A stretch of DNA of 64,000 bases from Herbidospora daliensis (GTDB taxonomy: Bacteria; Actinomycetota; Actinomycetes; Streptosporangiales; Streptosporangiaceae). The position numbers and the translations under genes are program-made. This document shows, piece after piece, positions 1-64,000 of this stretch (position 1 is the first letter of the stretch; each line of letters begins with the position of its first letter). The notes below the pieces were generated by a model. That model worked only from the letters and a program-made list of their open reading frames with translations, was not told the DNA's origin and made no database searches. Location of the stretch: NCBI RefSeq assembly GCF_001570585.1, contig NZ_BBXF01000004.1, forward strand, positions 434,001-498,000, in the 5' to 3' direction.

Positions 1-1
1 C

Positions 2-1945
2 ACCCTCCCCTACCGGCTCCCGCCGTTCGCGGAGATCAGGGAGGAACACTACGTTCCGGCGTTCGAACGGGCCATGGCCGACCACCTCGCCGAGGTCGAG
101 GCCATCGCGACGCAGACCGACCCCGCGACCTTCGCCAACACCCTCGAAGCGCTCGAACGGGCCGGCGACATGCTCCAGCGGGTCTCCATCGCCTTCTTCA
201 ACCAGGCGGGCAGCGACACCACCCCCCGCATCCAGGAGATCCAGCAGGAGATCACCCCGAAGCTGGCGGCCCACCAGGACTCCGTCGCCCTCAATCCGGC
301 GCTCTACGCCCGGATCAAGGCCGTGGAGACCGACGTGCCGGAGGAGCAGTGGCTGCTCCAGCGTTACCTGACCGACTTCGTACGGGCGGGCGCCGAGCTC
401 GACGACGACCAGCAGGCCCGGCTGCGCGCGATCAACGAGGAGCTGTCGGGCCTCGCCGCGACCTTCCAGTTCAACCTGCTCAACGACACCAACGCGCGCG
501 CCGTCGCGGTCGACGACGCCGCGGCCCTCGACGGCCTGTCGGCCGACGAGATCGCCGGCCTGCGCGAGACCGCGACCGAGCGGGGCCTCGACGGGAAACA
601 CCTGATCACCCTGGTCCTGCCGACCGGGCAGCCCGCGCTGACGTCGCTGACCGACCGGTCGCTGCGCGAGCGCGTCTTCCGCGCCTCCACCGGCCGGGGG
701 GCGGCCAACGCCGGGCTCATCACCCGCATCGCCGCGCTCCGCCGCGAGCGGGCCAACCTGCTCGGCTACCGCGACCACGCCGAATACGCCCTGGCCGACC
801 AGACCGCCGGCACCACCGGCGCGGTCACCGAGATGCTCGACAAGCTCGTCACCCCCGCCGTCGCCAACGCCCGCCGCGAGCAGGCGGCCCTCGAAGAGCA
901 GGCCGGCTTCCCGATCGAGGCCTGGGACTGGGCGTTCTACGCCGAGAAGGTGCGCCAGGCCCGCTACGACATCGACAGCGCCGCCATGCGCCCCTACTTC
1001 GAGCTCAACCGGGTGCTGGTCGACGGCGTCTTCCACGCCGCCCACCGCCTCTACGGGCTCTCGTTCACCGAACGCGCCGACCTCGTCGGCTACCACCCCG
1101 ACGTGCGGATCTGGGAGGTCGCCGACGAAGACGGCTCCCCCCTCGGGCTGTTCCTGGGCGACTTCCACGCGCGGGCGTCCAAGCGCGGCGGGGCGTGGAT
1201 GAACAGCCTCGTCCACCAGTCGGGGCTGACGGGGTACCGGCCGGTGGTGGTCAACAACCTCAACATCGTCAAGGGCGAGCCGACCCTGATGACCTTCGAC
1301 GAGGTCAACACGATGTTCCACGAGTTCGGCCACGCCCTGCACGGCCTGTTCTCCGACGTGCGCTTCCCGCGCTTCTCCGGCACGGCGGTGCCGCGCGACT
1401 TCGTCGAGTACCCCTCCCAGGTCAACGAGATGTGGGCGACCCACCCCGAGATCCTGGCCAACTACGCCCGGCACCACGAGACCGGCGAGCCGATGCCGCG
1501 CGACCTCGTCGACCGCATGCTGGAGGCGCAGAAGTTCAACCAGGGCTACGCGACCGTCGAATACCTGGCCGCGACCCTGCTCGACTGGGCCTGGCACACC
1601 GACTACGAGGGCGGCGACGCCGAGACCTTCGAGGTCGCGGCCCTGCGCGCCGCCGGGCTCGACCTGCCGGCCGTGCCGCCGCGCTACCGGAGCACCTACT
1701 TCGCGCACATCTGGGCGAGCGGCTACGCGGCGGGCTACTACTCCTACATCTGGAGCGAGGTGCTCGACGCCGACACGGTCGACTGGTTCACCGAGAACGG
1801 CGGGCTGACCAGGGAGAACGGCGACGTCTTCCGGTCGCGGCTGCTGTCGAAGGGCGGCAGCGCCGACCCGATGGCCGCCTTCCGCGCCTTCCGCGGCCGC
1901 GACCCGCGCATCGAACCGCTCCTGGAGCGGCGCGGTCTCCTCTAG
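2..1945 (+). CDS. M3 family oligopeptidase / peptidyl-dipeptidase (5' truncated by window)
   Basis: Zinc metallopeptidase of the M3 (thimet oligopeptidase/Dcp) family, a cytosolic enzyme that trims short peptides. The zinc-binding HEFGH motif is visible in MFHEFGHALHGLF near position 1320, and the downstream EYPSQVNEMW segment is typical of the family. The reading frame is open from base 2, before the first ATG at 74. The residues encoded there (LPPFAEIREEHYVPAF) are the conserved N-terminus of M3 peptidases, so the true start lies outside the window. About 647 residues are present, close to full length. The gene ends 3 bp before the convergent stop of the next gene. Confidence 0.93.
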   Translation, partial: TLPYRLPPFAEIREEHYVPAFERAMADHLAEVEAIATQTDPATFANTLEALERAGDMLQRVSIAFFNQAGSDTTPRIQEIQQEITPKLAAHQDSVALNPALYARIKAVETDVPEEQWLLQRYLTDFVRAGAELDDDQQARLRAINEELSGLAATFQFNLLNDTNARAVAVDDAAALDGLSADEIAGLRETATERGLDGKHLITLVLPTGQPALTSLTDRSLRERVFRASTGRGAANAGLITRIAALRRERANLLGYRDHAEYALADQTAGTTGAVTEMLDKLVTPAVANARREQAALEEQAGFPIEAWDWAFYAEKVRQARYDIDSAAMRPYFELNRVLVDGVFHAAHRLYGLSFTERADLVGYHPDVRIWEVADEDGSPLGLFLGDFHARASKRGGAWMNSLVHQSGLTGYRPVVVNNLNIVKGEPTLMTFDEVNTMFHEFGHALHGLFSDVRFPRFSGTAVPRDFVEYPSQVNEMWATHPEILANYARHHETGEPMPRDLVDRMLEAQKFNQGYATVEYLAATLLDWAWHTDYEGGDAETFEVAALRAAGLDLPAVPPRYRSTYFAHIWASGYAAGYYSYIWSEVLDADTVDWFTENGGLTRENGDVFRSRLLSKGGSADPMAAFRAFRGRDPRIEPLLERRGLL

Positions 1946-1948
1946 CGA

Positions 1949-2527
1949 TCAGTAGGTGCACTGGACGGTGACGTCGTCGAGTTCGATCTCGGCGGCGTAG
2001 GGCCCGTTGTCGGTGGCCCCCATGGCGAACCGCAACACCACGTCGGCGCGCTGCGCGGTCCAGCTCACCGTGTGGAGGGTGTAGTCGGCCCTCCAGCCGG
2101 GATACGGGACGGACTTCAGCGCGATGTACGACCAGGTGTCGGGGTCGATCACCTCGACGTTCAGGTGAGGACCCTGGCCCCGCAGCCGCGCCCAGACGCC
2201 TGCGGTGCACCTGATGGGCCCCGGGCGGGTGATCACCGGCGTGAGGGTGATGGTGCGCCCGATCGCGCACCAGTCGGGCCGGTAGAGCACCCGCCAGTGG
2301 GCGAAGCCGGTGCCGGAGCGGGGCGGCCCGAGACCGCCGGTGTAGTAGGGCCCCCAGCACTGGTTGACGACCGTGGGCGTCCACCGGTTCTCCGGGTTGG
2401 TGCCGGGCTCGAACCCGTCGGTCAGCTGCCAGACCCCGGCGGACGCCGGCCCGGCCGGGGCCACCACGACCGTGGCGGCGACGGTGACGGCGATGAGCGC
2501 ACGCGAGATCTTCGCACGTAAGGACAT
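1949..2527 (-). CDS. Secreted protein of unknown function (192 aa)
   Basis: Residues 1-30 form a clear Sec signal peptide: a basic start, a hydrophobic AVTVAATVVVAPAG core and an ASA cleavage site. The mature part is about 160 residues, rich in Trp/Tyr, with Cys in NQCW, DWCA, IRCT and at the end (VQCTY), so two disulfides are possible. The composition (alternating hydrophobic strands, DPDTWSYIALKSV, IELDDVTVQ) looks like an all-beta carbohydrate-binding or jelly-roll domain, but I do not recognise the family. It is a monocistronic gene convergent with the M3 peptidase. No good Shine-Dalgarno sequence lies ahead of the ATG. Confidence 0.8.
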   Translation of the reverse strand: MSLRAKISRALIAVTVAATVVVAPAGPASAGVWQLTDGFEPGTNPENRWTPTVVNQCWGPYYTGGLGPPRSGTGFAHWRVLYRPDWCAIGRTITLTPVITRPGPIRCTAGVWARLRGQGPHLNVEVIDPDTWSYIALKSVPYPGWRADYTLHTVSWTAQRADVVLRFAMGATDNGPYAAEIELDDVTVQCTY

Positions 2528-2599
2528 GCGCTCAGTGTGGAGGCGTCGTGACGGCCTGTGGACCCTGGACTTTTCCGGCCGGAACCCTGGGGTGTACGC

Positions 2600-2695
2600 G
2601 TCGCGGCGCTCGCCGGGAGCGGTGGTCGGCGCCGGTCGCGGCGAGGGGCGGAGGCGGCGGGCGGGGCCGGGGTGGGCGGAGCCGTAACGGAAGAA
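2600..2695 (+). repeat. Intergenic repeat copy A (GGCGGAGCCGTAACGGA family)
   Basis: GC-rich element with two conserved blocks: GGTGGTCGGCGCC at 2621-2633 and GGCGGAGCCGTAACGGA at 2675-2691, 70-71 bp from outer end to outer end. A 43-bp stretch (2653-2695) is identical to copy B at 33510-33552. The element lies between the start of the secreted-protein gene and the 3' terminator of gltX. Other copies are near 33456, 47791 and 51343 (inverted). Confidence 0.8.
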
Positions 2696-2704
2696 GGCTT
2701 GTGA

Positions 2705-2734
2705 CGGCCGCCCGCCCTCGACGGCGGGCGGCCG
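2705..2734 (-). terminator. Hairpin terminator after gltX
   Basis: Perfect 12-bp stem (2705-2716 with 2723-2734), 6-nt loop, beginning 8 bp past the gltX stop. No U-tract follows, which is common for actinobacterial terminators. Confidence 0.75.
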
Positions 2735-2741
2735 ATGGAAC

Positions 2742-4109
2742 TCAGAGCTTGGACAGGGCCGCGTTGAGGCGTTCGATGGACTTCTCGCGGCCGAGGACCT
2801 CGATCGACTCGAACAGCGGGAGGCCGACCGTGCGGCCGGTGATCGCCACGCGGACCGGGGCCTGGGCCTTGCCGAGCTTGAGGCCGTGTTCGGCGCCGAC
2901 CTCTTCGAGGGCGGTCTTCAGGGCGTCGGGGGTCCAGTCGGCGGTGGCGAGGCGCGCGGCGTAGCCGGTGAGGATCTCGGCCGCGCCCGCCTTCATCGCC
3001 TTGTCCCACGACTGCTGGTCGTGGACGGGCTCGTCGAGGAAGAGGAAGTCGACGTTGGGCGCGATCTCCGACAGCACCGCCACCCGGGTCTGGGCCAGCT
3101 CGGCGACCTTCAGGAAGGTCGCGCGGTCCCACGACGGGTCGAGGAACGGGTCGCAGTGCTCGACGAACTCGTCGAGGGTGAGCTTGCGGATGTACTCGCC
3201 GTTGAAGGCGCGCAGCTTCTTCTCGTCGAAGAAGGCCGACGACAGGTTCACCTTGCGCAGGTCGAACAGGGGCGCCATCTCCGACCACGGCATGATCTCG
3301 CGGTCGTCGCCGGGGCCCCAGCCGAGCAGCATCAGGTAGTTGACCATGGCCTCGGCCAGGTAACCCTCGTCGCGGTAGGACTCCAGCGCCACCTTGTCGC
3401 GCCGCTTCGACAACTTCTGCCGCTTCTCGTTGACGATCACCGGCAGGTGGGCCCACACGGGCGGGGTGTGGCCGAGCGCCTCCCAGAGCAGCTGCTGCTT
3501 GGGCGTGTTCGACAGGTGCTCCTCGGCCCGGACGACCTCGGTGATGCCCATCTCGACGTCGTCGACCACGTTGGCCAGCACGAACAGCGGCGAGCCGTCG
3601 GCGCGGGAGATCACGAAGTCTTCCATCGCGTCGTTGGGGAACTCGACCGTGCCCCTGACCAGGTCTTCGACCACCGTGACGCCGGTGTCGGGGGTGCGGA
3701 ACCGCAGCGCGCCCTCGGTCAGGCCGCGGTCGCGGCAGTGGCCGTCGTAGCCCTTGTGCTCCGAGCCCGTGCGGGCCTTGACGTCGTCGCGGGTGCACGT
3801 GCAGTGGTAGGCGCGGCCCTCCTTGTGGAGGCGGGCGGCCGTCTCGCGGTGCTGGTCGGCGTAGGACGACTGGAAGTAGGGGCCCTCGAAGAGCGGCGAG
3901 TCCTTGTTGATGCCGATCCACGCCAGCGCCGAGATGATGCCGTCGGTCCACTCGGGGCGGTTGCGGGCGGCGTCGGTGTCCTCGATGCGGAGCACGAACT
4001 TCCCGCCGGTCTGCTCGGCGACCGCCCAGTTGAAGAGGGCCGACCGGGCGCCGCCCACGTGGAACATGCCGGTGGGGGACGGCGCGAAGCGAACACGTAC
4101 CTCAGTCAC
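2742..4109 (-). CDS. gltX: Glutamyl-tRNA synthetase
   Basis: Class I aminoacyl-tRNA synthetase that charges tRNA-Glu. In organisms with GatCAB it also mischarges tRNA-Gln for amidation. The N-terminus [20 protein letters not shown] carries the HIGH-equivalent motif, and KLSKRRD near the middle is the KMSKS loop. At 455 residues it has the usual length. The GTG at 4109 is chosen because the family motif begins right there, although the frame stays open upstream to 4220. The GTG start overlaps the stop of the upstream FAH-family gene (GTGACTGA, 8 bp), implying co-transcription and coupled translation. The gatCAB operon in the same window completes the transamidation route to Gln-tRNA. Confidence 0.96.
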
Positions 4110-4872
4110 GAGAGACAACCCTGTTGGTGAGAGTTCCAATGCCTTCGATGCCCACGGAGACCTCGTCGCCCGGCTTGACCGGCCCGACGCCGGCGGGGGT
4201 GCCGGTGAGGATGACGTCACCCGGCAGGAGGGTCATGACGGCGGTCACGTGGGCGATGAGCGCCGGGATGTCGAAGATCAGCTGGGAGGTGCGCCCGCTC
4301 TGCCGCAGCTCGCCGTTGACCGTGGTGGTCAGCGCGAGGTCGGACGCGTCGAGGTCGGTCTCGATCCACGGCCCCAGCGGGCAGAACGTGTCGAACCCCT
4401 TGGCCCGGGTGAACTGGACGTCTTTGCGCTGCAGGTCACGGGCGGTGACGTCGTTGGCGCAGGTGTAGCCGAGGATCACGTCTTTGGCCCGCTCGGCCGG
4501 CACGTCGCGGCACAACCGCCCGATGACGACGGCGAGCTCGCCCTCGAAGTCGACGTGCCGGGTGAGGTTCTCGGGATAGGCGATGGGCTCGTTGTGGCCG
4601 ATCACCGACGTCGACGGCTTCAGGAAGATCATGGGTTCTTCGGGTACGTCGTTGCCCATCTCCCTGGCGTGGTCGGCGTAGTTGCGCCCGATCGCCACGA
4701 CCTTCGACGGCAACATGGGCGCCACCATGCGCACCTCGGCGACGGGGAACCGCTCCCCCGTCAGCGTCACCCCGCCGAAGGGATGACCGTCGATCCTCGC
4801 GAGCACCTGCTCGCCCTCTTCGACCACACCGAAGGCGACCCCGCCACCAGTGGAGAACCTCGCGATACGCAC
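4102..4872 (-). CDS. Fumarylacetoacetate hydrolase family protein
   Basis: A 256-residue member of the FAH superfamily: Mg-dependent enzymes that hydrolyse or decarboxylate acylpyruvate-type substrates in the cytosol. Family marks are [16 protein letters not shown], the metal-binding [12 protein letters not shown] segment, and [19 protein letters not shown] near the C-terminus. The exact substrate cannot be told from sequence. The start is GTG at 4872, with a TAGCCT hexamer exactly 6 nt upstream, so the mRNA is probably leaderless. It overlaps gltX by 8 bp and is divergent from the small monooxygenase gene. Confidence 0.92.
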
Positions 4873-4904
4873 CGTCCCAGGCTAGTGCCTCGTAAGGTGG
4901 CGCC
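4873..4904. promoter_or_regulatory. Divergent promoter region, both genes apparently leaderless
   Basis: Only 32 bp separate two divergent start codons. On the plus strand TAAGGT (4893-4898) lies 6 nt before the ATG at 4905. On the minus strand TAGCCT (4884-4879) lies 6 nt before the GTG at 4872. Both spacings place a transcription start on the first base of the start codon. Confidence 0.55.
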
Positions 4905-5186
4905 ATGGCATCGGTAGTGAAGATCAACGTCCTGACCGTCCCCGCCGACATGCGCGACGACCTCGAACGGCGCTTCGCCGGGCGGGCGGGCACGGTGGAG
5001 ACGGCCGACGGCTTCGAGTGGTTCGAGCTGCTGCGCCCGGTCGAGGGAACGGACCGCTACCTGATCTACACGCGCTGGCGCAGCGAGGAGGACTTCCAGC
5101 GGTGGGCGGGCCAGGGGCACGGGCAGGGCCAGGCGGAGGTGTGGTCGTTCGACGTGGTCCAGAGCACGGGGCCGGCCGGAAGCTAG
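4905..5186 (+). CDS. Antibiotic biosynthesis monooxygenase (ABM)-like small protein
   Basis: A 93-residue ferredoxin-like-fold protein of the ABM / heme-degrading-monooxygenase type: VVKINVLTVPADMRDDLERRF at the N-terminus, then FEWFELLRPVEGTDRYLIYT and W-rich RWRSEEDFQRW. Members dimerise and oxidise aromatic substrates or degrade heme, but many remain uncharacterised. Conservation of FELLRP and of the Trp residues suggests the heme-oxygenase-like subgroup, which is inference. It is probably leaderless, with TAAGGT 6 nt before the ATG. Confidence 0.8.
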   Translation: MASVVKINVLTVPADMRDDLERRFAGRAGTVETADGFEWFELLRPVEGTDRYLIYTRWRSEEDFQRWAGQGHGQGQAEVWSFDVVQSTGPAGS

Positions 5187-5291
5187 CACGTTCCCGGGTT
5201 CACAGGTGTTTCCCAGGCTCCGCTGAGTGACTTGACCCGCACCGCACCGTCGGCCAGCATGAGCCGCGCCCCCCGTATGGAAGGAACAGGC

Positions 5292-6959
5292 GTGACGCGC
5301 CGTCTCCGATTCGGCGTGTTCGCCGTTCTTGTCGTGTTAGGCGGCCTGATTCAGGCCGGGCCCGCCCATGCCGTGGCGAAGACGCCCGAGTGTCAGGGCG
5401 AATGGCTGCCCTCGACGCCGACCTCCCCCGAGGTCATGGACGGCGAACTGGGCTTCCTCGACCTCGACCCGGTCAAGATCGGCGATCGGGTGAACTGGCG
5501 GCTCGATCCGTACAAGAACCGCTCCTGGGTCATGGTGTTCCAGTCGCTGCGGTGGGCCGGGCGGCTGGTGGCCGACTACGAGACCACCGGCAAGGCCTCC
5601 TACCTGGCACGCGGCACCGCCGTGATCAAGGACTGGGTGGAGAAGAACCCCTACCACGGGCGCAACACGCCCAAGCTGGCGTGGGCGGAGCACACCGTCT
5701 CGCTGCGCACGCCGGTGCTGGTCTGCCTGTCGAAGCACGTCTCCGACAAGTGGCTGACCGACAGCCTCAACGCCCATGCGCGTTTCCTCAACGACAACTC
5801 CCACTACAAGTGGGGCCACAACCACGGCCTCGACGCCGACATCGCCCTGCTGGGCGTCGGCTGCCGGATGGGGAACGCGGCCTGGCGGTCGAAGGCGCTG
5901 AGCCGGATGACCACGACCACCAAGATGGACGTCGACTCCCAGGGCGTGCTGCGCGAGCAGTCGCCGCGCTACGCGATCTACTTCCACGAGCGCCTCAAGG
6001 TCGCCATGGACCGCATCCGCGAGTGCGGCCAGAAGGTGCCCGCCGACCTGGCCGACCGGTTCGACCGCATGCCCGAGCACATCTCGGCGGCCACGATGCC
6101 CAACGGCTTCCTGGTGCCGATCGGCGACGGCGCGGCCGACGTGCAGCCCTCGGCCTACGCCCGGCCCGACTCGAAGGTCCAGATCTACAAGGCCGGGTAC
6201 GTCTTCGGCCGGTCCGCCTGGGATTCCAAGGACGCCTCCTTCTACTCGATCCGGTACGGCCCCGGCATGAAGTTCCACGGCCACGAAGACCACCTCGGCG
6301 TCACCTACTACGCCCAGGGCCGGCCGATCCTGACCGAGGCCGGGTTCCACTCCTACGAGCCGAGCCCCTACCGGAACTGGACCCTCAGCCCCGAGGCGCA
6401 CAACGTCCCGATCCCGCAGGGCCGCAAGCTGCGCCCGAGCACCCCGACGTCGCTGGTCCAGAAGACCCTGACGGGCGAACGCCAGTCGTACACGCTGACC
6501 GACCGCGCCTACGGCGTCAGCCGGACCCGCGCGGTGCTGGTCAACCAGGACAAGAAGGACGTCATGGCGGTCCTCGACACGGTCTCGTCGGGCAAGGTCG
6601 CCAACCTCTGGCACCTCGACCCGCGCATGTCGGTCGTCGAGAACAGCGGCGGCCGGGTCGTGGTCAAGGACAACGACTGGCGGGCCTCCGTCGTGCAGTT
6701 CGCGCTGCCGGGCTGCAAGCCGGTCAAGGGCCAGAAGATCGTGACCGGCCGGCCGAAGCCCTTCCAGGGCTGGATCTCGCAGACGTACATGCAGAAGACC
6801 GCCGCCCCGGTGATCGTCTCCCCCTCGGCCAAGGGCCTGCTGACCGTGGTCGTTCCGGGCAGCGCCGAGGGGTCGGTGACCTGCTCGGGGAGCACGGTCA
6901 TCGCGCACACCCCCACCGGCCCGGTCACCTTCAGGATCTCCGGCAAGAACCTGGTCTGA
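5292..6959 (+). CDS. Secreted heparinase II/III-like polysaccharide lyase
   Basis: Exported protein of about 555 residues. It has an N-terminal signal peptide (RRLRFGVFAVLVVLGG, cleavage near AHA), an alpha-helical toroid-like domain containing WGHNHGLDADIALL and SPRYAIYFHERL, and a C-terminal beta-sandwich with the heparinase II/III-type segment FHGHEDHLGVTYYAQGRPIL. Such enzymes beta-eliminate uronic-acid polysaccharides outside the cell. The specific glycan is unknown. The GTG at 5292 is chosen because GGAAGGA precedes it by 6 nt and the signal peptide begins there. The frame is open to a TTG at 5232 without support. It ends 4 bp from the convergent collagen-like gene. Confidence 0.85.
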   Translation: MTRRLRFGVFAVLVVLGGLIQAGPAHAVAKTPECQGEWLPSTPTSPEVMDGELGFLDLDPVKIGDRVNWRLDPYKNRSWVMVFQSLRWAGRLVADYETTGKASYLARGTAVIKDWVEKNPYHGRNTPKLAWAEHTVSLRTPVLVCLSKHVSDKWLTDSLNAHARFLNDNSHYKWGHNHGLDADIALLGVGCRMGNAAWRSKALSRMTTTTKMDVDSQGVLREQSPRYAIYFHERLKVAMDRIRECGQKVPADLADRFDRMPEHISAATMPNGFLVPIGDGAADVQPSAYARPDSKVQIYKAGYVFGRSAWDSKDASFYSIRYGPGMKFHGHEDHLGVTYYAQGRPILTEAGFHSYEPSPYRNWTLSPEAHNVPIPQGRKLRPSTPTSLVQKTLTGERQSYTLTDRAYGVSRTRAVLVNQDKKDVMAVLDTVSSGKVANLWHLDPRMSVVENSGGRVVVKDNDWRASVVQFALPGCKPVKGQKIVTGRPKPFQGWISQTYMQKTAAPVIVSPSAKGLLTVVVPGSAEGSVTCSGSTVIAHTPTGPVTFRISGKNLV

Positions 6960-6963
6960 CCCT

Positions 6964-7680
6964 CTAGTTGAGCGGTAGGCAGACGGCCTGGACGATCAGC
7001 TGATGCGTGGGGACCGTGCTCTGCCCCGTACCGAACCAGGAGTTGCCCACGGCGTATCCGGCCGAGCTGCCGAAGGGGGAGATCCCGCCGGCGACGGTGT
7101 CCCAGATGTAGGCGCTGCCGCCGGTGAGCGTGGTGTTCGGCGGACATGCGGTCGCGAAGGTGAGGGTCTGCGGATCGAACAGGCTGGCCAGCGTGAACGT
7201 CTGCGCCTGCGACGCGTAGACAGTCGGCAGAATCGCCCCGGCGGGGCCCGCCGGCCCGGTGGCACCCACCGAACCGGCGGGTCCGGCGGCGCCCTGCTGT
7301 CCCTGCGCACCGACAGGTCCGGCAGGTCCCGCAGCACCGACGGGACCGGTGGGACCGACCGGGCCGACAGGACCGGTAGCACCAACAGAACCGGCAGGAC
7401 CGGCGGCACCGACTGGGCCGATGGGACCGACCGGGCCGATGGGACCGACCGGGCCGGCAGGACCCACAGGACCGGCGGGGCCGACCGGCCCGGGGAAGCC
7501 GCGTGGCCCGCGCGGGCCACGGAAGTAGCAGGTCTTCTTGGCGTAGTAGGACCCCTGGTACTTGTGGCACCTGGGGGGATCGGCGTGCGCGGCCGGAGCG
7601 ACGACCAGTCCTGTGGCCAGGCACATAAGAGAAGCGCTGATGAGGGACGACATCCCCACGACGGTGAACCGGGACGACAA
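6964..7680 (-). CDS. Secreted collagen-like (Gly-Pro-X) repeat protein
   Basis: A 238-residue exported protein. Residues 1-33 are a signal peptide ending AHA. A short Cys-containing head follows ([14 protein letters not shown]), then about 30 Gly-X-Y triplets ([20 protein letters not shown] onward, roughly residues 53-150), then a globular tail with two Cys (TACPPN and AVCLPLN). The design is head, triple helix, tail, as in bacterial collagen-like proteins, and the protein probably trimerises at the cell surface. The triplets are dominated by GPV/GPA/GPI. It is convergent with the heparinase-like gene, 4 bp between stops. Confidence 0.88.
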
Positions 7681-7843
7681 CGGAGTGTCCTTTCAGCAAG
7701 ATCGCTGGTACACCGTTGCCGTCCCCGACCACCCGTGAAGCCACTCCATGGCAGACCCCTAGAACTGGTCAGTTCGCCACACCCAGAGCGACCAGGCGGG
7801 ACCGTGGTCTGGGGGACTCTGGCGCTGCTGGAGCGCGCGGGGC

Positions 7844-8796
7844 TCACCGCTCCCGTGCCAGCCACGCCGTGAGCTCCTCTTTCTCCGCATCCAGGGTCGA
7901 CCCCTCAAGGATCCGGAGCGCCTGCGCGCGGAGGGTCTCCACGCGATGGGGCTCGGTCAGCACCATCAGGCTCACGGTGTCGTCCTCCCACCAGGTGGCG
8001 CCGATGAAAACCGAGCCGTCGGCCGAGGACAGGTCGAAGGCCGGATGGCCGCCACTCCCCAGGATCCGGGACCGCGAGCCTGCTCCGCCCAGGTCCCAGC
8101 CGGGTTCCAGTTCGACCAGCGCCCACACCAACTCCCACCAGCGACGGTTGCGCCACCCGTCCGACTCCTCGCGGGCCTGGAAGAAGTCGGGGTCCTTCCC
8201 CTGGTCCATCGCGATCAGGAACCGCTCCCCCCTCGGAGAACAGGCCGTGTTCGACCGCCGTGGCGTACCAGGCGCGGTTGAACGTGGCGGCCAGATCGGG
8301 GTCGTCAGCCTCGAAGATCTGGTCCCGCCTGCCCTCCTCGGGCCCGATCGTGGCGATTCGGGCGGCCATCTGGGGCGGCACCCCGGTGTACCGCCGGATC
8401 CCGATCAGCCGGACGCCGCAGGCCGCCAGGTCGCGGGCGACGAACTCCTCGTTCATCCGGGGAACGGGAGGCCACTGCGGGATCTCGACGCGGAGCGACG
8501 ACCACATCTCCTCCATGGGACGACGAAGCCCCCCTGCCGGGATCGTCGTCGGCGGACGCCAGGCCCAGCACGACGGAGAGCCGCCAGCCCCGGTCGACGA
8601 GCGTCCGGAACCTCGCCACGATGTCGGGGGCCCAGCCGAGGATCTCGTCGCGCGGCACCTTCGGCACGCCGGTCAGCGCGGCCGACCACACGGTGGACGT
8701 GCGCGGCTCGCCCGACGGCCCGATCTCACCGGCCCGGAACGTCCGGTCGGGGGTGATCCCGATCAGGGCGGTGACCTCGTGCGTCGCTGATGACAC
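7844..8796 (-). pseudogene. Frameshifted gene of unknown function (two G6-tract frameshifts)
   Basis: Three minus-strand reading frames follow one another: 8796 to about 8530 (GTG start, MSSATHEVTALIGITPD), about 8535 to 8230 (contains MEEMWSSLRVEIPQW) and about 8235 to 7844 (contains MDQGKDPDFFQAREE). Each switch falls in a run of six G on the coding strand (plus-strand C6 at 8529-8534 and at 8228-8233). Removing one G from each run restores a single frame of 317 codons (junctions DDDPGRGLRRPMEEMW and FSEGERFLIAMDQ). The restored protein is about 316 residues and soluble-looking. The family is not recognised. It could be a true pseudogene, two assembly errors, or a slippage-controlled gene. 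Confidence 0.75.
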
Positions 8797-8843
8797 TTAC
8801 GTATTCGCGGAGCACTTGAGCATCTTCGCCGAAGCGCGGTGAA

Positions 8844-9128
8844 ATGTGCTGCGGCAGCGGATCGTGGCCCGGTGGCCATCCTGAAGCCCGATCACCGACC
8901 AGGAAGTCCGGAGCGGTCCATGTCGTGGACGGGGTAAGTCTCACCATCGAGCACGGCGAGATCACCCTCGGGCGCATCCATCCCCGCGCGATCGTCACCA
9001 TTCATGTCAGCGACACCACGCTCACGATCGAACTGCCCGATGACAGGCGGGTGGTCCGCCGGACCACCACCCAGCCCGTCCGCAGTGTCAAAGCCGCCCG
9101 GCCCCGCAAGGCCGGTCATGTTTCCTAG
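8844..9128 (+). pseudogene. C-terminal fragment of an IS481/IS3-type transposase
   Basis: The last 60 or so residues (AIVTIHVSDTTLTIELPDD, then RRTTTQPVRSVKAARPRK) look like the beta-strand C-terminal tail that follows the integrase core in many actinobacterial IS481-like transposases. There is no DDE core, no N-terminal HTH and no terminal repeat in the flanks, so this is a remnant. It sits in the decayed zone beside a broken gene. The assignment rests on remembered tail sequences and is moderate. Confidence 0.5.
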
Positions 9129-9163
9129 CCCACCTGTCGAGCGTGCAGAGCGTGCCGGGTCGA

Positions 9164-9198
9164 GCGCCCGTTCGCCGTAGGTATCGGTGAACGGGCGC
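9164..9198 (-). terminator. Inverted repeat downstream of the 103-aa secreted protein
   Basis: Stem of 10 bp (GCGCCCGTTC at 9164-9173 with its complement at 9189-9198), 15-nt loop, about 20 bp past the stop codon. A degraded version of this hairpin recurs at about 9672-9710 beside the decayed gene copy. Confidence 0.5.
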
Positions 9199-9219
9199 GT
9201 GAACGGGTGGCCGACTTCG

Positions 9220-9531
9220 CTAGGAGGCCGAGAAGCTTCCGATGCCCATGACGCGAGCGCCGTAGCCGGGTGCGATGGTCGAGGCGGGGACATACGGAAT
9301 CAGGCAGAACGGGTCGGCGTAGACGTTGATGTTGCCCTGGGTCTGGTTGTTGACCACGCTCGCTCCGAGCGGCAGCCTCATGCAGCCCGACGGGTCCTCG
9401 AAGATGGTCAGCGGCGTCAACTCGTTCTGGAAGACGACGACCGGGCCGTCGGCGGCCAGAGCGGGCGTGGCGAAGGCGAGTCCGGCGAGGCAGGCGGCGG
9501 TGATGATCGGAAGCTTGCTGATCGGGCGCAT
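9220..9531 (-). CDS. Small secreted protein (103 aa), unknown function
   Basis: Signal peptide at residues 1-27 (MRPISKLPIITAACLAGLAF, cleavage after ALA). The mature 76-residue peptide has two Cys (SGCMRLP, DPFCLIP), so one disulfide is likely. It also has short beta-like segments (VVVFQNELTPLTIF, GNINVYADPF) and ends GYGARVMGIGSFSAS. GAGGAG lies about 11 nt upstream of the ATG. I do not recognise the family. A decayed copy of its C-terminus and 3' flank lies at about 9672-9800. Confidence 0.72.
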   Translation of the reverse strand: MRPISKLPIITAACLAGLAFATPALAADGPVVVFQNELTPLTIFEDPSGCMRLPLGASVVNNQTQGNINVYADPFCLIPYVPASTIAPGYGARVMGIGSFSAS

Positions 9532-9671
9532 GAAGGGGTTGCTCCTCAGATCGGTGCCCCCGGGCGGAGGCGATCGCTCTGATCTTGAAAGCTGCGCAGC
9601 TCCTCTGCGGGGAGCTGACCAGCGGCCTGGTGTTATCGAGGCCGAGAGTTGGTGACCGGTTCACCGGGTTG

Positions 9672-9800
9672 AGCGCCTGTTCATCGGCCGGTTGCGGCGA
9701 ACGGGCGGGCGGCTCGCGGCTGGGAGACCGTCCGGTGCCCGAGATGTGAGGGCCGTAGCCGGGCTCGATGAGCTGCGGCTCGGGAATGATGAACACCCCC
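9672..9800 (-). pseudogene. Decayed duplicate of the 103-aa secreted-protein 3' end
   Basis: The minus strand encodes FIIPEPQLIEPGYGPHISGTG, which aligns with FCLIPYVPASTIAPGYGARV of the 9220-9531 gene. The 3' flank (GAGCGCCTGTTC ... GCGAACGGGCG) matches that gene's 3' hairpin in degraded form. No signal peptide or continuous frame remains. This points to a tandem duplication followed by decay of one copy. The rest of the 337-bp gap 9532-9868 shows nothing else I can name. Confidence 0.55.
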
Positions 9801-9868
9801 TGAGTTCGCCGCAGGAAACTCAGGGAATGCTCCTCAGCCACGCCTATATTGCGGGGCCGGTGCCTGGC

Positions 9869-10063
9869 TTACTGGTCCGGCGCGCACACCCAGTGGATGC
9901 CTCCCCACCCGAGGTTGAGCAACTTGGGGCTCGCGCCTTGTACGCACGTCGGAGGATCGGTCGCAGGACGGGTGGTCGCGGAGGCGGACACGGCAGGAGC
10001 CAGACCGACCAGAGCCCCTGCGGCGGCCAGCATGCCGATGGCCAGGATGTTAGCGATACGCAC
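9869..10063 (-). CDS. Very small secreted peptide (64 aa)
   Basis: GTG start at 10063 with a strong GGAGGA Shine-Dalgarno sequence 4-5 nt upstream. Residues 1-29 are a signal peptide (MRIANILAIGMLAAAGALVG, cleavage near SASA). The mature peptide is only about 35 residues: Thr/Pro-rich, two Cys (PPTCVQG, HWVCAPDQ) about 20 residues apart, and GWGGIHW between them. The function is unknown. The strong ribosome site and export signal argue that it is real despite its size. Confidence 0.65.
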   Translation of the reverse strand: MRIANILAIGMLAAAGALVGLAPAVSASATTRPATDPPTCVQGASPKLLNLGWGGIHWVCAPDQ

Positions 10064-10145
10064 GTGTTCCTCCCGATGATCACAAACGGTTGGTTACCGT
10101 GCGTCATACCTCGCAATCACACTAAGTAACCTTTCTCCCCGAATG

Positions 10146-10400
10146 TCACCATTTGGTCGGGTATCGCACTCTTCCTCCCGAGTAGAAGTCGTGGCGTGAT
10201 CCCCGGAAGCTCTCCCACAGGACCAGGACGTCCACGCCGAACAGTCCGCCGCCCAGATCGGTCATAAGACGGTCAAAGTTGTCGCGGACGTCAGTGCTGT
10301 ACCGGGAGACGGAGACGACGCGGCCTTCGCGGTAGGGCTCTCCGAGCGTGATCCGATGCGCCGCGCATGCCAGTTGTCCTCGTGCTGCTGGGCTGGCGAG
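10146..10400 (-). pseudogene. N-terminal remnant of a serine recombinase
   Basis: From 10364 down to the TGA at 10146 the minus strand reads ITLGEPYREGRVVSVSRYST, then DVRDNFDRLMTDL and GVDVLVLWESFRGSRHD. This matches the resolvase-domain part of large serine recombinases (FERLMADL...ADVLVLWESSRGSR). The upstream piece EDNWHARRIG (to about 10395) is in another frame, and everything after GSRHD is lost. There is no catalytic N-terminus and no recombinase or zinc-ribbon domain, so it is non-functional. It is probably a trace of an integrative element. Confidence 0.6.
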
Positions 10401-10452
10401 TTCACACGCTTAGACCGGTCTTCACTGACACGCAGGTACTCCCTGCCCGTCA

Positions 10453-10550
10453 GCTTCCCGCTTCCCGCTTCCCGCTTCCCGCTTCCCGCTTCCCGCTTCC
10501 CGCTCCCCGCTCCCCGCTCCCCGCTCCCCGCTCCCCGCTCCCCGCTCCCC
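10453..10550. repeat. Heptanucleotide array: 7 x GCTTCCC then 7 x GCTCCCC
   Basis: Fourteen perfect 7-bp units with no interruption. The first seven are GCTTCCC (10453-10501) and the next seven are GCTCCCC (10502-10550), differing only by a T-to-C change that switches once in the middle. It lies in the 684-bp gap between the 64-aa peptide gene and cimA, which otherwise holds only the recombinase remnant and the repeat at 10644. Confidence 0.95.
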
Positions 10551-10643
10551 GGCAGATCATCACCGGAGAGCAGAGAGGCGGGTAACCCCTACGACCTGGG
10601 ATGCGATGACTTGGTCATACATCGGAGGCAACTCTAAGAAGGC

Positions 10644-10683
10644 CTGGACTGAGGAGCGCAGGAGAGCGGAGCGACGAGGGAAG
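10644..10683 (+). repeat. Dispersed repeat, copy 1 (CTGGACTGAGGA...ACGAGGGAAG)
   Basis: CTGGACTGAGGAGCGCAGG followed by AGAGCGGAGCGACGAGGGAA. Nearly the same sequence recurs at 22123-22172, with a 10-bp insertion. Both copies lie just 3' of a minus-strand branched-chain amino acid gene (here cimA, there ilvC). Confidence 0.7.
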
Positions 10684-10747
10684 GCCGGGCCTGAAGGCGG
10701 CCGGGCCCGGCGCGCCGGAAGCGCGGCCATCAAACCGGGCGCGGCGG

Positions 10748-12325
10748 TTAAGCAGGCTCGTAGCCGGCCCTCAGCAGGCCGAACGTCACCGCCTGCTCCA
10801 GGGCGTGCCAGGACGCCTCGATGATGTTCTCGTCGACGCCGACCGTGCTCCAGTCGCCCTTCGGGTCGCTCGACGTCACCAGGACGCGGGTCACCGCGTC
10901 GGTGCCGTGGGTGCCCTCCAGGATGCGGACCTTGAAGTCGATCAGCTCGACGGTCGCGAGCTCGGGGTAGAGCTTCTCCAGCGCCAGCCGGACCGCCCGG
11001 TCGAGGGCGTTCACGGGGCCGTTGCCCTCGCCGGTCGCGACGATGCGCTCGCCCTTGGCGTGCACCTTCACGGTCGCCTCGCTGACGACCTCGCCCGTCG
11101 GGCGGCGTTCGACGATGACGCGCCACGACTCCACAGTGAAGTGGCGGCGGCGTTCGCCGTGGAGGGTGTCGCGCAGCAGCAGCTCGAACGACGCGTCGGC
11201 GGCCTCGAAGGTGTGGCCGCGCGACTCCAGGTCCTTGACCCGGTCGACGAGTTCGCGCGACTGGTCGCCGGTGAGGTCGTAGCCGAGTTCGCGGCCCTTC
11301 AGTTCGACGGAGGCGCGGCCGGCCATGTCGGAGACCAGCATGCGCATGTCGTTGCCGACCTCGGCCGGGTCGATGTGCTGGTAGAGGTTCGGGTCGACCT
11401 TGATCGCCGAGGCGTGCAGGCCGGCCTTGTGGGCGAACGCGGAGGCGCCGACGTAGGGGGCGTGGGAGTTGGGGGTCACGTTGGTGACCTCGGTGATCGC
11501 GTGGGCGATGCGGGTCATGTCGCGCAGCGCCTCGGCCGGCACCAGGTCGAAGCCCCGCTTGAGCTGGAGGTTGGCGACCACGGTGAACAGGTTGGCGTTG
11601 CCGGAGCGCTCGCCGTAGCCGTTGGCGCAGCCCTGCACGTGGGTCGCGCCGGCCTTCACGGCCGCGAGGGTGTTGGCGACGGCGCAGCCGGTGTCGTCGT
11701 GGCAGTGGATGCCGATCCGGGCGCTGGTCTGCACGGCGGCGTGGACGACGTCGGCGAGCTCGTCGGGCAGCATGCCGCCGTTGGTGTCGCACAGGGCGAT
11801 CACCGACGCCCCGGCCTCGGCCGCCGTCCGGAGCACCTCAAGGGCGTAGGCGGGGTTGGACTTGTAGCCGTCGAAGAAGTGCTCCGCGTCGAGGAACACC
11901 CGCTGGCCCTCCGCACGCAGGTGGGAGACGGTGTCGCGGATCATCGCGAGGTTCTCCTCCAGCGTCGTGCGGAGGGCCAGTTCCACGTGCCGGTCGTGAC
12001 TCTTGGCGACAAGGGTCACGACGGGCGCGCCGGAGTCGCGCAGGGCGGCCACCAGTGGGTCGTCGGCGGCCTTCACTCCGGCCCGGCGGGTCGCGCCGAA
12101 CGCGGCGAGTTGCGCGTGCTTCAGGTCGAGCTCTGTTTGAGCACGCCGGAAGAACTCCGTGTCCTTGGGGTTGGCTCCCGGCCAACCGCCCTCGATGAAA
12201 CCGACCCCCAGGCTGTCCAGGTGACGGGCGACGGCGATCTTGTCGGCCACGGAGAGGTTGAGGCCCTCCTGCTGGGCGCCGTCGCGGAGCGTGGTGTCGT
12301 ACACGTGGAAGCGGTCGTCGGCCAT
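10748..12325 (-). CDS. cimA: Citramalate synthase / alternative 2-isopropylmalate-synthase-like enzyme
   Basis: Condenses acetyl-CoA with a 2-oxo acid. CimA uses pyruvate to make citramalate, the threonine-independent entry to isoleucine. The 525-residue protein has the HMGL-like TIM barrel beginning HVYDTTLRDGAQQEG, a metal-binding HCHDDTG motif, the CNGYGERSGNANL segment, and a C-terminal LeuA-type allosteric domain (VRILEGTHGTDAVTRV). The start at 12325 gives MADDRFHVYD and has AAGGA 6 nt upstream. An attenuator and a leader peptide with Leu-Leu-Ile-Ile codons lie directly upstream. Strict substrate choice between pyruvate and 2-oxoisovalerate cannot be proven here, but the DGAQQEG pattern is CimA-like. 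Confidence 0.9.
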   Translation of the reverse strand: MADDRFHVYDTTLRDGAQQEGLNLSVADKIAVARHLDSLGVGFIEGGWPGANPKDTEFFRRAQTELDLKHAQLAAFGATRRAGVKAADDPLVAALRDSGAPVVTLVAKSHDRHVELALRTTLEENLAMIRDTVSHLRAEGQRVFLDAEHFFDGYKSNPAYALEVLRTAAEAGASVIALCDTNGGMLPDELADVVHAAVQTSARIGIHCHDDTGCAVANTLAAVKAGATHVQGCANGYGERSGNANLFTVVANLQLKRGFDLVPAEALRDMTRIAHAITEVTNVTPNSHAPYVGASAFAHKAGLHASAIKVDPNLYQHIDPAEVGNDMRMLVSDMAGRASVELKGRELGYDLTGDQSRELVDRVKDLESRGHTFEAADASFELLLRDTLHGERRRHFTVESWRVIVERRPTGEVVSEATVKVHAKGERIVATGEGNGPVNALDRAVRLALEKLYPELATVELIDFKVRILEGTHGTDAVTRVLVTSSDPKGDWSTVGVDENIIEASWHALEQAVTFGLLRAGYEPA

Positions 12326-12356
12326 CTCGGTTCCTTGAGGTGATTGCGAGACAAAC

Positions 12357-12385
12357 AAAAAGACCCCTCACGGGCGTGAGAGGTC
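12357..12385 (-). terminator. Attenuator terminator of cimA
   Basis: Stem of 12362-12372 with 12375-12385 (one mismatch), followed on the minus strand by UUUUUGUUUG. It lies 32 bp ahead of the cimA start and 24 bp after the leader-peptide stop, the standard position for a ribosome-controlled attenuator. An upstream GGCGCGCC (12416-12423) can pair with 12387-12393 as an alternative structure. Confidence 0.85.
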
Positions 12386-12409
12386 TGCGCGCCTGGCTGG
12401 AATGATCCG

Positions 12410-12451
12410 TCAGCCGGCGCGCCTGCCAATAATGAGCAGACCGTTGAACAT
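12410..12451 (-). CDS. cimA leader peptide MFNGLLIIGRRAG
   Basis: A 13-codon frame, ATG at 12451 to TGA at 12412-12410, with consecutive Leu-Leu-Ile-Ile codons in the middle. It is followed by the attenuator terminator and then cimA. Ribosome stalling at Leu/Ile codons during starvation would favour the alternative fold and allow read-through. A TTAACT hexamer (12467-12462) 10 nt upstream could be the -10, giving a 4-nt or absent 5' leader. No Shine-Dalgarno sequence is visible. Confidence 0.75.
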   Translation of the reverse strand: MFNGLLIIGRRAG

Positions 12452-12517
12452 GGTGCTTGCGAGTTAACCACACGATTCACGATCTGGCACATCGATCTCA
12501 CCACGTAAGATGGGATC

Positions 12518-13168
12518 ATGAAGGGTTCTTTTCTGGGCGAAGCTCTGTCCGACTACGTCTCCGCCCACGCCACCCCGCCCGACCAGGTACTTCGTGATCT
12601 CGCCGTCGAGACCACGGCCCTCCACTCCGACTACGCCGGCATGCAGATCTCACCCGAGCAGGGCACCTTCATGACCCTGCTGGTGCAGCTGACCGGCGCG
12701 CGGCTGGCGGTCGAGGTCGGCACGTTCACCGGCTACTCCTCGATCTGCATCGCCCGCGGGCTGGCTCCCGGCGGGCGGCTGATCGCCTGCGACGTCAGCG
12801 AGGAGTGGACGTCGATGGCCCGCAAGTACTGGGAGCGCGCCGGGCTCACCGACCGCATCGAACTGCGGCTCGGCGACGCCGTCGAGACCCTCGGCGCGCT
12901 GCCCGCCGGCGAGGAGATCGACTTCGCGTTCATCGACGCCGACAAGGCCGGCTACCCGAACTACTACGAGGCGCTGCTGCCCCGCATGCGCCCCGGCGGC
13001 CTGATCGTGTGCGACAACACGGTCCAGGGCGGCCGCATCACCGACCCCGACGCCGGGGGCAACGTGCCGGTGATGCGGGAGTTCAACGACATGGTGACCG
13101 CCGACCCCCGGGTCGATTCGGTGCTCCTCCCGGTGGCCGACGGTCTGACGCTGGTGCGCAAGCGCTAG
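12518..13168 (+). CDS. SAM-dependent O-methyltransferase
   Basis: A 216-residue class I methyltransferase of the caffeoyl-CoA/catechol O-methyltransferase type (Methyltransf_3). The SAM-binding motif is VEVGTFTGYSSICIARGL, then the acidic loop LIACDVSEEW, and the metal-binding FIDADKAGYPNYYE with a following CDNTVQGG. It is cytosolic and methylates a hydroxyl of an unknown small molecule. TAAGAT stands exactly 6 nt before the ATG, so it is probably leaderless. Its TAG overlaps the convergent ilvE stop (shared CTAG). Confidence 0.92.
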   Translation: MKGSFLGEALSDYVSAHATPPDQVLRDLAVETTALHSDYAGMQISPEQGTFMTLLVQLTGARLAVEVGTFTGYSSICIARGLAPGGRLIACDVSEEWTSMARKYWERAGLTDRIELRLGDAVETLGALPAGEEIDFAFIDADKAGYPNYYEALLPRMRPGGLIVCDNTVQGGRITDPDAGGNVPVMREFNDMVTADPRVDSVLLPVADGLTLVRKR

Positions 13169-14256
13169 GCGATCTTGTGGACCCAGGTGTGGGGGTCGGG
13201 ACGGGTGCCGTACTGGATGCCCATGAGCTCTTCCCTGATCTTCAGGGTGACCGGGCCCGGGGTGCCGTCGCCGACGGTCCAGGCGCGGTCGGCGCCCTTC
13301 ACCGAGCCGACCGGGGTGACCACGGCGGCGGTGCCGCAGGCGAAGACCTCGGTGAGCTCGCCCGACTCACACCCAGCCTGCCACTCCTCGATCGAGAGGC
13401 GGCCCTCCTCGGCGGTCAGGCCGAGGTCGGCCGCGAAGGTGAGGATCGAGTCGCGGGTGATGCCCGGCAGCAGGGTGCCGGTGAGCGCCGGGGTGAGCAG
13501 GCGGTCGCCGAAGACGAAGAACAGGTTCATCCCGCCCATCTCCTCGACGTAGCGGTGCTCGACGGCGTCGAGCCAGACGACCTGGTCGCAGCCCTCGGCC
13601 ACGGCCTGGCGCTGGGCCACGAACGCGGCCGCGTAGTTGCCGCCGCACTTGGCGAAGCCGGTCCCGCCGGGGGCGGCGCGGGTGTACTCGGTCGACAACC
13701 ACACCGAGACCGGCTTCACGCCGCCCGCGAAGTAGGAGGCCGCCGGTGAGGCGATCACCATGTAGCGGTAGGTCTTCGAGGGGTAGTTGACGCCCAGCCC
13801 GGCCTGCGTGGCGATCATGAAGGGGCGCAGGTAGAGGCTGTGGCCCTCGGTCGTCGGCACCCACTCGCGGTCGGTCTGCACGAGCAGTTCGAGCGACTCG
13901 ACGAAGACGTCCTCGGGCAGCTCGGGCATCGCCATGCGGGCGGCCGAGGCGTTGAACCGCGCCGCGTTGGCGAAGGGGCGGAACGCGACGATCGAGCCGT
14001 TGGCCTGGCGGTAGGCCTTGAGACCCTCGAACAGCTCCTGGGCGTAGTGGAACACCGAGGTCGCGGGGTCGAGCACGAGCGGACCGTAGGGCTCCAGCCG
14101 GGCGTCGTGCCAGCCCTCGCCCTCGGTGAAGTCGATCGAGACCATGTGGTCGGTGAACGTCTGCCCGAAGCCGGGCGCCTCCAGCACCCGCTCTCTTTCC
14201 GCGGTGCTGCGCGCCTGGGGGTTCGGGCGCACCTCAAAGCTGAGCTGGCTGGTCAT
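13165..14256 (-). CDS. ilvE: Branched-chain amino acid aminotransferase
   Basis: Fold-type IV PLP enzyme performing the last step of Ile, Leu and Val synthesis, using glutamate as donor. The 363-residue length is standard for the actinobacterial form. Recognisable parts are VLDPATSVFHYAQELFEGLK, the EEMGGMNLFFVF segment after the PLP-lysine region, and GTAAVVTPVGSV. GAGAGGAA precedes the ATG. It is separated from upstream leuB by a strong terminator, so it probably has its own promoter (TAGCGT near 14276). Confidence 0.96.
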   Translation of the reverse strand: MTSQLSFEVRPNPQARSTAERERVLEAPGFGQTFTDHMVSIDFTEGEGWHDARLEPYGPLVLDPATSVFHYAQELFEGLKAYRQANGSIVAFRPFANAARFNASAARMAMPELPEDVFVESLELLVQTDREWVPTTEGHSLYLRPFMIATQAGLGVNYPSKTYRYMVIASPAASYFAGGVKPVSVWLSTEYTRAAPGGTGFAKCGGNYAAAFVAQRQAVAEGCDQVVWLDAVEHRYVEEMGGMNLFFVFGDRLLTPALTGTLLPGITRDSILTFAADLGLTAEEGRLSIEEWQAGCESGELTEVFACGTAAVVTPVGSVKGADRAWTVGDGTPGPVTLKIREELMGIQYGTRPDPHTWVHKIA

Positions 14257-14308
14257 GCGGGTTCCTCTCTACGCTACTGATGAAAACCTAGGGCATGTCG
14301 CGGGGCAC

Positions 14309-14347
14309 AAAAAAGCGCACAGTGACCCAACACGGGCCACTGTGCGC
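14309..14347 (-). terminator. Rho-independent terminator of leuB
   Basis: Perfect 10-bp stem (14315-14324 with 14338-14347), 13-nt loop, followed on the minus strand by six U (14314-14309). It lies 27 bp past the leuB stop and just ahead of ilvE. Confidence 0.93.
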
Positions 14348-14373
14348 TGTGGAACGACGGAGGTGGCCGGCGA

Positions 14374-15420
14374 TCAGCCGGCTACTCGGGCGGCGATGTC
14401 GTCGCCGATCTCCCGGGTGGTACGGGCCTGCCACGCGCCGGCGCGCTCGACCAGGTCGTCGGCGACGGCCTGCTCGACGCGGGCGGCGGCCTCGGCCTGG
14501 CCGATGTGGTCGAGCAGCATGGCGACCGACAGGATGGTCGCGCTCGGGTCGGCCTTGCCCTGCCCGGCGATGTCGGGGGCGGAGCCGTGGACCGGCTCGA
14601 ACATGCTCGGCGCGGTGCGGTCGGGGTTGACGTTGCCGCTGGCCGACAGGCCGATGCCGCCGGCGATGGCGGCGCCGATGTCGGTGATGATGTCGCCGAA
14701 CAGGTTGTCGGTGACGATCACGTCGAACCGCTGCGGCTGCGAGACGAAGAACATCGACGCGGCGTCGACGTGGCAGTAGTCGGTGGTGACCTGCGGGTAT
14801 TCCTCGGCGACCCGCTTGACCGTACGCGACCACAGGTCGCCGGCGAAGGTCAGCACGTTGGTCTTGTGGACCAGCGTGAGATGGCGGCGCTCACGGCCGG
14901 CGGCCTTCTCGAAGGCGTAGCGCACGACGCGCTCGACGCCGTAGGCGGTGTTCACCGAGTCCTGCGTGGCGATCTCGTGGGGGGTGCCCTTGCGGAGCAC
15001 GCCGCCCGCGCCGGCGTAGGGGCCCTCGGTGCCCTCGCGGACGACGACCATGTCGATGTCTTCGGGACGGGCCTTGCCGAGCGGGGTCTCCACACCCGGG
15101 AAGAGCTTCACCGGGCGCAGGTTGACGTAGTGGTCGAGCTCGAAGCGCAGACGGAGCAGCAGGTCGCGCTCCAGCACCCCCGGCGGCACGCTCGGGTCGC
15201 CCACCGCGCCGAGCAGGATCGCGTCGAACCCGCGCAGCTCGGCGAGGACCGAGTCGGGCAGGGTCTCACCCGTGGCGTGGTAGCGCGCCGCACCCAGGTC
15301 GTAGTGGGTGGACTCCACCTTGACGCCGACCGCGTCGAGAACTTTGAGGCCCTCCGCGACGACCTCGGTGCCGATCCCGTCGCCCGGGATCACTGCCAGG
15401 CGGATGTTGCTCGAATCCAT
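14374..15420 (-). CDS. leuB: 3-isopropylmalate dehydrogenase
   Basis: NAD-dependent beta-decarboxylating dehydrogenase of leucine synthesis. The 348-residue actinobacterial form starts [20 protein letters not shown], with substrate-binding arginines in [18 protein letters not shown], the catalytic Tyr in EGPYAGAGG, and the metal/NAD region [20 protein letters not shown] and [19 protein letters not shown] lies exactly 6 nt before the ATG, so translation is probably leaderless. A 36-residue small gene lies 62 bp upstream. Confidence 0.96.
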
Positions 15421-15482
15421 GGGGGTACCTTAGCGGGCTGTCTCGGAGATCGAACAACGATCTCACCATACGGAATGTCGCG

Positions 15483-15593
15483 TCAGCGCTCGGGCGAGCC
15501 GCCGTTGTCGCGCCGGTCGAGGGCCGTCTGCAGGGCCTCGGCGACCTCGTCGTCGGTGTCTTCGGGACGGTTCCACGGATACATGTCGTACAT
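15483..15593 (-). CDS. Conserved-looking 36-aa peptide MYDMYPW...
   Basis: ATG at 15593 with GGAG 7 nt upstream, giving a very acidic 36-residue peptide: MYDMYPWNRPEDTDDEVAEA then LQTALDRRDNGGSPER. The aromatic head MYDMYPW plus an acidic amphipathic helix suggests a binding peptide rather than an enzyme. From memory, small proteins with this head occur in other actinobacteria, but I cannot confirm that. It lies between serA and leuB on the same strand. The frame stays open upstream to 15785, but the Shine-Dalgarno sequence and the loss of low-complexity residues support 15593. Confidence 0.6.
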   Translation of the reverse strand: MYDMYPWNRPEDTDDEVAEALQTALDRRDNGGSPER

Positions 15594-15770
15594 GTGGGTC
15601 TCCAGCTCTGGAGGAGAAAGGGAGGTCGGCACGCCACGACTCCGCGGCGGGTCGCCGGCCTGCTGGATCAGACCCCGCCGCGGCAGGTAATTACGAGAAC
15701 CCGACGCATCCCTGTCACAGTACCCCAGCCGTCTCGTAGGACGACCTACCATCTCACCCCATGAGACGGC

Positions 15771-15802
15771 AAAGCCGCCTCTCACAAAAGAGAGGCGGCT
15801 TT
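15771..15802 (-). terminator. Terminator of serA
   Basis: Perfect 13-bp stem AAAGCCGCCTCTC (15771-15783) with 15790-15802, 6-nt loop, starting 17 bp past the serA stop. The stem ends in AAA/TTT, giving a short U-run on both strands. Confidence 0.88.
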
Positions 15803-15819
15803 GTCTCGGTGCTTGGCGC

Positions 15820-17409
15820 TCAGCCCTCGAGGTCGACGACCCGGCCGCTGTCGGCGCCGATCTCGCTGGCGATCTGCTCGACCACGTCGGCCGGGGCCGC
15901 CGAGTCGAGGGTCAGCGCGATCAGGGCCTTGCCGCCCTTGGCGCCACGGGCGACCTGCATGGAGGCGATGTTGACGCTCTGCTCGCCGAGCAGGCGGCCG
16001 ACGATGCCGACGATGCCGGGACGGTCGGTGTAGGTGAAGAACGCCAGGTGGTCGGTCGGCTCGATCTCCATCGTGAAGCCGTTGACCTCGACGATCTTGG
16101 TGATCTGGCGCGGGCCCGACAGCGTGCCGGAGACCGAGACGGTGCGGCCGTCGGCCAGCACGCCGCGGACGGTGATCACGTTGCGCCAGTCGGGGCTGTC
16201 GGGGCTGGTGACCAGCTCGACGACGGTGCCCCGGTCCTGGGCCAGCAGCGGCGCGTTCACATAGGTGACGCCGTTCTCGACGACGTCGGTGAAGACGCCC
16301 TTGAGCGCGGCCAGCTCCAGCACCCGCACGTCCTGGGAGGCGATCTCGCCCCGGACCTCGACGACCAGGCGGGTGGCGACCTCGCCCGCGAGGGCGGTGA
16401 AGACCCGGCCGAGGCGCTCGGTCAGCGGCAGGCCCGGCTTGACCTCTTCGGCCACCGCGCCGCCCTGGACGTTCACCGCGTCGGGCACGAACTCGCCGCC
16501 GAGGGCGAGCTTCACGCTGCGGGCGACCTGGGTGCCGGCCTTCTCCTGGGCCTCGTGGGTGGAGGCGCCGAGGTGGGGCGTGACGACGACCTGGTCGAGC
16601 TCGAACAGCGGGCTGTCGGTGACGGGCTCCTTGGGGAACACGTCGATGCCGGCGCCGGCGACGCGGCCCTCCTTGATGGCGGAGTAGAGGGCGTTCTCGT
16701 CGATGATGCCGCCGCGCGCGACGTTGATCAGGCGCACGTTGGGCTTGACCATGTGCATCTCGCGGTCGCCGATGAGACCGATGGTCTCCTTCGACTTCGG
16801 CAGGTGGACGGTGATGAAGTCGGCCTGCTGGAGCACCTCCTCCAGCGAGACGAGCTTCACGCCCATGGCCGCCGCGCGGGCCGCCGGGAGGTAGGGGTCG
16901 TACGCGATCAGTTCGACCCCGAACGGCGCGAGGCGCTGCGCGACGAGCTGACCGATCTTGCCGAGGCCGAGGATGCCGACGACCTTCTCGTCGAGCTCGA
17001 CGCCGGTGTACTTGGACCGCTTCCACTCGCCGCCCTTGAGGGCGGTGTGGGCCTGGGCGACGTTGCGGGCCGAGGCGAGGATGAGCGCCACGGTGTGCTC
17101 GGCGGCGCTGGTGATGTTCGAGGTGGGCGCGTTGACGACCATGATGCCGGCCTTGGTGGCCGCATCGACGTCGACGTTGTCGAGGCCGACACCCGCGCGG
17201 GCCACGACGCGCAGCTTGGGCGCGTGGGCCACGGCCTCGGCGTCGACCTGGGTGGCGCTGCGCACGATTAGAGCGTCGACGTCGGAGAGAGCCGGAAGGA
17301 ACGCGGACCTGTCGGCTCCGTCGACCTGACGGACCTCGAAGTCCGCTCCGAGGACGGCGAGACCGGCCTGGGAGAGCTCCTCTGCGACCAGTACGACGGG
17401 CTTGTTCAC
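15820..17409 (-). CDS. serA: D-3-phosphoglycerate dehydrogenase
   Basis: First enzyme of serine synthesis. The 529-residue long form has a catalytic domain with NAD-binding GILGLGKIGQLVAQRL, catalytic Arg in LINVARGGIIDE, Glu in DVFPKEPVTDSPLF and His in VTPHLGASTHEAQ. An intervening ASB domain follows, then a C-terminal ACT domain (FTYTDRPGIVGIVGRLLGE) that usually binds serine for feedback control. GTG start at 17409 with AAGGA 8 nt upstream. A strong terminator follows. Confidence 0.97.
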   Translation of the reverse strand: MNKPVVLVAEELSQAGLAVLGADFEVRQVDGADRSAFLPALSDVDALIVRSATQVDAEAVAHAPKLRVVARAGVGLDNVDVDAATKAGIMVVNAPTSNITSAAEHTVALILASARNVAQAHTALKGGEWKRSKYTGVELDEKVVGILGLGKIGQLVAQRLAPFGVELIAYDPYLPAARAAAMGVKLVSLEEVLQQADFITVHLPKSKETIGLIGDREMHMVKPNVRLINVARGGIIDENALYSAIKEGRVAGAGIDVFPKEPVTDSPLFELDQVVVTPHLGASTHEAQEKAGTQVARSVKLALGGEFVPDAVNVQGGAVAEEVKPGLPLTERLGRVFTALAGEVATRLVVEVRGEIASQDVRVLELAALKGVFTDVVENGVTYVNAPLLAQDRGTVVELVTSPDSPDWRNVITVRGVLADGRTVSVSGTLSGPRQITKIVEVNGFTMEIEPTDHLAFFTYTDRPGIVGIVGRLLGEQSVNIASMQVARGAKGGKALIALTLDSAAPADVVEQIASEIGADSGRVVDLEG

Positions 17410-17656
17410 TGGTGATGTCCTTCGAACGTGACGACTTCATCGGTCGCCGACGAGTCTATCCACGCCCTTCGGGGAGCCCTCGGAGGATCCGCCATCCGAG
17501 ACGGCTGTTACTCAGGGGAGTCGTGAGAATCCTTCACGTAAACAGCAGATTTGACGGCATACCCGGGTTGGACCGAGCCAATCCCCACAGCCGCCAACTT
17601 GGTATTGATCGCACCTAATCTTGGCGATTAGCCTGCTAAATCGTGGTTCGGTACCT

Positions 17657-18553
17657 ATGGTTCAGCATATGAGCATCGGGAATCCCGCTCTCGGCGAAGT
17701 GCTCGCCCAGCACGGCAGTCCGCACCAACTTCTCGCCGCTTTGGCGGATTGGGGCATCCTGGTCGCCGTCCGGCCCGATCGTTCCGTGGTGCTCGGCACC
17801 ACGCAGAGTGGCGAACGGGTGCTGCTCGGCTACACCGGTCCGGCGACGTACGCGCGCCACCGGGGCAGCCACTCGTTGTCGGTGTGCGACGCCGACACGA
17901 TCCTGGACATCCAGCGGGTGACCGGGGTCCGCGAGATCGTCATCGACGCCGCCGGGCCCGCCGCCGCGGCCGTGCCGATCGACGACCTCCAGCGGTACCT
18001 CCGCCAGACCCGCAGCGGGCCGCATCCGGTGTTGTCGGGCGCCACGCCGAACGCCTACGCGACCGGCAGCATGGACCGGATCCCCAAGCCGCCGGTCCGC
18101 ACCGCGGCGCCGATGCCGCTGGGCGCGCCGGTCCCGCCGGTGCAGCAGCACGCCCCCGCCGCGCCGGCGCCGTGGATCCCCCAGCCGCGCCAGCACCTGT
18201 CGGGCGCGATGCAGGTGGTCGACCCCGGATACCAGCGCACGAACCACCCGATACTGCCCGCTCTGCGGGTGGCCATCGCCGAGTTACTGCGTGACATGCC
18301 GGTCGTCCACCACGTGTGGATCTCGGCCGCGCGCACGGTCTCGGGGTCGCAGGGGATCATGCTGCATGTGAAGGTGCACACCGCCAACGCCGAGGACATC
18401 GTCCGCGACCTCCATCGCGGGGTGCGCGCCAGGCTGCCGCAGCTGGCCGCCAGCGAGGCTCCGGTGCTGATGGCGCGGGTGGCCGACGCGTTCACCGAAC
18501 GGCGCATGATCGAACTGGGCGCGCACGTCGTCTGTGCGGACGTAACGGACTGA
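17657..18553 (+). CDS. SseB-like domain protein, unknown role
   Basis: About 298 residues in two parts joined by a Pro/Ala linker (residues about 140-185). The first resembles the SseB N-terminal domain (GILVAVRPDRSVVLGTT, VLLGYTGPATYARH). The second (ILPALRVAIAELLRDMPVVHH, WISAARTVSGSQGIMLHV) resembles the enhanced-serine-sensitivity SseB C-terminal domain. No signal peptide or membrane segment is present. Start choice is uncertain: ATG at 17657 (MVQHMSIG) or 17669 (MSIGNPAL). Neither has a Shine-Dalgarno sequence, and the frame opens at a TTG at 17621. Being divergent from serA fits the SseB name, but no functional link is shown. Confidence 0.8.
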   Translation: MVQHMSIGNPALGEVLAQHGSPHQLLAALADWGILVAVRPDRSVVLGTTQSGERVLLGYTGPATYARHRGSHSLSVCDADTILDIQRVTGVREIVIDAAGPAAAAVPIDDLQRYLRQTRSGPHPVLSGATPNAYATGSMDRIPKPPVRTAAPMPLGAPVPPVQQHAPAAPAPWIPQPRQHLSGAMQVVDPGYQRTNHPILPALRVAIAELLRDMPVVHHVWISAARTVSGSQGIMLHVKVHTANAEDIVRDLHRGVRARLPQLAASEAPVLMARVADAFTERRMIELGAHVVCADVTD

Positions 18554-18598
18554 TCGATTCCCTATCCGATTTGCCGTGATTGAGTTTGAATTGCGGCC

Positions 18599-19924
18599 AT
18601 GGTCACGGTCCCCACCCGAGTGCGCCTCGGCTATGCCGTCGGCTCCTTCTGCACGGCCAACTTCAACACCATCCCCGGCCTCCTGCTGCTGATCTACATG
18701 ACCAACGTGCTGGCCGTCGATCCGCTGCTGGCCGGGTTCGTGGTGTTCCTGCCGAAAGCGTGGGACCTGGTCGCCAACACGCTGGTCGGCCAGTGGTCCG
18801 ACCGGACGGTGTCGCGGTGGGGGCCCAGGCGGCCGTGGCTGCTCGGCGGGGCGGCGATCCTGCCGATCGCCTTCGTGGTGATGTTCATCGGCCCGCCCCT
18901 CACCGGGGTCCCGGCCGCGCTCTTCGTCGGGGCCGCCTTCCTGGTCGCGGCCAGCGGGTACGCCCTGTTCGAGGTCCCCTACAAGGCGATGCCCGCCGAG
19001 ATGACCCACGACTACCACGAGCGCACGTCGCTGCTGCAGTGGCGCATGATCTTCGTCGCCATCGCCATCGGCATGAGCGGCATCCTGGCGCCGATCCTCG
19101 CGGGCGACACCGTCGAGGGCTACCGGCTCATGGGCGTGGTCTTCGGCGTGATCCTGCTGCTCTCGATGCTGGCCTCGTTCTTCGGCACCGCCGGCGCGCC
19201 CTACACCGGCCAGGCGGAGGCCGAGTCGAGCCTGAAGGCCCAGATCAAGGCGGCCCGCAGCTCCGGGCCGTTCATGTGGCTGCTGGGCCTGAGCTGCGCG
19301 CAGACCCTCGGCGCGTACGTCATGCTCGCCGGCGCGCCCTACTTCGCGGCGTACACGATCGGCAGCACCGGCGCGACGACGACCCTGTTCGCGGCGCTGG
19401 TCGGCCCGATGCTCGTGACGATGCCGCTGTGGGTGTGGCTGGCCAGGAAGCTCGACAAACGCGGGGCCATGATCCTCTCCGGGGTGCTGTTCATGAGCGG
19501 CGCGGTCGCGGCCGTCGCCACCCCCCTGTTCGGCCCGGTCTACGCCCACGTGGTGATCGTCGTGGTCGGCGTCGGGTACGCCGGCCTCCAGTTGCTCCAG
19601 TTCTCGATGCTGGCCGACGTGATCGCGTACGACGGCATGGTGAGCGGGAAGCGCCGCGGCGGCGTGTTCACCGGCCTGTGGACGGCGGTGGAGAGCGCGG
19701 TGGCCGCCTTCGGCGCGACCATCTACGGCGCGACCCTGGCGATCGGCGGCTTCCGCGAGTCGGACCCCGCCAACCCGGTCACGCAGCCCGAGAGCGCGGA
19801 GTTCGCGGTGCTCATCGGCATCACGGTGGTGCCCGCGGCGATCATCCTCGTGGGGGTCCTGATGACCTTCAAATACGACCTCACGAGTGCCAAGATGTCT
19901 CAGGTTTCACACGATGTGACGTAA
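18599..19924 (+). CDS. MFS transporter, GPH (glycoside-pentoside-hexuronide) type
   Basis: A 441-residue inner-membrane carrier with about 12 hydrophobic helices. The GPH signature region is clear: LAGFVVFLPKAWDLVANTLVG followed by GQWSDRTVSRWGPRRPWLL (the D-R-T-x-S-R-x-G-x-R-RPW loop between TM2 and TM3). FEVPYKAMPAEM and ERTSLLQWRM are also typical. These proteins import sugars or glycosides with cations, and the substrate is not evident. It starts 45 bp after the SseB-like gene, possibly co-transcribed. Confidence 0.9.
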   Translation: MVTVPTRVRLGYAVGSFCTANFNTIPGLLLLIYMTNVLAVDPLLAGFVVFLPKAWDLVANTLVGQWSDRTVSRWGPRRPWLLGGAAILPIAFVVMFIGPPLTGVPAALFVGAAFLVAASGYALFEVPYKAMPAEMTHDYHERTSLLQWRMIFVAIAIGMSGILAPILAGDTVEGYRLMGVVFGVILLLSMLASFFGTAGAPYTGQAEAESSLKAQIKAARSSGPFMWLLGLSCAQTLGAYVMLAGAPYFAAYTIGSTGATTTLFAALVGPMLVTMPLWVWLARKLDKRGAMILSGVLFMSGAVAAVATPLFGPVYAHVVIVVVGVGYAGLQLLQFSMLADVIAYDGMVSGKRRGGVFTGLWTAVESAVAAFGATIYGATLAIGGFRESDPANPVTQPESAEFAVLIGITVVPAAIILVGVLMTFKYDLTSAKMSQVSHDVT

Positions 19925-20086
19925 ATCACATGAACCTCGGTTGGAACGTGGCCATCAGGGATTCCGTAACGGGAAGATCTCGGCCAGGTCACCGAATATG
20001 ACGGTTTTCCTCCCACGCCAGCTCCGACCAGGCCATACTTCGGTTCCATTCCAGAGCTTCGGAACCCCACCCCTGGAAGGAAGTTC

Positions 20087-20980
20087 ATGAAGACTTCACT
20101 CCGCGCGCTCTTCTGCGCCGGTGTGCTGCTGGCCGCCACTCTCCCGGCGATCGGCTCTGCCTCGGCGGCGACCGCGCAGGCACAGGCCGCGCAGGCTCAG
20201 GCCGCGCGTTGCCGCATCGTCGCGTCGAAGCCCGCCGTCAACCAGCTCGGCCAGCTCACCGCCGTCGGCTCCCGCACCGGCCGCTGCTTCGGCAAGACCA
20301 GGGTCCGGGTGCGGATCAAGCAGTCGGTCGCCGGTCCGGACACCACGCTCAAGAGCGGCTCCCGGGTCGTCCGCACCGCCAAGCTGCGGCTGCGCGCCAC
20401 CTGCGCCCCCGGCGTCTACTACACCCAGGTGACGGGCCGCTTCGGCCAGGTCGTCAACTCGCGCCGGGTCAACATCACCACCTGCACCCCGGCCCCCGCG
20501 CCGTCCCCCTCCCCGTCGCCCTCGGCCTCGCCCACCCCGTCGCCGAGCGCCTCGCCCAGCGCCACCCCGTCGACGAACCCGCCCACCGGCGGCACCGTCG
20601 GCACCACCGTCGAGAACGAGGTCGTGCGGCTCACCAACGCCGAGCGCGCCAAGGGCGGCTGCGGCCCCCTGACGCACGACGCCAAGCTCCGCACCGCCGC
20701 CTTCAACCACTCGGCGGACATGTCGGCGAAGAACTACTTCAGCCACGACTCGGCCGACGGACGCTCGTTCGGCGACCGTCTCAAGCAGGCCGGCTTCAGC
20801 TTCCGCGCCGCCGGTGAGAACATCGCCAAGGGCTACCAGACGGCCGCCCAGGTCGTTCAGGGCTGGATGAACAGCCCCGGCCACAAGGCGAACATCATGA
20901 ATTGCACCTACACGCACATCGGCGTGGGTCACGTGGTCGCGGGTGGGCCATACTGGACCCAAGACTTCGCGAAGCCCTGA
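20087..20980 (+). CDS. Secreted CAP-domain (SCP/PR1-like) protein
   Basis: Exported 297-residue protein. It has a signal peptide (residues 1-28, ending ASA), an Ala/Gln-rich bridge, a beta-rich region with three Cys (RCRIVAS, GRCFGK, ATCAPG), a Pro/Ser/Thr linker of about 35 residues (PSPSPSPSASPTPSPS), then a C-terminal CAP domain. CAP marks are NAERAKGGCGPLTHDAKL, FNHSADMSAKNYFSHDS and GENIAKGYQTAAQVVQGWMN with SPGHKANIMNCTYTHIG. GGAAGGAA precedes the ATG. Its extracellular role is unknown. The 160-bp upstream gap contains no recognised operator. Confidence 0.93.
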   Translation: MKTSLRALFCAGVLLAATLPAIGSASAATAQAQAAQAQAARCRIVASKPAVNQLGQLTAVGSRTGRCFGKTRVRVRIKQSVAGPDTTLKSGSRVVRTAKLRLRATCAPGVYYTQVTGRFGQVVNSRRVNITTCTPAPAPSPSPSPSASPTPSPSASPSATPSTNPPTGGTVGTTVENEVVRLTNAERAKGGCGPLTHDAKLRTAAFNHSADMSAKNYFSHDSADGRSFGDRLKQAGFSFRAAGENIAKGYQTAAQVVQGWMNSPGHKANIMNCTYTHIGVGHVVAGGPYWTQDFAKP

Positions 20981-21030
20981 CCTTAGGGGCTATCTGGACA
21001 CCGGCCTGACGGAAAGCGGATACTCCAGAC

Positions 21031-21567
21031 ATGAGCTCCGAGCCACACGTGCGCGCCTCTGACGAGGACCGCGAGCGTGCGCTCAACGAGCTACGTGAAC
21101 GGGCGGCCGAAGGCCACCTCTCAATGGAGACGTTCGTCGGCAGGGTCGACCAGGCCCTGCGCGCCCGCAGCGCCGCAGAGCTCGAACAACTCGTCGCCGA
21201 CCTGCCCCAGCGGGGCAGGTTCCGGCGGCGGGCCACCGACCTCGTCGGATCGGTGTCCGACTTCAGCACCCGGCTACGGGCGGCCTGGCGCCGCCCCAAG
21301 CTCCCCCGCCTCGCACTGCCGGCAGACACGCGGATCCGGTACGTCGTGGGGCGCGGCTCAGCCTGCGACCTGGTGCTGGCCGACCTGACCGTCTCGCGGA
21401 TCCACGCGGAACTGCGACGAGAAGAAGACCACTGGCTGCTGGTCGACCTCGGCTCACTGAACGGCACCCGCCTGAACGGGTGGCGCCTGGTGGGCCCGGC
21501 CCGAGTCCGCAGCGGTGATGAGATCAGCTTCGGCGACTGCGCCTTCCTGGTGTCAGTCCCTCTTTGA
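21031..21567 (+). CDS. DUF1707 (SHOCT-like) plus FHA domain protein
   Basis: 178 residues. The N-terminal DUF1707 helix-hairpin (HVRASDEDRERALNELRERA, GHLSMETFVGRVDQAL, then ELEQLVADLP) is followed by a basic linker and a complete FHA domain with all hallmarks: YVVGRGSACDLVLADLTVSR, SRIHAEL and SLNGTRLNG. FHA domains bind phosphothreonine, usually on Ser/Thr kinases or their substrates, and three such kinases are encoded at 53-59 kb. GATACT lies 6 nt before the ATG, so it may be leaderless. A 14-bp-stem terminator follows. Confidence 0.93.
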   Translation: MSSEPHVRASDEDRERALNELRERAAEGHLSMETFVGRVDQALRARSAAELEQLVADLPQRGRFRRRATDLVGSVSDFSTRLRAAWRRPKLPRLALPADTRIRYVVGRGSACDLVLADLTVSRIHAELRREEDHWLLVDLGSLNGTRLNGWRLVGPARVRSGDEISFGDCAFLVSVPL

Positions 21568-21574
21568 TCGCACC

Positions 21575-21611
21575 AAGGCCCGGCTCCCCCTGATCAAGGG
21601 AGCCGGGCCTT
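21575..21611 (+). terminator. Terminator of the DUF1707-FHA gene
   Basis: Perfect 14-bp stem AAGGCCCGGCTCCC (21575-21588) with 21598-21611, 9-nt loop, 7 bp past the stop codon. Confidence 0.9.
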
Positions 21612-21657
21612 GTTGATTTCCGGCCGCAGGAGGAGTCCCAGGTTCCGGCGCGGAGTC

Positions 21658-22038
21658 ATGCGAGAGCCCGTCGAGCGCCTGCTCACCGCCAACGCGGCCA
21701 GAGTGCTCGCATTGGCCGATCGGCACGCCCCTGACGTCCTGGCCGCCCTGCTGGAGAACGGCGAAGGGGTCGCGATCCTGTGCCTGCGCAGGCTCGGGGT
21801 CAGCCCCCACGACCTGATCACCACGCCCACGAGCGGGCCCACCACAGTCCTGGAGCAGGCGCGGCGTCAGGCCCACCTCCTCGGCCACCGGTACATCGGC
21901 ACCGAACACCTGCTGCTGGCGCTGGCAGAGGAGGACCCGGAGCTGCTCGCCCGTCTCGGAACCGACCCGGCCACCCTCCGGCGACTGGTCGTCCACGTGC
22001 TGAGAGAACCGGTCCCGACCGGCTGGACCTGGCCGTGA
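21658..22038 (+). CDS. Clp N-terminal (Clp-R) domain protein
   Basis: 126 residues. The second half carries a Clp repeat-domain signature (TVLEQARRQAHLLGHRYIGT, EHLLLALAEEDPELLARLG). The first half (LLTANAARVLALADRHAPDV, then LAALLENGEGVAILCLRRLG) may be a degenerate first repeat. In ClpA/ClpC this domain recruits adaptors and substrates. Here no AAA+ part is present, so it may act as a free adaptor or decoy (inference). The ATG at 21658 has CGGAG 4 nt upstream. Opening the frame at the TTG at 21610 would start inside the preceding terminator. Confidence 0.82.
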   Translation: MREPVERLLTANAARVLALADRHAPDVLAALLENGEGVAILCLRRLGVSPHDLITTPTSGPTTVLEQARRQAHLLGHRYIGTEHLLLALAEEDPELLARLGTDPATLRRLVVHVLREPVPTGWTWP

Positions 22039-22061
22039 GGCCGGCCACGTGAAATGACGAA

Positions 22062-22089
22062 CCCGGCCCCTTCGGTGAAAGGGGCCGGG
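22062..22089 (+). terminator. Terminator of the Clp-N gene
   Basis: Perfect 11-bp stem CCCGGCCCCTT (22062-22072) with 22079-22089, 6-nt loop, 24 bp past the stop. Confidence 0.88.
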
Positions 22090-22122
22090 CTGGTCGTATG
22101 GCACGTTCGGCCGCGGCGGTGT

Positions 22123-22172
22123 CTGGACTGAGGAACGCAGGAGAGCGAAGCGAACCGGAGTGACGAGGGAAG
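22123..22172 (+). repeat. Dispersed repeat, copy 2 (CTGGACTGAGGA...ACGAGGGAAG)
   Basis: CTGGACTGAGGAACGCAGGA then GAGCGAAGCG and TGACGAGGGAAG. Compared with the copy at 10644-10683, it has about 10 extra bases in the middle (AACCGGAGTG region). It lies between the Clp-N terminator and the ilvC 3' end. Confidence 0.7.
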
Positions 22173-22196
22173 ACACCGACTAAGAGCGGCCGAACC

Positions 22197-22215
22197 GCGC
22201 CTGCGGAGCAGGCGC
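22197..22215 (-). terminator. Hairpin immediately 3' of ilvC
   Basis: Perfect 8-bp stem GCGCCTGC / GCAGGCGC with a 3-nt loop, starting 2 bp beyond the ilvC stop. No U-tract. Confidence 0.65.
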
Positions 22216-22217
22216 CA

Positions 22218-23216
22218 TTAACCAGCGTTCTGGAGCCAGCTCATCATCGGGCGGAGCTTGGCGCCGGTCTTCTCGATCGGGTGCTCGGCCAGTTCGTCGC
22301 GGTACTGCTGGAAGCGCTTCTGGCCGCCGTCGAACTCGGCCACCAGCTCACGCGCGAACTCACCCGACTGGACCTCGTCGAGGATGCGGCGCATCTCCTT
22401 CTTGGTCTCGTCGTTGATGAGGCGCGGGCCGCGGGAGTAGCCGCCGTACTCGGCGGTGTCGGAGACCGACCAGTACATCTTGTGGATGCCGCCCTCGTAC
22501 ATGAGGTCGACGATCAGCTTCATCTCGTGGAGGCACTCGAAGTAGGCGACCTCGGGCTGGTAGCCGGCCTCGATCAGGGTCTCGAAGCCCGCCTTGATGA
22601 GCTCGGACACGCCGCCGCAGAGCACGGCCTGCTCGCCGAACAGGTCGGTCTCGGTCTCCTCGGTGAAGGTGGTCTTGAGCGCGCCGGCGCGGGTGCCGCC
22701 GATGCCCTTCGCGTACGACAGCGCGAGCTGCCAGGCGTTGCCCGTGGCGTCCTTCTCGACGGCGACGAGGCAGGGCACGCCGCGACCGGCGGCGTACTGG
22801 CGGCGGACCAGGTGGCCCGGCCCCTTCGGCGCGACCATGGCGACGTCGACGCCCGCGGGGGCCTCGATGAGGCCGTAGCGGATGTTGAGGCCGTGGCCGA
22901 AGAAGAGGGCGTCGCCCTCGACCAGGTTCGGGGCCACGTGCTCGGCGTAGAGGTGGCGCTGGATGTGGTCGGGCGCGAGGATCATGGTGAGGTCGGCCTC
23001 TTCGACCGCTTCGGACGGGTTGAGCACCCGCAGGCCGTCGGCCTCGACCTTCTCCCGGCTCTTGGAGCCCTCGGGGAGTCCGACGCGGACGTCGACGCCG
23101 GAGTCGCGCAGGCTCAGGGCGTGCGCGTGCCCCTGGCTGCCGTAACCCAGGACGGCGACGTGGCGGCCCTGGATGATCGACAGGTCGGCGTCGTTGTCGT
23201 AGTAGATCTCAGTCAC
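22218..23216 (-). CDS. ilvC: Ketol-acid reductoisomerase (class I)
   Basis: NADPH-dependent isomeroreductase shared by Ile and Val synthesis. The 332-residue short (class I) form has a Rossmann motif [15 protein letters not shown], then [15 protein letters not shown], and a knotted C-terminal domain with metal ligands in [15 protein letters not shown] and [18 protein letters not shown]. It is the last gene of the ilvB-ilvN-ilvC operon, 23 bp after ilvN. A hairpin follows the stop. Confidence 0.97.
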
Positions 23217-23239
23217 TTCGATAAACCTTTCGGGGTTTC

Positions 23240-23764
23240 TTAAGCGGTCCGGTCCAGGGCCCGGAGCGAGCGGTCGGTGATCGACCGGGCACCGCGGCCG
23301 ATGGCCACCATGCCCGACTGCACGAGTTCCTTGATGCCGAACGGCTCAAGGACGCGCACGAACGCCTCCAGCTTGTCGACCGTACCGGTGACCTCGATGG
23401 TGACCGCGTCGGGGGCGACGTCGACGCAGCGCGCCCGGAACAGGTTGACCAGTTCCAGGACGTGGCTGCGCGAGTCGGCGTCGGCCCGCACCTTGATCAG
23501 CATGAGTTCGCGCTGCACGGACTGGTTCGTGTCCAGCTCGACGATCTTGAGGACGTTCACCAGCTTGTTGAGCTGCTTGGTGACCTGCTCGAGCGGCAGG
23601 TCCTCGACGTTGACGACGATCGTCATGCGGGAGACGTCGGCGTGTTCCGTCGGACCGACCGCGAGCGAGTCGATGTTGAATCCGCGGCGGCTGAACAGGG
23701 CCGAGACCCGGGCGAGCACGCCAGGCTTGTTCTCGACCAGAACGGACAGGGTGTGCCTGCTCAT
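23240..23764 (-). CDS. ilvN: Acetolactate synthase small (regulatory) subunit
   Basis: 174 residues with an N-terminal ACT domain ([37 protein letters not shown]) and the C-terminal ALS_ss_C domain ([36 protein letters not shown]). It binds valine and activates IlvB. ATG at 23764 overlaps the ilvB stop (ATGA), fixing the start. The frame is open upstream but lacks homology. Confidence 0.96.
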
Positions 23765-25500
23765 CAGTCCTCGTGCTCCCACTTCGGCGCCATGTCACGG
23801 GCGTACTTGATGTCGTCGTTGCTGGTGCCGGCGGCGACCATCGGCCAGACCATGGCGTCCTGGTGCACCACGAAGTCGATCACGACGGGCATGTCGGTGA
23901 TCTCCATCGCCTTGCGGATGGTGTCGTCGACGTCTTCCGGGCGCTCGCAGCGCAGGCCGACGCAGCCGTAGGCCTCGGCCAGCTTGACGAAGTCGGGGAT
24001 GCGGCGGGACGCCTGAAGGTCGGTGTTGCTGTAGCGCTCCTCGTAGAAGAGCGTCTGCCACTGGCGCACCATGCCGAGGTTGCCGTTGTTGATGACCGCG
24101 ATCTTGACCGGCACACCTTCGAGTGCGCAGGTCGCGAGCTCCTGGTTGGTCATCTGGAAGCAGCCGTCGCCGTCGATGGCCCACACTTCCTTCTCGGGAC
24201 GGCCCATCTTGGCGCCCATCGCGGCCGGGACCGCGAAGCCCATCGTGCCCGCGCCGCCGGAGTTGATGAACGACCCCGGGTTCTCGTAGCCGATGAACTG
24301 CGAGGCCCACATCTGGTGCTGGCCGACGCCCGCGACGTAGATCGCCTCGGGGCCGACCAGCTCGCTGATGCGCTCCATGATGTACTGCGGCGCCAGCGAG
24401 CCGTCTTCGTAGGTCTCGTAACCGAGGGCGTAGGTCTCGCGGTAGGCCTCCAGGTGACGCCACCACTCGGCGTAGTCGCCCTTGACCGCGCTCGCCTTGA
24501 TCGCCGCGACCAGGTCGGCGATGACCTCCTTGCAGTCGCCCACGATCGGCACGTCGGCGTGGCGGTTCTTGGAGATCTCGGCCGGGTCGATGTCGGCGTG
24601 GACGACCTTGGCGCCCGGCGCGAAGGTGTCGAGCCGGCCGGTGACGCGGTCGTCGAAGCGGGCGCCCAGCACGATCATCAGGTCGCTGCGCTGGAGCGCG
24701 CCGACCGCCGCGACCGTGCCGTGCATGCCGGGCATGCCGAGGTGCTGCTTGTGGCTGTCGGGGAAGGTGCCCCGGGCCATCAGGGTCGTGATGACCGGGA
24801 TGCCGGTCAGCTCGGCCAGTTCGAACAGTTCGTCCGACGCGCGGGCCTTGTGGACGCCGCCGCCGACGTACAGGACAGGGCGTTTGGCCTCGGTGATGAG
24901 CCGGGCCGCCTCCCTGATCTGCTTGGAATGCGGGCGGGTGACCGGGCGGTAGCCCGGAAGCTGCATCTGGACGGGCCAGGAGAACGTGGTCGTCGCCTGG
25001 AGCGCGTCCTTGGAGATGTCGACGAGCACGGGACCGGGACGGCCGCTCGCCGCGATGTGGAACGCCTCGACGATGGTCCGGGGGATGTCGGCCGCATCGG
25101 TGACGAGGAAGTTGTGCTTCGTGATCGGCATGGTGATGCCGGAGATGTCGGCTTCCTGGAAGGCGTCGGTGCCGATGGCCTTCGAGGCGACCTGGCCGGT
25201 GATCGCCACGATCGGCACCGAGTCCATGTAGGCGTCGGCGATCGGGGTCACCAGGTTGGTCGCGCCCGGCCCGCTCGTGGCCATGCAGACGCCGACCTTG
25301 CCGGTGGCCTGGGCGTAGCCCTCGGCGGCGTGCCCGGCGCCCTGCTCGTGACGCACGAGCACGTGCCGGACCTTCTTGGAGTCGTAGAGGGGATCGTAGG
25401 CGGGGAGGATCGCACCGCCGGGGATCCCGAACACGGTGTCGACCCCGACCTGCTCCAGGGCCCGCACGAGGGCCTGAGCACCTGTCATCTGTTCGGTCAT
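23764..25500 (-). CDS. ilvB: Acetolactate synthase large (catalytic) subunit
   Basis: ThDP/FAD/Mg enzyme joining two pyruvates, or pyruvate and 2-oxobutyrate, the first committed step for Val/Leu and Ile. The 578-residue protein starts [20 protein letters not shown], with the catalytic Glu in [15 protein letters not shown] and the ThDP-binding [18 protein letters not shown] followed by [13 protein letters not shown]. The ATG at 25500 matches the family N-terminus. The frame is open further upstream through the attenuator. A leader peptide and terminator precede it. It is followed by ilvN with an ATGA overlap. Confidence 0.97.
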
Positions 25501-25540
25501 CGGCTCGTTCCTTGAGGCTGAGCTGGGCGTGTTCCGGCAT

Positions 25541-25576
25541 AAAAAATGCCCCATCCGCAGAGAGCGGGACTGGGGC
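25541..25576 (-). terminator. Attenuator terminator of ilvBNC
   Basis: Outer stem GCCCCA (25548-25553) with TGGGGC (25571-25576), extended inward by CCGC/GCGG pairs, followed on the minus strand by six U (25546-25541). It lies 40 bp ahead of ilvB and 25 bp after the leader-peptide stop. A GGCGCGCC segment (25605-25612) inside the leader frame can pair with 25577-25585 as an alternative structure. Confidence 0.85.
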
Positions 25577-25601
25577 GGCGCGCGCAGGACTTCGGACTTC
25601 G

Positions 25602-25649
25602 TCAGGCGCGCCTGCGAAGTACTACGAGGAGGATCCCACCGCGATGCAT
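25602..25649 (-). CDS. ilvB leader peptide [15 protein letters not shown]
   Basis: A 15-codon frame with consecutive Ile-Leu-Leu-Val-Val-Leu codons, the classical signature of an ilv attenuation leader. ATG at 25649, TGA ends at 25602, with the attenuator directly downstream. There is no Shine-Dalgarno sequence. The CAAGGT hexamer is exactly 6 nt upstream of the ATG, so the peptide is probably translated from a leaderless mRNA. Confidence 0.9.
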
Positions 25650-25655
25650 GGACCC

Positions 25656-25685
25656 ACCTTGTCCGATGAAACGGGCAGTCGTCAA
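25656..25685 (-). promoter_or_regulatory. ilvBNC promoter
   Basis: -35 TTGACG (25685-25680), an 18-bp spacer, and -10 CAAGGT (25661-25656). The predicted start is 25649, the A of the leader-peptide ATG. The -35 overlaps the TGA stop of the upstream 205-aa gene. Confidence 0.7.
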
Positions 25686-26299
25686 ATCCTGTGGGACGGA
25701 CGTCTCAACAAATGAGACATCCGAATCAGGTGCCGCCGGGCATGGGCCCGCTTCAGGCGGTCGGCGGCCAACTCCGCGAAGCGAAAGGTCTCCGGCCACG
25801 TCGGCGCATCCGGCGTCGTGTGGCCCCGATAGAGGACGGCCATGTTCCGGTACGCCATCACGACGTACTCGACCACCATGTCGGGGTCGTCGACCGAGCA
25901 GCCGGGCGCGCGGACCTCGAATGCGTGGATCTCCTCCAGCAGCTCGGGCGCCTCGACGGTGCGGAAGGCGTACTCGCCGTCGGGTCCGGACACACCGTCG
26001 CAGTGGGTGGCGACGAGGGCGGCGGCGGACATGATGCGCCGGAGAGAGCCGTGGTCGCAGGTGAAGACGTGGTGGGCGGCGCCCCTGGGGTTGGACTTCC
26101 ACATCCCATTGTTCTCGACCCCGAAGAACGCGCCGTTGAAGCGGTTGGCCGCGTCTCGGGCCCGGGGATCGACGTCGCCCATCGTCCGGAGAGGCAGGTT
26201 CCACCGCTCCATCTTGAACCCGCGCAGCCTCTCGCCCTCTCCGTAGTCGGCGAGGGTGAGCAGGGCCCGTTTCCGGAGCTCCACCTGCCAGGAGCGCAC
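25682..26299 (-). CDS. Hypothetical protein (205 aa) coupled to the GGDEF-EAL gene
   Basis: GTG at 26299 shares one base with the TAG of the upstream GGDEF-EAL gene (TAGTG), a translational-coupling arrangement. The protein is soluble and mixed alpha/beta: [40 protein letters not shown], then [20 protein letters not shown] and a basic C-terminus ([20 protein letters not shown]). There are no signal peptide or membrane helices. I do not recognise the family. The operon position suggests a partner in c-di-GMP signalling, which is inference. Its stop codon lies inside the ilvB promoter. Confidence 0.72.
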
Positions 26300-28968
26300 T
26301 ACGCCGAGGCCGTCAGGCTGGTTCGGATCAGGGAGCTGACGCCCTGCGCCGCCATCGGGCGGCCCACCAGGTAGCCCTGCCCGCGGCTGCAGCCCATCTC
26401 GCGCAGCAGGTCGAGCTGCTCGGGGCGTTCGATGCCCTCGGCGACCACGATCAGGCCGAGGTCGTGGCCCAGCCGGACGATCGTGCGGGTCAGCAGGCTG
26501 AGGGTCTCGTCGCGGCCGAGGCCGCTGACGAAGGAGGGGTCGATCTTGATGATGTCGACCGGGAGCTGGCGGAGCAGGGCCAGGGAGGCGTAGCCGGTGC
26601 CGAAGTCGTCGATCGCCAGCCGCACGCCGAGCGCGCGGAGGTCGGAGAGCTTGCCGATGGTGTCTTCGGCGTCTTCGACGAGCATCTCCTCGATCACTTC
26701 GAGGGTGAGGGCGCTCGGCGGCAAGCCGCTCTCCGACAGGGCCTCCGAGACCGTCTCGACGAAGCCGGCCGCCGTGATCTGGCGCTTCGACAGGTTGACC
26801 GACAGGCCGATGTCCCAGTTGGCGGCGCGCCATTCGGCGACCTCGCGGCACGCCTCGCGGAGTATCCACTCGCTCAGCGGCACGATCAGGCCGGTGTCCT
26901 CGGCCGTGCCGAGGAACTGCTCGGGCGGGGTGAAGACGCCGCTCCCCCGGCACCAGCGCACCAGCGCCTCGACGGCGGTGACGCGGGAGGTGGCCAGGTC
27001 GACCACGGGCTGGTATTCGATCGCGAACTGCTGGTCGAGCAGGGCGCGCTGGAGGTCGGCGGCGGTTTCGAGGCGGCGTACGGCCTCGGCGTGCATGTGG
27101 GCGGCGAAGACCTCGACGCGGCGGCCGCCCAGGCCCTTGGCCCGCGCCATCGCGACGTCGGCGTTGCGCAGCAGGTCGGCGGCCGAGGTGTCGTCTTCGG
27201 TGAAGGCCACCCCGACCGAGGCGGTCAGCGCGATGTCGCGGTCGGCGACCCGGAACGGCTCCTGGGAGACCGCCCTGACCAGGCGTTCGGCCAGGTCGAC
27301 GACCATCTGGGCGTCGGCTCCGGCCTCCAGCAGGACGGCGAACTCGTCGCCGCCCCAGCGGGCGAGCGTGTCGTCGGCCCGCAGGGCCTGGCGCAGCCGC
27401 CGGGCGGCCTGGCCGAGCAGGTAGTCGCCGCTCGCGTGGCCGACGGAGTCGTTGACGCCGGTGAAGCCGTCGAGGTCGAGGAAGATCACGGCGGTGCCGG
27501 CCGAGCGGGCGAGCACCTCGCGGGTGCGCTCCTCGAAGTAGGCCCGGTTGGGCAGGCCGGTCACGCCGTCGTGGAAGGTCAGGTGGGTGACCTGGTTGCG
27601 CAGCGCCACCTGGTCGGAGACGTCGCGGGTGGTCACCAGGATCAGGTCTTCGCGGCGGACGTCGCGGGTCGCCACCGACTCGGTGGGCCGCCAGGTGCCG
27701 TCGGCGGCGCGGACCCGGCAGGCCAGCCGGCAGGTGCCGTAGCGCTCGATGTTGCCGTCGTCTTCGGCGAGCTGGCGCAGCAGCGCCTGGATGACGGGCA
27801 CGTCCTCGGGGTGGACGTAGTCGACGATCGGCTGGCCGAGCAGGCTCGCGGGCGCGTAGCCGTAGGTGGTCTCGACCCCGTCGCTGATCTCCTGTACGAC
27901 CCCCTCGAGGTCGACCATCAGCACGACGTCGCCGGTGTTCTCGGCCAGTTGCCGCAGCTGCCGCTCGCTCACGACCATCTGCCGCCGCATGCCGTCGGCC
28001 GACAACATCACGATCAGCAGCCGGGCCAGCAGCACGGCCACCGCCGACACGGTGACGACCGGCATCAGCACGTCGCCGGTCGACCCGACGGCCTTCACGG
28101 CCACGACGACCACGGCCGCGAGCACGAGCGCGTAGGGGGCGACGGTGACCACCACGGGAGGCGTGGCGGCGTTGCGCTGATCCGAGGGCACCCGGCGGCG
28201 TCCGGCCTCCTCGATCCACGGAGCGATCGCGAGGGCGACGAATCCCAGGGGGGCGACCAGCCCGGCCGGGACGGCCGGGTCGACGCCGTTGAGGCGGGAG
28301 ACGGCCGTGGCCAGTTCGGCCACCGTGACCGCGAACAGCACCCCGAGCCCGGCCAGCCCGACCGAGCGGTTGGCCGCCCGCGAGACCGCCACGAACGGGG
28401 CCGCCGCGCAGGTCGCCAGCAGGCACAGCAGCGGCAGCGCGAGGGTCGTGTAGAAGGCGCCGGTCTCCTCGGCCTCGGCGAACATCGGCGCGAGCAGCAG
28501 CGCCCAGGTGATCGCGAAGAGGGAGGCGGCCGACAGGTAACCGTCGCCGATCTGGCGGAACAGGCCGCGGCTCTGCGGCGGCGGCAACGAGGTCAGCCAG
28601 CAGCCGATCATCATCAGCAGCGCGCCGACGAGCAGCATGAGGTCGGCGAAGGTGAGCACGAAGGCGGTGCCCTCGGCCACCGGCCGCACGCCGGTCCCGG
28701 CCAGCCAGGTGAGCGCGCCGCCGGCCAGCCAGCGCCAGCCCACGGCCTCGCGGCGGTCGCTCGCGCCGTCGCCGGCGCCGCGGTCGCCCGAAAGGATCCG
28801 GCCCGAGGCCACCACCAGGGAGACCGCCGCGAGCAGGCCCGTAACCAGGCCCGCCACCGCCGTCACCGCGGAGGCCGATCCGCCCGCTATCAGGGCAGCG
28901 GCGATGACCGCCGCGCCGAGCCCGGCAGCGGCGATGAGCGAGACCCTGGGGTCACGCGTGCCGTTCAC
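26299..28968 (-). CDS. Membrane-bound composite GGDEF-EAL c-di-GMP protein with PAS domain
   Basis: An 889-residue inner-membrane protein. It has about ten hydrophobic segments in the first ~350 residues, then a PAS domain (LAENTGDVVLMVDLEGVVQE) with PAC, GGDEF (intact ARWGGDEFAVLL, with an RADD I-site just before it) and EAL (EYQPVVDLAT, then TAVEALVRW and DDFGTGYASLALL). Both active-site signatures are intact, so synthesis and hydrolysis of c-di-GMP are both possible. From memory, Streptomyces carries CdgC, a similar protein, next to ilvB. The position here matches, but orthology is not proven. GTG start at 28968. It is coupled to the 205-aa gene downstream. Confidence 0.92.
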   Translation of the reverse strand: MNGTRDPRVSLIAAAGLGAAVIAAALIAGGSASAVTAVAGLVTGLLAAVSLVVASGRILSGDRGAGDGASDRREAVGWRWLAGGALTWLAGTGVRPVAEGTAFVLTFADLMLLVGALLMMIGCWLTSLPPPQSRGLFRQIGDGYLSAASLFAITWALLLAPMFAEAEETGAFYTTLALPLLCLLATCAAAPFVAVSRAANRSVGLAGLGVLFAVTVAELATAVSRLNGVDPAVPAGLVAPLGFVALAIAPWIEEAGRRRVPSDQRNAATPPVVVTVAPYALVLAAVVVVAVKAVGSTGDVLMPVVTVSAVAVLLARLLIVMLSADGMRRQMVVSERQLRQLAENTGDVVLMVDLEGVVQEISDGVETTYGYAPASLLGQPIVDYVHPEDVPVIQALLRQLAEDDGNIERYGTCRLACRVRAADGTWRPTESVATRDVRREDLILVTTRDVSDQVALRNQVTHLTFHDGVTGLPNRAYFEERTREVLARSAGTAVIFLDLDGFTGVNDSVGHASGDYLLGQAARRLRQALRADDTLARWGGDEFAVLLEAGADAQMVVDLAERLVRAVSQEPFRVADRDIALTASVGVAFTEDDTSAADLLRNADVAMARAKGLGGRRVEVFAAHMHAEAVRRLETAADLQRALLDQQFAIEYQPVVDLATSRVTAVEALVRWCRGSGVFTPPEQFLGTAEDTGLIVPLSEWILREACREVAEWRAANWDIGLSVNLSKRQITAAGFVETVSEALSESGLPPSALTLEVIEEMLVEDAEDTIGKLSDLRALGVRLAIDDFGTGYASLALLRQLPVDIIKIDPSFVSGLGRDETLSLLTRTIVRLGHDLGLIVVAEGIERPEQLDLLREMGCSRGQGYLVGRPMAAQGVSSLIRTSLTASA

Positions 28969-29118
28969 GCTCGTCGCCCTTTACTTCCGGTCACATCGTC
29001 AGTTTGCGCGCCGGTGCCGCCGCTGATGGAGACATCGGCCCAGTCGTCACCGATCTGATAAACAGGAATTCACGGTACGGACCCGAGGTCACGTCCTCGC
29101 TACGGTCCGGAACCAGAT

Positions 29119-30030
29119 TCAGTAGCCCCCGCTGATGATATTGGTCAGCGGACGGCCGTCGTGCAGCCTTCGCAGCTGTGCCTCGACATAGACGAGTGCG
29201 CGCCTGGTCGAGGCGGGAGTGCTGCCCGCGACGTGAGGGGTGATGAGCAGGTGGGGCGCCTTCCAGAGCGGATGGCCTTCGGGCAGCGGCTCGGGGTCGG
29301 TGACGTCGAGCGCCGCCCGCAGCCGGCCCGATTCGAGCTCGGCCAGCAGCGCGCCGGTGTCGACGACGGGTCCGCGGGCCGCGTTGACCAGCAGCGCGCC
29401 GTCCTTCATCCGGGCCAGGAACGCGGCGTCGACCATGCCCTTGGTGGCGGCGGTGGCCGGGACCAGCAGCACCACGACGTCGGCCCGGGGCAGCAGGCCG
29501 GGCAGTTCCGATTCGGCGTGGACGCCGTCGCGGGCGCTCCTGGCCACCCTGATCACGTCGACCTCGAACCCGGCCAGCCGCCGTTCGAGGGCGGCGCCGA
29601 TGGAGCCGTACCCGAGGATGAGGACCGTGGAGTCGGCCAGGACGCCCGTGTGCTGGTAGGCCCACCGGCCCTGTTCCTGGGCGCGCACGAAGGCCGGGAA
29701 CTCGCGCAGCGAGGCGATCATCGCGCCGACCGCCCACTCGGCGGTTCCGGCGTCGTGGACGCCCCTGGCGTTGCAGAGCGACACCCCATCGGGGACGTGG
29801 GGCAGGTAGGGTTCGACCCCGGCGGTAACCGTCTGGATGAGGCGCAAACGTGTCATCCGCGACAGCAACTCCGAGATGTCCGGCACCGGGATGAGCGGGG
29901 GGACCCACACCTCGACGTCCCCGGCCCCGGGCGGCTCGGGATGGTCGCGTCCGTCGAAGAGCGCGTATTCGACGTCGGCCAGGTCGGTCGGGACAGCGGA
30001 CTCGGCCTGCGGGGCCACCCAGATCTTCAC
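29119..30030 (-). CDS. D-isomer-specific 2-hydroxyacid dehydrogenase
   Basis: 303 residues. NAD-binding VLILGYGSIGAALERRLAG, catalytic Arg in LVNAARGPVVDTG, Glu in DVTDPEPLPEGHPLW and His in LLITPHVAGSTPAS are all present. It reduces a 2-oxo acid (glyoxylate/hydroxypyruvate type) or oxidises the D-hydroxyacid, and the substrate is unknown. GTG at 30030 (MKIWVAPQ) is chosen because homology begins there. The open frame to 30297 is antisense to the divergent gene. It is divergent from the sugar dehydrogenase, 40 bp apart. Confidence 0.93.
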   Translation of the reverse strand: MKIWVAPQAESAVPTDLADVEYALFDGRDHPEPPGAGDVEVWVPPLIPVPDISELLSRMTRLRLIQTVTAGVEPYLPHVPDGVSLCNARGVHDAGTAEWAVGAMIASLREFPAFVRAQEQGRWAYQHTGVLADSTVLILGYGSIGAALERRLAGFEVDVIRVARSARDGVHAESELPGLLPRADVVVLLVPATAATKGMVDAAFLARMKDGALLVNAARGPVVDTGALLAELESGRLRAALDVTDPEPLPEGHPLWKAPHLLITPHVAGSTPASTRRALVYVEAQLRRLHDGRPLTNIISGGY

Positions 30031-30070
30031 AGGGGACAACCCTAATGACCGGTATGGAAGGGTGTAACTG

Positions 30071-31192
<1,122 letters not shown>

Positions 31193-31198
31193 CAGGCG

Positions 31199-33148
31199 TT
31201 AGTCGGCTTCGGGGCAGACGGTCTCGGCGCGCGGCTTGTAGACCGTCTTCCAGTCCTCGGGGGGCTCCACGGTGCCGTCGAGACGCACCCGCTCACGGGT
31301 CGTCACGATCGTGAACCCGGCGCTGCCCGCCACGGGCACGCAGCCGGCCGCGGGGCCCTGGGTCGGCAACATGGAGGTGAACCGGGTGCGCTCGCTCTGA
31401 GTGATCTTGACGTCGAAGGTCTTGGTCCCCCACAACGACACCACCATCTCGGTGTCGGAGGCGGACGCCTGGATGAGCACCCCGTAGTCGGTGTTGTTGC
31501 GCCAGACCAGGTCGGGTCCCGGGTAGGAGACGGCCACCTCGAGCCCGGCGGGATAGGGCGGCAGGAACGACTGGTGCGCCACCGCCTCGACGATCTCCAG
31601 GCCGCTGAGGAGGGCCGCGTTGTAGAGGACGGTCCCGGCGACCGAGACCCCGGGCACGTCGCGGCCCTGTTCGCCGCGGATGTCGACCTCCTCGGCGGGC
31701 CCGGCGTATCCGGGGCGGCCCTCGCGGAGCCCGGTCGCCTGGTTGAGCGAGAACGTCTCGCCGGGGCGGATGATCAGGCCGTTGACGCGCCGCGCGGTCT
31801 CCTTGATGTTGGTCACCCGGGGCTGGCAGCAGCTGTACCGCATGTCGACCCTGGTCAGCTGCTGTTCGATGCCGATCGCCGCGGCTTCCTTGTCGTCGAG
31901 GCCGGGCTTGAGCAGGGTCATCGGCACGGTCACCGTACGCTCGCCCTGGCGGCCGAGGACGGCGATGATCTGGGCGCCCAGCTTGGAGGTGTCGATCCCG
32001 ATGCCCGGCTTCCCCGGCACCAGTTCCGGCCGTCCGTCGTCGATGACGAAGGTCGCGTCGCGGGGCGACTCGCCGGCGGGCACGAACCGCATGCCCCGCG
32101 TCGCCACGGCCGCGTCGAAGCGGGCCTCCAGCCCGCCGGTGTCGCCGGGCACGAAGCTCAGCGCCGCCGCGATGTCGACCGGCGCGAGCTCCATCGAGGT
32201 GCCGCCGTACGTCAGCGTGACCGGCGCCGCGACCGCCCTGCGCGCCCAGGCCACCGCCCGGTTCACGCCCTCGCGGGTGGCGCGGGGATCGGCCTCGACG
32301 GGCTTCACGTCGACGATGATGTCGGGCTTCAGGTAGGCGTCGCGCACCGCCTCGACGACGCGCGGCACGTCGAGCGCGGTGCCCTTCTTGGGGTAGACCG
32401 GCTCGGGCCGCAGGCCGTCGAAGGTGACGTCGCCCTCGACCATCGCCTGCTCCATGGCCCGCGCCACCTGCGTCGAGACCACCTCGCCGAGCCGCCCGCT
32501 GTCGACCCGGACGACCGGGACGACCTCGCGCCCGCCGGTCATCGACCGCCAGATGTCGACCGGGCTGGGGAAGCCGATGGGCAGGGCCCGCACGGTGGCC
32601 GGGATGTCGATCGACAACCCGCTGCGCTCGGGGCTGATGCGCTCGCTCGTGGTGCCGTGGCGTACGACGATGGCGTTGGTCGCCGCGCTGACCAGCCCGG
32701 TCTTCAGCCGGTTGCTCGCTTCCTGGGCGTTCATGCCGCCCACGTCGACGCCGAGCACGGTCGTGCCCGGGTAGACGTTGCCGGCCATCAGGAAGGCGGG
32801 CACGGCGTAGAGGAAGACCAGCAGCCCGCCCACGACGAGCAGGGCCGACCGCACCCAGCGGAACCCGGGCCCGTCTTCCTCGGGCAGGTCCTCGACCTCG
32901 GCGGGCAGCGGCGCGATGGTGACCTTGCGCGGCGCGGCGACGGGCCAGACCTCGACCTTGGCCGGGGGCGGTAACGACGTCTCGGGGGGCGGCGACTTCA
33001 CGAGGGGGGCGCTGCCGAAGATGTCGGACGTCACGCCCGGGGGCAGCGTGCCGCCCGCGCGAACCGGGTGTTTACGTGCGGAGACCGCCTCAGAGTCCGT
33101 CCCGAACGGATCCGTAGGCGGGTCGATGGACGCTTCGGCGTTCCGCAC
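31199..33148 (-). CDS. VanW family protein with peptidoglycan-binding-like repeats
   Basis: A 649-residue bitopic membrane protein: cytoplasmic Pro-rich N-terminus of about 80 residues, one membrane helix (SALLVVGGLLVFLYAVPAFL), extracytoplasmic PG_binding_4 (YoaR-like) domains in the middle (VLGVDVGGMNAQEASNRLKT, and further copies around residues 210-400), then a VanW domain at the C-terminal third (VTNIKETARRVNGLIIRPGE, TGLREGRPGYAGPAEEV). VanW proteins occur in glycopeptide-resistance clusters but are widespread, and their role is unresolved. GTG start with GGAG 8 nt upstream. The 440-bp region upstream holds only repeat copy B, the gatB terminator and promoter-like sequence. Confidence 0.9.
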   Translation of the reverse strand: MRNAEASIDPPTDPFGTDSEAVSARKHPVRAGGTLPPGVTSDIFGSAPLVKSPPPETSLPPPAKVEVWPVAAPRKVTIAPLPAEVEDLPEEDGPGFRWVRSALLVVGGLLVFLYAVPAFLMAGNVYPGTTVLGVDVGGMNAQEASNRLKTGLVSAATNAIVVRHGTTSERISPERSGLSIDIPATVRALPIGFPSPVDIWRSMTGGREVVPVVRVDSGRLGEVVSTQVARAMEQAMVEGDVTFDGLRPEPVYPKKGTALDVPRVVEAVRDAYLKPDIIVDVKPVEADPRATREGVNRAVAWARRAVAAPVTLTYGGTSMELAPVDIAAALSFVPGDTGGLEARFDAAVATRGMRFVPAGESPRDATFVIDDGRPELVPGKPGIGIDTSKLGAQIIAVLGRQGERTVTVPMTLLKPGLDDKEAAAIGIEQQLTRVDMRYSCCQPRVTNIKETARRVNGLIIRPGETFSLNQATGLREGRPGYAGPAEEVDIRGEQGRDVPGVSVAGTVLYNAALLSGLEIVEAVAHQSFLPPYPAGLEVAVSYPGPDLVWRNNTDYGVLIQASASDTEMVVSLWGTKTFDVKITQSERTRFTSMLPTQGPAAGCVPVAGSAGFTIVTTRERVRLDGTVEPPEDWKTVYKPRAETVCPEAD

Positions 33149-33455
33149 GCCTTGCTCTCCTCCGGCTCAGGGGAAACTCCCTTCAGTTAACCCTAAAGCA
33201 CCCTCTTCTGGATATGTCGCGAAAACATGAGGTTCACCCTGTCAGGAGTCATGTCAAGCGACGGTGGAACGTGGTTCTGGGGCGAGACGTCGGACTTCTT
33301 ATAACAGAGCCAGGTGACGGCCGGCCGGAACTGTCAGGGATCTGTCATGACACATTCGCCGCTGGACGCGGTGCGGATGAAACAGATCAGGGATTTGTGG
33401 TGGCTAATTCCGGCGCTATGTCACATGGCGGCGGTTGGAACGTGTGTCAAACGCC

Positions 33456-33552
33456 CGTTGCGGCGGGACGCGGGAGCGGGGGCGGGCGCCAAGCGCGGCG
33501 GGACGCGGGGGCGGCGGGCGGGGCCGGGGTGGGCGGAGCCGTAACGGAAGAA
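33456..33552 (+). repeat. Intergenic repeat copy B (GGCGGAGCCGTAACGGA family)
   Basis: The core GGCGGAGCCGTAACGGA is at 33532-33548. The last 43 bp (33510-33552) are identical to copy A at 2653-2695. The outer block is more diverged (GGGGGCGGGCGCC). It sits just beyond the gatB terminator and upstream of the VanW gene. Confidence 0.78.
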
Positions 33553-33584
33553 AATGCCCGGACCCTGAACGGGCCCGGGCATTT
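33552..33584 (-). terminator. Terminator of the gatCAB operon
   Basis: Perfect 10-bp stem (33552-33561 with 33575-33584), 13-nt loop with further pairing, ending in UUU on the minus strand, 4 bp past the gatB stop. Confidence 0.85.
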
Positions 33585-33588
33585 CGAA

Positions 33589-35094
33589 CTATTCGCTGAC
33601 GCCGAGCTTCTCGAGGATGAGGGCGCGGGCGCGGCCGGCGTCGGCCTTGCCCCGGCTGGCCTTCATGACCCCGCCCACGAGCGCGCCGACGGCGGCGATC
33701 TTGCCGTTGCGGATCTTGTCGGCGGCGTCGGCGTTGTCGGCGATCACCTGGTCGATGATGGCCGACAGCTCGCCCTCGTCGTTGACGATCTTCAGGCCGC
33801 GGGCCTCGACGACCTCGTCGGGCGAACCCTCGCCCGCGAGCACGCCTTCGAGCACCTGGCGGGCCAGCTTGTCGTTCAGCGCGCCCGACTTCACCAGCTC
33901 GGTCACCCGCGCGATCTGCGCCGGGGTGATCGGCAGCTCGGCCAGCGCGACGCCGTTCTCGTTGGCGCGGCGGGCCAGCTCGCCCATCCACCACTTGCGC
34001 GCGTCGGCCGCCGGGGCGCCCGCCTCGACGGTCGCCTCGACCAGCCCGAACGCGTCGGCGTTGTGCATCGCGGCCATGTCGAGGTCGCTGACGCCCCACT
34101 CGGCCTGCAGCCGCGCGCGCCGCACCGACGGCAGCTCGGGCAGCTCGGCCTTCAGCTGCGCCACCCATGCGGTGTCGGGCGCGATCGGGACCAGGTCGGG
34201 CTCGGGGAAGTAGCGGTAGTCCTGCGCCTCCTCCTTGGAGCGGCCCGAGGTGGTCAGCCCGGTGTCCTCGTGGAAGTGGCGGGTCTCCTGGATGATCCGG
34301 CCGCCCTCGGCCAGGATCGCGGCCTGCCGCTCGATCTCGCCGCGGACCGACCGCTCGACGCTCCGGAAGGAGTTGACGTTCTTGGTCTCGGTCCGGGTGC
34401 CCCACTCGCTCGACCCGCGCGGCATCAGCGAGACGTTTACGTCGCAGCGCATCGACCCCTGGTCCATGCGCACGTCGGAGACCCCGAGGGAGCGCATGAC
34501 CTCGCGCAGCTCGGTGGCGTAGGCGCGGGCGACCTCGGGCGCGAGCCGGTCGGTGCCCTCGATCGGCTTGGTGACGATCTCGACCAGCGGGATGCCCGCC
34601 CGGTTGTAGTCGACGATCGAGTGGTCGGCCCCCTGGATCCGGCCGGTCGCCCCACCGACGTGGGTCGACTTGCCGGTGTCCTCTTCGAGGTGGACCCGCT
34701 CGATCTCGATCCGGACCGTCTTGCCCTCGACGGTGATGTCGAGGTAGCCGTCGAAGCAGAGCGGCTCGTCGTACTGGCTGATCTGGTAGTTCTTCGGCAT
34801 GTCCGGATAGAAGTAGTTCTTCCGGGCGAACCTGCACCACTCGGCGATCGAGCAGTTGAGAGCCAGGCCGATGCGGATCGTCGACTCGATCGCGGCCGCA
34901 TTGGCGACCGGGAGCGCACCGGGGAAGGCCAGGCAGGTCGGGCAGACGTGGGTGTTCGGCGGGGCGCCGAAGGTGGTCGGGCAGCCGCAGAACATCTTCG
35001 AGTTGGTGCCGAGTTCGACGTGGGTCTCCAGGCCGAGCACCGGCTCGAACCTCTCCAACGCCTCGTCGTACGGCATGAGCGTAGGAGTGCTCAT
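33589..35094 (-). CDS. gatB: Asp/Glu-tRNA amidotransferase subunit B
   Basis: The 501-residue kinase/tRNA-recognition subunit of GatCAB, which converts Glu-tRNA-Gln (and Asp-tRNA-Asn) to the amide. Signature [15 protein letters not shown], zinc-type Cys cluster ([21 protein letters not shown]), [18 protein letters not shown], and a C-terminal YqeY-like helical domain. The ATG at 35094 overlaps the stop of the preceding TOPRIM-like gene (ATGA), so gatB translation is coupled to the foreign-looking module rather than directly to gatA. Confidence 0.97.
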
Positions 35095-35678
35095 AGGTAA
35101 CCGAGTCCCTTCAACACAGTGTTCGTCCGCGTGACCCAGTCCTTGTAGGCGGGAACCTGGGCCAGCGTGTCGAGATCGATGGTCTGTCCGATTCGTTTTG
35201 CGTAGTCTGCGGCGTCGCCCTTGCGGGGGATGACGTCGTCGAGCACCTTCTTCGGGTCGCCGACGCCCTCGACGTCTCTCGGCCGCGCCGGAAGGACATC
35301 GAGATTCGCCCCTCGCACGTCGGCCCACGCCCGGCGATCGGCCAGCATCCAGGCTTCCGTCTCCTTGACGGGGACCAGGCCGATCACCGGTGCCCGTAAC
35401 CGGCAGGCGCCGATGACCTGCTCGGCCTTGTGCCGTTCCTTCAAGTCGTTGTGTACGAACAACACGTGGCAGTCGCCGGATAGTTCGGCCAGAGCTTCGG
35501 CGACGCTGGTGTGATCGCGGATGGTGCGGCACGAGCCGATCTGGGTCGGTTCGACGTCGACCACGCTGGTGGCCGATTCCAGCGTGAGTTCGCGAAGCTG
35601 GCGGTAGATGACCGCGCCGAGGAAATCTTCGTCCTCGCGGCCCTCCGCGACCAGACCGGGCACCAGCGGGCGAGCCAT
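35091..35678 (-). CDS. TOPRIM-like DUF4276 family protein, partner of the AAA ATPase
   Basis: 195 residues. Features fit the OLD/DUF4276 TOPRIM-like group: [11 protein letters not shown] (residues 10-20, acidic EGxxD start of the fold), [11 protein letters not shown] (D78), the diagnostic ETEAWMLAD (106-114) and [10 protein letters not shown] (141-150). Such proteins are putative metal-dependent nucleases paired with ABC/AAA-type ATPases in phage-defence or abortive-infection modules. The ATG at 35678 overlaps the ATPase stop (ATGA) and its stop overlaps gatB's start. Activity and family name are inference from motifs. It lies inside the gatCAB operon. Confidence 0.78.
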
Positions 35679-36871
35679 CAGACCGTTCCGACGGTGCTCA
35701 AGAAGGCCCGGACCTGACGCGGCGAGACGAAGGTGCCCGGCTCGCCCTCGTCACGGACGGGCTTGGCAACCGTGACCCGGGAGACGCGGTCGTTCTCAGG
35801 GTCGACGCGCACAGCCGTGTTCAGGAAGATCAACGATTCACGGCGCAGCCGGTAGAGCTCCGAGACGACCACCGGCGAGTGGGTGGTCATGATGACCTGC
35901 CGAAGCGGCTGATTCGCCCAGCCGGGGCTGTTGAAATCGGTGACCTTACGCTCGATCCGGCGCAACAACTCAGCGAGACGGCTGGGGTGGAGACCGTTCT
36001 CGATCTCCTCGATCAAGATCACACCAGGATGATCGGGATCGTGGAGCGCGGCGAGCAGTCCGAGTATGCGGAGCGTCCCGTCAGAGAGAAGCCTGCTGGA
36101 CACCCTTCCCTCGCCGTCGACGAGGACATCGAAAAGCCATTCTCCCCGCCGCTCATCCAGATAGGGCTCGATTCCGACCACGTCAGGGGTCAACGCCAGA
36201 AAGTCGTTGACCAGATCGTCGAAAGCGCTCGTCGAGTGGAGTCGCCCCAGAACGGCCGCCAGGTTCCTGCCGTCGGAGTCGACCGCACCCAGGTCGGCCC
36301 CGTCTGCCGCCGCCCGCATTCGGCCGGGATCGGGTTGATAGAGGCGCCAGGTCTCGCGCGGCCGGTTCACGAGCGCGCTTATCAAATCCCAGTCGATCTT
36401 GGTCGCGCCCAGAATCCGCTCAGCGGATTCGGCAGCGAGATCGGCGATCCGCCGAGCGTCCGCGGGTAGATGATCAATGTGCCGAAGGCCCTCGTCCAAG
36501 GTGAGGAATGCCTCGCCTGCGCGCGCGACAGCGTTGAACCTGCCGTCGCCGAACGTGACGTTCTTCGACCTGGGCCCGCCGATGTAGGTCACGGCCAGCA
36601 GGTCGGCGTCGACGTGGGTCAACGACTCCGCCGCGACCTGGAAGTTCTCTACCGGCGATCCCTTGCTGACATGGTGGAAAAGTTCTGGCGAACGACCCCG
36701 GGACGACTCGGTCAGCGCTTTTCCCAGATTCAATCCCCGTAGAAAAGCCAGCGCGTCGAAGAAGTTCGACTTTCCGCTTGAGTTGGGGCCCACCAAGGCA
36801 AGAAGGGGCGGCACGTCCAGCTCGAAATCCAGGAACGACTTGAAGCCGTCGATCCGAATATGAGTGATCAT
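35678..36871 (-). CDS. OLD/SMC-like AAA ATPase (AAA_15/AAA_21)
   Basis: 397 residues beginning [20 protein letters not shown]. Walker A is GPNSSGKS (28-35). An ABC-signature-like [10 protein letters not shown] follows late in the protein, then Walker [14 protein letters not shown] (D-loop Asn-Gly-Leu-His) and the switch His in [14 protein letters not shown]. This is the RecF/OLD-type layout found in OLD, AbiL and PARIS-type ATPases. GGAGGG lies just ahead of the ATG at 36871. It starts 32 bp after gatA and overlaps the TOPRIM-like gene. Base composition here looks visibly less G/C-biased than in flanking gatA and gatB, hinting at acquisition. Confidence 0.88.
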
Positions 36872-36903
36872 GCCGCCCTCCTTCCCTGTTTCTCCAGGGC
36901 CGT

Positions 36904-38397
36904 CTACAGGGCCGGAGCCTTGGAGAGCAGCGGCCCGCCCCAGCGGGACTCGAAGGCCCGCTCCACCGCGGCGCCCACCCGGTAACACCGGTCGTCACCC
37001 AGAACGGGAGCCATGATCTGCAGGCCGACGGGCAGCCCGTCTTCGTCGGCCAGGCCACACGGCACCGACAGGGCCGCGTTGCCGGCCAGGTTCGACGGGA
37101 TGGTGCACAGGTCGGCCAGGTACATGGCCATCGGGTCGTCGGCGCGCTCGCCGATCGGGAACGCCGTCGTCGGCGTCGTCGGTGAGATCAGCACGTCGAC
37201 GTGCTGGAACGCGGCCTCGAAGTCACGCGAGATCAGGGTGCGGACCTTCTGGGCCGAGCCGTAGTAGGCGTCGTAGTAGCCCGAGGAGAGCGCGTAGGTG
37301 CCGAGCATGATGCGGCGCTTGACCTCGGGGCCGAAGCCGGCCGCCCGGGTCAGGGCCATGACCTCTTCGGCCGAGCGGGTGCCGTCGTCGCCGACCCGCA
37401 GGCCGTAGCGCATGGCGTCGAAGCGGGCCAGGTTCGAGGAGCACTCGGACGGCGCGATCAGGTAGTAGGCCGGCAGCGCGTAGGTGAACGAGGGGCACGA
37501 CACCTCGACGACCTTCGCCCCGAGGGATTCGAGCAGCTCGACGGCCTCCTGGAAGCGGGCGAGCACGCCCGGCTGGTAGCCGTCGCCGCCGAACTCCTTG
37601 ACCACGCCGACGGTCAGCCCGGCGACGTCGCCCTGGCGGGCGGCCTCGACGACGGACGGCACGGGCTGGTCGATCGAGGTCGAGTCCATCGGGTCGTGGC
37701 CGGAGAACGCCTCGTGGAGCAGGGCGGCGTCGAGGACGTTGCGGGCGAACGGGCCCGGGGTGTCGAGCGACGACGCGAAGGCGATCAGGCCGTAGCGGGA
37801 GGACCCGCCGTAGGTCGGCTTCATGCCGACGATGCCGGTCACGGCGGCGGGCTGGCGGATCGAGCCGCCCGTGTCGGTGCCGGTCGAGAGGGGGGCCTCG
37901 TAGGCCGCCACCGACGCCGACGCCCCGCCGGACGAGCCGCCCGGGATGCGGGTCAGGTCCCACGGGTTGTGGGTCGGACCGTAGGCCGAGTTCTCGGTCG
38001 AGGAGCCCATCGCGAACTCGTCGAGGTTGGTCTTGCCCAGGATGACCAGCCCGGTCTCGCGCAGACGGCGGGTGACCGTCGCGTCGTAGGGCGGCCGCCA
38101 GCCTTCGAGGATCTTCGATCCGGCCGTGGTGGGCATGTCGGTCGTGGTGAAGACGTCCTTGTGCGCGATCGGCACGCCGGCCAGCGGGCCCAGCTCTTCG
38201 CCGGCGGCGCGCTTGGCGTCGACGGCGGCGGCCTGCGCGAGCGCCGACTCGGCCCCCACGTGCAGGAACGCGTGGACGCGGTCTTCGACGGCGGCGATCC
38301 GGTCGAGGTGGGCCTGCGTCACCTCGACGGCCGAGACCTCGCCGGACGCGATCAGGGACCCCAGCTCGGCGGCCGTCTTCTTGATCAGCTCGCTCAC
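36904..38397 (-). CDS. gatA: Asp/Glu-tRNA amidotransferase subunit A
   Basis: The 497-residue amidase subunit that releases ammonia from glutamine. Amidase signature with the Ser-Ser-Lys triad: [17 protein letters not shown] (Lys), [16 protein letters not shown] (Ser) and [15 protein letters not shown] (cis-Ser). GTG start overlaps the gatC stop (GTGA). gatA is followed by the ATPase/TOPRIM pair and only then by gatB. Confidence 0.97.
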
Positions 38398-38693
38398 GCC
38401 TCCTCCCCGAGGATGCGGGGCACGCGGAAGCGGTCGTCCTCGACGGCGGGCGCGCCGGAGAGGGCCTGCTCGGGCGTGAGGCTGGGCGCGACGACATCGG
38501 GCCGGAACACGTTCGTCAGCGGCAGCGCGTGCGAGGACGGCGGGATGTCGGCGGTGGCGACCTCGGCGACGCGGGCGACCGCGCCGACGATCTGGTCGAG
38601 CTGGGCGGCGAAGTGGTCGAGTTCCTCGTCGGCCAGCGCCAGCCGGGACAGCCGGGCGAGGTGAGCGACCTCTTCGCGGGTTATGGCAGACAT
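38394..38693 (-). CDS. gatC: Asp/Glu-tRNA amidotransferase subunit C
   Basis: 99 residues, the small stabilising subunit wrapping the GatA-GatB interface: [39 protein letters not shown] and the C-terminal FRPDVV...FRVPRIL pattern. First gene of the operon, ATG at 38693. It overlaps gatA by 4 bp. Confidence 0.96.
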
Positions 38694-38769
38694 AAGTCGT
38701 TTAACCCGATTCCTGGGTGGAGTGTGGACACCTCATCCTAGGGCGCGCCGCAGCCCTGCCTCGACGCGC

Positions 38770-40887
38770 TTATTCCACCCTGACCGTGGCCATCGGCAGC
38801 CGCAGCCGTGAGCGCAACCACACGACGGCCTCCTCGGCCGGCATGGGCTCGGCGAGCCACCACCCTTGCCCGGCATGACAGCCCATGCCCCGCAATTGCG
38901 CGGCGATGTCGGCCGATTCCACCCCTTCGGCCACGGCGCGCAATCCGAGCGACCGGACCAGGTCGATGATCGAGCGCACGATCCGCTCGTCGTCGGCCGA
39001 CTCCCCCAGTTTCCGGACGAACGAGGCGTCGATCTTCACCTCGTCGACCTGGAGGCGCTGCAGCCGTACGAGCGTCGAATAGCCCGTGCCGAAGTCGTCG
39101 AGCGCGAGGGGCACGCCCAGTTCGGCCAGCGTGCGGATGGTGTCGGCCGAGTAGGCCTGGTCGGTCATCAGGATGCGCTCGGTGACCTCCAGGTGGATGG
39201 CCTTGGCGGGCAGCGAGTAGCGGGCCAGGCCGGCCGAGAGCTGGTCGGGCAGGCCCGAGTCGAGCAGGTCGCGGGCCGACACGTTGACCGAGATCGGGAT
39301 CTCCAGGCCCGAGTCCCACCAGCGGGCGGCCTGGTCGAGGGCCTTGGCGATGACGTACTGGGTGAGCTCGCGCATCAGGTAGGACTGCTCGGCCAGCGGG
39401 ATGAACTCGCCGGGCGAGACGGGGCCGCGTACCGGGTGCCACCAGCGCAGCAGCGCCTCGACGCCCTCGACGCGGCCGTCCTGGAGGGCGACCTTGGGCT
39501 GGTAGTGGAGGTCGAGTTCGGCGCCGTCGATGGCCCGGCGCAGGTCGCCGAGCAGGCTGAGGCGCTCGGGTGAGTTGCGGTCGCGTTCGGCGACGTAGAA
39601 CTCGACGCCCGAACGGGCCTCCTTGGCCATGTACATCGCCACGTCGGACCGCTGGAGCAGCAGCTCGAAGTCGGGGGCGTGGTCGGGGTAGAGGGCGATG
39701 CCGATGGACGCGTCCAGATCGAAGGTCATGCCTTCGAGCCGGACCGGCTCGGTCAGCGCGACCCGCAGGCGGGAGGCCACCTCCTTGGCGGCCTGGGCGT
39801 CGCGGATCTGCGGCAGCAGGACGGCGAACTCGTCGCCGCCCAGTCGGGCGACGACGTCGCCGGGCCGGACCGAGTGGGTCAGCCGGTGGGCCACGATCTT
39901 GAGCAGCAGGTCGCCGACCGGGTGGCCCAGGGTGTCGTTGACCTCTTTGAACCGGTCGAGATCGAGCAGCAGCAGGCCCACCCGCTCGTCGGCGCGGGCC
40001 TCGGCGAGCGCCTCTTCCGTACGGAGAATGAGCAGTTTGCGGTTCGGGAGACCGGTCAGGCCGTCGTGCATCGCCTGGTGGTCGCGGCGCATCGACAACG
40101 TCGCGGTGAAGTAGACGGCCGCCAGCGGCGCCACGAACAGCGGCACCAGCCCGGCCGAGTGCTCCATCACCACCACGACCAGCGGCGACAGGCCCAGCAG
40201 CGCCCCGTAGACGAGGCCCTGCGGCAGCAGCGAGGTCTTGAGCACGCGGAGCACGGTCTTGCGCTCGTGCAGGGCCACCGCGCCGCACACCAGCAGGCCC
40301 CTGACCAGGAAGTACGCCAGCCCGGCCAGCAGGATCGCGGGGATGTCGGCCCCGGTGGGCGTCCAGAGGTTCATCGGCCGGGAGTGCACGCCGAACATGC
40401 CGAACGTGACGGCGGCGGCCAGGCACGCGAGGGTGACCTGGGCGATGTTGAACGCGATCCGGTGCCAGGCCCGTTTGTGGACGAGCCCGCTGACCAGCAT
40501 CGCGACGGCCTGCATGATCGCCGCAGCGGACAACCCGTAGTGCATCAGCACTGCGAACGTGAACATCGTCGAGGTGGGGGTGCCCCCGACGAGGGCCGAC
40601 GAGCTCACCATCACCGGCCGGAGTTCGCCCAGCACGACCAGGACGACCAGCACCCAGAAGAGCGGGGCGGCGCCGAGCAGCGCCAGCTCGGGGCCGCCGA
40701 GCCGGACGGTCGCCACGACGAGGGCGGTGAAACCGATCGTGATGATCGCGGCGAAGTAGGTCCACAGGGGCGAGCCGAGCCGCGGCCCGGCGTCCCGAGT
40801 GTCGGGCGGCGCGGGGGCACGGCCAGTTGGTCCGGTCGAGTCGCCGATCTCAGGACATGGCATGAGATGGCGCGCAATTGCAGTCAT
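38770..40887 (-). CDS. Membrane-bound composite GGDEF-EAL c-di-GMP protein
   Basis: About 705 residues. Some 7-8 membrane helices lie in residues 35-270, then GGDEF (VARLGGDEFAVLL intact; the RPGD just before it fits an I-site) and EAL (LHYQPKVALQDG, GVEALLRWWHP, LDDFGTGYSTLVRL) with intact catalytic motifs. There is no PAS domain, unlike the paralogue at 26-29 kb. From memory, Streptomyces RmdB, a membrane GGDEF-EAL phosphodiesterase acting in development, sits near gatCAB and ligA. The position matches, but orthology is inference. Start uncertain: ATG 40887 is preferred, TTG 40905 possible. Confidence 0.9.
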   Translation of the reverse strand: MTAIARHLMPCPEIGDSTGPTGRAPAPPDTRDAGPRLGSPLWTYFAAIITIGFTALVVATVRLGGPELALLGAAPLFWVLVVLVVLGELRPVMVSSSALVGGTPTSTMFTFAVLMHYGLSAAAIMQAVAMLVSGLVHKRAWHRIAFNIAQVTLACLAAAVTFGMFGVHSRPMNLWTPTGADIPAILLAGLAYFLVRGLLVCGAVALHERKTVLRVLKTSLLPQGLVYGALLGLSPLVVVVMEHSAGLVPLFVAPLAAVYFTATLSMRRDHQAMHDGLTGLPNRKLLILRTEEALAEARADERVGLLLLDLDRFKEVNDTLGHPVGDLLLKIVAHRLTHSVRPGDVVARLGGDEFAVLLPQIRDAQAAKEVASRLRVALTEPVRLEGMTFDLDASIGIALYPDHAPDFELLLQRSDVAMYMAKEARSGVEFYVAERDRNSPERLSLLGDLRRAIDGAELDLHYQPKVALQDGRVEGVEALLRWWHPVRGPVSPGEFIPLAEQSYLMRELTQYVIAKALDQAARWWDSGLEIPISVNVSARDLLDSGLPDQLSAGLARYSLPAKAIHLEVTERILMTDQAYSADTIRTLAELGVPLALDDFGTGYSTLVRLQRLQVDEVKIDASFVRKLGESADDERIVRSIIDLVRSLGLRAVAEGVESADIAAQLRGMGCHAGQGWWLAEPMPAEEAVVWLRSRLRLPMATVRVE

Positions 40888-41120
40888 CGTTGAGAAACCC
40901 CCCAAGAGGTCACTATGGGAGGGTACGGCCTACGGGCCACTTCGCGAAACCGCTTGGGCACGTTGCGTTACTGGATATTTCGTGCGATGGATTGATCTAG
41001 CACGTTCGCACTGAAAGTTTCAGATGCCCGGATAGCCGTTTCCACCGTGTTGCCTGGGTGTTTCGTTCGGGCGGCCTCGCCTAATCCAGGCTGGGCCTTC
41101 AGGTGCCCGCGATCTGGTGA

Positions 41121-42560
<1,440 letters not shown>

Positions 42561-42613
42561 TTCCCTGATCCCTGCGGGCTGCGCCGAACCACACCCGAGC
42601 ACCCCCGCAGACC

Positions 42614-42656
42614 GAGGCCACTCGTTCCGGCCCAGAAGCCCGGAACGGGTGGCCTC
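42614..42656 (+). terminator. Terminator of the cellulase gene
   Basis: Long hairpin: GAGGCCAC plus GTTCCGG (42614-42630) pair with CCGGAAC plus GTGGCCTC (to 42656), with a small internal mismatch, followed by TTCC. About 50 bp past the stop. Confidence 0.8.
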
Positions 42657-42689
42657 TTCCATGCGTGGCAGCGACCGGCCACCGGCCGT

Positions 42690-43114
42690 TTCGCACCACC
42701 CACCACCCGAAGCAACGGCCCAACAGCTCTGCGTGCTACTCCTCCGCAACGACTGGCAGGTTCGCACCACCCACCGCCTGAAGGAACCGCCCGGCAGCAC
42801 TGGGCGCGCTACTCCTCCGCAACGACCGACAGGTTCGCACCACCCACCGCCTGAAGGAACCGCGCGGCAGCACTGGGCGCGCTACTCCTCCGCAACGACC
42901 GACAGGTTCACGCCGCCCACCGTCTGAAGAACCGCCCGGCAGCGCCGGCGGCCTACTTCTCGGCGACGACCGGCCAGTCGCGAAGCGCCGACCGCCTGGT
43001 TCGCACCACCCACTGCCTGAAGCACGGCCCGACAGCGCCGGCGTGCTACTCCTCCGTGACGACCGGCCGGTTCGCACCGCGTGAAGGAACCGCCCCGCAG
43101 CGCCGGGCGCAGCA
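42690..43114. repeat. About 73-bp direct repeats, six copies, abutting the 3' end of ligA
   Basis: Units begin TTCGCACCACCCACC at 42690, 42761, 42834, 42907 (TTCACGCC variant), 43000 and 43071. Lengths are 71, 73, 73, 93, 71 and a truncated last unit. Copies 2 and 3 differ at only one or two bases. The 93-bp unit carries a 20-bp insertion. The final unit runs up to the ligA stop. Together with the cellulase terminator, this accounts for the 554-bp gap 42561-43114. No gene is seen. Confidence 0.9.
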
Positions 43115-45319
<2,205 letters not shown>

Positions 45320-45368
45320 TCATCGCGACTCAGGGAGAACCTATCGCCGCCGACCGACTTTTCCATGC

Positions 45369-45725
45369 TCAGCCGCCCTGCGCCCAGACCCCCGCATAAG
45401 CGGAGCAACGCCCGGCAACCGCCGTGGCCGTGCCCCGGCAGACCCGCGCTTCGACGCCGAGGACATGCCCCGTTTCGAGGGTGACCGCGCTCCATCCGGC
45501 TTTACAGGTCTTGTACGACTTGTGCACCGGTTCGCCGCCCTCGGTCAGGTACCGGAACCGCACCCATGAACACGAACCGCCCGCCGCGGCGTCGTGCAGC
45601 CGCCCGGTGATCGTCAGCCCGGTGGCGGTGCTGACGATCTTCCCGTTCGTGACCCGGCCCTTGCCCTCGACCGACCTCACCGGCCCTCGGTGCCAGGTGC
45701 CGGCGCGACCAGCAACGTGCCCCAT
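45369..45725 (-). CDS. Hypothetical small Cys-containing protein (118 aa)
   Basis: Starts 12 bp after the methionine-synthase-like stop (ATG 45725), with GGAGGAG about 15 nt upstream. The core (GLTITGRLHDAAAGGSCSWV, RFRYLTEGGEPVHKSYKTCK, LGVEARVCRGTATAVAGRCS) has four Cys and a beta-strand rhythm typical of extracytoplasmic actinobacterial domains, yet no convincing signal peptide precedes it. Either the start is wrong or the N-terminus has been lost. Family unknown. Confidence 0.5.
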   Translation of the reverse strand: MGHVAGRAGTWHRGPVRSVEGKGRVTNGKIVSTATGLTITGRLHDAAAGGSCSWVRFRYLTEGGEPVHKSYKTCKAGWSAVTLETGHVLGVEARVCRGTATAVAGRCSAYAGVWAQGG

Positions 45726-45736
45726 GATCGGATGGA

Positions 45737-46738
45737 CTACTCCTCCTCCGGGTCCTCCCGCAGCACCCGGGCCGATTCGCGGCACTTCGCCAGCGCCGCC
45801 TTCGCATAGGCGGGCGAAGCCCCCGCCAGCCCGCAGGCCGGGGTCAGCACGACCTGCTGCGCCAGCCCTTCAGGCCGGAAGCCCAGCCGCCGCCACAACT
45901 CCAGCGCCGGTTTCGCCACCACGCCGACGTCGGGCAACCTGCTGTCGGTGCCCGGCACCACGCCGAGGAAGAAGGCGGTCCCGGCCTCGATGGCCGCGCC
46001 GAGCGCGTCCTCGTCGCGCCGCCGCAGCAGGGCGGCGTCGAGGGAGATGCCCTTGGCCCCGGCGGTGCGGATGACCTCGAACGGCACCGAAGGCGCGCAA
46101 CAGTGCACGATCGGGAACTCGGCCGCCGCCAGCACCTGCCCCAGTCGGGCGGCGGCCAGCGGCCCCTCGACCGCCGCGAGCCGCGAGAACCCCGACGCCG
46201 TCGGCACCGTCCCGGCCAGCACGCCCGGCAGCCCCGGCTCGTCGACCTGCACCACCAGAGACGCCCCCGGAACACGTTTCCGCACGTCGGCGATGTGCGC
46301 CGCGAGCCCTTCGGTGAGCGAGTCGGTCACGTCGCGGACCGCCCCCGCGTCGGCGAGGATCTTGTCGCCGTAACGCAGCTCGACACTGCCGACGAGGGTC
46401 CACGGCCCGCAGACCTGGATCTTCAGCGGCCCGGTGTACCCCTGCGCGACCTCCTCCAGCGCGTCGAGATCACGCAGCAGGTGGTCACGCGCCCGCTTGT
46501 GGTCGCGCCCCGGCCGGTCGGCGACGCGCCAGCCCGAAGGCTGCACCTCGACGGGCAGCTCGACGAGCAACGAGGCCGTACGCCCGATCAGGTCGGCCCC
46601 CACCCCCCGCCCCGGCAACTCGGGCAGATAGGGCATCGGCAACTCCCCGAACACGGTCCGGAGCGCCTCGAAATGATCTTCGCCGGGGTGGGAGCCGACC
46701 CCGGTCGCGGCAGCCTGGTCCCATGGGTACGAATGCAC
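45737..46738 (-). CDS. MetE C-terminal-like (cobalamin-independent methionine synthase) family protein
   Basis: 333 residues with the UROD/MetE-like barrel only (no N-terminal MetE half): VGSHPGEDHFEALRTVFGEL, LKIQVCGPWTLVGSVELRYG, VVQVDEPGLPGVLAG, PIVHCCAPSVPFEVIRT (metal His-Cys) and LTPACGLAGASP (Cys ligand). This short form occurs beside ligA in actinomycetes, from memory. Its methyl donor and acceptor are not established. GTG start at 46738. A TAAGCT hexamer 7 nt upstream suggests a leaderless mRNA from a bidirectional promoter. Confidence 0.88.
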   Translation of the reverse strand: MHSYPWDQAAATGVGSHPGEDHFEALRTVFGELPMPYLPELPGRGVGADLIGRTASLLVELPVEVQPSGWRVADRPGRDHKRARDHLLRDLDALEEVAQGYTGPLKIQVCGPWTLVGSVELRYGDKILADAGAVRDVTDSLTEGLAAHIADVRKRVPGASLVVQVDEPGLPGVLAGTVPTASGFSRLAAVEGPLAAARLGQVLAAAEFPIVHCCAPSVPFEVIRTAGAKGISLDAALLRRRDEDALGAAIEAGTAFFLGVVPGTDSRLPDVGVVAKPALELWRRLGFRPEGLAQQVVLTPACGLAGASPAYAKAALAKCRESARVLREDPEEE

Positions 46739-46744
46739 GAGGAC

Positions 46745-46751
46745 TAGCTTA
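46745..46751. promoter_or_regulatory. Symmetric bidirectional -10 element TAGCTTA
   Basis: TAGCTTA reads TAnnnTA on both strands. On the plus strand TAGCTT ends 7 nt before the ATG at 46758. On the minus strand TAAGCT ends 7 nt before the GTG at 46738. The two start codons are only 19 bp apart, so both transcripts should begin at or next to their start codons. Confidence 0.65.
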
Positions 46752-46757
46752 GGAATT

Positions 46758-47390
46758 ATGAAGCTCACCAAACTCGGCCATGCCTGCTGGCGCTTCGAGA
46801 AGGACGGCCGCACGTTCGTCCTCGACCCGGGCAGCTTCAGCGGAACGGGCCTGCTCGACGGCGCGGAAGCCGTCCTGATCACCCACGAGCACGTCGACCA
46901 CCTCGACGCCAACCTGATCAAGTCGGCCAGCCCCGACCTGGAGGTATGGACCTGCAACGGCGTCACGAACGCCCTCGGCGAGGTCCCCGTGAAGATCCAG
47001 ACGGTCCGCGAGGGCGACGTCTTCGAGGTGGCCGGCTTCTCGGTACGCGTCATCGGCGAATGGCACACCCCGACCATCCCCGACGCCCCGATCATCCAGA
47101 ACGTCGGCTTCCTGATCGACGACCGCGTCTTCTACCCCGGCGACGCCCTGACCGACCCGGGCGTGCCCGTCGAAACCCTGCTGGCCCCGTCGAACGCACC
47201 GTGGTTGCGGGTGTGGGACTTCATCGAATACCTCAGGGCCGTCAGGCCCGACCACGCCTTCTCGACCCACGACGGGCTGGTCAACGAGATCGGCCAGGGC
47301 ATGATCGACAACTTCATGGCAATGGAGGGCCAGAAACAGAAAGCCGACATGCGCCGCCTCAAGCCAGGCGAATCAGCGGAATTCCCCTAA
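46758..47390 (+). CDS. Metallo-beta-lactamase-fold hydrolase (UlaG-like)
   Basis: 210 residues with MKLTKLGHACWRFEKDGRTF, the dinuclear metal motif ITHEHVDHLD (HxHxDH), a third His in GEWHTP, the metal-bridging Asp in FYPGDALT, and the last His in FSTHDGL. Cytosolic hydrolase of the MBL-fold group close to UlaG, substrate unknown. Leaderless-type start from the shared symmetric promoter. The minisatellite begins directly after its stop. Confidence 0.93.
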   Translation: MKLTKLGHACWRFEKDGRTFVLDPGSFSGTGLLDGAEAVLITHEHVDHLDANLIKSASPDLEVWTCNGVTNALGEVPVKIQTVREGDVFEVAGFSVRVIGEWHTPTIPDAPIIQNVGFLIDDRVFYPGDALTDPGVPVETLLAPSNAPWLRVWDFIEYLRAVRPDHAFSTHDGLVNEIGQGMIDNFMAMEGQKQKADMRRLKPGESAEFP

Positions 47391-47747
47391 GCCTGTCCAG
47401 GGAAAGCCGCGGCCTGAACCCGCTCAGGCAAGCCAGCACGTGATCCCATCAGGGAAAGCCGACGCCTGAAGCCACCTGCGGCAACCTGCGCGTGATCCCA
47501 CCGGGAATGCCAATGCCTGAAGCCACCTGGCGAAGTCGGCGTGTGATCCCATCCAGGAAGCTGGTGCATGATCCCCACTGGGGAAGCTCGCACCCAAATC
47601 CATCCGGGGAAGCCAGCGCCCGAACGCATCCAGGGCAGCTGCGCGTGATCCCACCCCGGAAAGCTGTCACCCAAAACCATCCGGGGAAGTCAGCACCCGA
47701 ACTCGTCTAGGAAAGCCTGCGCCTGCACCCACCCGGGAAACTGGCGT
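47391..47747. repeat. 26-bp degenerate tandem repeat, about 14 units
   Basis: Thirteen contiguous 25-26-bp units from 47414 to 47747, preceded by one truncated unit (47391-47413). Consensus approximates GTGATCCCATCCGGGAAGCC plus GCGC. Units start at 47414, 47440, 47466, 47492, 47517, 47543, 47568, 47594, 47620, 47645, 47671, 47697 and 47723. Variation is in the first half (GTGATCC / CTGAAGC / CCAAATC types), which partly alternate. There are no spacers between units. No gene is seen in 47391-47891. Confidence 0.9.
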
Positions 47748-47790
47748 CGATCAGCCTTCGGGCCAGCATGACGGGCGCCAAAGACCCGCC

Positions 47791-47886
47791 GTCGCGGCGC
47801 GCGCCGGGAGCGGGTGGTTGGCGCCGGATACGGCGCGGGCCGGGGACGGCGGTCGGGGCCGGCCCGGCGGAGCCGTAACGGAAAAA
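47791..47886 (+). repeat. Intergenic repeat copy C (GGCGGAGCCGTAACGGA family)
   Basis: Blocks GTCGCGGCGC (47791), GGTGGTTGGCGCC (47813-47825) and GGCGGAGCCGTAACGGA (47866-47882), with the same 70-71-bp span as copy A. It ends in AAAAAA 6 bp before the convergent mnmA stop. Confidence 0.8.
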
Positions 47887-47891
47887 AGGAT

Positions 47892-48974
47892 CTATGCGGC
47901 GGAAGCGATGGTCGCCGAGCCGATGACCGTGTCGCCGTGGTAGAGAACAGCCCCCTGACCAGGCGCGACACCAGTGGCGGGCGCTTCGAGGGTGATGTGG
48001 ACGTCGCCCTCGCCGACCCGCACCCGCGCCGGATAGACCTCGCCGTGTGCCCGGAGCTGCACCGAGCAGCCGATCTCGCCCGACGAGGTGTCGACGGGCC
48101 CGTTCCAGACCGGCTTGGTCGCGACGATGGACCTCACCTCGAGGGCCGCCCGAGGCCCGACCGTCACCGTGTTGGACACCGGCTCGATCGACAGCACGTA
48201 ACGCGGCCGCCCATCAGCCGCGGGACGGTCGATGTTGAGGCCCTTGCGCTGCCCGACCGTGTAGCCGAACGCGCCGCCGTGGGTGCCGACGACCTTGCCC
48301 GACAGCGCGTCGACGATCGGGCCCTCCGACTCGCCGAGGCGGTCGGCCAGGAACGCCCGGGTGTCGCCGTCGGCGATGAAGCAGATGTCGTGGGAGTCGG
48401 GCTTGTCGGCCACGGTCAGTCCCCGGCGGGCGGCCTCCTCGCGGACCTGGGCCTTGGTCGAGTCGCCCAGGGGGAAGATCGCGTGGGAGAGCTGCTCGCG
48501 GGTGAGCACGCCGAGCACGTAGGACTGGTCTTTGCCCTCGTCGGGCGAGCGGCGCAGTACGCCGTCTTCGAGGCGGGCGTGGTGGCCGGTCGCGACGGCG
48601 TCGAAGCCCAGGGCCAGGGCCCGGTCGAGCACCGCCTCGAACTTGATCTTCTCGTTGCAGCGCAGGCAGGGGTTGGGGGTCCGGCCGGCGGCGTATTCGG
48701 CCACGAAGTCTTCGACCACGTCGCGGTGGAAACGTTCGGCCATGTCCCAGATGTAGAAGGGGATGCCGATGACGTCGGCGGCCCGGCGGGCGTCGCGCGA
48801 GTCTTCGACGGTGCAGCAGCCCCGGGCGCCGGTGCGGTAGGACTGCGGGTTGGACGACAACGCGAGGTGCACACCCGTCACATCGTGACCGGCCTCCGCG
48901 ATGCGGGCGGCGGCCACGGCCGAGTCGACGCCGCCGGACATGGCGGCGAGCACGCGCAGAGGCTTGAATCCCAT
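47892..48974 (-). CDS. mnmA: tRNA-specific 2-thiouridylase
   Basis: 360 residues. Adenylates and thiolates U34 of tRNA-Lys, -Glu and -Gln. PP-loop [13 protein letters not shown], first catalytic Cys in [13 protein letters not shown], second in [11 protein letters not shown], and the C-terminal beta-barrel ([14 protein letters not shown]). The cysteine desulfurase encoded about 1.1 kb away on the same strand is its likely sulfur donor. Confidence 0.97.
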
Positions 48975-49033
48975 AACCCTTCGAGCCTACCCGCGTTGGC
49001 GTCCTGCCCGTCCTGCTGGTTGGATTGCGGGCC

Positions 49034-50041
49034 ATGCGGTTGTTCGGGCGCAAGAGCGAGCCGGTTGACCCGGCGGTGGCGATCTCCGAGTTCTGGACGT
49101 GGTGGGCCGAGGCCCGCCCCCGGGTGGAGGCCGCCGACGACAAGGCGGAACTGATGGCCCCCGCCGTGGCGGCGATCGACCCCGGCCTGGTCTGGGAGGT
49201 CGGCAACGGACGGGGCAGCCTGTTCTCCCTGACGGTCAGCTCGGCCGCCAACCCGGAACTGCGCTCCCTGGCCCACCGGTGGGCCCAGGCGGCCCCCGAA
49301 CCCGACGCGATGTGGGAGTTCCATCCGTCGAGGCAGGCGGCCTCGATCCCGGCGGACGTCCGGTTCCCGGCCGGCCCCCACGAGTTCGACATGGCCCGTT
49401 TCGTGGTGGCCCTGCGGGTGCCCCCCGGCAGCCCCCGGGTCGACATCTCGGCCTATCACCCGATCTTCGAGGACATCGACGACGACACCCGCATGGACAC
49501 CGCCATGCTCGCCCTCGACCGCCTCCTCGGCGAAGACGAGGTCGCCCGCTGGGTCGGCGACGTCACCGCCGCCCAGATCGAGCCGATCGACGCCCTCCCC
49601 GCGATCCACCTCCCGGCCGTCGTCGCCGACGTCGCCGAGGGCTTCCAGGACGAACAGTGGGCCCTGCTCGAAGGCACCACGGCCCGGGGCAAGAAACTCA
49701 CCGCAACCGCCAGGTTCCCGCTCCGCCCGGTCGACTACCCCCTCTACGACCAGCACATCGCCGTCACCCTGCCCTACCGCAAGTCCGACGGCGACGGCCT
49801 CCCGGCCGGCGACTCCCTCGACGCCCTCAACGCCTTCCACCAGACCCTGACGGCGGCTCTCGGCCCGGCGGTCGTCGCCGCCCACGTGAGCTCGGAGGGC
49901 GTGCGCACCTTCCACGTCTACGCCGACCCGACGGGCACCACCGAACGCGCCATCCGCGACCTGGTCTGGCGAGAAGGCCGCCCGGCCATCGTCACCGCAA
50001 TGGACCCGGAGTGGTCAGCCGTGGCCCACTTCCTTACCTGA
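49034..50041 (+). CDS. DUF695-type protein, unknown function
   Basis: 335 residues, cytosolic. The N-terminal half (AISEFWTWWAEARPRVEAAD, GLVWEVGNGRGSLFSLTVSS, MWEFHPSRQA) matches DUF695-like proteins. The C-terminal half (GLPAGDSLDALNAFHQTLTA, GVRTFHVYADPTGTTERAIR) is an alpha/beta DUF695-type repeat. ATG 49034 (MRLFGRKSE) is preferred over TTG 49025. No Shine-Dalgarno sequence is visible. It lies between mnmA and iscS on the opposite strand, convergent with iscS (3 bp between stops). Confidence 0.82.
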   Translation: MRLFGRKSEPVDPAVAISEFWTWWAEARPRVEAADDKAELMAPAVAAIDPGLVWEVGNGRGSLFSLTVSSAANPELRSLAHRWAQAAPEPDAMWEFHPSRQAASIPADVRFPAGPHEFDMARFVVALRVPPGSPRVDISAYHPIFEDIDDDTRMDTAMLALDRLLGEDEVARWVGDVTAAQIEPIDALPAIHLPAVVADVAEGFQDEQWALLEGTTARGKKLTATARFPLRPVDYPLYDQHIAVTLPYRKSDGDGLPAGDSLDALNAFHQTLTAALGPAVVAAHVSSEGVRTFHVYADPTGTTERAIRDLVWREGRPAIVTAMDPEWSAVAHFLT

Positions 50042-50044
50042 TTC

Positions 50045-51190
50045 TCAGGAAAGACCCGCTCGGCGGGCGCGCTCCACGACGCCGCCGATCACTTCGCCGA
50101 CCCATTCGACGTCTTCGACCGTCGACGTGTGGCCCAGCGAGAACCGCAACGAACCCCGGGCACGAGCGCCGTCCTGGCCCATCGCGAGCAGCACGTGAGA
50201 CGGCTGCGCGACCCCGGCCGAGCAGGCCGAACCCGTCGAGCACTCGACCCCCTTGGCGTCGAGCAGCATCAGCAGCGCGTCGCCCTCGCAGCCGGGGAAG
50301 GTGAAGTGGGCGTTGCCCGGCAGCCGCCGGTCGAGGTCGCCGTTGACGACCACGTCGGGCACCGCCGCCCGGACCTTGGCGATCAGCAGGTCGCGTAGTT
50401 CGGTCAGCCGGGCGGCCAGGGCGGCCCGGCGTTCGACGGCGAGGTGGACCGCCGTGGCGAACCCGGCGATGGCGGGCGCGTCGAGAGTGCCCGAGCGCAC
50501 GTCACGCTCCTGCCCTCCCCCGTGCAGCACCGGCACCGGGTCGACCCCGCGCGCCAGCAGCAGGGCCCCGACCCCCATCGGCCCGCCGACCTTGTGTCCG
50601 GAGATCGTCATCGCGTCGACGCCCGAGGCGGCGAAGTCGACGTCGAGCTGGGCGACCGCCTGCACGGCGTCGGTGTGGAAGGGCACCCCGGCCTCGTGGG
50701 CGATGGCCGCCAGCTCGTGGATCGGCTGGACGGTGCCGACCTCGTTGTTGGCCCACATCACGCTGACCAGCGCGACGTCGTCGCCGATCGCCGTCTTCAG
50801 CGTTTCGGGGAGCACCCGTCCCTGGGCGTCGACGGGCAGCAGTTCGACCTGGGCCGCCTGGTGGTCGGCCAGCCAGTGGGCCGGATCGAGCGCGGCGTGG
50901 TGTTCGATCGAGCTGAGCAGCACCCGAGGCCGCCGCCGCGCCCAGAACAGCCCCTTGATCGCGAGATTGTCGGCTTCGGTCCCTCCGGCCGTGAACACGA
51001 CCTCACTGGGCCGGGCGCCGAGCGCGCAGGCGATGGTCTCGCGCGACTCCTCGACGATGCGCCGGGTGCGCCGCCCCGCGGCGTGCAGCGACGAGGCGTT
51101 TCCGACCCGGGAGAGCTCCGCCACCATCGCGGCGACCGCCTCGGGAACCATCGGCGTGGTCGCGGCGTGATCCAGGTAGGCAGTTCGCAC
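50045..51190 (-). CDS. iscS: Cysteine desulfurase
   Basis: 381 residues, PLP fold-type I. N-terminal [18 protein letters not shown]-binding His in SSIEHHAAL and Lys in [16 protein letters not shown], catalytic Cys loop [20 protein letters not shown]. It moves sulfur from cysteine onto its own Cys for Fe-S and thiouridine synthesis, presumably serving MnmA. The GTG at 51190 is preferred over the TTG just upstream because TACGCT lies exactly 6 nt before it, a leaderless arrangement. NifS-like naming is equally possible. Confidence 0.94.
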
Positions 51191-51342
51191 CAAACAAGCG
51201 TATCCGCAGTGAACTCCGACTCCACCGCGGGGAATTGGTGGTCGCCCACTACGGCCCGGGCCGTAAGGGCGACCTGAATCGGTCTGCCCGCCGGACAGCG
51301 TCCGGAAACCCTGTGTTCACGTGGCGGCAAGCACGAAAGACT

Positions 51343-51433
51343 CCGCTCCGTTACGGCTCCGCCTGGCCGGCACCCCCCGCCGCCCGGAGCGCTCACCCTC
51401 CCGAGGCGCCAACCACCCGCGCCCGTCCCCGCC
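51343..51433 (-). repeat. Intergenic repeat copy D (GGCGGAGCCGTAACGGA family, inverted)
   Basis: Minus-strand copy: GGTGGTTGGCGCC at 51417-51405 and GGCGGAGCCGTAACGGA at 51363-51347, the same 71-bp span as copy A. The central part is more diverged. It lies in the 291-bp gap between the iscS start and the etfA terminator, which holds nothing else recognised. Confidence 0.75.
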
Positions 51434-51441
51434 GAAACGAG

Positions 51442-51473
51442 AAGGGCGCCGAGACCGAAGCCCCGGCGCCCTT
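51442..51473 (-). terminator. Terminator of etfBA
   Basis: Perfect 10-bp stem AAGGGCGCCG (51442-51451) with 51464-51473, 12-nt loop, 8 bp past the etfA stop. Confidence 0.85.
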
Positions 51474-51481
51474 TCAAGGAC

Positions 51482-52429
51482 CTACTTCCGCTTGGTGATC
51501 TCGTCGATCAGCTGCGGCAACACCTTGTGCAGGTCGCCCACCACGCCGAAGTCGGCGATCTCCCAGATCGGCGCCTGGCCGTCCTTGTTGATCACCACGA
51601 TCGTCTTGGCCGTCTGCATGCCGGCCCGGTGCTGGATCGCCCCGGAGATGCCCGCCGCGATGTAGAGCTGCGGCGCGACGGTCTTGCCGGTCTGCCCGAC
51701 CTGGAACTCGTGCGGGTACCACCCCGAGTCGGTCACCGCGCGGGACGCGCCCACCGCCGCGCCCAGCGAGTCGGCCAGCTGCTCGATGATCGAGAAGTCG
51801 GCGCCGACGCCGCGGCCGCCGGAGACCACGATCGCGGCCTCGGTCAGTTCCGGACGGGAGCTCGTCTTCTCCTTCACCCGCTCGACCACGCGGGCCCCGC
51901 GGGCGGCGTCGGAGAGCGCGACGTCGACCTTCTCCTCGGTGCCCGCGCCGGCGGTGGCCACCGGCTGGGTCGAGTTGGGGCGCAGGGCGATGATCGGGGT
52001 GCCCTTGGCGACCTTGCTGTGCACGACCACGCCGCCGCCGAAGACGGGCTGCTCGGCGACGAAGCCCTCGGCCACGCCGACCGCGTCGGTGATGACGCCG
52101 CTGTCGGTCTTGATGGCCAGGCGGCCCGCGACCTCCTTGCCCTCGGTGGTGGAGGCGATCAGGACCGCCGCCGGGGACCGGCTGCCGACCAGCGAGGCGA
52201 GCAGTTCGGCCTTGGGGGCCACCAGGTGGTCGGCGATGTCGGCCGAGTCGGCGACGTAGATCTTCTCGGCGCCGTACTCCGACAGGCGCGCCTTGGCGAC
52301 GTCGGTGTAGCCGGGACCGGCCCACACGGCCGACGGCTCGCCGAGCGAGCGGGCCAGGGTGAGCAGTTCGAGGGTGACCTTCTTGATCTCGCCGTCGACC
52401 TGTTCGACGAGGACCAGGATCTCTGCCAT
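51482..52429 (-). CDS. etfA: Electron transfer flavoprotein alpha subunit
   Basis: 315 residues. FAD-carrying subunit that passes electrons from acyl-CoA and related dehydrogenases. N-terminal MAEILVLVEQVDGEIKKVTL, C-terminal FAD-binding domain with VVSGGRGVGADFSIIEQLAD, SRAVTDSGWYPHEFQVGQTG and AAGISGAIQHRAGMQTAKTI. ATG 52429 begins the homology. It is 12 bp after etfB in the same operon. Confidence 0.96.
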   Translation of the reverse strand: MAEILVLVEQVDGEIKKVTLELLTLARSLGEPSAVWAGPGYTDVAKARLSEYGAEKIYVADSADIADHLVAPKAELLASLVGSRSPAAVLIASTTEGKEVAGRLAIKTDSGVITDAVGVAEGFVAEQPVFGGGVVVHSKVAKGTPIIALRPNSTQPVATAGAGTEEKVDVALSDAARGARVVERVKEKTSSRPELTEAAIVVSGGRGVGADFSIIEQLADSLGAAVGASRAVTDSGWYPHEFQVGQTGKTVAPQLYIAAGISGAIQHRAGMQTAKTIVVINKDGQAPIWEIADFGVVGDLHKVLPQLIDEITKRK

Positions 52430-52441
52430 TGCCAACCCTCC

Positions 52442-53224
52442 CTAGATGAACTTCTTCGACACGAGGAACTCGGCCGCCTTGGTGCCGCCGTCGCCCTCGT
52501 CGTTGACCACGACGCCCTTGCCGCGCGGGGGCGCGGGGGTGAAGTCGGCGACCACGCTCCAGGCGGCGGCGAGGCCGATCTGGGCGGGGTCGATCTCGGC
52601 GTCGGCGATGCCGATCTTCTCGATCGGCTTCTTCTTGGCCGCCATGATGCCCTTGAAGGAGGGGTAGCGCGGCTTGAAGGGGTCGGGCTTCTCGACGACC
52701 GACACGACGGCGGGCAGCGTGGCCTCGACCTTGTCGTAGCCGTAGTCGGTCTGCCGGTGGATGCTGATCGCCGAGCCGGCGACCTCGATCTTGCTGGCCA
52801 GCGTCAGCTGCGGCACGCCGAGGCGCTCGGCGAGCATCGCGGCGAGCATGCCGGTGCGGGCGTCGGTCGACTCGGAGCCGAGGATGACGACGTCGAACCC
52901 GATCTTCTTGAGCGCTTGGGACAGCGCGTAGGAGGTCGAGAGGGCGTCGGAGCCGTGCAGCGCCTCGTCGGACAGGTGGACGGCCTTGTCGGCGCCCATC
53001 GCGAGGGCCTTGCGGATGGCGTCGGTGGCCTGGTCGGGCCCCATGGTGAGGACCGTCACCTCGCCGCCGTAGGCCTCTTTCAGCTTGAGAGCGTCTTCGA
53101 CCGCGTATTCGCAGAGCTCGTTGATGACCCCGTTGGCGCTGCGGTCGATCGTGTTGTCATCGGACCGCAGCTTGCGCTCGGTCGCGGTGTCGGGAACCTG
53201 CTTCACGCAGACGACGATGTTCAT
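52442..53224 (-). CDS. etfB: Electron transfer flavoprotein beta subunit
   Basis: 260 residues, AMP-binding partner of EtfA. MNIVVCVKQVPDT at the start, AVEDALKLKEAYGGEVTVLT, GSESTDARTGMLAAMLAERL and VVSVVEKPDPFKPRYPSFKG are typical. First gene of the etfBA operon. The recognition region is conventional and no unusual features are seen. Confidence 0.96.
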   Translation of the reverse strand: MNIVVCVKQVPDTATERKLRSDDNTIDRSANGVINELCEYAVEDALKLKEAYGGEVTVLTMGPDQATDAIRKALAMGADKAVHLSDEALHGSDALSTSYALSQALKKIGFDVVILGSESTDARTGMLAAMLAERLGVPQLTLASKIEVAGSAISIHRQTDYGYDKVEATLPAVVSVVEKPDPFKPRYPSFKGIMAAKKKPIEKIGIADAEIDPAQIGLAAAWSVVADFTPAPPRGKGVVVNDEGDGGTKAAEFLVSKKFI

Positions 53225-53378
53225 GGCCGGTGGCCGACCTCCCGTACTCAGACGGCTGACGCCGCAGCGGACGACTGGCTATTTGTTACCCACGGGTAGC
53301 TTACTCACAAACCCCGCGTACGGTGCACTTGCCCTCACCATACCGAACTATGTTCTGGAAGAAAGGGGCGGGGGTGGG

Positions 53379-54614
53379 TCAGCTCGCCAGGACCAGCACG
53401 CCGAGCGCGAAGAGCACCGCGCCGACGGCCAGCAGCAGGATAAACGTGCTGAAGAAGGTGCTCAGCACCCACCAGAGCACGACTGAGCCCGCGATGGCCG
53501 ACAGGTCGAGGATCACCCGCCCCTTCTCCTTGACGGCCAGGCCGAACATGGCGTCGATGAGGAGCGCCAGACCGTACACGACGAGGAGAAGGAGACTGGC
53601 CTCGGGCAGGTGCTCGCGGCCCGTGGCGGCGAGCAGGCCGACGACCGCGCAGGTGCCGATCACCCAGCGGCGCCGCACGATGTCGCGGCGGCGGGCGAAG
53701 GCGATCTCCGAAGGAGAGCGGGGATCGGCCGGCGGCGCGGCCGCCGCCGCCTTCAGCTCGACGGTCTCCTCCTCGCGGTGGGCGCTCGCCGGCGCCGGGG
53801 TGACCGGCGAGACCGGGACGACCGGACGCTGGGCGCCCAGCCGGGCCAGCAGCTGACCGGCGGTAGGACGGGCCGCCGGATCGGTGGCGAGCGCGTCGCG
53901 CAGGATGGGGACCAGCCACGACGGCACCCCGGTCAGATCGGGTTCGTGGTGGACGATCCGGTAGGCGACCGCCGGGGCGGGACCCTGGCCGTAGATGGGA
54001 CGGCCGGTCGCGGCGAAGGCGAGCGTCGTGGCGAACGCGAACACGTCGGCGGGCGGCCCGGCCTCGCGGCCTTCGAGGACCTCGGGGGCCAGGTAGCCGG
54101 GGGTGCCGACGACCGCGCCGGTGTCGGTCACCGAGACCAGGTCGAGCGCGGAGGCGATGCCGAAGTCGATGAGGTAGGGCTCGCCGTCGGCGAGCATCAC
54201 GTTGGCCGGTTTCAGGTCGCGGTGGACGACCCCCGCGTCGTGGATCGCCACCAGCGCCTCGGCCAGGCCGCGCGCCAGCCGCAGCAGGTCGGCGTCGTCG
54301 TCGACCGGGCCCTCGGCGACGATCGTCGACAGGGCCCGGCCCGGCACGTAGCGGGTGACGATGTAGGGCCGGTCGCCGTCGAGCGACACGTCGAGCACCT
54401 CGGCGATGTGCGGCCCGCGCACCCGCAACATGGTCTCGACCTCGCGCGACAACCGGGTGATGGCCGAGCCGTCGGCCACTATGTGGGGATGCAGCACCTT
54501 CACCGCGACGGTGCGGCCCTCGGCGTCGAGCGCCAGATGGACCTCACCGAACCCACCCTTCCCAAGGGGTGACAGCAGCCGATAGGGACCGGCGTTTGAG
54601 ACGCTCGACTCCAC
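53379..54614 (-). CDS. Ser/Thr protein kinase with C-terminal membrane helices (STPK 1)
   Basis: 411 residues. Hanks-type kinase domain (residues 10-265): glycine loop LGKGGFGEVHLALD, Lys39 in VAVKVL, HRDLKPANVM, DFGIAS, GTPGYLAPEVLEG. A Pro-rich linker contains EEETVELKAA, then about four hydrophobic helices (GTCAVVGLLAATG, ASLLLLVVYGLALLIDAMF and onward). No PASTA or sensor domain, so the membrane part is the probable input or anchor. GTG start with GGAG upstream. Last of three tandem kinases, 53 bp after STPK 2. Confidence 0.94.
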   Translation of the reverse strand: MESSVSNAGPYRLLSPLGKGGFGEVHLALDAEGRTVAVKVLHPHIVADGSAITRLSREVETMLRVRGPHIAEVLDVSLDGDRPYIVTRYVPGRALSTIVAEGPVDDDADLLRLARGLAEALVAIHDAGVVHRDLKPANVMLADGEPYLIDFGIASALDLVSVTDTGAVVGTPGYLAPEVLEGREAGPPADVFAFATTLAFAATGRPIYGQGPAPAVAYRIVHHEPDLTGVPSWLVPILRDALATDPAARPTAGQLLARLGAQRPVVPVSPVTPAPASAHREEETVELKAAAAAPPADPRSPSEIAFARRRDIVRRRWVIGTCAVVGLLAATGREHLPEASLLLLVVYGLALLIDAMFGLAVKEKGRVILDLSAIAGSVVLWWVLSTFFSTFILLLAVGAVLFALGVLVLAS

Positions 54615-54667
54615 CGGCTGCTCCCTTCAGGATTCACGAGTCATCGTGCCCCGTCGCGGGCTCTGGC

Positions 54668-56650
54668 TCACTTCCCGACGAGGAAACCCAGTCCGATCTG
54701 GTCCATCAGGTCTTCGAACAGGCCGGTGATCAGGTTGACCGCCGTGTCCTGTCCCTTGCCGAGACTGGCGACGAGCTCGTCGATGACCGCCGACGGGGGC
54801 CGCCAGGGCGTCCAGACGGCTTCGGCCGACAACGCGGTCATCACGATGAAGAACGCCAGCGTGCCGAACACCAGGGTGACCACCATGCCGGCGCCGGGGC
54901 TGCGGATCGCGCCCGCGAGGGCCCGCTGCACCGCCTGGCGCGGCTTGCGCCCGCCCGGCAGCAGGAACAGCCCGCCGACGAACGCCGCCGCCGCGTAGGC
55001 CGCCGCGCCGTCGGTCGTCAGCCCGCCCAGGTAGCGGCACGCCCCCCACACGCAGATGCCGAACAGGATGCCCAGCGGCACGTGGATCAGGGTCGCGAGC
55101 ACCGCCTTGACCAGCGCCCAGGGGGTGCCGAGCACGGCCCGCATCGGGTCGGAGTTGCTGGTGCCCCGGATCGAGCGGCGCTCGCTCATGTCGCCGATCA
55201 GCGAGTTGCCGACCCGCAGGCACAACACCAGGACGATCGCGAGCAGGCTCACCATCACCGGCAGCAGGCACGCGGCGCCGACCAGCGTCGCCAGCATCAG
55301 CCCCGCCATGACGGGGTGGCTGGTCTTGTAGCGCGGCCGGTCCTGCTCCGGCTGCGCCGGCGGCGGGGTGTAGGGCCGCGCCTGCGGCGGGGCCGGTCGC
55401 TGCTGCTGCTGGGGCGCCGGGAAGCCGGCCACCCGCTGGTCGGCGTAGGGCGGCGGCGCGAACTGCGGCGGCGGCTGGTAGGGCGGCACGTTCGCCGGGA
55501 CGTAGGGCGGCGGCTGGCCGCCCGGACGCCGGCGCGACTCCTTCTGCGGCCGGGGCTCGCGCTCGGGCGCGACGTAGTTGACCGGCGGCAGCAGGTCGGA
55601 GTAGGTCTCGTCGCGCCGCGCCCTGGGCACGGCGTCGTCGAGCACGCGGGTGCCGTCGCTCAGCACCCGGGTGCCGTCGTTGAGGACGCGGGTGCCGTCG
55701 GTGAGGACCCGGGTCCCGTCGCCGAGGATCCGGGTTCCGTCGGAGAGCACCCGGGTGCCGTCGGAGAGCACCCGGGTGCCGTCGGGCTGCGGGTTCTTCT
55801 GGACGGCGGTGCCGCCCTCCTTGAACACCGTCACCGACGGGTCGAGGGCGCGCGAGAGCTTCAGCAGCGACCCGGCCGTCGGCCGGGCGGCGGAGTCGGT
55901 CGCCAGGGCCAGCCGCAACCAGCCGCGCAGGAACGCGGGCGCGACGTCGACCTGGGCCTTGCCCTCCAGGATGTTGTAACAGACCGCCTCGAAGGTGCCC
56001 TGGCCGAACGGCGGCTTGCCCGTCGCGGCGAAGAACACGGTCGCGGCGAGCGCGTGGACGTCGGCCGCCTGGGTGATCTCGCTGTCGCGGATGATCTCGG
56101 GCGCGAGGTAGCCGGGGGTGCCGACGAACATGCCCGTCTGGGTCAGCCGGGTGGCGTTCACCAGGTGGGCGATGCCGAAGTCGATGACGAGCGGCTCGAA
56201 CGTGCCCGACCCGTCGTCGACGAGCATCACGTTGGCCGGCTTGAGGTCGCGGTGGATGACGTCGGCGTGGTGGATGGCCACCAGCGCCTCGCACAGTCCG
56301 CGGGCGAGCTTGGTCAGTTCGTCGCCCTTGAGCGGGCCGTCTTCGAGCACCCGCTGCTCAAGGGTGCGGCCCGGCGCGAAGCGGGTGACGATGTAGGGCG
56401 TTGCGCCGGTCAGGTCGGCGTCGAGCACCGCGGCGACGCGGCTGCTGCGCACCCGGCGCATCGTCTCGACCTCGCGGGTGAGACGGTCGCGCGCCTTCAG
56501 GTCGGATGCGACGTGTTGGTGGAGGACCTTCACGGCGACTTGGCGATCGTCGGAGTCGAGCCCCAGATGGACGACGCCCATCCCGCCCTCGCCAAGTCGC
56601 CGGAGCAATCGGTATGGACCGATCCGCTCCGGTGCTTCCGTTGCGGCCAC
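54668..56650 (-). CDS. Ser/Thr protein kinase with TRVL repeat array and membrane tail (STPK 2)
   Basis: 660 residues. Kinase domain (about 11-270) with LGEGGMGVVHLGLD, Lys41, VIHRDLKPANVM, DFGIAH and GTPGYLAPE. Then seven consecutive 7-residue units of DGTRVLS type (about residues 288-336), a Pro/Gln-rich disordered stretch (about 345-450), and a hydrophobic C-terminal region with several helices (AGLMLATLVGAACLLPVMVS). Each unit places a Thr at -3 from Leu, the spacing FHA domains favour. Its GTG abuts the STPK 3 stop (TAGGTG), so it is co-translated. Confidence 0.95.
   Translation of the reverse strand: MAATEAPERIGPYRLLRRLGEGGMGVVHLGLDSDDRQVAVKVLHQHVASDLKARDRLTREVETMRRVRSSRVAAVLDADLTGATPYIVTRFAPGRTLEQRVLEDGPLKGDELTKLARGLCEALVAIHHADVIHRDLKPANVMLVDDGSGTFEPLVIDFGIAHLVNATRLTQTGMFVGTPGYLAPEIIRDSEITQAADVHALAATVFFAATGKPPFGQGTFEAVCYNILEGKAQVDVAPAFLRGWLRLALATDSAARPTAGSLLKLSRALDPSVTVFKEGGTAVQKNPQPDGTRVLSDGTRVLSDGTRILGDGTRVLTDGTRVLNDGTRVLSDGTRVLDDAVPRARRDETYSDLLPPVNYVAPEREPRPQKESRRRPGGQPPPYVPANVPPYQPPPQFAPPPYADQRVAGFPAPQQQQRPAPPQARPYTPPPAQPEQDRPRYKTSHPVMAGLMLATLVGAACLLPVMVSLLAIVLVLCLRVGNSLIGDMSERRSIRGTSNSDPMRAVLGTPWALVKAVLATLIHVPLGILFGICVWGACRYLGGLTTDGAAAYAAAAFVGGLFLLPGGRKPRQAVQRALAGAIRSPGAGMVVTLVFGTLAFFIVMTALSAEAVWTPWRPPSAVIDELVASLGKGQDTAVNLITGLFEDLMDQIGLGFLVGK
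55639..55788 (-). repeat. 21-bp in-frame tandem repeat inside STPK 2
   Basis: Seven 21-bp units encoding DGTR(V/I)L(S/G/T/N/D). On the plus strand they read AGCACCCGGGTGCCGTCGG-like units. Variation is mainly at the seventh residue and synonymous sites, so the protein repeat appears maintained. Confidence 0.93.
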
Positions 56651-59020
56651 CTATGACCCCCCTAGTCCTGATTTCCGCAGTTGTTCCAGCCGTTGTGTCA
56701 GCTCCGGCAGGTCGAAACCCCAGATCAAACCTGCCGTATGAATGTCGGAACTGAGCGACAACAGCGCGACTCCTGCGAGGACCACCGCCACCACCCCCAC
56801 GATGGCCGCGACCCCGATCGCCATACCCCTGGTGGGGAACAGCGATGCCAGCGTACGGCGTACCTGGCGGGTGGGGGCCTCGACGGCCGGGCCGGCGCAG
56901 ATCGTCCAGAGGGCGACCGCGACGCCCCAGCCGAGAGTGGCGGGGATGTCCATTTTCGTGAGCACCGTCAGCAGCAGCGTGACGGGGATGCCGAGGATGA
57001 GGCCGTAGAAGATGAGGCCCAGCGTCGCCCCGGCCGACCTGGCCAGCGCGGCGGGCTCGTTGAGCACCCGGAACACGTCGCCCGCCGCCGCGCTGACCTG
57101 CCGCTGGCCGTTGAGCTGCGGCTGGGCGATGTCGGCGGCGCGGAACAGGATGACGCTCGGGATGACCAGCAGCGCGGCCAGCGTCGGCGCGATGGCCGCG
57201 CCGCCGAGCAGCGCGACCTGCATGAGCACGCTCGCCACGCCGTAGGCCCGGGAGCGCTGCAACATGGCGCCCGGACGCGCGCTCGGGTTGTGCAGCGGCG
57301 GGGGCGGCGGCACACGCAGCGTCTCCAGGAACGGCGCCGGCTTGGGCTGGTGGACCTGCGGCGTGCGCTCGTAGAGCTCCGCGGGCTGCTCGAAGAACGC
57401 CTGCTGCGGGTTCTGCTGCTGAGACTGGCGCAACTCCTCGGGCCGGACCCGGCGCGTGGGCAGGTCGCCGTCGCGCGGCTGCTCCCACCCGCCCTGACCG
57501 GCCCGGCGCGTCGGCATGTCGCCGTCGTTCCAGCCGCCCTGCTGACCCGGCATCCGGGTGGGGATGTCGCCCTCACCGGAGAGCCCGGCCCTGCGCAGGT
57601 CGTCGCCGGTGACCCGGACCGTCGGGAACGGATCGCCGCCGCCCCGGCCGGGCACGTGCCCGGGACCGGACGGGTTGACGGCCTGCCGCGGCGCGGTGGG
57701 CTCGGCGGGACCGGGACTCGCACCGGGGTTCTGACCGGTGTTCGGCCCGGTGTTCGGCCCGGTGTTCGGGTGGCCGGCGAGGCCGGACGGACCGGTCCCG
57801 TGCTGATGGGCGGCGCTCTGCCCGGTCTGCCCCGGATAGCCGGATGCGCCGGTGCCCGGATGAGCCGGTGAAGGCCGCCCGGCACCGGTGCCGGGGCCCG
57901 TCTGGCCCGGGTAGTGGTTCGGGCGGTTCGGGTGGCCCTGGGTCGGGCGGACGTCGCTCGTCGGGATCGGCTCGGCCGGGGGCTGGTGACCCGCGTAGGG
58001 GGTGTCGTTCAGGAGGGAGACGTACTCCTCCTGGGCCGGCTGGCGGCGGACGACCGGGGTGATCAGCGGGTTGGCCTTGGGACCGGCCACGGGCTGGTTG
58101 ACCTGGTCGTTCGACGGGGGCCGCGGCGTGGGCGGCGGGCCCTCGACGCCGAAGACGGCGATCGGCTGGCCGTGGTCGTCGATGTTGGGGACCGTGGTGA
58201 CCTCGTCGGGCACCCGGGGACGCCGCGCCTGCGGCATCAGCCGGGCCACCTGCTCGCGCAGCTCGACCGCGCGGGGACGCCGCGAGGGGTCGCGCTGGAA
58301 GGCAGCGCGCAGCACGGCCTGGATCACCGGCGGGGCGGCGTCGACGTTGGCCTTGCCCGAGGTGATGTTGAAGAAGATCATCTCCAGCGTGCCCTTGCCG
58401 AACGGCGGCAGGCCGGTCGCGGCGTAGAGCAGGGTGCCGGCCCAGGCGTGCACGTCGACCTCGGGGCCGGCCTCGTGACCCTCGATGATCTCGGGGGCCA
58501 GGTAGCCGGGGGTGCCGATGAACATGCCGGTCTGGGTCAGCCGGGTCGCGTCGACCGCCTGCGCGATGCCGAAGTCGATCAGCACCGGGTCGCCGTCGAG
58601 CATGAGCACGTTGCCCGGCTTGAGGTCGCGGTGGATGACCCCGGCCGCGTGGACGGCCGACAACGCGTCGGCCACGCCGTAGGCGATCTTCAGCAGACCC
58701 TCGACCGACATCGGGCCGTCGGTCTTGATCAGGTCGTCGAGGGGTTTGCCGGGGACGTAGCGCGTGACGATGTAGGGCCGCTGGCCCGTCACGTCGGCGT
58801 CGACGACCTCGGCGATGTAGGGGTTGCGGACCCGCCGCATCGTCTCGACCTCGCGGGAGAGCCGGCGGCGCGCGGTGTCGTCGCCGGCGACCTCCGGGCG
58901 CAGCACCTTGACGGCCACCTGCCTGCCGTGAGGATCGAGGGCCAGGTGGACCACGCCCATGCCGCCTTCACCGAGCCGCCTGAGCAGCCGGTAGGGGCCA
59001 AGTCGGTCGTCCTGATTCAT
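56651..59020 (-). CDS. Ser/Thr protein kinase with Gly/Pro-rich linker and membrane tail (STPK 3)
   Basis: 789 residues. Kinase domain (about 8-270): LGEGGMGVVHLALD, Lys38, VIHRDLKPGNVL, DFGIAQ, GTPGYLAPEIIEG. A long low-complexity linker (about 290-540) is rich in Pro/Gly/Thr with repeated NTGPNTGPNTGQN and TRR/TRM motifs (DIPTRMPGQ, DMPTRRAGQ, DLPTRRVRP). It is followed by about four C-terminal helices (MLQRSRAYGVASVLMQVALL onward). First gene of the kinase tandem. The 106-bp gap upstream contains a TATGGT hexamer 9 nt before the ATG. Confidence 0.95.
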   Translation of the reverse strand: MNQDDRLGPYRLLRRLGEGGMGVVHLALDPHGRQVAVKVLRPEVAGDDTARRRLSREVETMRRVRNPYIAEVVDADVTGQRPYIVTRYVPGKPLDDLIKTDGPMSVEGLLKIAYGVADALSAVHAAGVIHRDLKPGNVLMLDGDPVLIDFGIAQAVDATRLTQTGMFIGTPGYLAPEIIEGHEAGPEVDVHAWAGTLLYAATGLPPFGKGTLEMIFFNITSGKANVDAAPPVIQAVLRAAFQRDPSRRPRAVELREQVARLMPQARRPRVPDEVTTVPNIDDHGQPIAVFGVEGPPPTPRPPSNDQVNQPVAGPKANPLITPVVRRQPAQEEYVSLLNDTPYAGHQPPAEPIPTSDVRPTQGHPNRPNHYPGQTGPGTGAGRPSPAHPGTGASGYPGQTGQSAAHQHGTGPSGLAGHPNTGPNTGPNTGQNPGASPGPAEPTAPRQAVNPSGPGHVPGRGGGDPFPTVRVTGDDLRRAGLSGEGDIPTRMPGQQGGWNDGDMPTRRAGQGGWEQPRDGDLPTRRVRPEELRQSQQQNPQQAFFEQPAELYERTPQVHQPKPAPFLETLRVPPPPPLHNPSARPGAMLQRSRAYGVASVLMQVALLGGAAIAPTLAALLVIPSVILFRAADIAQPQLNGQRQVSAAAGDVFRVLNEPAALARSAGATLGLIFYGLILGIPVTLLLTVLTKMDIPATLGWGVAVALWTICAGPAVEAPTRQVRRTLASLFPTRGMAIGVAAIVGVVAVVLAGVALLSLSSDIHTAGLIWGFDLPELTQRLEQLRKSGLGGS

Positions 59021-59126
59021 GCCTTAAGCACCATACCGACTAAAACACCGCCCATGAGTGAACCATCAGGCCACATTCCTGCCCTGTACAACGGCAGGAT
59101 TGGTCCAACGGTTTCCCACCCTACGG

Positions 59127-59639
59127 TCACAAAGTGAGCAACAGCACCTCGCCCTGGGTGGCGGTGACGAGATCACTACCGGAAAGCGCCAGCTTGGACC
59201 GGCGAAGGCCGCTGCCGATGACGACGAAGTCGCGGCGGGTCACGTTTTCGTCAACGAGCACCGGCCAGCCCTCGGGCAGCCCGATCGGGGTGATTCCTCC
59301 GTATTCCATCCCGGTCAGCGAGACGGCGTCGTCCATGGGCGCGAAGGAGATCTTGCGGGCGTCGAGGTGGCGGCGGACGATCCCGTTGATGTCGGCCCGG
59401 TGGGTGGCCAGCACCATGACGGCCGCGTAGCGGGTCTCGCCGCCGCGCTTGGCCGCCACGACGACGCAGTTGGCCGAGTCTTCGGGGGCGACGCCGTACT
59501 GCTCGCAGAAGGCGGCGGTGTCGGCCAGGCCGGGGTCGATGGCGGCCGCCCGCAGGTCGATCTTCAGGTCGGGCACGGCCTTCGCCACCGGTTCGGCCAG
59601 CAGGTCGAGGTGGTCGGCGGCCGGGAGCCAGTCGAGCAT
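59127..59639 (-). CDS. YbaK/ProX-type aminoacyl-tRNA deacylase
   Basis: 170 residues of the YbaK/EbsC superfamily, trans-editing proteins that hydrolyse mischarged aminoacyl-tRNA: NCVVVAAKRGGETRYAAVMV, HLDARKISFAP, EYGGITPIGLPEGWPVLVDE and VIGSGLRRSKLALSG. The invariant Lys of the family is probably in VVAAKRGG. ATG 59639 overlaps the upstream amine oxidase stop (ATGA), making it the last gene of a four-gene operon. Confidence 0.9.
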   Translation of the reverse strand: MLDWLPAADHLDLLAEPVAKAVPDLKIDLRAAAIDPGLADTAAFCEQYGVAPEDSANCVVVAAKRGGETRYAAVMVLATHRADINGIVRRHLDARKISFAPMDDAVSLTGMEYGGITPIGLPEGWPVLVDENVTRRDFVVIGSGLRRSKLALSGSDLVTATQGEVLLLTL

Positions 59640-61138
59640 CAGTTCTCCTTCAGCGCCCTCTCGTGGATCGAGAGCACTGCCTTGCGTGCGGACTCGAAGG
59701 CCCCAGCCTGCCAGGCCACCAGGCCGGTCAGCCAGTCGCCCGCCAGGTAGATGCGGCCGTGGGTCTGCTCGACCACGTTCTGCAGGCCGACGTTCATCAT
59801 GGCCTCGACATGGGGGCGGTTCGCCCACGACATGGAGACGCTCGACAGCAGGTCCTTCCGGTAGCGCGGCCCGTGGACCTGTTCGCCGGCGCGCAGCGCC
59901 CGTTCGAGGCGGGCGGCCGGGGACAGGGCGTCGTAGGCGGCGGCCTGGTCGGCCAGGTTGTAGTAGCCGACCAGCAGACCCCGGCGTTCGTGGAAGCCGT
60001 GGGAGGGATACCAGATGCGGCCGATGTCGAGGTCGGTCTCGCTGGTGCCGCCGTAGATCTTCTCGTCGAGCTCCCACCAGCGGCGGCCGTACTCCAGTCC
60101 GAGTTTGCCGCCGGCGAAGAGGAAGCCCCCGCCCAGCCGGAAGACGACCTCCTGCGGGAGCGAGCTCGGGACCCGGGCCAGGATGTGCGGGGGCAGGGTG
60201 GCGACGCAGTAGTCGGCCCGGACCGCGCCGTTCCGGTGCTCGACGACGACCTCGCGTCCGGTGTCGGTGATCTTCGTGGCCGGGGTGCCGGTCCTGATCC
60301 GGTGGCGGCCGACGTTGGCGACCAGGGCGTCCACGATGCGGTCCATGCCGCCGACCGGCTGGAACATGGGCATGGCCTGGTCGTGGGCCAGGTCCCAGGT
60401 CAGCGCGTAGGGGATGCGGTAGCCCAGCACCTCGCCGACCGACGGGATCGCGCCGGGGTCGGCGCGGCGTTCGCCGCCCTCGTAGGTGAGCTGCTCGCCG
60501 AGCTGGCCGAACTCGCGCAGCAGGTCGAGCAGGTTGGTCTTGTCGTCGGCGGTCAGGTCGGCGTCGAGGGCGCCCTGGTTCGCCGCCTTGGCCAGCAGTT
60601 CCGACAGGTGGCCCTGGGTGTCGGCGCGGGCGGTGCGCAGCCGGATGGACTTGCCCGAGGTGTGGACGTAGGCGTCGGCGTTGGAGTTGACGAAGATCTC
60701 CAGGGGCACGCCCAGCTCGCGGCAGTAGTCCATGGTGAGCATCCACTGCGCGATGCGGGCCGGGCCGGCGTTGAAGTAGGTGCCCTCGCGGAAGGCGGCC
60801 CGCTGGGTGGCCCCGCCGATCTCGGTGATCTCGTCGCCGCCGCGGATGGTCAGGTTCCGGCCGCCGACCTTCTTGGCGGCCTCCAGGATCGTGACGTCGT
60901 ACCCGGCCTTGAGCAGTTCGTAGGCGGCGGCGAGACCGGCGATGCCGGCGCCGAGGATGACGACGCGTTTGGGCGAGCGGCCGGTCAGGGTGAAGTCGCC
61001 CGGCTGGGGCGCGGTGTAGGTGGTCGACTGGCTCGACGGGACGAGCCCGAGCGCGCCCATCGCGGCCAGCATGGCGCCGGCTCCCCCGGCGACGCCGAGG
61101 CCGTGGAGGAGAGCCCTGCGGCTTAACTCACCTGTCAC
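59639..61138 (-). CDS. Flavin amine oxidase (L-amino-acid/monoamine oxidase type) with Tat signal
   Basis: 499 residues. The N-terminus LSRRALLHGLGVAGGAGAML is a twin-arginine signal, so the folded flavoprotein is probably exported. FAD-binding RVVILGAGIAGLAAAYELLK and EAAKKVGGRNLTIRGG, and the C-terminal YLAGDWLTGLVAWQAGAFES cover the cofactor. It oxidises an amine or amino acid to the imine with H2O2. The GTG at 61138 overlaps the D-aminopeptidase stop (GTGA). The open frame further upstream lies inside that gene. Confidence 0.92.
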   Translation of the reverse strand: MTGELSRRALLHGLGVAGGAGAMLAAMGALGLVPSSQSTTYTAPQPGDFTLTGRSPKRVVILGAGIAGLAAAYELLKAGYDVTILEAAKKVGGRNLTIRGGDEITEIGGATQRAAFREGTYFNAGPARIAQWMLTMDYCRELGVPLEIFVNSNADAYVHTSGKSIRLRTARADTQGHLSELLAKAANQGALDADLTADDKTNLLDLLREFGQLGEQLTYEGGERRADPGAIPSVGEVLGYRIPYALTWDLAHDQAMPMFQPVGGMDRIVDALVANVGRHRIRTGTPATKITDTGREVVVEHRNGAVRADYCVATLPPHILARVPSSLPQEVVFRLGGGFLFAGGKLGLEYGRRWWELDEKIYGGTSETDLDIGRIWYPSHGFHERRGLLVGYYNLADQAAAYDALSPAARLERALRAGEQVHGPRYRKDLLSSVSMSWANRPHVEAMMNVGLQNVVEQTHGRIYLAGDWLTGLVAWQAGAFESARKAVLSIHERALKEN

Positions 61139-61977
61139 CCATATACACCGCTTCCGCACGCGACCTGGCCGGCGATCATGGCGTACAGCCCGAAGAGTGC
61201 CATGATCTCCCGGTAGTCGGGCGTTGTGAACTCGGTGTTCCTTGCCGATTTGCGCCGGGTTCCCGGGATGATCGCGCAGGCCGAGGCGATGGCGGTGCTG
61301 TTCCACTCCACTTCGAGCGTGTACGGCGGCTCCATCACATAGGGCCGGAAGTCGGCCAGCCGGTTCAGCGCGGTGAAGGTCGACTCCTCGATCTTCCGCT
61401 GCGCCACCGCGATCGGCAGCAGTTCGGCGGCGAACATGTCGATGCCCTGCTTGACGGCGACCGTCTCGACGTCGCCGAGCACCTCGCGCGCCTCCTCGCA
61501 GACCGCGACGTCGCCGGTGACCAGCACGACCGGCACCCCGACGAACCCGGCGAACGCGGCCACCAGCCGGGGCTCGCCGCAGATCTCGCCGTTCAGCCAG
61601 ACGTTCTGGATCTCCTTGCCCATCCACGTGTGGTTGAGCACGCCGTGGGAGACCCCGGCCCGCGCGTGGTAGCCGGCGAAGATCGCGGCGTCGAAGCCCT
61701 CGGTGAGGCCCTGGCCCATGCGGTGGGGCTTGCCGGGGCCGCGGATCAGGGTGGCGCGGGAGTCGAGCTGGTCGATGCGCAGGTTCCTGGTCGAGCCGTG
61801 GGCGTCGTTGACCAGCACCTGCGTCGCCCCGGCGGCGAACGCGCCCCGGATGACGGCGTTGGCGTCGCCGGTCATGAACTCACAGCCGCGCTCGTAGCCC
61901 CGGCCGCCGTGGTGCATCTCCTCGGGGTCGGTGAGCCCGGTTATGCCCTCCATGTCGACGGACAGGTAAACCCGCAT
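61135..61977 (-). CDS. dppA: M55 family D-aminopeptidase (DppA-like)
   Basis: 280 residues. Metal ligands of Bacillus DppA are matched by position: D8 and E10 in YLSVDMEGITG, H60 in LVNDAHGSTRN, H104 in FAGYHARAG, plus the NHTWMGKEIQNVWLNG segment. DppA forms decameric rings that release N-terminal D-amino acids. ATG 61977 overlaps the preceding small gene's stop (ATGA), and its own stop overlaps the amine oxidase start. Confidence 0.93.
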   Translation of the reverse strand: MRVYLSVDMEGITGLTDPEEMHHGGRGYERGCEFMTGDANAVIRGAFAAGATQVLVNDAHGSTRNLRIDQLDSRATLIRGPGKPHRMGQGLTEGFDAAIFAGYHARAGVSHGVLNHTWMGKEIQNVWLNGEICGEPRLVAAFAGFVGVPVVLVTGDVAVCEEAREVLGDVETVAVKQGIDMFAAELLPIAVAQRKIEESTFTALNRLADFRPYVMEPPYTLEVEWNSTAIASACAIIPGTRRKSARNTEFTTPDYREIMALFGLYAMIAGQVACGSGVYG

Positions 61978-62177
61978 CAGTAGCTCCGCAATCGATCGAC
62001 CTCACGGCGCAGCGCCACCACTTCCCGGCGGAGCATCTGGATCTCCCAGAGCGCCTCCTTCATGTCCTGCGCGTGGTCGGCCCGGGTGACGTACCGGGCG
62101 TCGACCCGGACGCGGACGGCCCGGCGGAGCCGGGGCGGGGCGAGCACGCGAAGCATGAGGCGGAGGACGGACCGCAT
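61977..62177 (-). CDS. Small basic coiled-coil protein (66 aa)
   Basis: Starts MRSVLRLMLRVLAPPRLRRA, strongly basic and amphipathic, and ends with heptad-patterned EALWEIQMLRREVVALRREV DRLRSY, a probable coiled coil. No signal peptide. ATG 62177 is preferred because the longer frame to 62228 reads into non-coding-like sequence. First gene of the M55/oxidase/YbaK operon by an ATGA overlap. It resembles short DUF6752-like actinobacterial proteins, with low certainty. Confidence 0.65.
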   Translation of the reverse strand: MRSVLRLMLRVLAPPRLRRAVRVRVDARYVTRADHAQDMKEALWEIQMLRREVVALRREVDRLRSY

Positions 62178-62239
62178 GAGCGGCAACCCTAGCCGGGATG
62201 CGAGGAACGTTCCGCACCCAATGGTCACAATAACCGCAC

Positions 62240-62273
62240 GGGACCGGTTCCCCCGCCAGGGGGAACCGGTCCC
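62240..62273 (-). terminator. Terminator of the alpha-glucan phosphorylase gene
   Basis: Perfect 15-bp stem GGGACCGGTTCCCCC (62240-62254) with 62259-62273, 4-nt loop, 12 bp past the stop. No U-tract. Confidence 0.9.
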
Positions 62274-62285
62274 TTAGGTAGATCC

Positions 62286-64000
62286 TTAGCGGAGCGTGCC
62301 GTTGGTCATGCCGGCCGGCTCCTCGGGCACCGCGATCAGGCCGAGCTCGGCGGGCGAGGCCATCAGCGGGTGGAAGGGCACCACCCTGACCGAGTAGCCG
62401 AACGCGCCGGTCCGGTCGAGCGGGATGATCCCGGTGAAGGTGGCGTGGCCGTCGTCGTCGAGCGAGCCGACGGTCAGCTTCACGTGGTTGGGCTCGATCA
62501 GCTCGTCGTGCTGGCCGACCCGGCCGTAGGCGGCCTGCACCTCGACGTCTTCGGGCGACAGCTCGCCCAGTGCGATCGTGGCGTTGACCTCCATGGCGAC
62601 CCCCAGCTCCGGGGTGTCGCCGATGCCGGCCGTCTCGACGTGCTCGACCCGGACGGCGGGCCAGGCCTGCGAGACCCGCAGCTTCCAGGCCGCGAACGCC
62701 TTGGCCTGGGCGTAGCCGTCGCCCGACAGGGTCTTGGCGGCGCCGGCCGCCGGGCTGTAGAGCTCCACGACGTAGTCGCGCAGCATGCGCCCGGCCAGCA
62801 CCTTCGGCCCGAGCGAGCTGAGGGTGTGCTTGACCATCTCCAGCCAGCGGCGCGGCAGGCCGTCGGCGGCCCGGTCGTAGAACCGGTCGGCGACCTCGCG
62901 CTCGATCAGGTCGTAGAGGGCGTTGGCCTCCAGCTCGTCACGCCGTTCGGGGTCGGAGACGCCATCGGCGGTCGGGATGGCCCAGCCGTTGTTGCCGTCG
63001 AACCACTCGTCCCACCAGCCGTCGCGGATCGACAGGTTCAGGCCGCCGTTGAGGGCGGCCTTCATGCCGGAGGTGCCGCACGCCTCCAGCGGGCGCAGCG
63101 GGTTGTTCATCCAGACGTCGCAACCCTGGACGAGCAGCTGGCCGACGGTCATGTCGTAGTCGGGCAGGAAGACGATGCGGTGGCGCACGTCCTCCATGTC
63201 GGCGAACTTGATGATCTGCTGGATGAGCTTCTTGCCGCCCTCGTCGGCCGGGTGGGCCTTGCCCGCGATCACGATCTGGACCGGCTTGACCGGGTCGAGC
63301 AGCAGCGCGCGCAGCCGCTCGGGGTCGCGCAGCATCAGCGTGAGCCGCTTGTAGGAGGGCACCCGGCGGGCGAAGCCGATGGTCAGCACGTCGGGCGACA
63401 GGGCCTCGTCGGTCCAGGTCAGCTCGGCGTCGGAGGCGCCGCGCTGCCGCCACGACCTGCGCAGGCGCTTGCGGGCGTCGTTGACCAGGTTGGCGCGCAG
63501 CTGGCCGCGGATCGTCCAGAGGTCGGCGTCGGAGAGCTTCTGGACGCCCTCCCAGCCCTGGGCGCGCTCGACGATCGTCGGCAGCTCCTTGCCGGCCAGC
63601 TCCATGACCTCGCGGCCGACCCACGTGGGGGCGTGCACGCCGTTGGTGATCGAGCCGATCGGGATCTCCGACAGGTCGAAGCCCGGCCACAGGCCCTGGA
63701 ACATGCCCCGGCTGACCTCGCCGTGCAGGACCGACACGCCGTTGACCCGCTGGGCCAGGCGCATGCCCATGACGGCCATGTTGAACACGGCCTTCTCGCC
63801 GTCGCCGGTGTCGGGCTCGGCGCCGAGGGCCAGGATGCGGTCGACCGGCACGGTCGGCCAGGCGTTGTCGCCGCCGAACTGGCGGGCGATCATGTCGGCC
63901 GGGAAGCGGTCGATGCCGGCCGGGACCGGGGTGTGGGTGGTGAAGACGGTGCCGGCCCGGACCGCCTCCAGGGCCTCGTCGAACGACAGGCGGGCCTCGG
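62286..64000 (-). CDS. glgP: Alpha-glucan (glycogen/maltodextrin) phosphorylase, 5' part outside the window
   Basis: GT35 family, PLP-dependent, releasing glucose-1-phosphate. The visible 571 codons include FTTHTPVPAGIDRFPAD, GSITNGVHAPTWVGREV, QIVIAGKAHPADEGGKKLIQ and the PLP-phosphate region NPLRPLEACGTSGMKAALNG. The frame continues through base 64000 without an upstream start, and conserved residues precede the ATG at 63893, so the start lies beyond the window. Followed by a strong hairpin. Confidence 0.95.
   Translation of the reverse strand, partial: EARLSFDEALEAVRAGTVFTTHTPVPAGIDRFPADMIARQFGGDNAWPTVPVDRILALGAEPDTGDGEKAVFNMAVMGMRLAQRVNGVSVLHGEVSRGMFQGLWPGFDLSEIPIGSITNGVHAPTWVGREVMELAGKELPTIVERAQGWEGVQKLSDADLWTIRGQLRANLVNDARKRLRRSWRQRGASDAELTWTDEALSPDVLTIGFARRVPSYKRLTLMLRDPERLRALLLDPVKPVQIVIAGKAHPADEGGKKLIQQIIKFADMEDVRHRIVFLPDYDMTVGQLLVQGCDVWMNNPLRPLEACGTSGMKAALNGGLNLSIRDGWWDEWFDGNNGWAIPTADGVSDPERRDELEANALYDLIEREVADRFYDRAADGLPRRWLEMVKHTLSSLGPKVLAGRMLRDYVVELYSPAAGAAKTLSGDGYAQAKAFAAWKLRVSQAWPAVRVEHVETAGIGDTPELGVAMEVNATIALGELSPEDVEVQAAYGRVGQHDELIEPNHVKLTVGSLDDDGHATFTGIIPLDRTGAFGYSVRVVPFHPLMASPAELGLIAVPEEPAGMTNGTLR

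Follow-up and report, generated by a model that had tools for sequence, protein, structure and literature searches.

In the genome of Herbidospora daliensis (contig NZ_BBXF01000004.1, positions 434,001 to 498,000; these 64,000 nucleotides are hereafter called the window), gatA and gatB, two genes of an essential translation operon, are separated by a pair of genes coding for an ATPase and a DUF4276-like protein. What is this pair, and why does it stand there? Defence genes typically reside on islands or mobile elements, and no defence gene was found among the neighbours of the cassette in the window. The answer favoured here, on balance, is that the pair constitutes a two-gene immune-type module of the candidate defence family HEC-01, equipped with a diversifying sensor and held in an essential operon.

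Operon layout and the start of gatB

The operon, which lies on the minus strand, begins with gatC (38394-38693; Pfam GatC, 2.4e-20), followed with an overlap of 4 nt by gatA (36904-38397, minus strand; Pfam Amidase, 3.4e-158), which is 97.8-99.0% identical across six relatives of the genus. At 32 nt from the gatA stop starts the gene for the SMC/PtuA-like ATPase (35678-36871, minus strand, 397 aa, ATG start), whose stop overlaps by 1 nt the start of the DUF4276-like gene (35091-35678, minus strand, 195 aa), and the stop of the latter overlaps the start of gatB (33589-35094, minus strand; Pfam GatB_N, 9.6e-112, and GatB_Yqey, 1.2e-43) by 4 nt (ATGA). A preliminary description of this DNA had reported two co-oriented genes splitting gatC-gatA from gatB, with both stop/start overlaps and thus a last gene running into gatB, all of which is borne out by the open reading frames and the Pfam matches. 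The G+C content is about 0.63-0.68 over the pair, versus about 0.70-0.74 in most of the flanking intervals, and the acquisition of the pair, also proposed in that description, is likely. No sigma-70-like promoter or terminator was found between 33500 and 38900, in a search that is uninformative for actinomycetes; the cassette is most likely transcribed together with the gat operon.

The 3' end of the DUF4276-like gene (35091-35111, minus strand) carries a Shine-Dalgarno-like AAGGGA (35106-35111) ahead of the stop that overlaps gatB. Of the 41 loci bearing this tail motif, 38 encode its Gly as GGA, whereas GGA makes up 140 of all 744 Gly codons across the 53 genes, a count that contains those 38. 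The last codons of the cassette probably supply the ribosome-binding site of gatB, often with a start-codon overlap. With its tail supplying these start signals, the cassette would replace the direct gatA-gatB junction and leave the operon unbroken. Furthermore, lost cassettes leave scars that retain the DUF4276 tail, which likely carries the gatB ribosome-binding site there as well, and several scars retain the start of the ATPase gene as well as the start region of gatB. Since independent events are few and a frame that ends over the gatB start is present in seven other short gaps as well, by chance or for other reasons, no statistical claim of selection on in-frame scars is made. The earlier suggestion that placement in the gat operon makes loss costly is not supported in that form, the pair having been lost several times with scars that keep the gatB start region.

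Family and motifs of the two proteins

Among the 122 PADLOC models matched by the ATPase, the best is HEC-01A (PDLC04184, 3.9e-78), and Pfam AAA_21 is found in the same protein at 3.1e-33. The best PADLOC match of the DUF4276-like protein is HEC-01B (PDLC04210, 6.8e-35), a model matched at E <= 0.001 by 13 of the 13 proteins of its alignment (A1). Pfam DUF4276 itself gives E 2e-5 in the 195-aa protein, its 25.4 bits lying below the cut-off of 30.2 bits, and is found at E <= 0.001 in 11 of those 13 proteins (best 3.5e-11), a set of 13 to which the window's protein belongs. The two genes are adjacent and on the same strand, as in HEC-01, and the window copy lies inside gatCAB rather than in the neighbourhood of defence systems; location in or beside such systems is how the family was discovered, and not a structural criterion. 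HEC-01 figures in PADLOC as a candidate only; the family is known already, and what is new is the arrangement and the evolutionary behaviour. These matches support the defence-type ATPase and putative nuclease inside the gat operon that had been described, while OLD, AbiL and PARIS, the types of ATPase-TOPRIM pair cited at the time, have been dropped as family names, because the corresponding models match more weakly than those of HEC-01. Moreover, the DUF4276-like protein matches 15 PADLOC families at E <= 1, none of them AriB, and the score for the MAD3 model of MADS (NCBIfam NF047739) is 95.5 bits, below its cut-off of 420.

The motifs previously quoted for both proteins were found. In the ATPase, they comprise the Walker A (aa 28-35), the signature region (aa 263-266), the Walker B region (aa 284-289) and the H-loop (His331), and all four are retained in 75-80 of the 82 gat-locus ATPases of 330-480 aa. 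Foldseek matches of the ATPase model are PtuA/retron and SMC heads, with E values down to 2.8e-14 and TM scores of about 0.4-0.5.

The DUF4276-like protein has conserved acidic residues in both gat and non-gat homologues (E12, D16, D78, E108, D114 and E137), the first four of them kept in the majority of the rows compared (81 gat, 26 non-gat). The acidic motifs of TOPRIM proteins are a Glu after strand 1 and a DxD after strand 3; here the second motif is HxD, not DxD. The model has a mean pLDDT of 88 and alternating strands and helices, but gave no Foldseek match at E <= 0.001 in PDB or BFVD, and the best match in a profile search of PDB sequences has an E value of 0.09. Thus, from the description of a DUF4276-like TOPRIM protein, the likeness to DUF4276 and HEC-01B stands and the fold is unconfirmed by these searches; on its acidic motifs, a TOPRIM identity is plausible.

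Distribution, alternating types and the hypervariable core

The survey covered 699 genomes of three families: 200 from the family of the window, 250 from that of Actinoplanes and 249 from that of Streptomyces. Strong HEC-01B matches (E <= 3e-30) define 78 loci, 77 in the gatA-gatB gap (51/51, 15/16 and 11/11 in the three families, respectively) and one adjoining gatA; two remnant matches in the window's family are also in the gap. The weaker matches occur at 46 places, of which 28 were fetched and none is near gat, and a single branch with an SH-aLRT of 100 separates the gat from the non-gat rows. A distinct clade of HEC-01 is therefore confined to the gatA-gatB gap in the actinomycete genomes searched; two further copies of the clade are off-site, on Streptomyces plasmids. 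Of the 200 genomes in the window's family, 53 have the pair, or what remains of it, in the gap (including the scar G140 and the damaged copies G141 and G088).

Of six non-gat loci whose surroundings were examined, two have genes of defence type nearby (a type IIG restriction enzyme in one; BrxHI and PD-Lambda-2_C in the other) and a third has a MAD3-like ATPase neighbour; of ten neighbour proteins of these non-gat cousins that were scanned, five matched nothing in PADLOC and another was the ATPase of the cassette itself. In viral contigs, none of 90 pattern matches to the DUF4276-like protein was confirmed, and phage records hold one distant DUF4276 match (E 1e-6, with 25.9% identity across the full query).

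At the gat site, close relatives alternate between two old and divergent cassette types, A (to which the window's ATPase belongs) and B, which share about 30% identity; the alternation occurs within one genus while GatA and GatB stay 96-99% identical. The GatA+GatB tree of 53 loci shows 13 A/B changes, at least nine of them forced by well supported branches. Close relatives would thus exchange or sort types and ATPase cores at a fixed address. The flanking gat DNA bears almost no type-linked signal, the exception being a slight one within the initial 150 nt of gatB, so that recombinational exchange is not observed directly. The pattern might instead reflect ancestral tandems of A and B followed by differential loss, for which the low recombination signal in the flanks speaks, together with one genome (G039, locus L171) whose gap contains an A-like pair and, after it, a B pair; yet this is the only tandem among the 53 loci of the tree, whereas each of the 13 changes would need a tandem ancestor, and such an origin is regarded as possible although somewhat unlikely.

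Within the window's family, the middle of the ATPase is hypervariable, and conservation is higher at its ends, in the DUF4276-like protein and in the Gat proteins. This core (about aa 42-180; about 36332-36748, minus strand) is the proposed ligand-sensing insert, and the model has a pLDDT below 50 at aa 49-73 and 101-158. In six type A genomes of one genus (g65; two are Microbispora), identity is 0.48-0.55 in the core, 0.90-0.96 in the C-part of the ATPase and 0.90-0.98 in the DUF4276-like protein (14 of 15 pairs shown), and a similar pattern is seen within the window's genus in types A and B. Neither of the other two families shows such a hypervariable core (core and C-part both at 0.75 over 42 pairs), and at least one type A sub-lineage lacks it too (pair G188/G159: core 0.90, C-part 0.86); no convincing case of mosaic ATPases sharing cores across genera was found. 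Diversification centres on one part of one protein.

Proposed role and comparison with known systems

In the mechanism proposed, the ABC/SMC-like ATPase would act as the sensor through its hypervariable insert and, on recognizing a phage or foreign-nucleic-acid ligand, would license the DUF4276-like protein, a putative TOPRIM-like metal-dependent nuclease, to block the infection. A wider version, which is rather unlikely, sees a trans-generic balanced polymorphism, in which two old cassettes and their hypervariable cores are kept and exchanged at an essential-operon address, the start of gatB over the cassette end linking immunity, tRNA amidation and allele exchange; the nuclease may then act on tRNA, with GatCAB co-expressed for recovery or restraint.

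Site restriction, the off-site plasmid copies and the several scars with the gatB start region and ATPase start could also fit a selfish cassette that brings no benefit to the cell and persists because its 3' end is needed for the translation of gatB. This is quite improbable: losses recur, so dependence of gatB is not a strong trap; moreover, catalytic and nucleotide-binding motifs are conserved, diversification is concentrated in one part of one protein, and the gaps in the genus hold the two cassette genes only, with no recombinase. Equally, a pair that regulates GatCAB or serves it in quality control, sensing tRNA amidation or translation state and kept with gatA and gatB for that reason, would account for the overlap with gatB and for the confinement of the clade to the gat locus across three families, but such a partner is improbable when the pair is absent from most genomes searched and repeatedly reduced to scars, types about 30% identical alternate in one genus beside Gat proteins that stay 96-99% identical, a hypervariable core argues against a conserved host ligand, and the family matched is a candidate defence system. 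That the gap is merely insertion-tolerant and holds the pair by chance is strongly disfavoured and very improbable, since 77 of 78 strong loci lie there and none of the 28 weaker homologues fetched does, even if other genes, read by eye, occupy the gap elsewhere. Finally, presence throughout the relatives with housekeeping-like conservation, named in the preliminary description as telling against its idea, is not what the 53 of 200 genomes, the alternating types and the hypervariable core display, and an ordinary housekeeping pair was rejected on account of patchiness and type alternation.

The immune-type reading thus places a candidate defence clade in residence in an essential translation operon, apparently encoding the ribosome-binding site of the next gene, and this residency coexists with a diversifying proposed sensor region and with two types alternating among close relatives. 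The cassette has the look of an immune locus built into a housekeeping operon. Near-identical gat genes with differing ATPase cores, together with the scars, form a natural experiment, which could reveal what ATPase-nuclease pairs recognize and how housekeeping operons accommodate immunity. A literature search, with bioRxiv preprints and most subscription journals outside its coverage and its absences therefore weak, found neither a gat-embedded defence module nor a paper on DUF4276, and HEC does not come up in the passages of PMC8565338 consulted.

Among known systems, OLD, Gabija (GajA) and retron/Septu (PtuA) share the ABC/SMC-type ATPase, PtuA and SMC heads being the top Foldseek matches. 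OLD and Gabija have ATPase and nuclease in one chain, whereas the ATPase and the putative nuclease have separate genes in the window, although one relative (L185) has a natural full-length ATPase-DUF4276 fusion; unlike Gabija, retrons and Septu, the gap holds no helicase, RT or HNH partner. PARIS has the same logic of two genes, ATPase plus nuclease, and its AriA model matches the window ATPase at 2.5e-33, but more weakly than HEC-01A. By analogy, the cassette may resemble hsdS-type and other allele-swapping specificity loci, which combine a fixed address and conserved ends with a swapped or hypervariable recognition part; it differs from them in lying inside an essential translation operon and in that its swapping is proposed rather than directly seen. 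The closest relative is HEC-01, whose A and B models are the best matches of the two adjacent, co-oriented genes. The gat cassettes differ from it in sitting in gatCAB rather than in a defence locus, in forming a site-restricted clade of their own among the homologues collected, in the alternation of their types and in the hypervariable ATPase core that those of the window's family have.

Location of the pair

On the minus strand of the window, gatC and gatA are followed by the genes for a 397-aa ATPase (35678-36871) and a 195-aa DUF4276-like protein (35091-35678), and then by gatB. The gatA-ATPase spacing is 32 nt, the stop codon of the ATPase gene shares 1 nt with the start of the DUF4276 gene, and the DUF4276 stop overlaps the gatB start by 4 nt (ATGA). 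This gene order and both overlaps, as given in the preliminary description, were read from the window, and the motifs quoted there are present in the two proteins. The G+C content is lowered over the pair (about 0.63-0.68). The neighbours are ordinary: a GGDEF/EAL protein (38770-40905, minus strand), a GH6 cellulase with CBM2 (41139-42560, plus strand) and a VanW-like protein (31199-33148, minus strand).

A search profile (A1) made from 13 DUF4276 proteins matched 64 of the 200 genomes of the window's family at 1e-5. There were 52 strong places (E < 1e-33) in 51 genomes, one of them with two in tandem, and two further genomes held a split match (G141) and a 3'-end remnant (G140). All these matches sit in the gatA-gatB gap; surveyed as had been proposed, this gap holds the pair or its remains in 53 of the 200 genomes. 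This family also has 18 weaker places (E 8e-18 to 1e-6), of which 13 were examined; gatA and gatB were absent from all 13 stretches. Among 250 genomes of the Actinoplanes sp. TFC3 family, 15 of 16 strong places (E <= 1.3e-42), L222 included, lie in the gap; the exception, L235, is beside gatA, and gatB was not found near it in a further stretch of about 18 kb (L262). All 11 strong places (E <= 2.4e-30) among 249 genomes of the Streptomyces sp. SID3343 family are in the gap. None of the weak places examined in these two families was near gat (0 of 5, out of 15 weak, and 0 of 10, out of 13 weak, respectively). A class sample of 393 genomes, overlapping the first set, gave three further weak places and no new strong place outside the window's family. 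The division into strong and weak matches is partly built in, because the profile was made from gat members; the lack of strong matches away from gat is not. Moreover, a single branch (SH-aLRT 100, quick method) separates 83 gat rows, which include L235 and duplicates under two locus names, from 28 non-gat rows in a tree of 111 sequences.

Among plasmid records, four matched and three were examined. In the 11.85-Mb record of Nonomuraea gerenzanensis the pair once more lies between gatA and gatB, and two large linear Streptomyces plasmids carry gat-clade copies off-site (L263, NZ_CP108714.1; L264, NZ_CP108701.1). These are real exceptions to the site restriction; their ATPase match does not cover the N-terminal region with Walker A. 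The copies appear degenerate and may be transfer vehicles or relics. By eye, the gap of other actinomycetes (L050, L065, L098, L103, L177) holds other genes, mostly on the opposite strand, for repetitive secreted-looking proteins or a peptidase-like product.

Alternating types and a variable ATPase core

Two divergent cassette versions, A and B, occupy the gap, the window pair being of type A. Among the seven genomes compared in the window's genus, three have type A (G000, G004, G005), three have type B (G001, G003, G006), which is 27-31% identical to type A, and in G002 the gap contains a scar of about 110 bp; GatA (97.8-99.0% identity) and GatB (96.2-99.0%) vary little. In the 111-sequence tree, the A cassettes of the genus group together (100), as do its B cassettes (99); thus, both types appear to be kept within the genus.

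Each locus was labelled by its place in the DUF4276 tree and by its best-matching query, label A being broad, with L177, L179 and L182 outside the main A clade. The labels were then compared with a tree of GatA+GatB from 53 loci (34 of type A, 16 of type B, two of a third kind and one tandem), for which the first 15 columns of the GatB alignment were omitted. The A/B labels require 13 changes on this tree, and well supported branches force at least 9 of them. After shuffling of the labels, the mean number of changes was 15.8 for A, 38 of 500 shuffles being as low as the real labels, and 13.8 for B, with 191 of 500 as low; therefore the cassette type hardly follows the gat genes. Allele exchange is a possible origin of the alternation, and the flanking DNA carries little type signal. 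Differential loss from tandems is also possible, and in one genome (G039, L171) a single gap holds a tandem made up of an A-like pair and a B pair.

In genus type A, genus type B and a Microbispora pair, ATPase alignment columns 1-40 are 95-100% identical. Over columns ~42-180 the poorest 20-column windows have as little as 0-30% identity, columns ~61-80 being better conserved (30-85%), and from about column 240 identity is back to 60-100%. The comparison was extended to 74 ATPases of 330-480 aa; four that lack the motifs and four named duplicates were omitted. Among 162 pairs of the window's family with C-terminal identity >= 0.70, the core was below the C-terminal part in 152 (medians: N-terminal part 0.92, core 0.65, C-terminal part 0.79, DUF4276 protein 0.73, GatB 0.92). 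This contrast is absent from 42 pairs of the other two families (0.75 and 0.75) and seemingly from a type A sub-lineage of 362-aa ATPases (pair G188/G159), which speaks against a general hypervariability of the core. The core is a candidate sensor.

Junction with gatB, scars and fusions

In 21 of the 34 type A loci the cassette overlaps by 4 nt a start codon that is in the frame of gatB, the one in L168 probably being a chance start codon. For type B, counting the B copy of the tandem, the overlap is 8 nt in 14 of 17 loci. Of 53 loci, 42 have a Shine-Dalgarno-like sequence, mostly AAGGGA or GAAGGA, close to the 3' end of the DUF4276 gene. The tail motif is present in 41 loci, and its glycine is encoded by GGA in 38 of them, against 140 of the 744 Gly codons of these genes, a count which is not an independent-sample test because the loci are related.

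Remnant matches (E <= 0.05) were found in 10 of 89 short gaps, one organism appearing twice and one match (L211) being only 9 residues long. In four genus lineages, g23 (L201-L204), g10 (L210, recognised from its frame and not from the remnant search), g1 (L026) and g61 (L187), an open frame begins at an ATPase-like start and its stop shares 4 or 8 nt with gatB; L206 has no such frame and L205 an unrelated one only. As a control, 16 of 58 short gaps of at least 40 nt have some frame ending over the gatB start; the above remnants, counted by locus name, account for 9 of the 16, and 7 are others. The g23 leader frame, of 31 codons and open in four genomes, was apparently left by cassette loss. 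Furthermore, 12 of 20 short-gap loci examined have a gatA-gatB spacing of just 2-26 nt and the remnant search found none in these 12; the cassette thus seems to take the place of a closely spaced junction.

The two cassette genes are fully fused in L185 and fused via a deletion in L183. In L233 (G568), an open frame of 727 aa has no stop between the DUF4276 frame and GatB, possibly a fusion or merely the lack of a stop ahead of gatB's own start.

Putative function and related systems

The DUF4276 protein has a confident predicted structure (mean pLDDT 88); in the structure search the model matched no TOPRIM structure at E <= 0.001, and its best PDB profile match had an E of 0.09. Six acidic residues are conserved among 81 gat and 26 non-gat sequences, respectively: E12 (77, 25), D16 (78, 25), D78 (70, 26), E108 (79, 26), D114 (81, 26) and E137 (78, 26). 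A TOPRIM-like nature is plausible.

A PADLOC scan covered ten proteins encoded at six non-gat loci. One is itself HEC-01A (L258:2908-4977); neighbours match a type IIG restriction-modification enzyme (L253), BrxHI and PD-Lambda-2_C (L258) and a MAD3-like ATPase (L197). Five had no PADLOC match: every scanned protein of L188, L236 and L238, one of L253 and one of L197.

Most likely, the variable ATPase insert would recognise an infection product and the ATPase would then activate the DUF4276 enzyme, with expression of the pair following the gat operon. Confidence is high for the architecture of the pair, its restriction to one site and the alternation of its types, and moderate for a defence role; function, target and trigger are inferred.

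Both window proteins fall in HEC-01, a two-gene candidate defence family (PADLOC: HEC-01A, 3.9e-78; HEC-01B, 6.8e-35), which reportedly originated in a guilt-by-embedding screen. One study, in passages that do not name HEC-01, states that several Hma-embedded candidates including HEC-06 have antiviral activity and that most putative defence candidates (PDCs) of its core set still await validation (PMC12988326). As for the ATPase, its predicted structure (mean pLDDT 70.5) matches retron/Septu PtuA and SMC heads.
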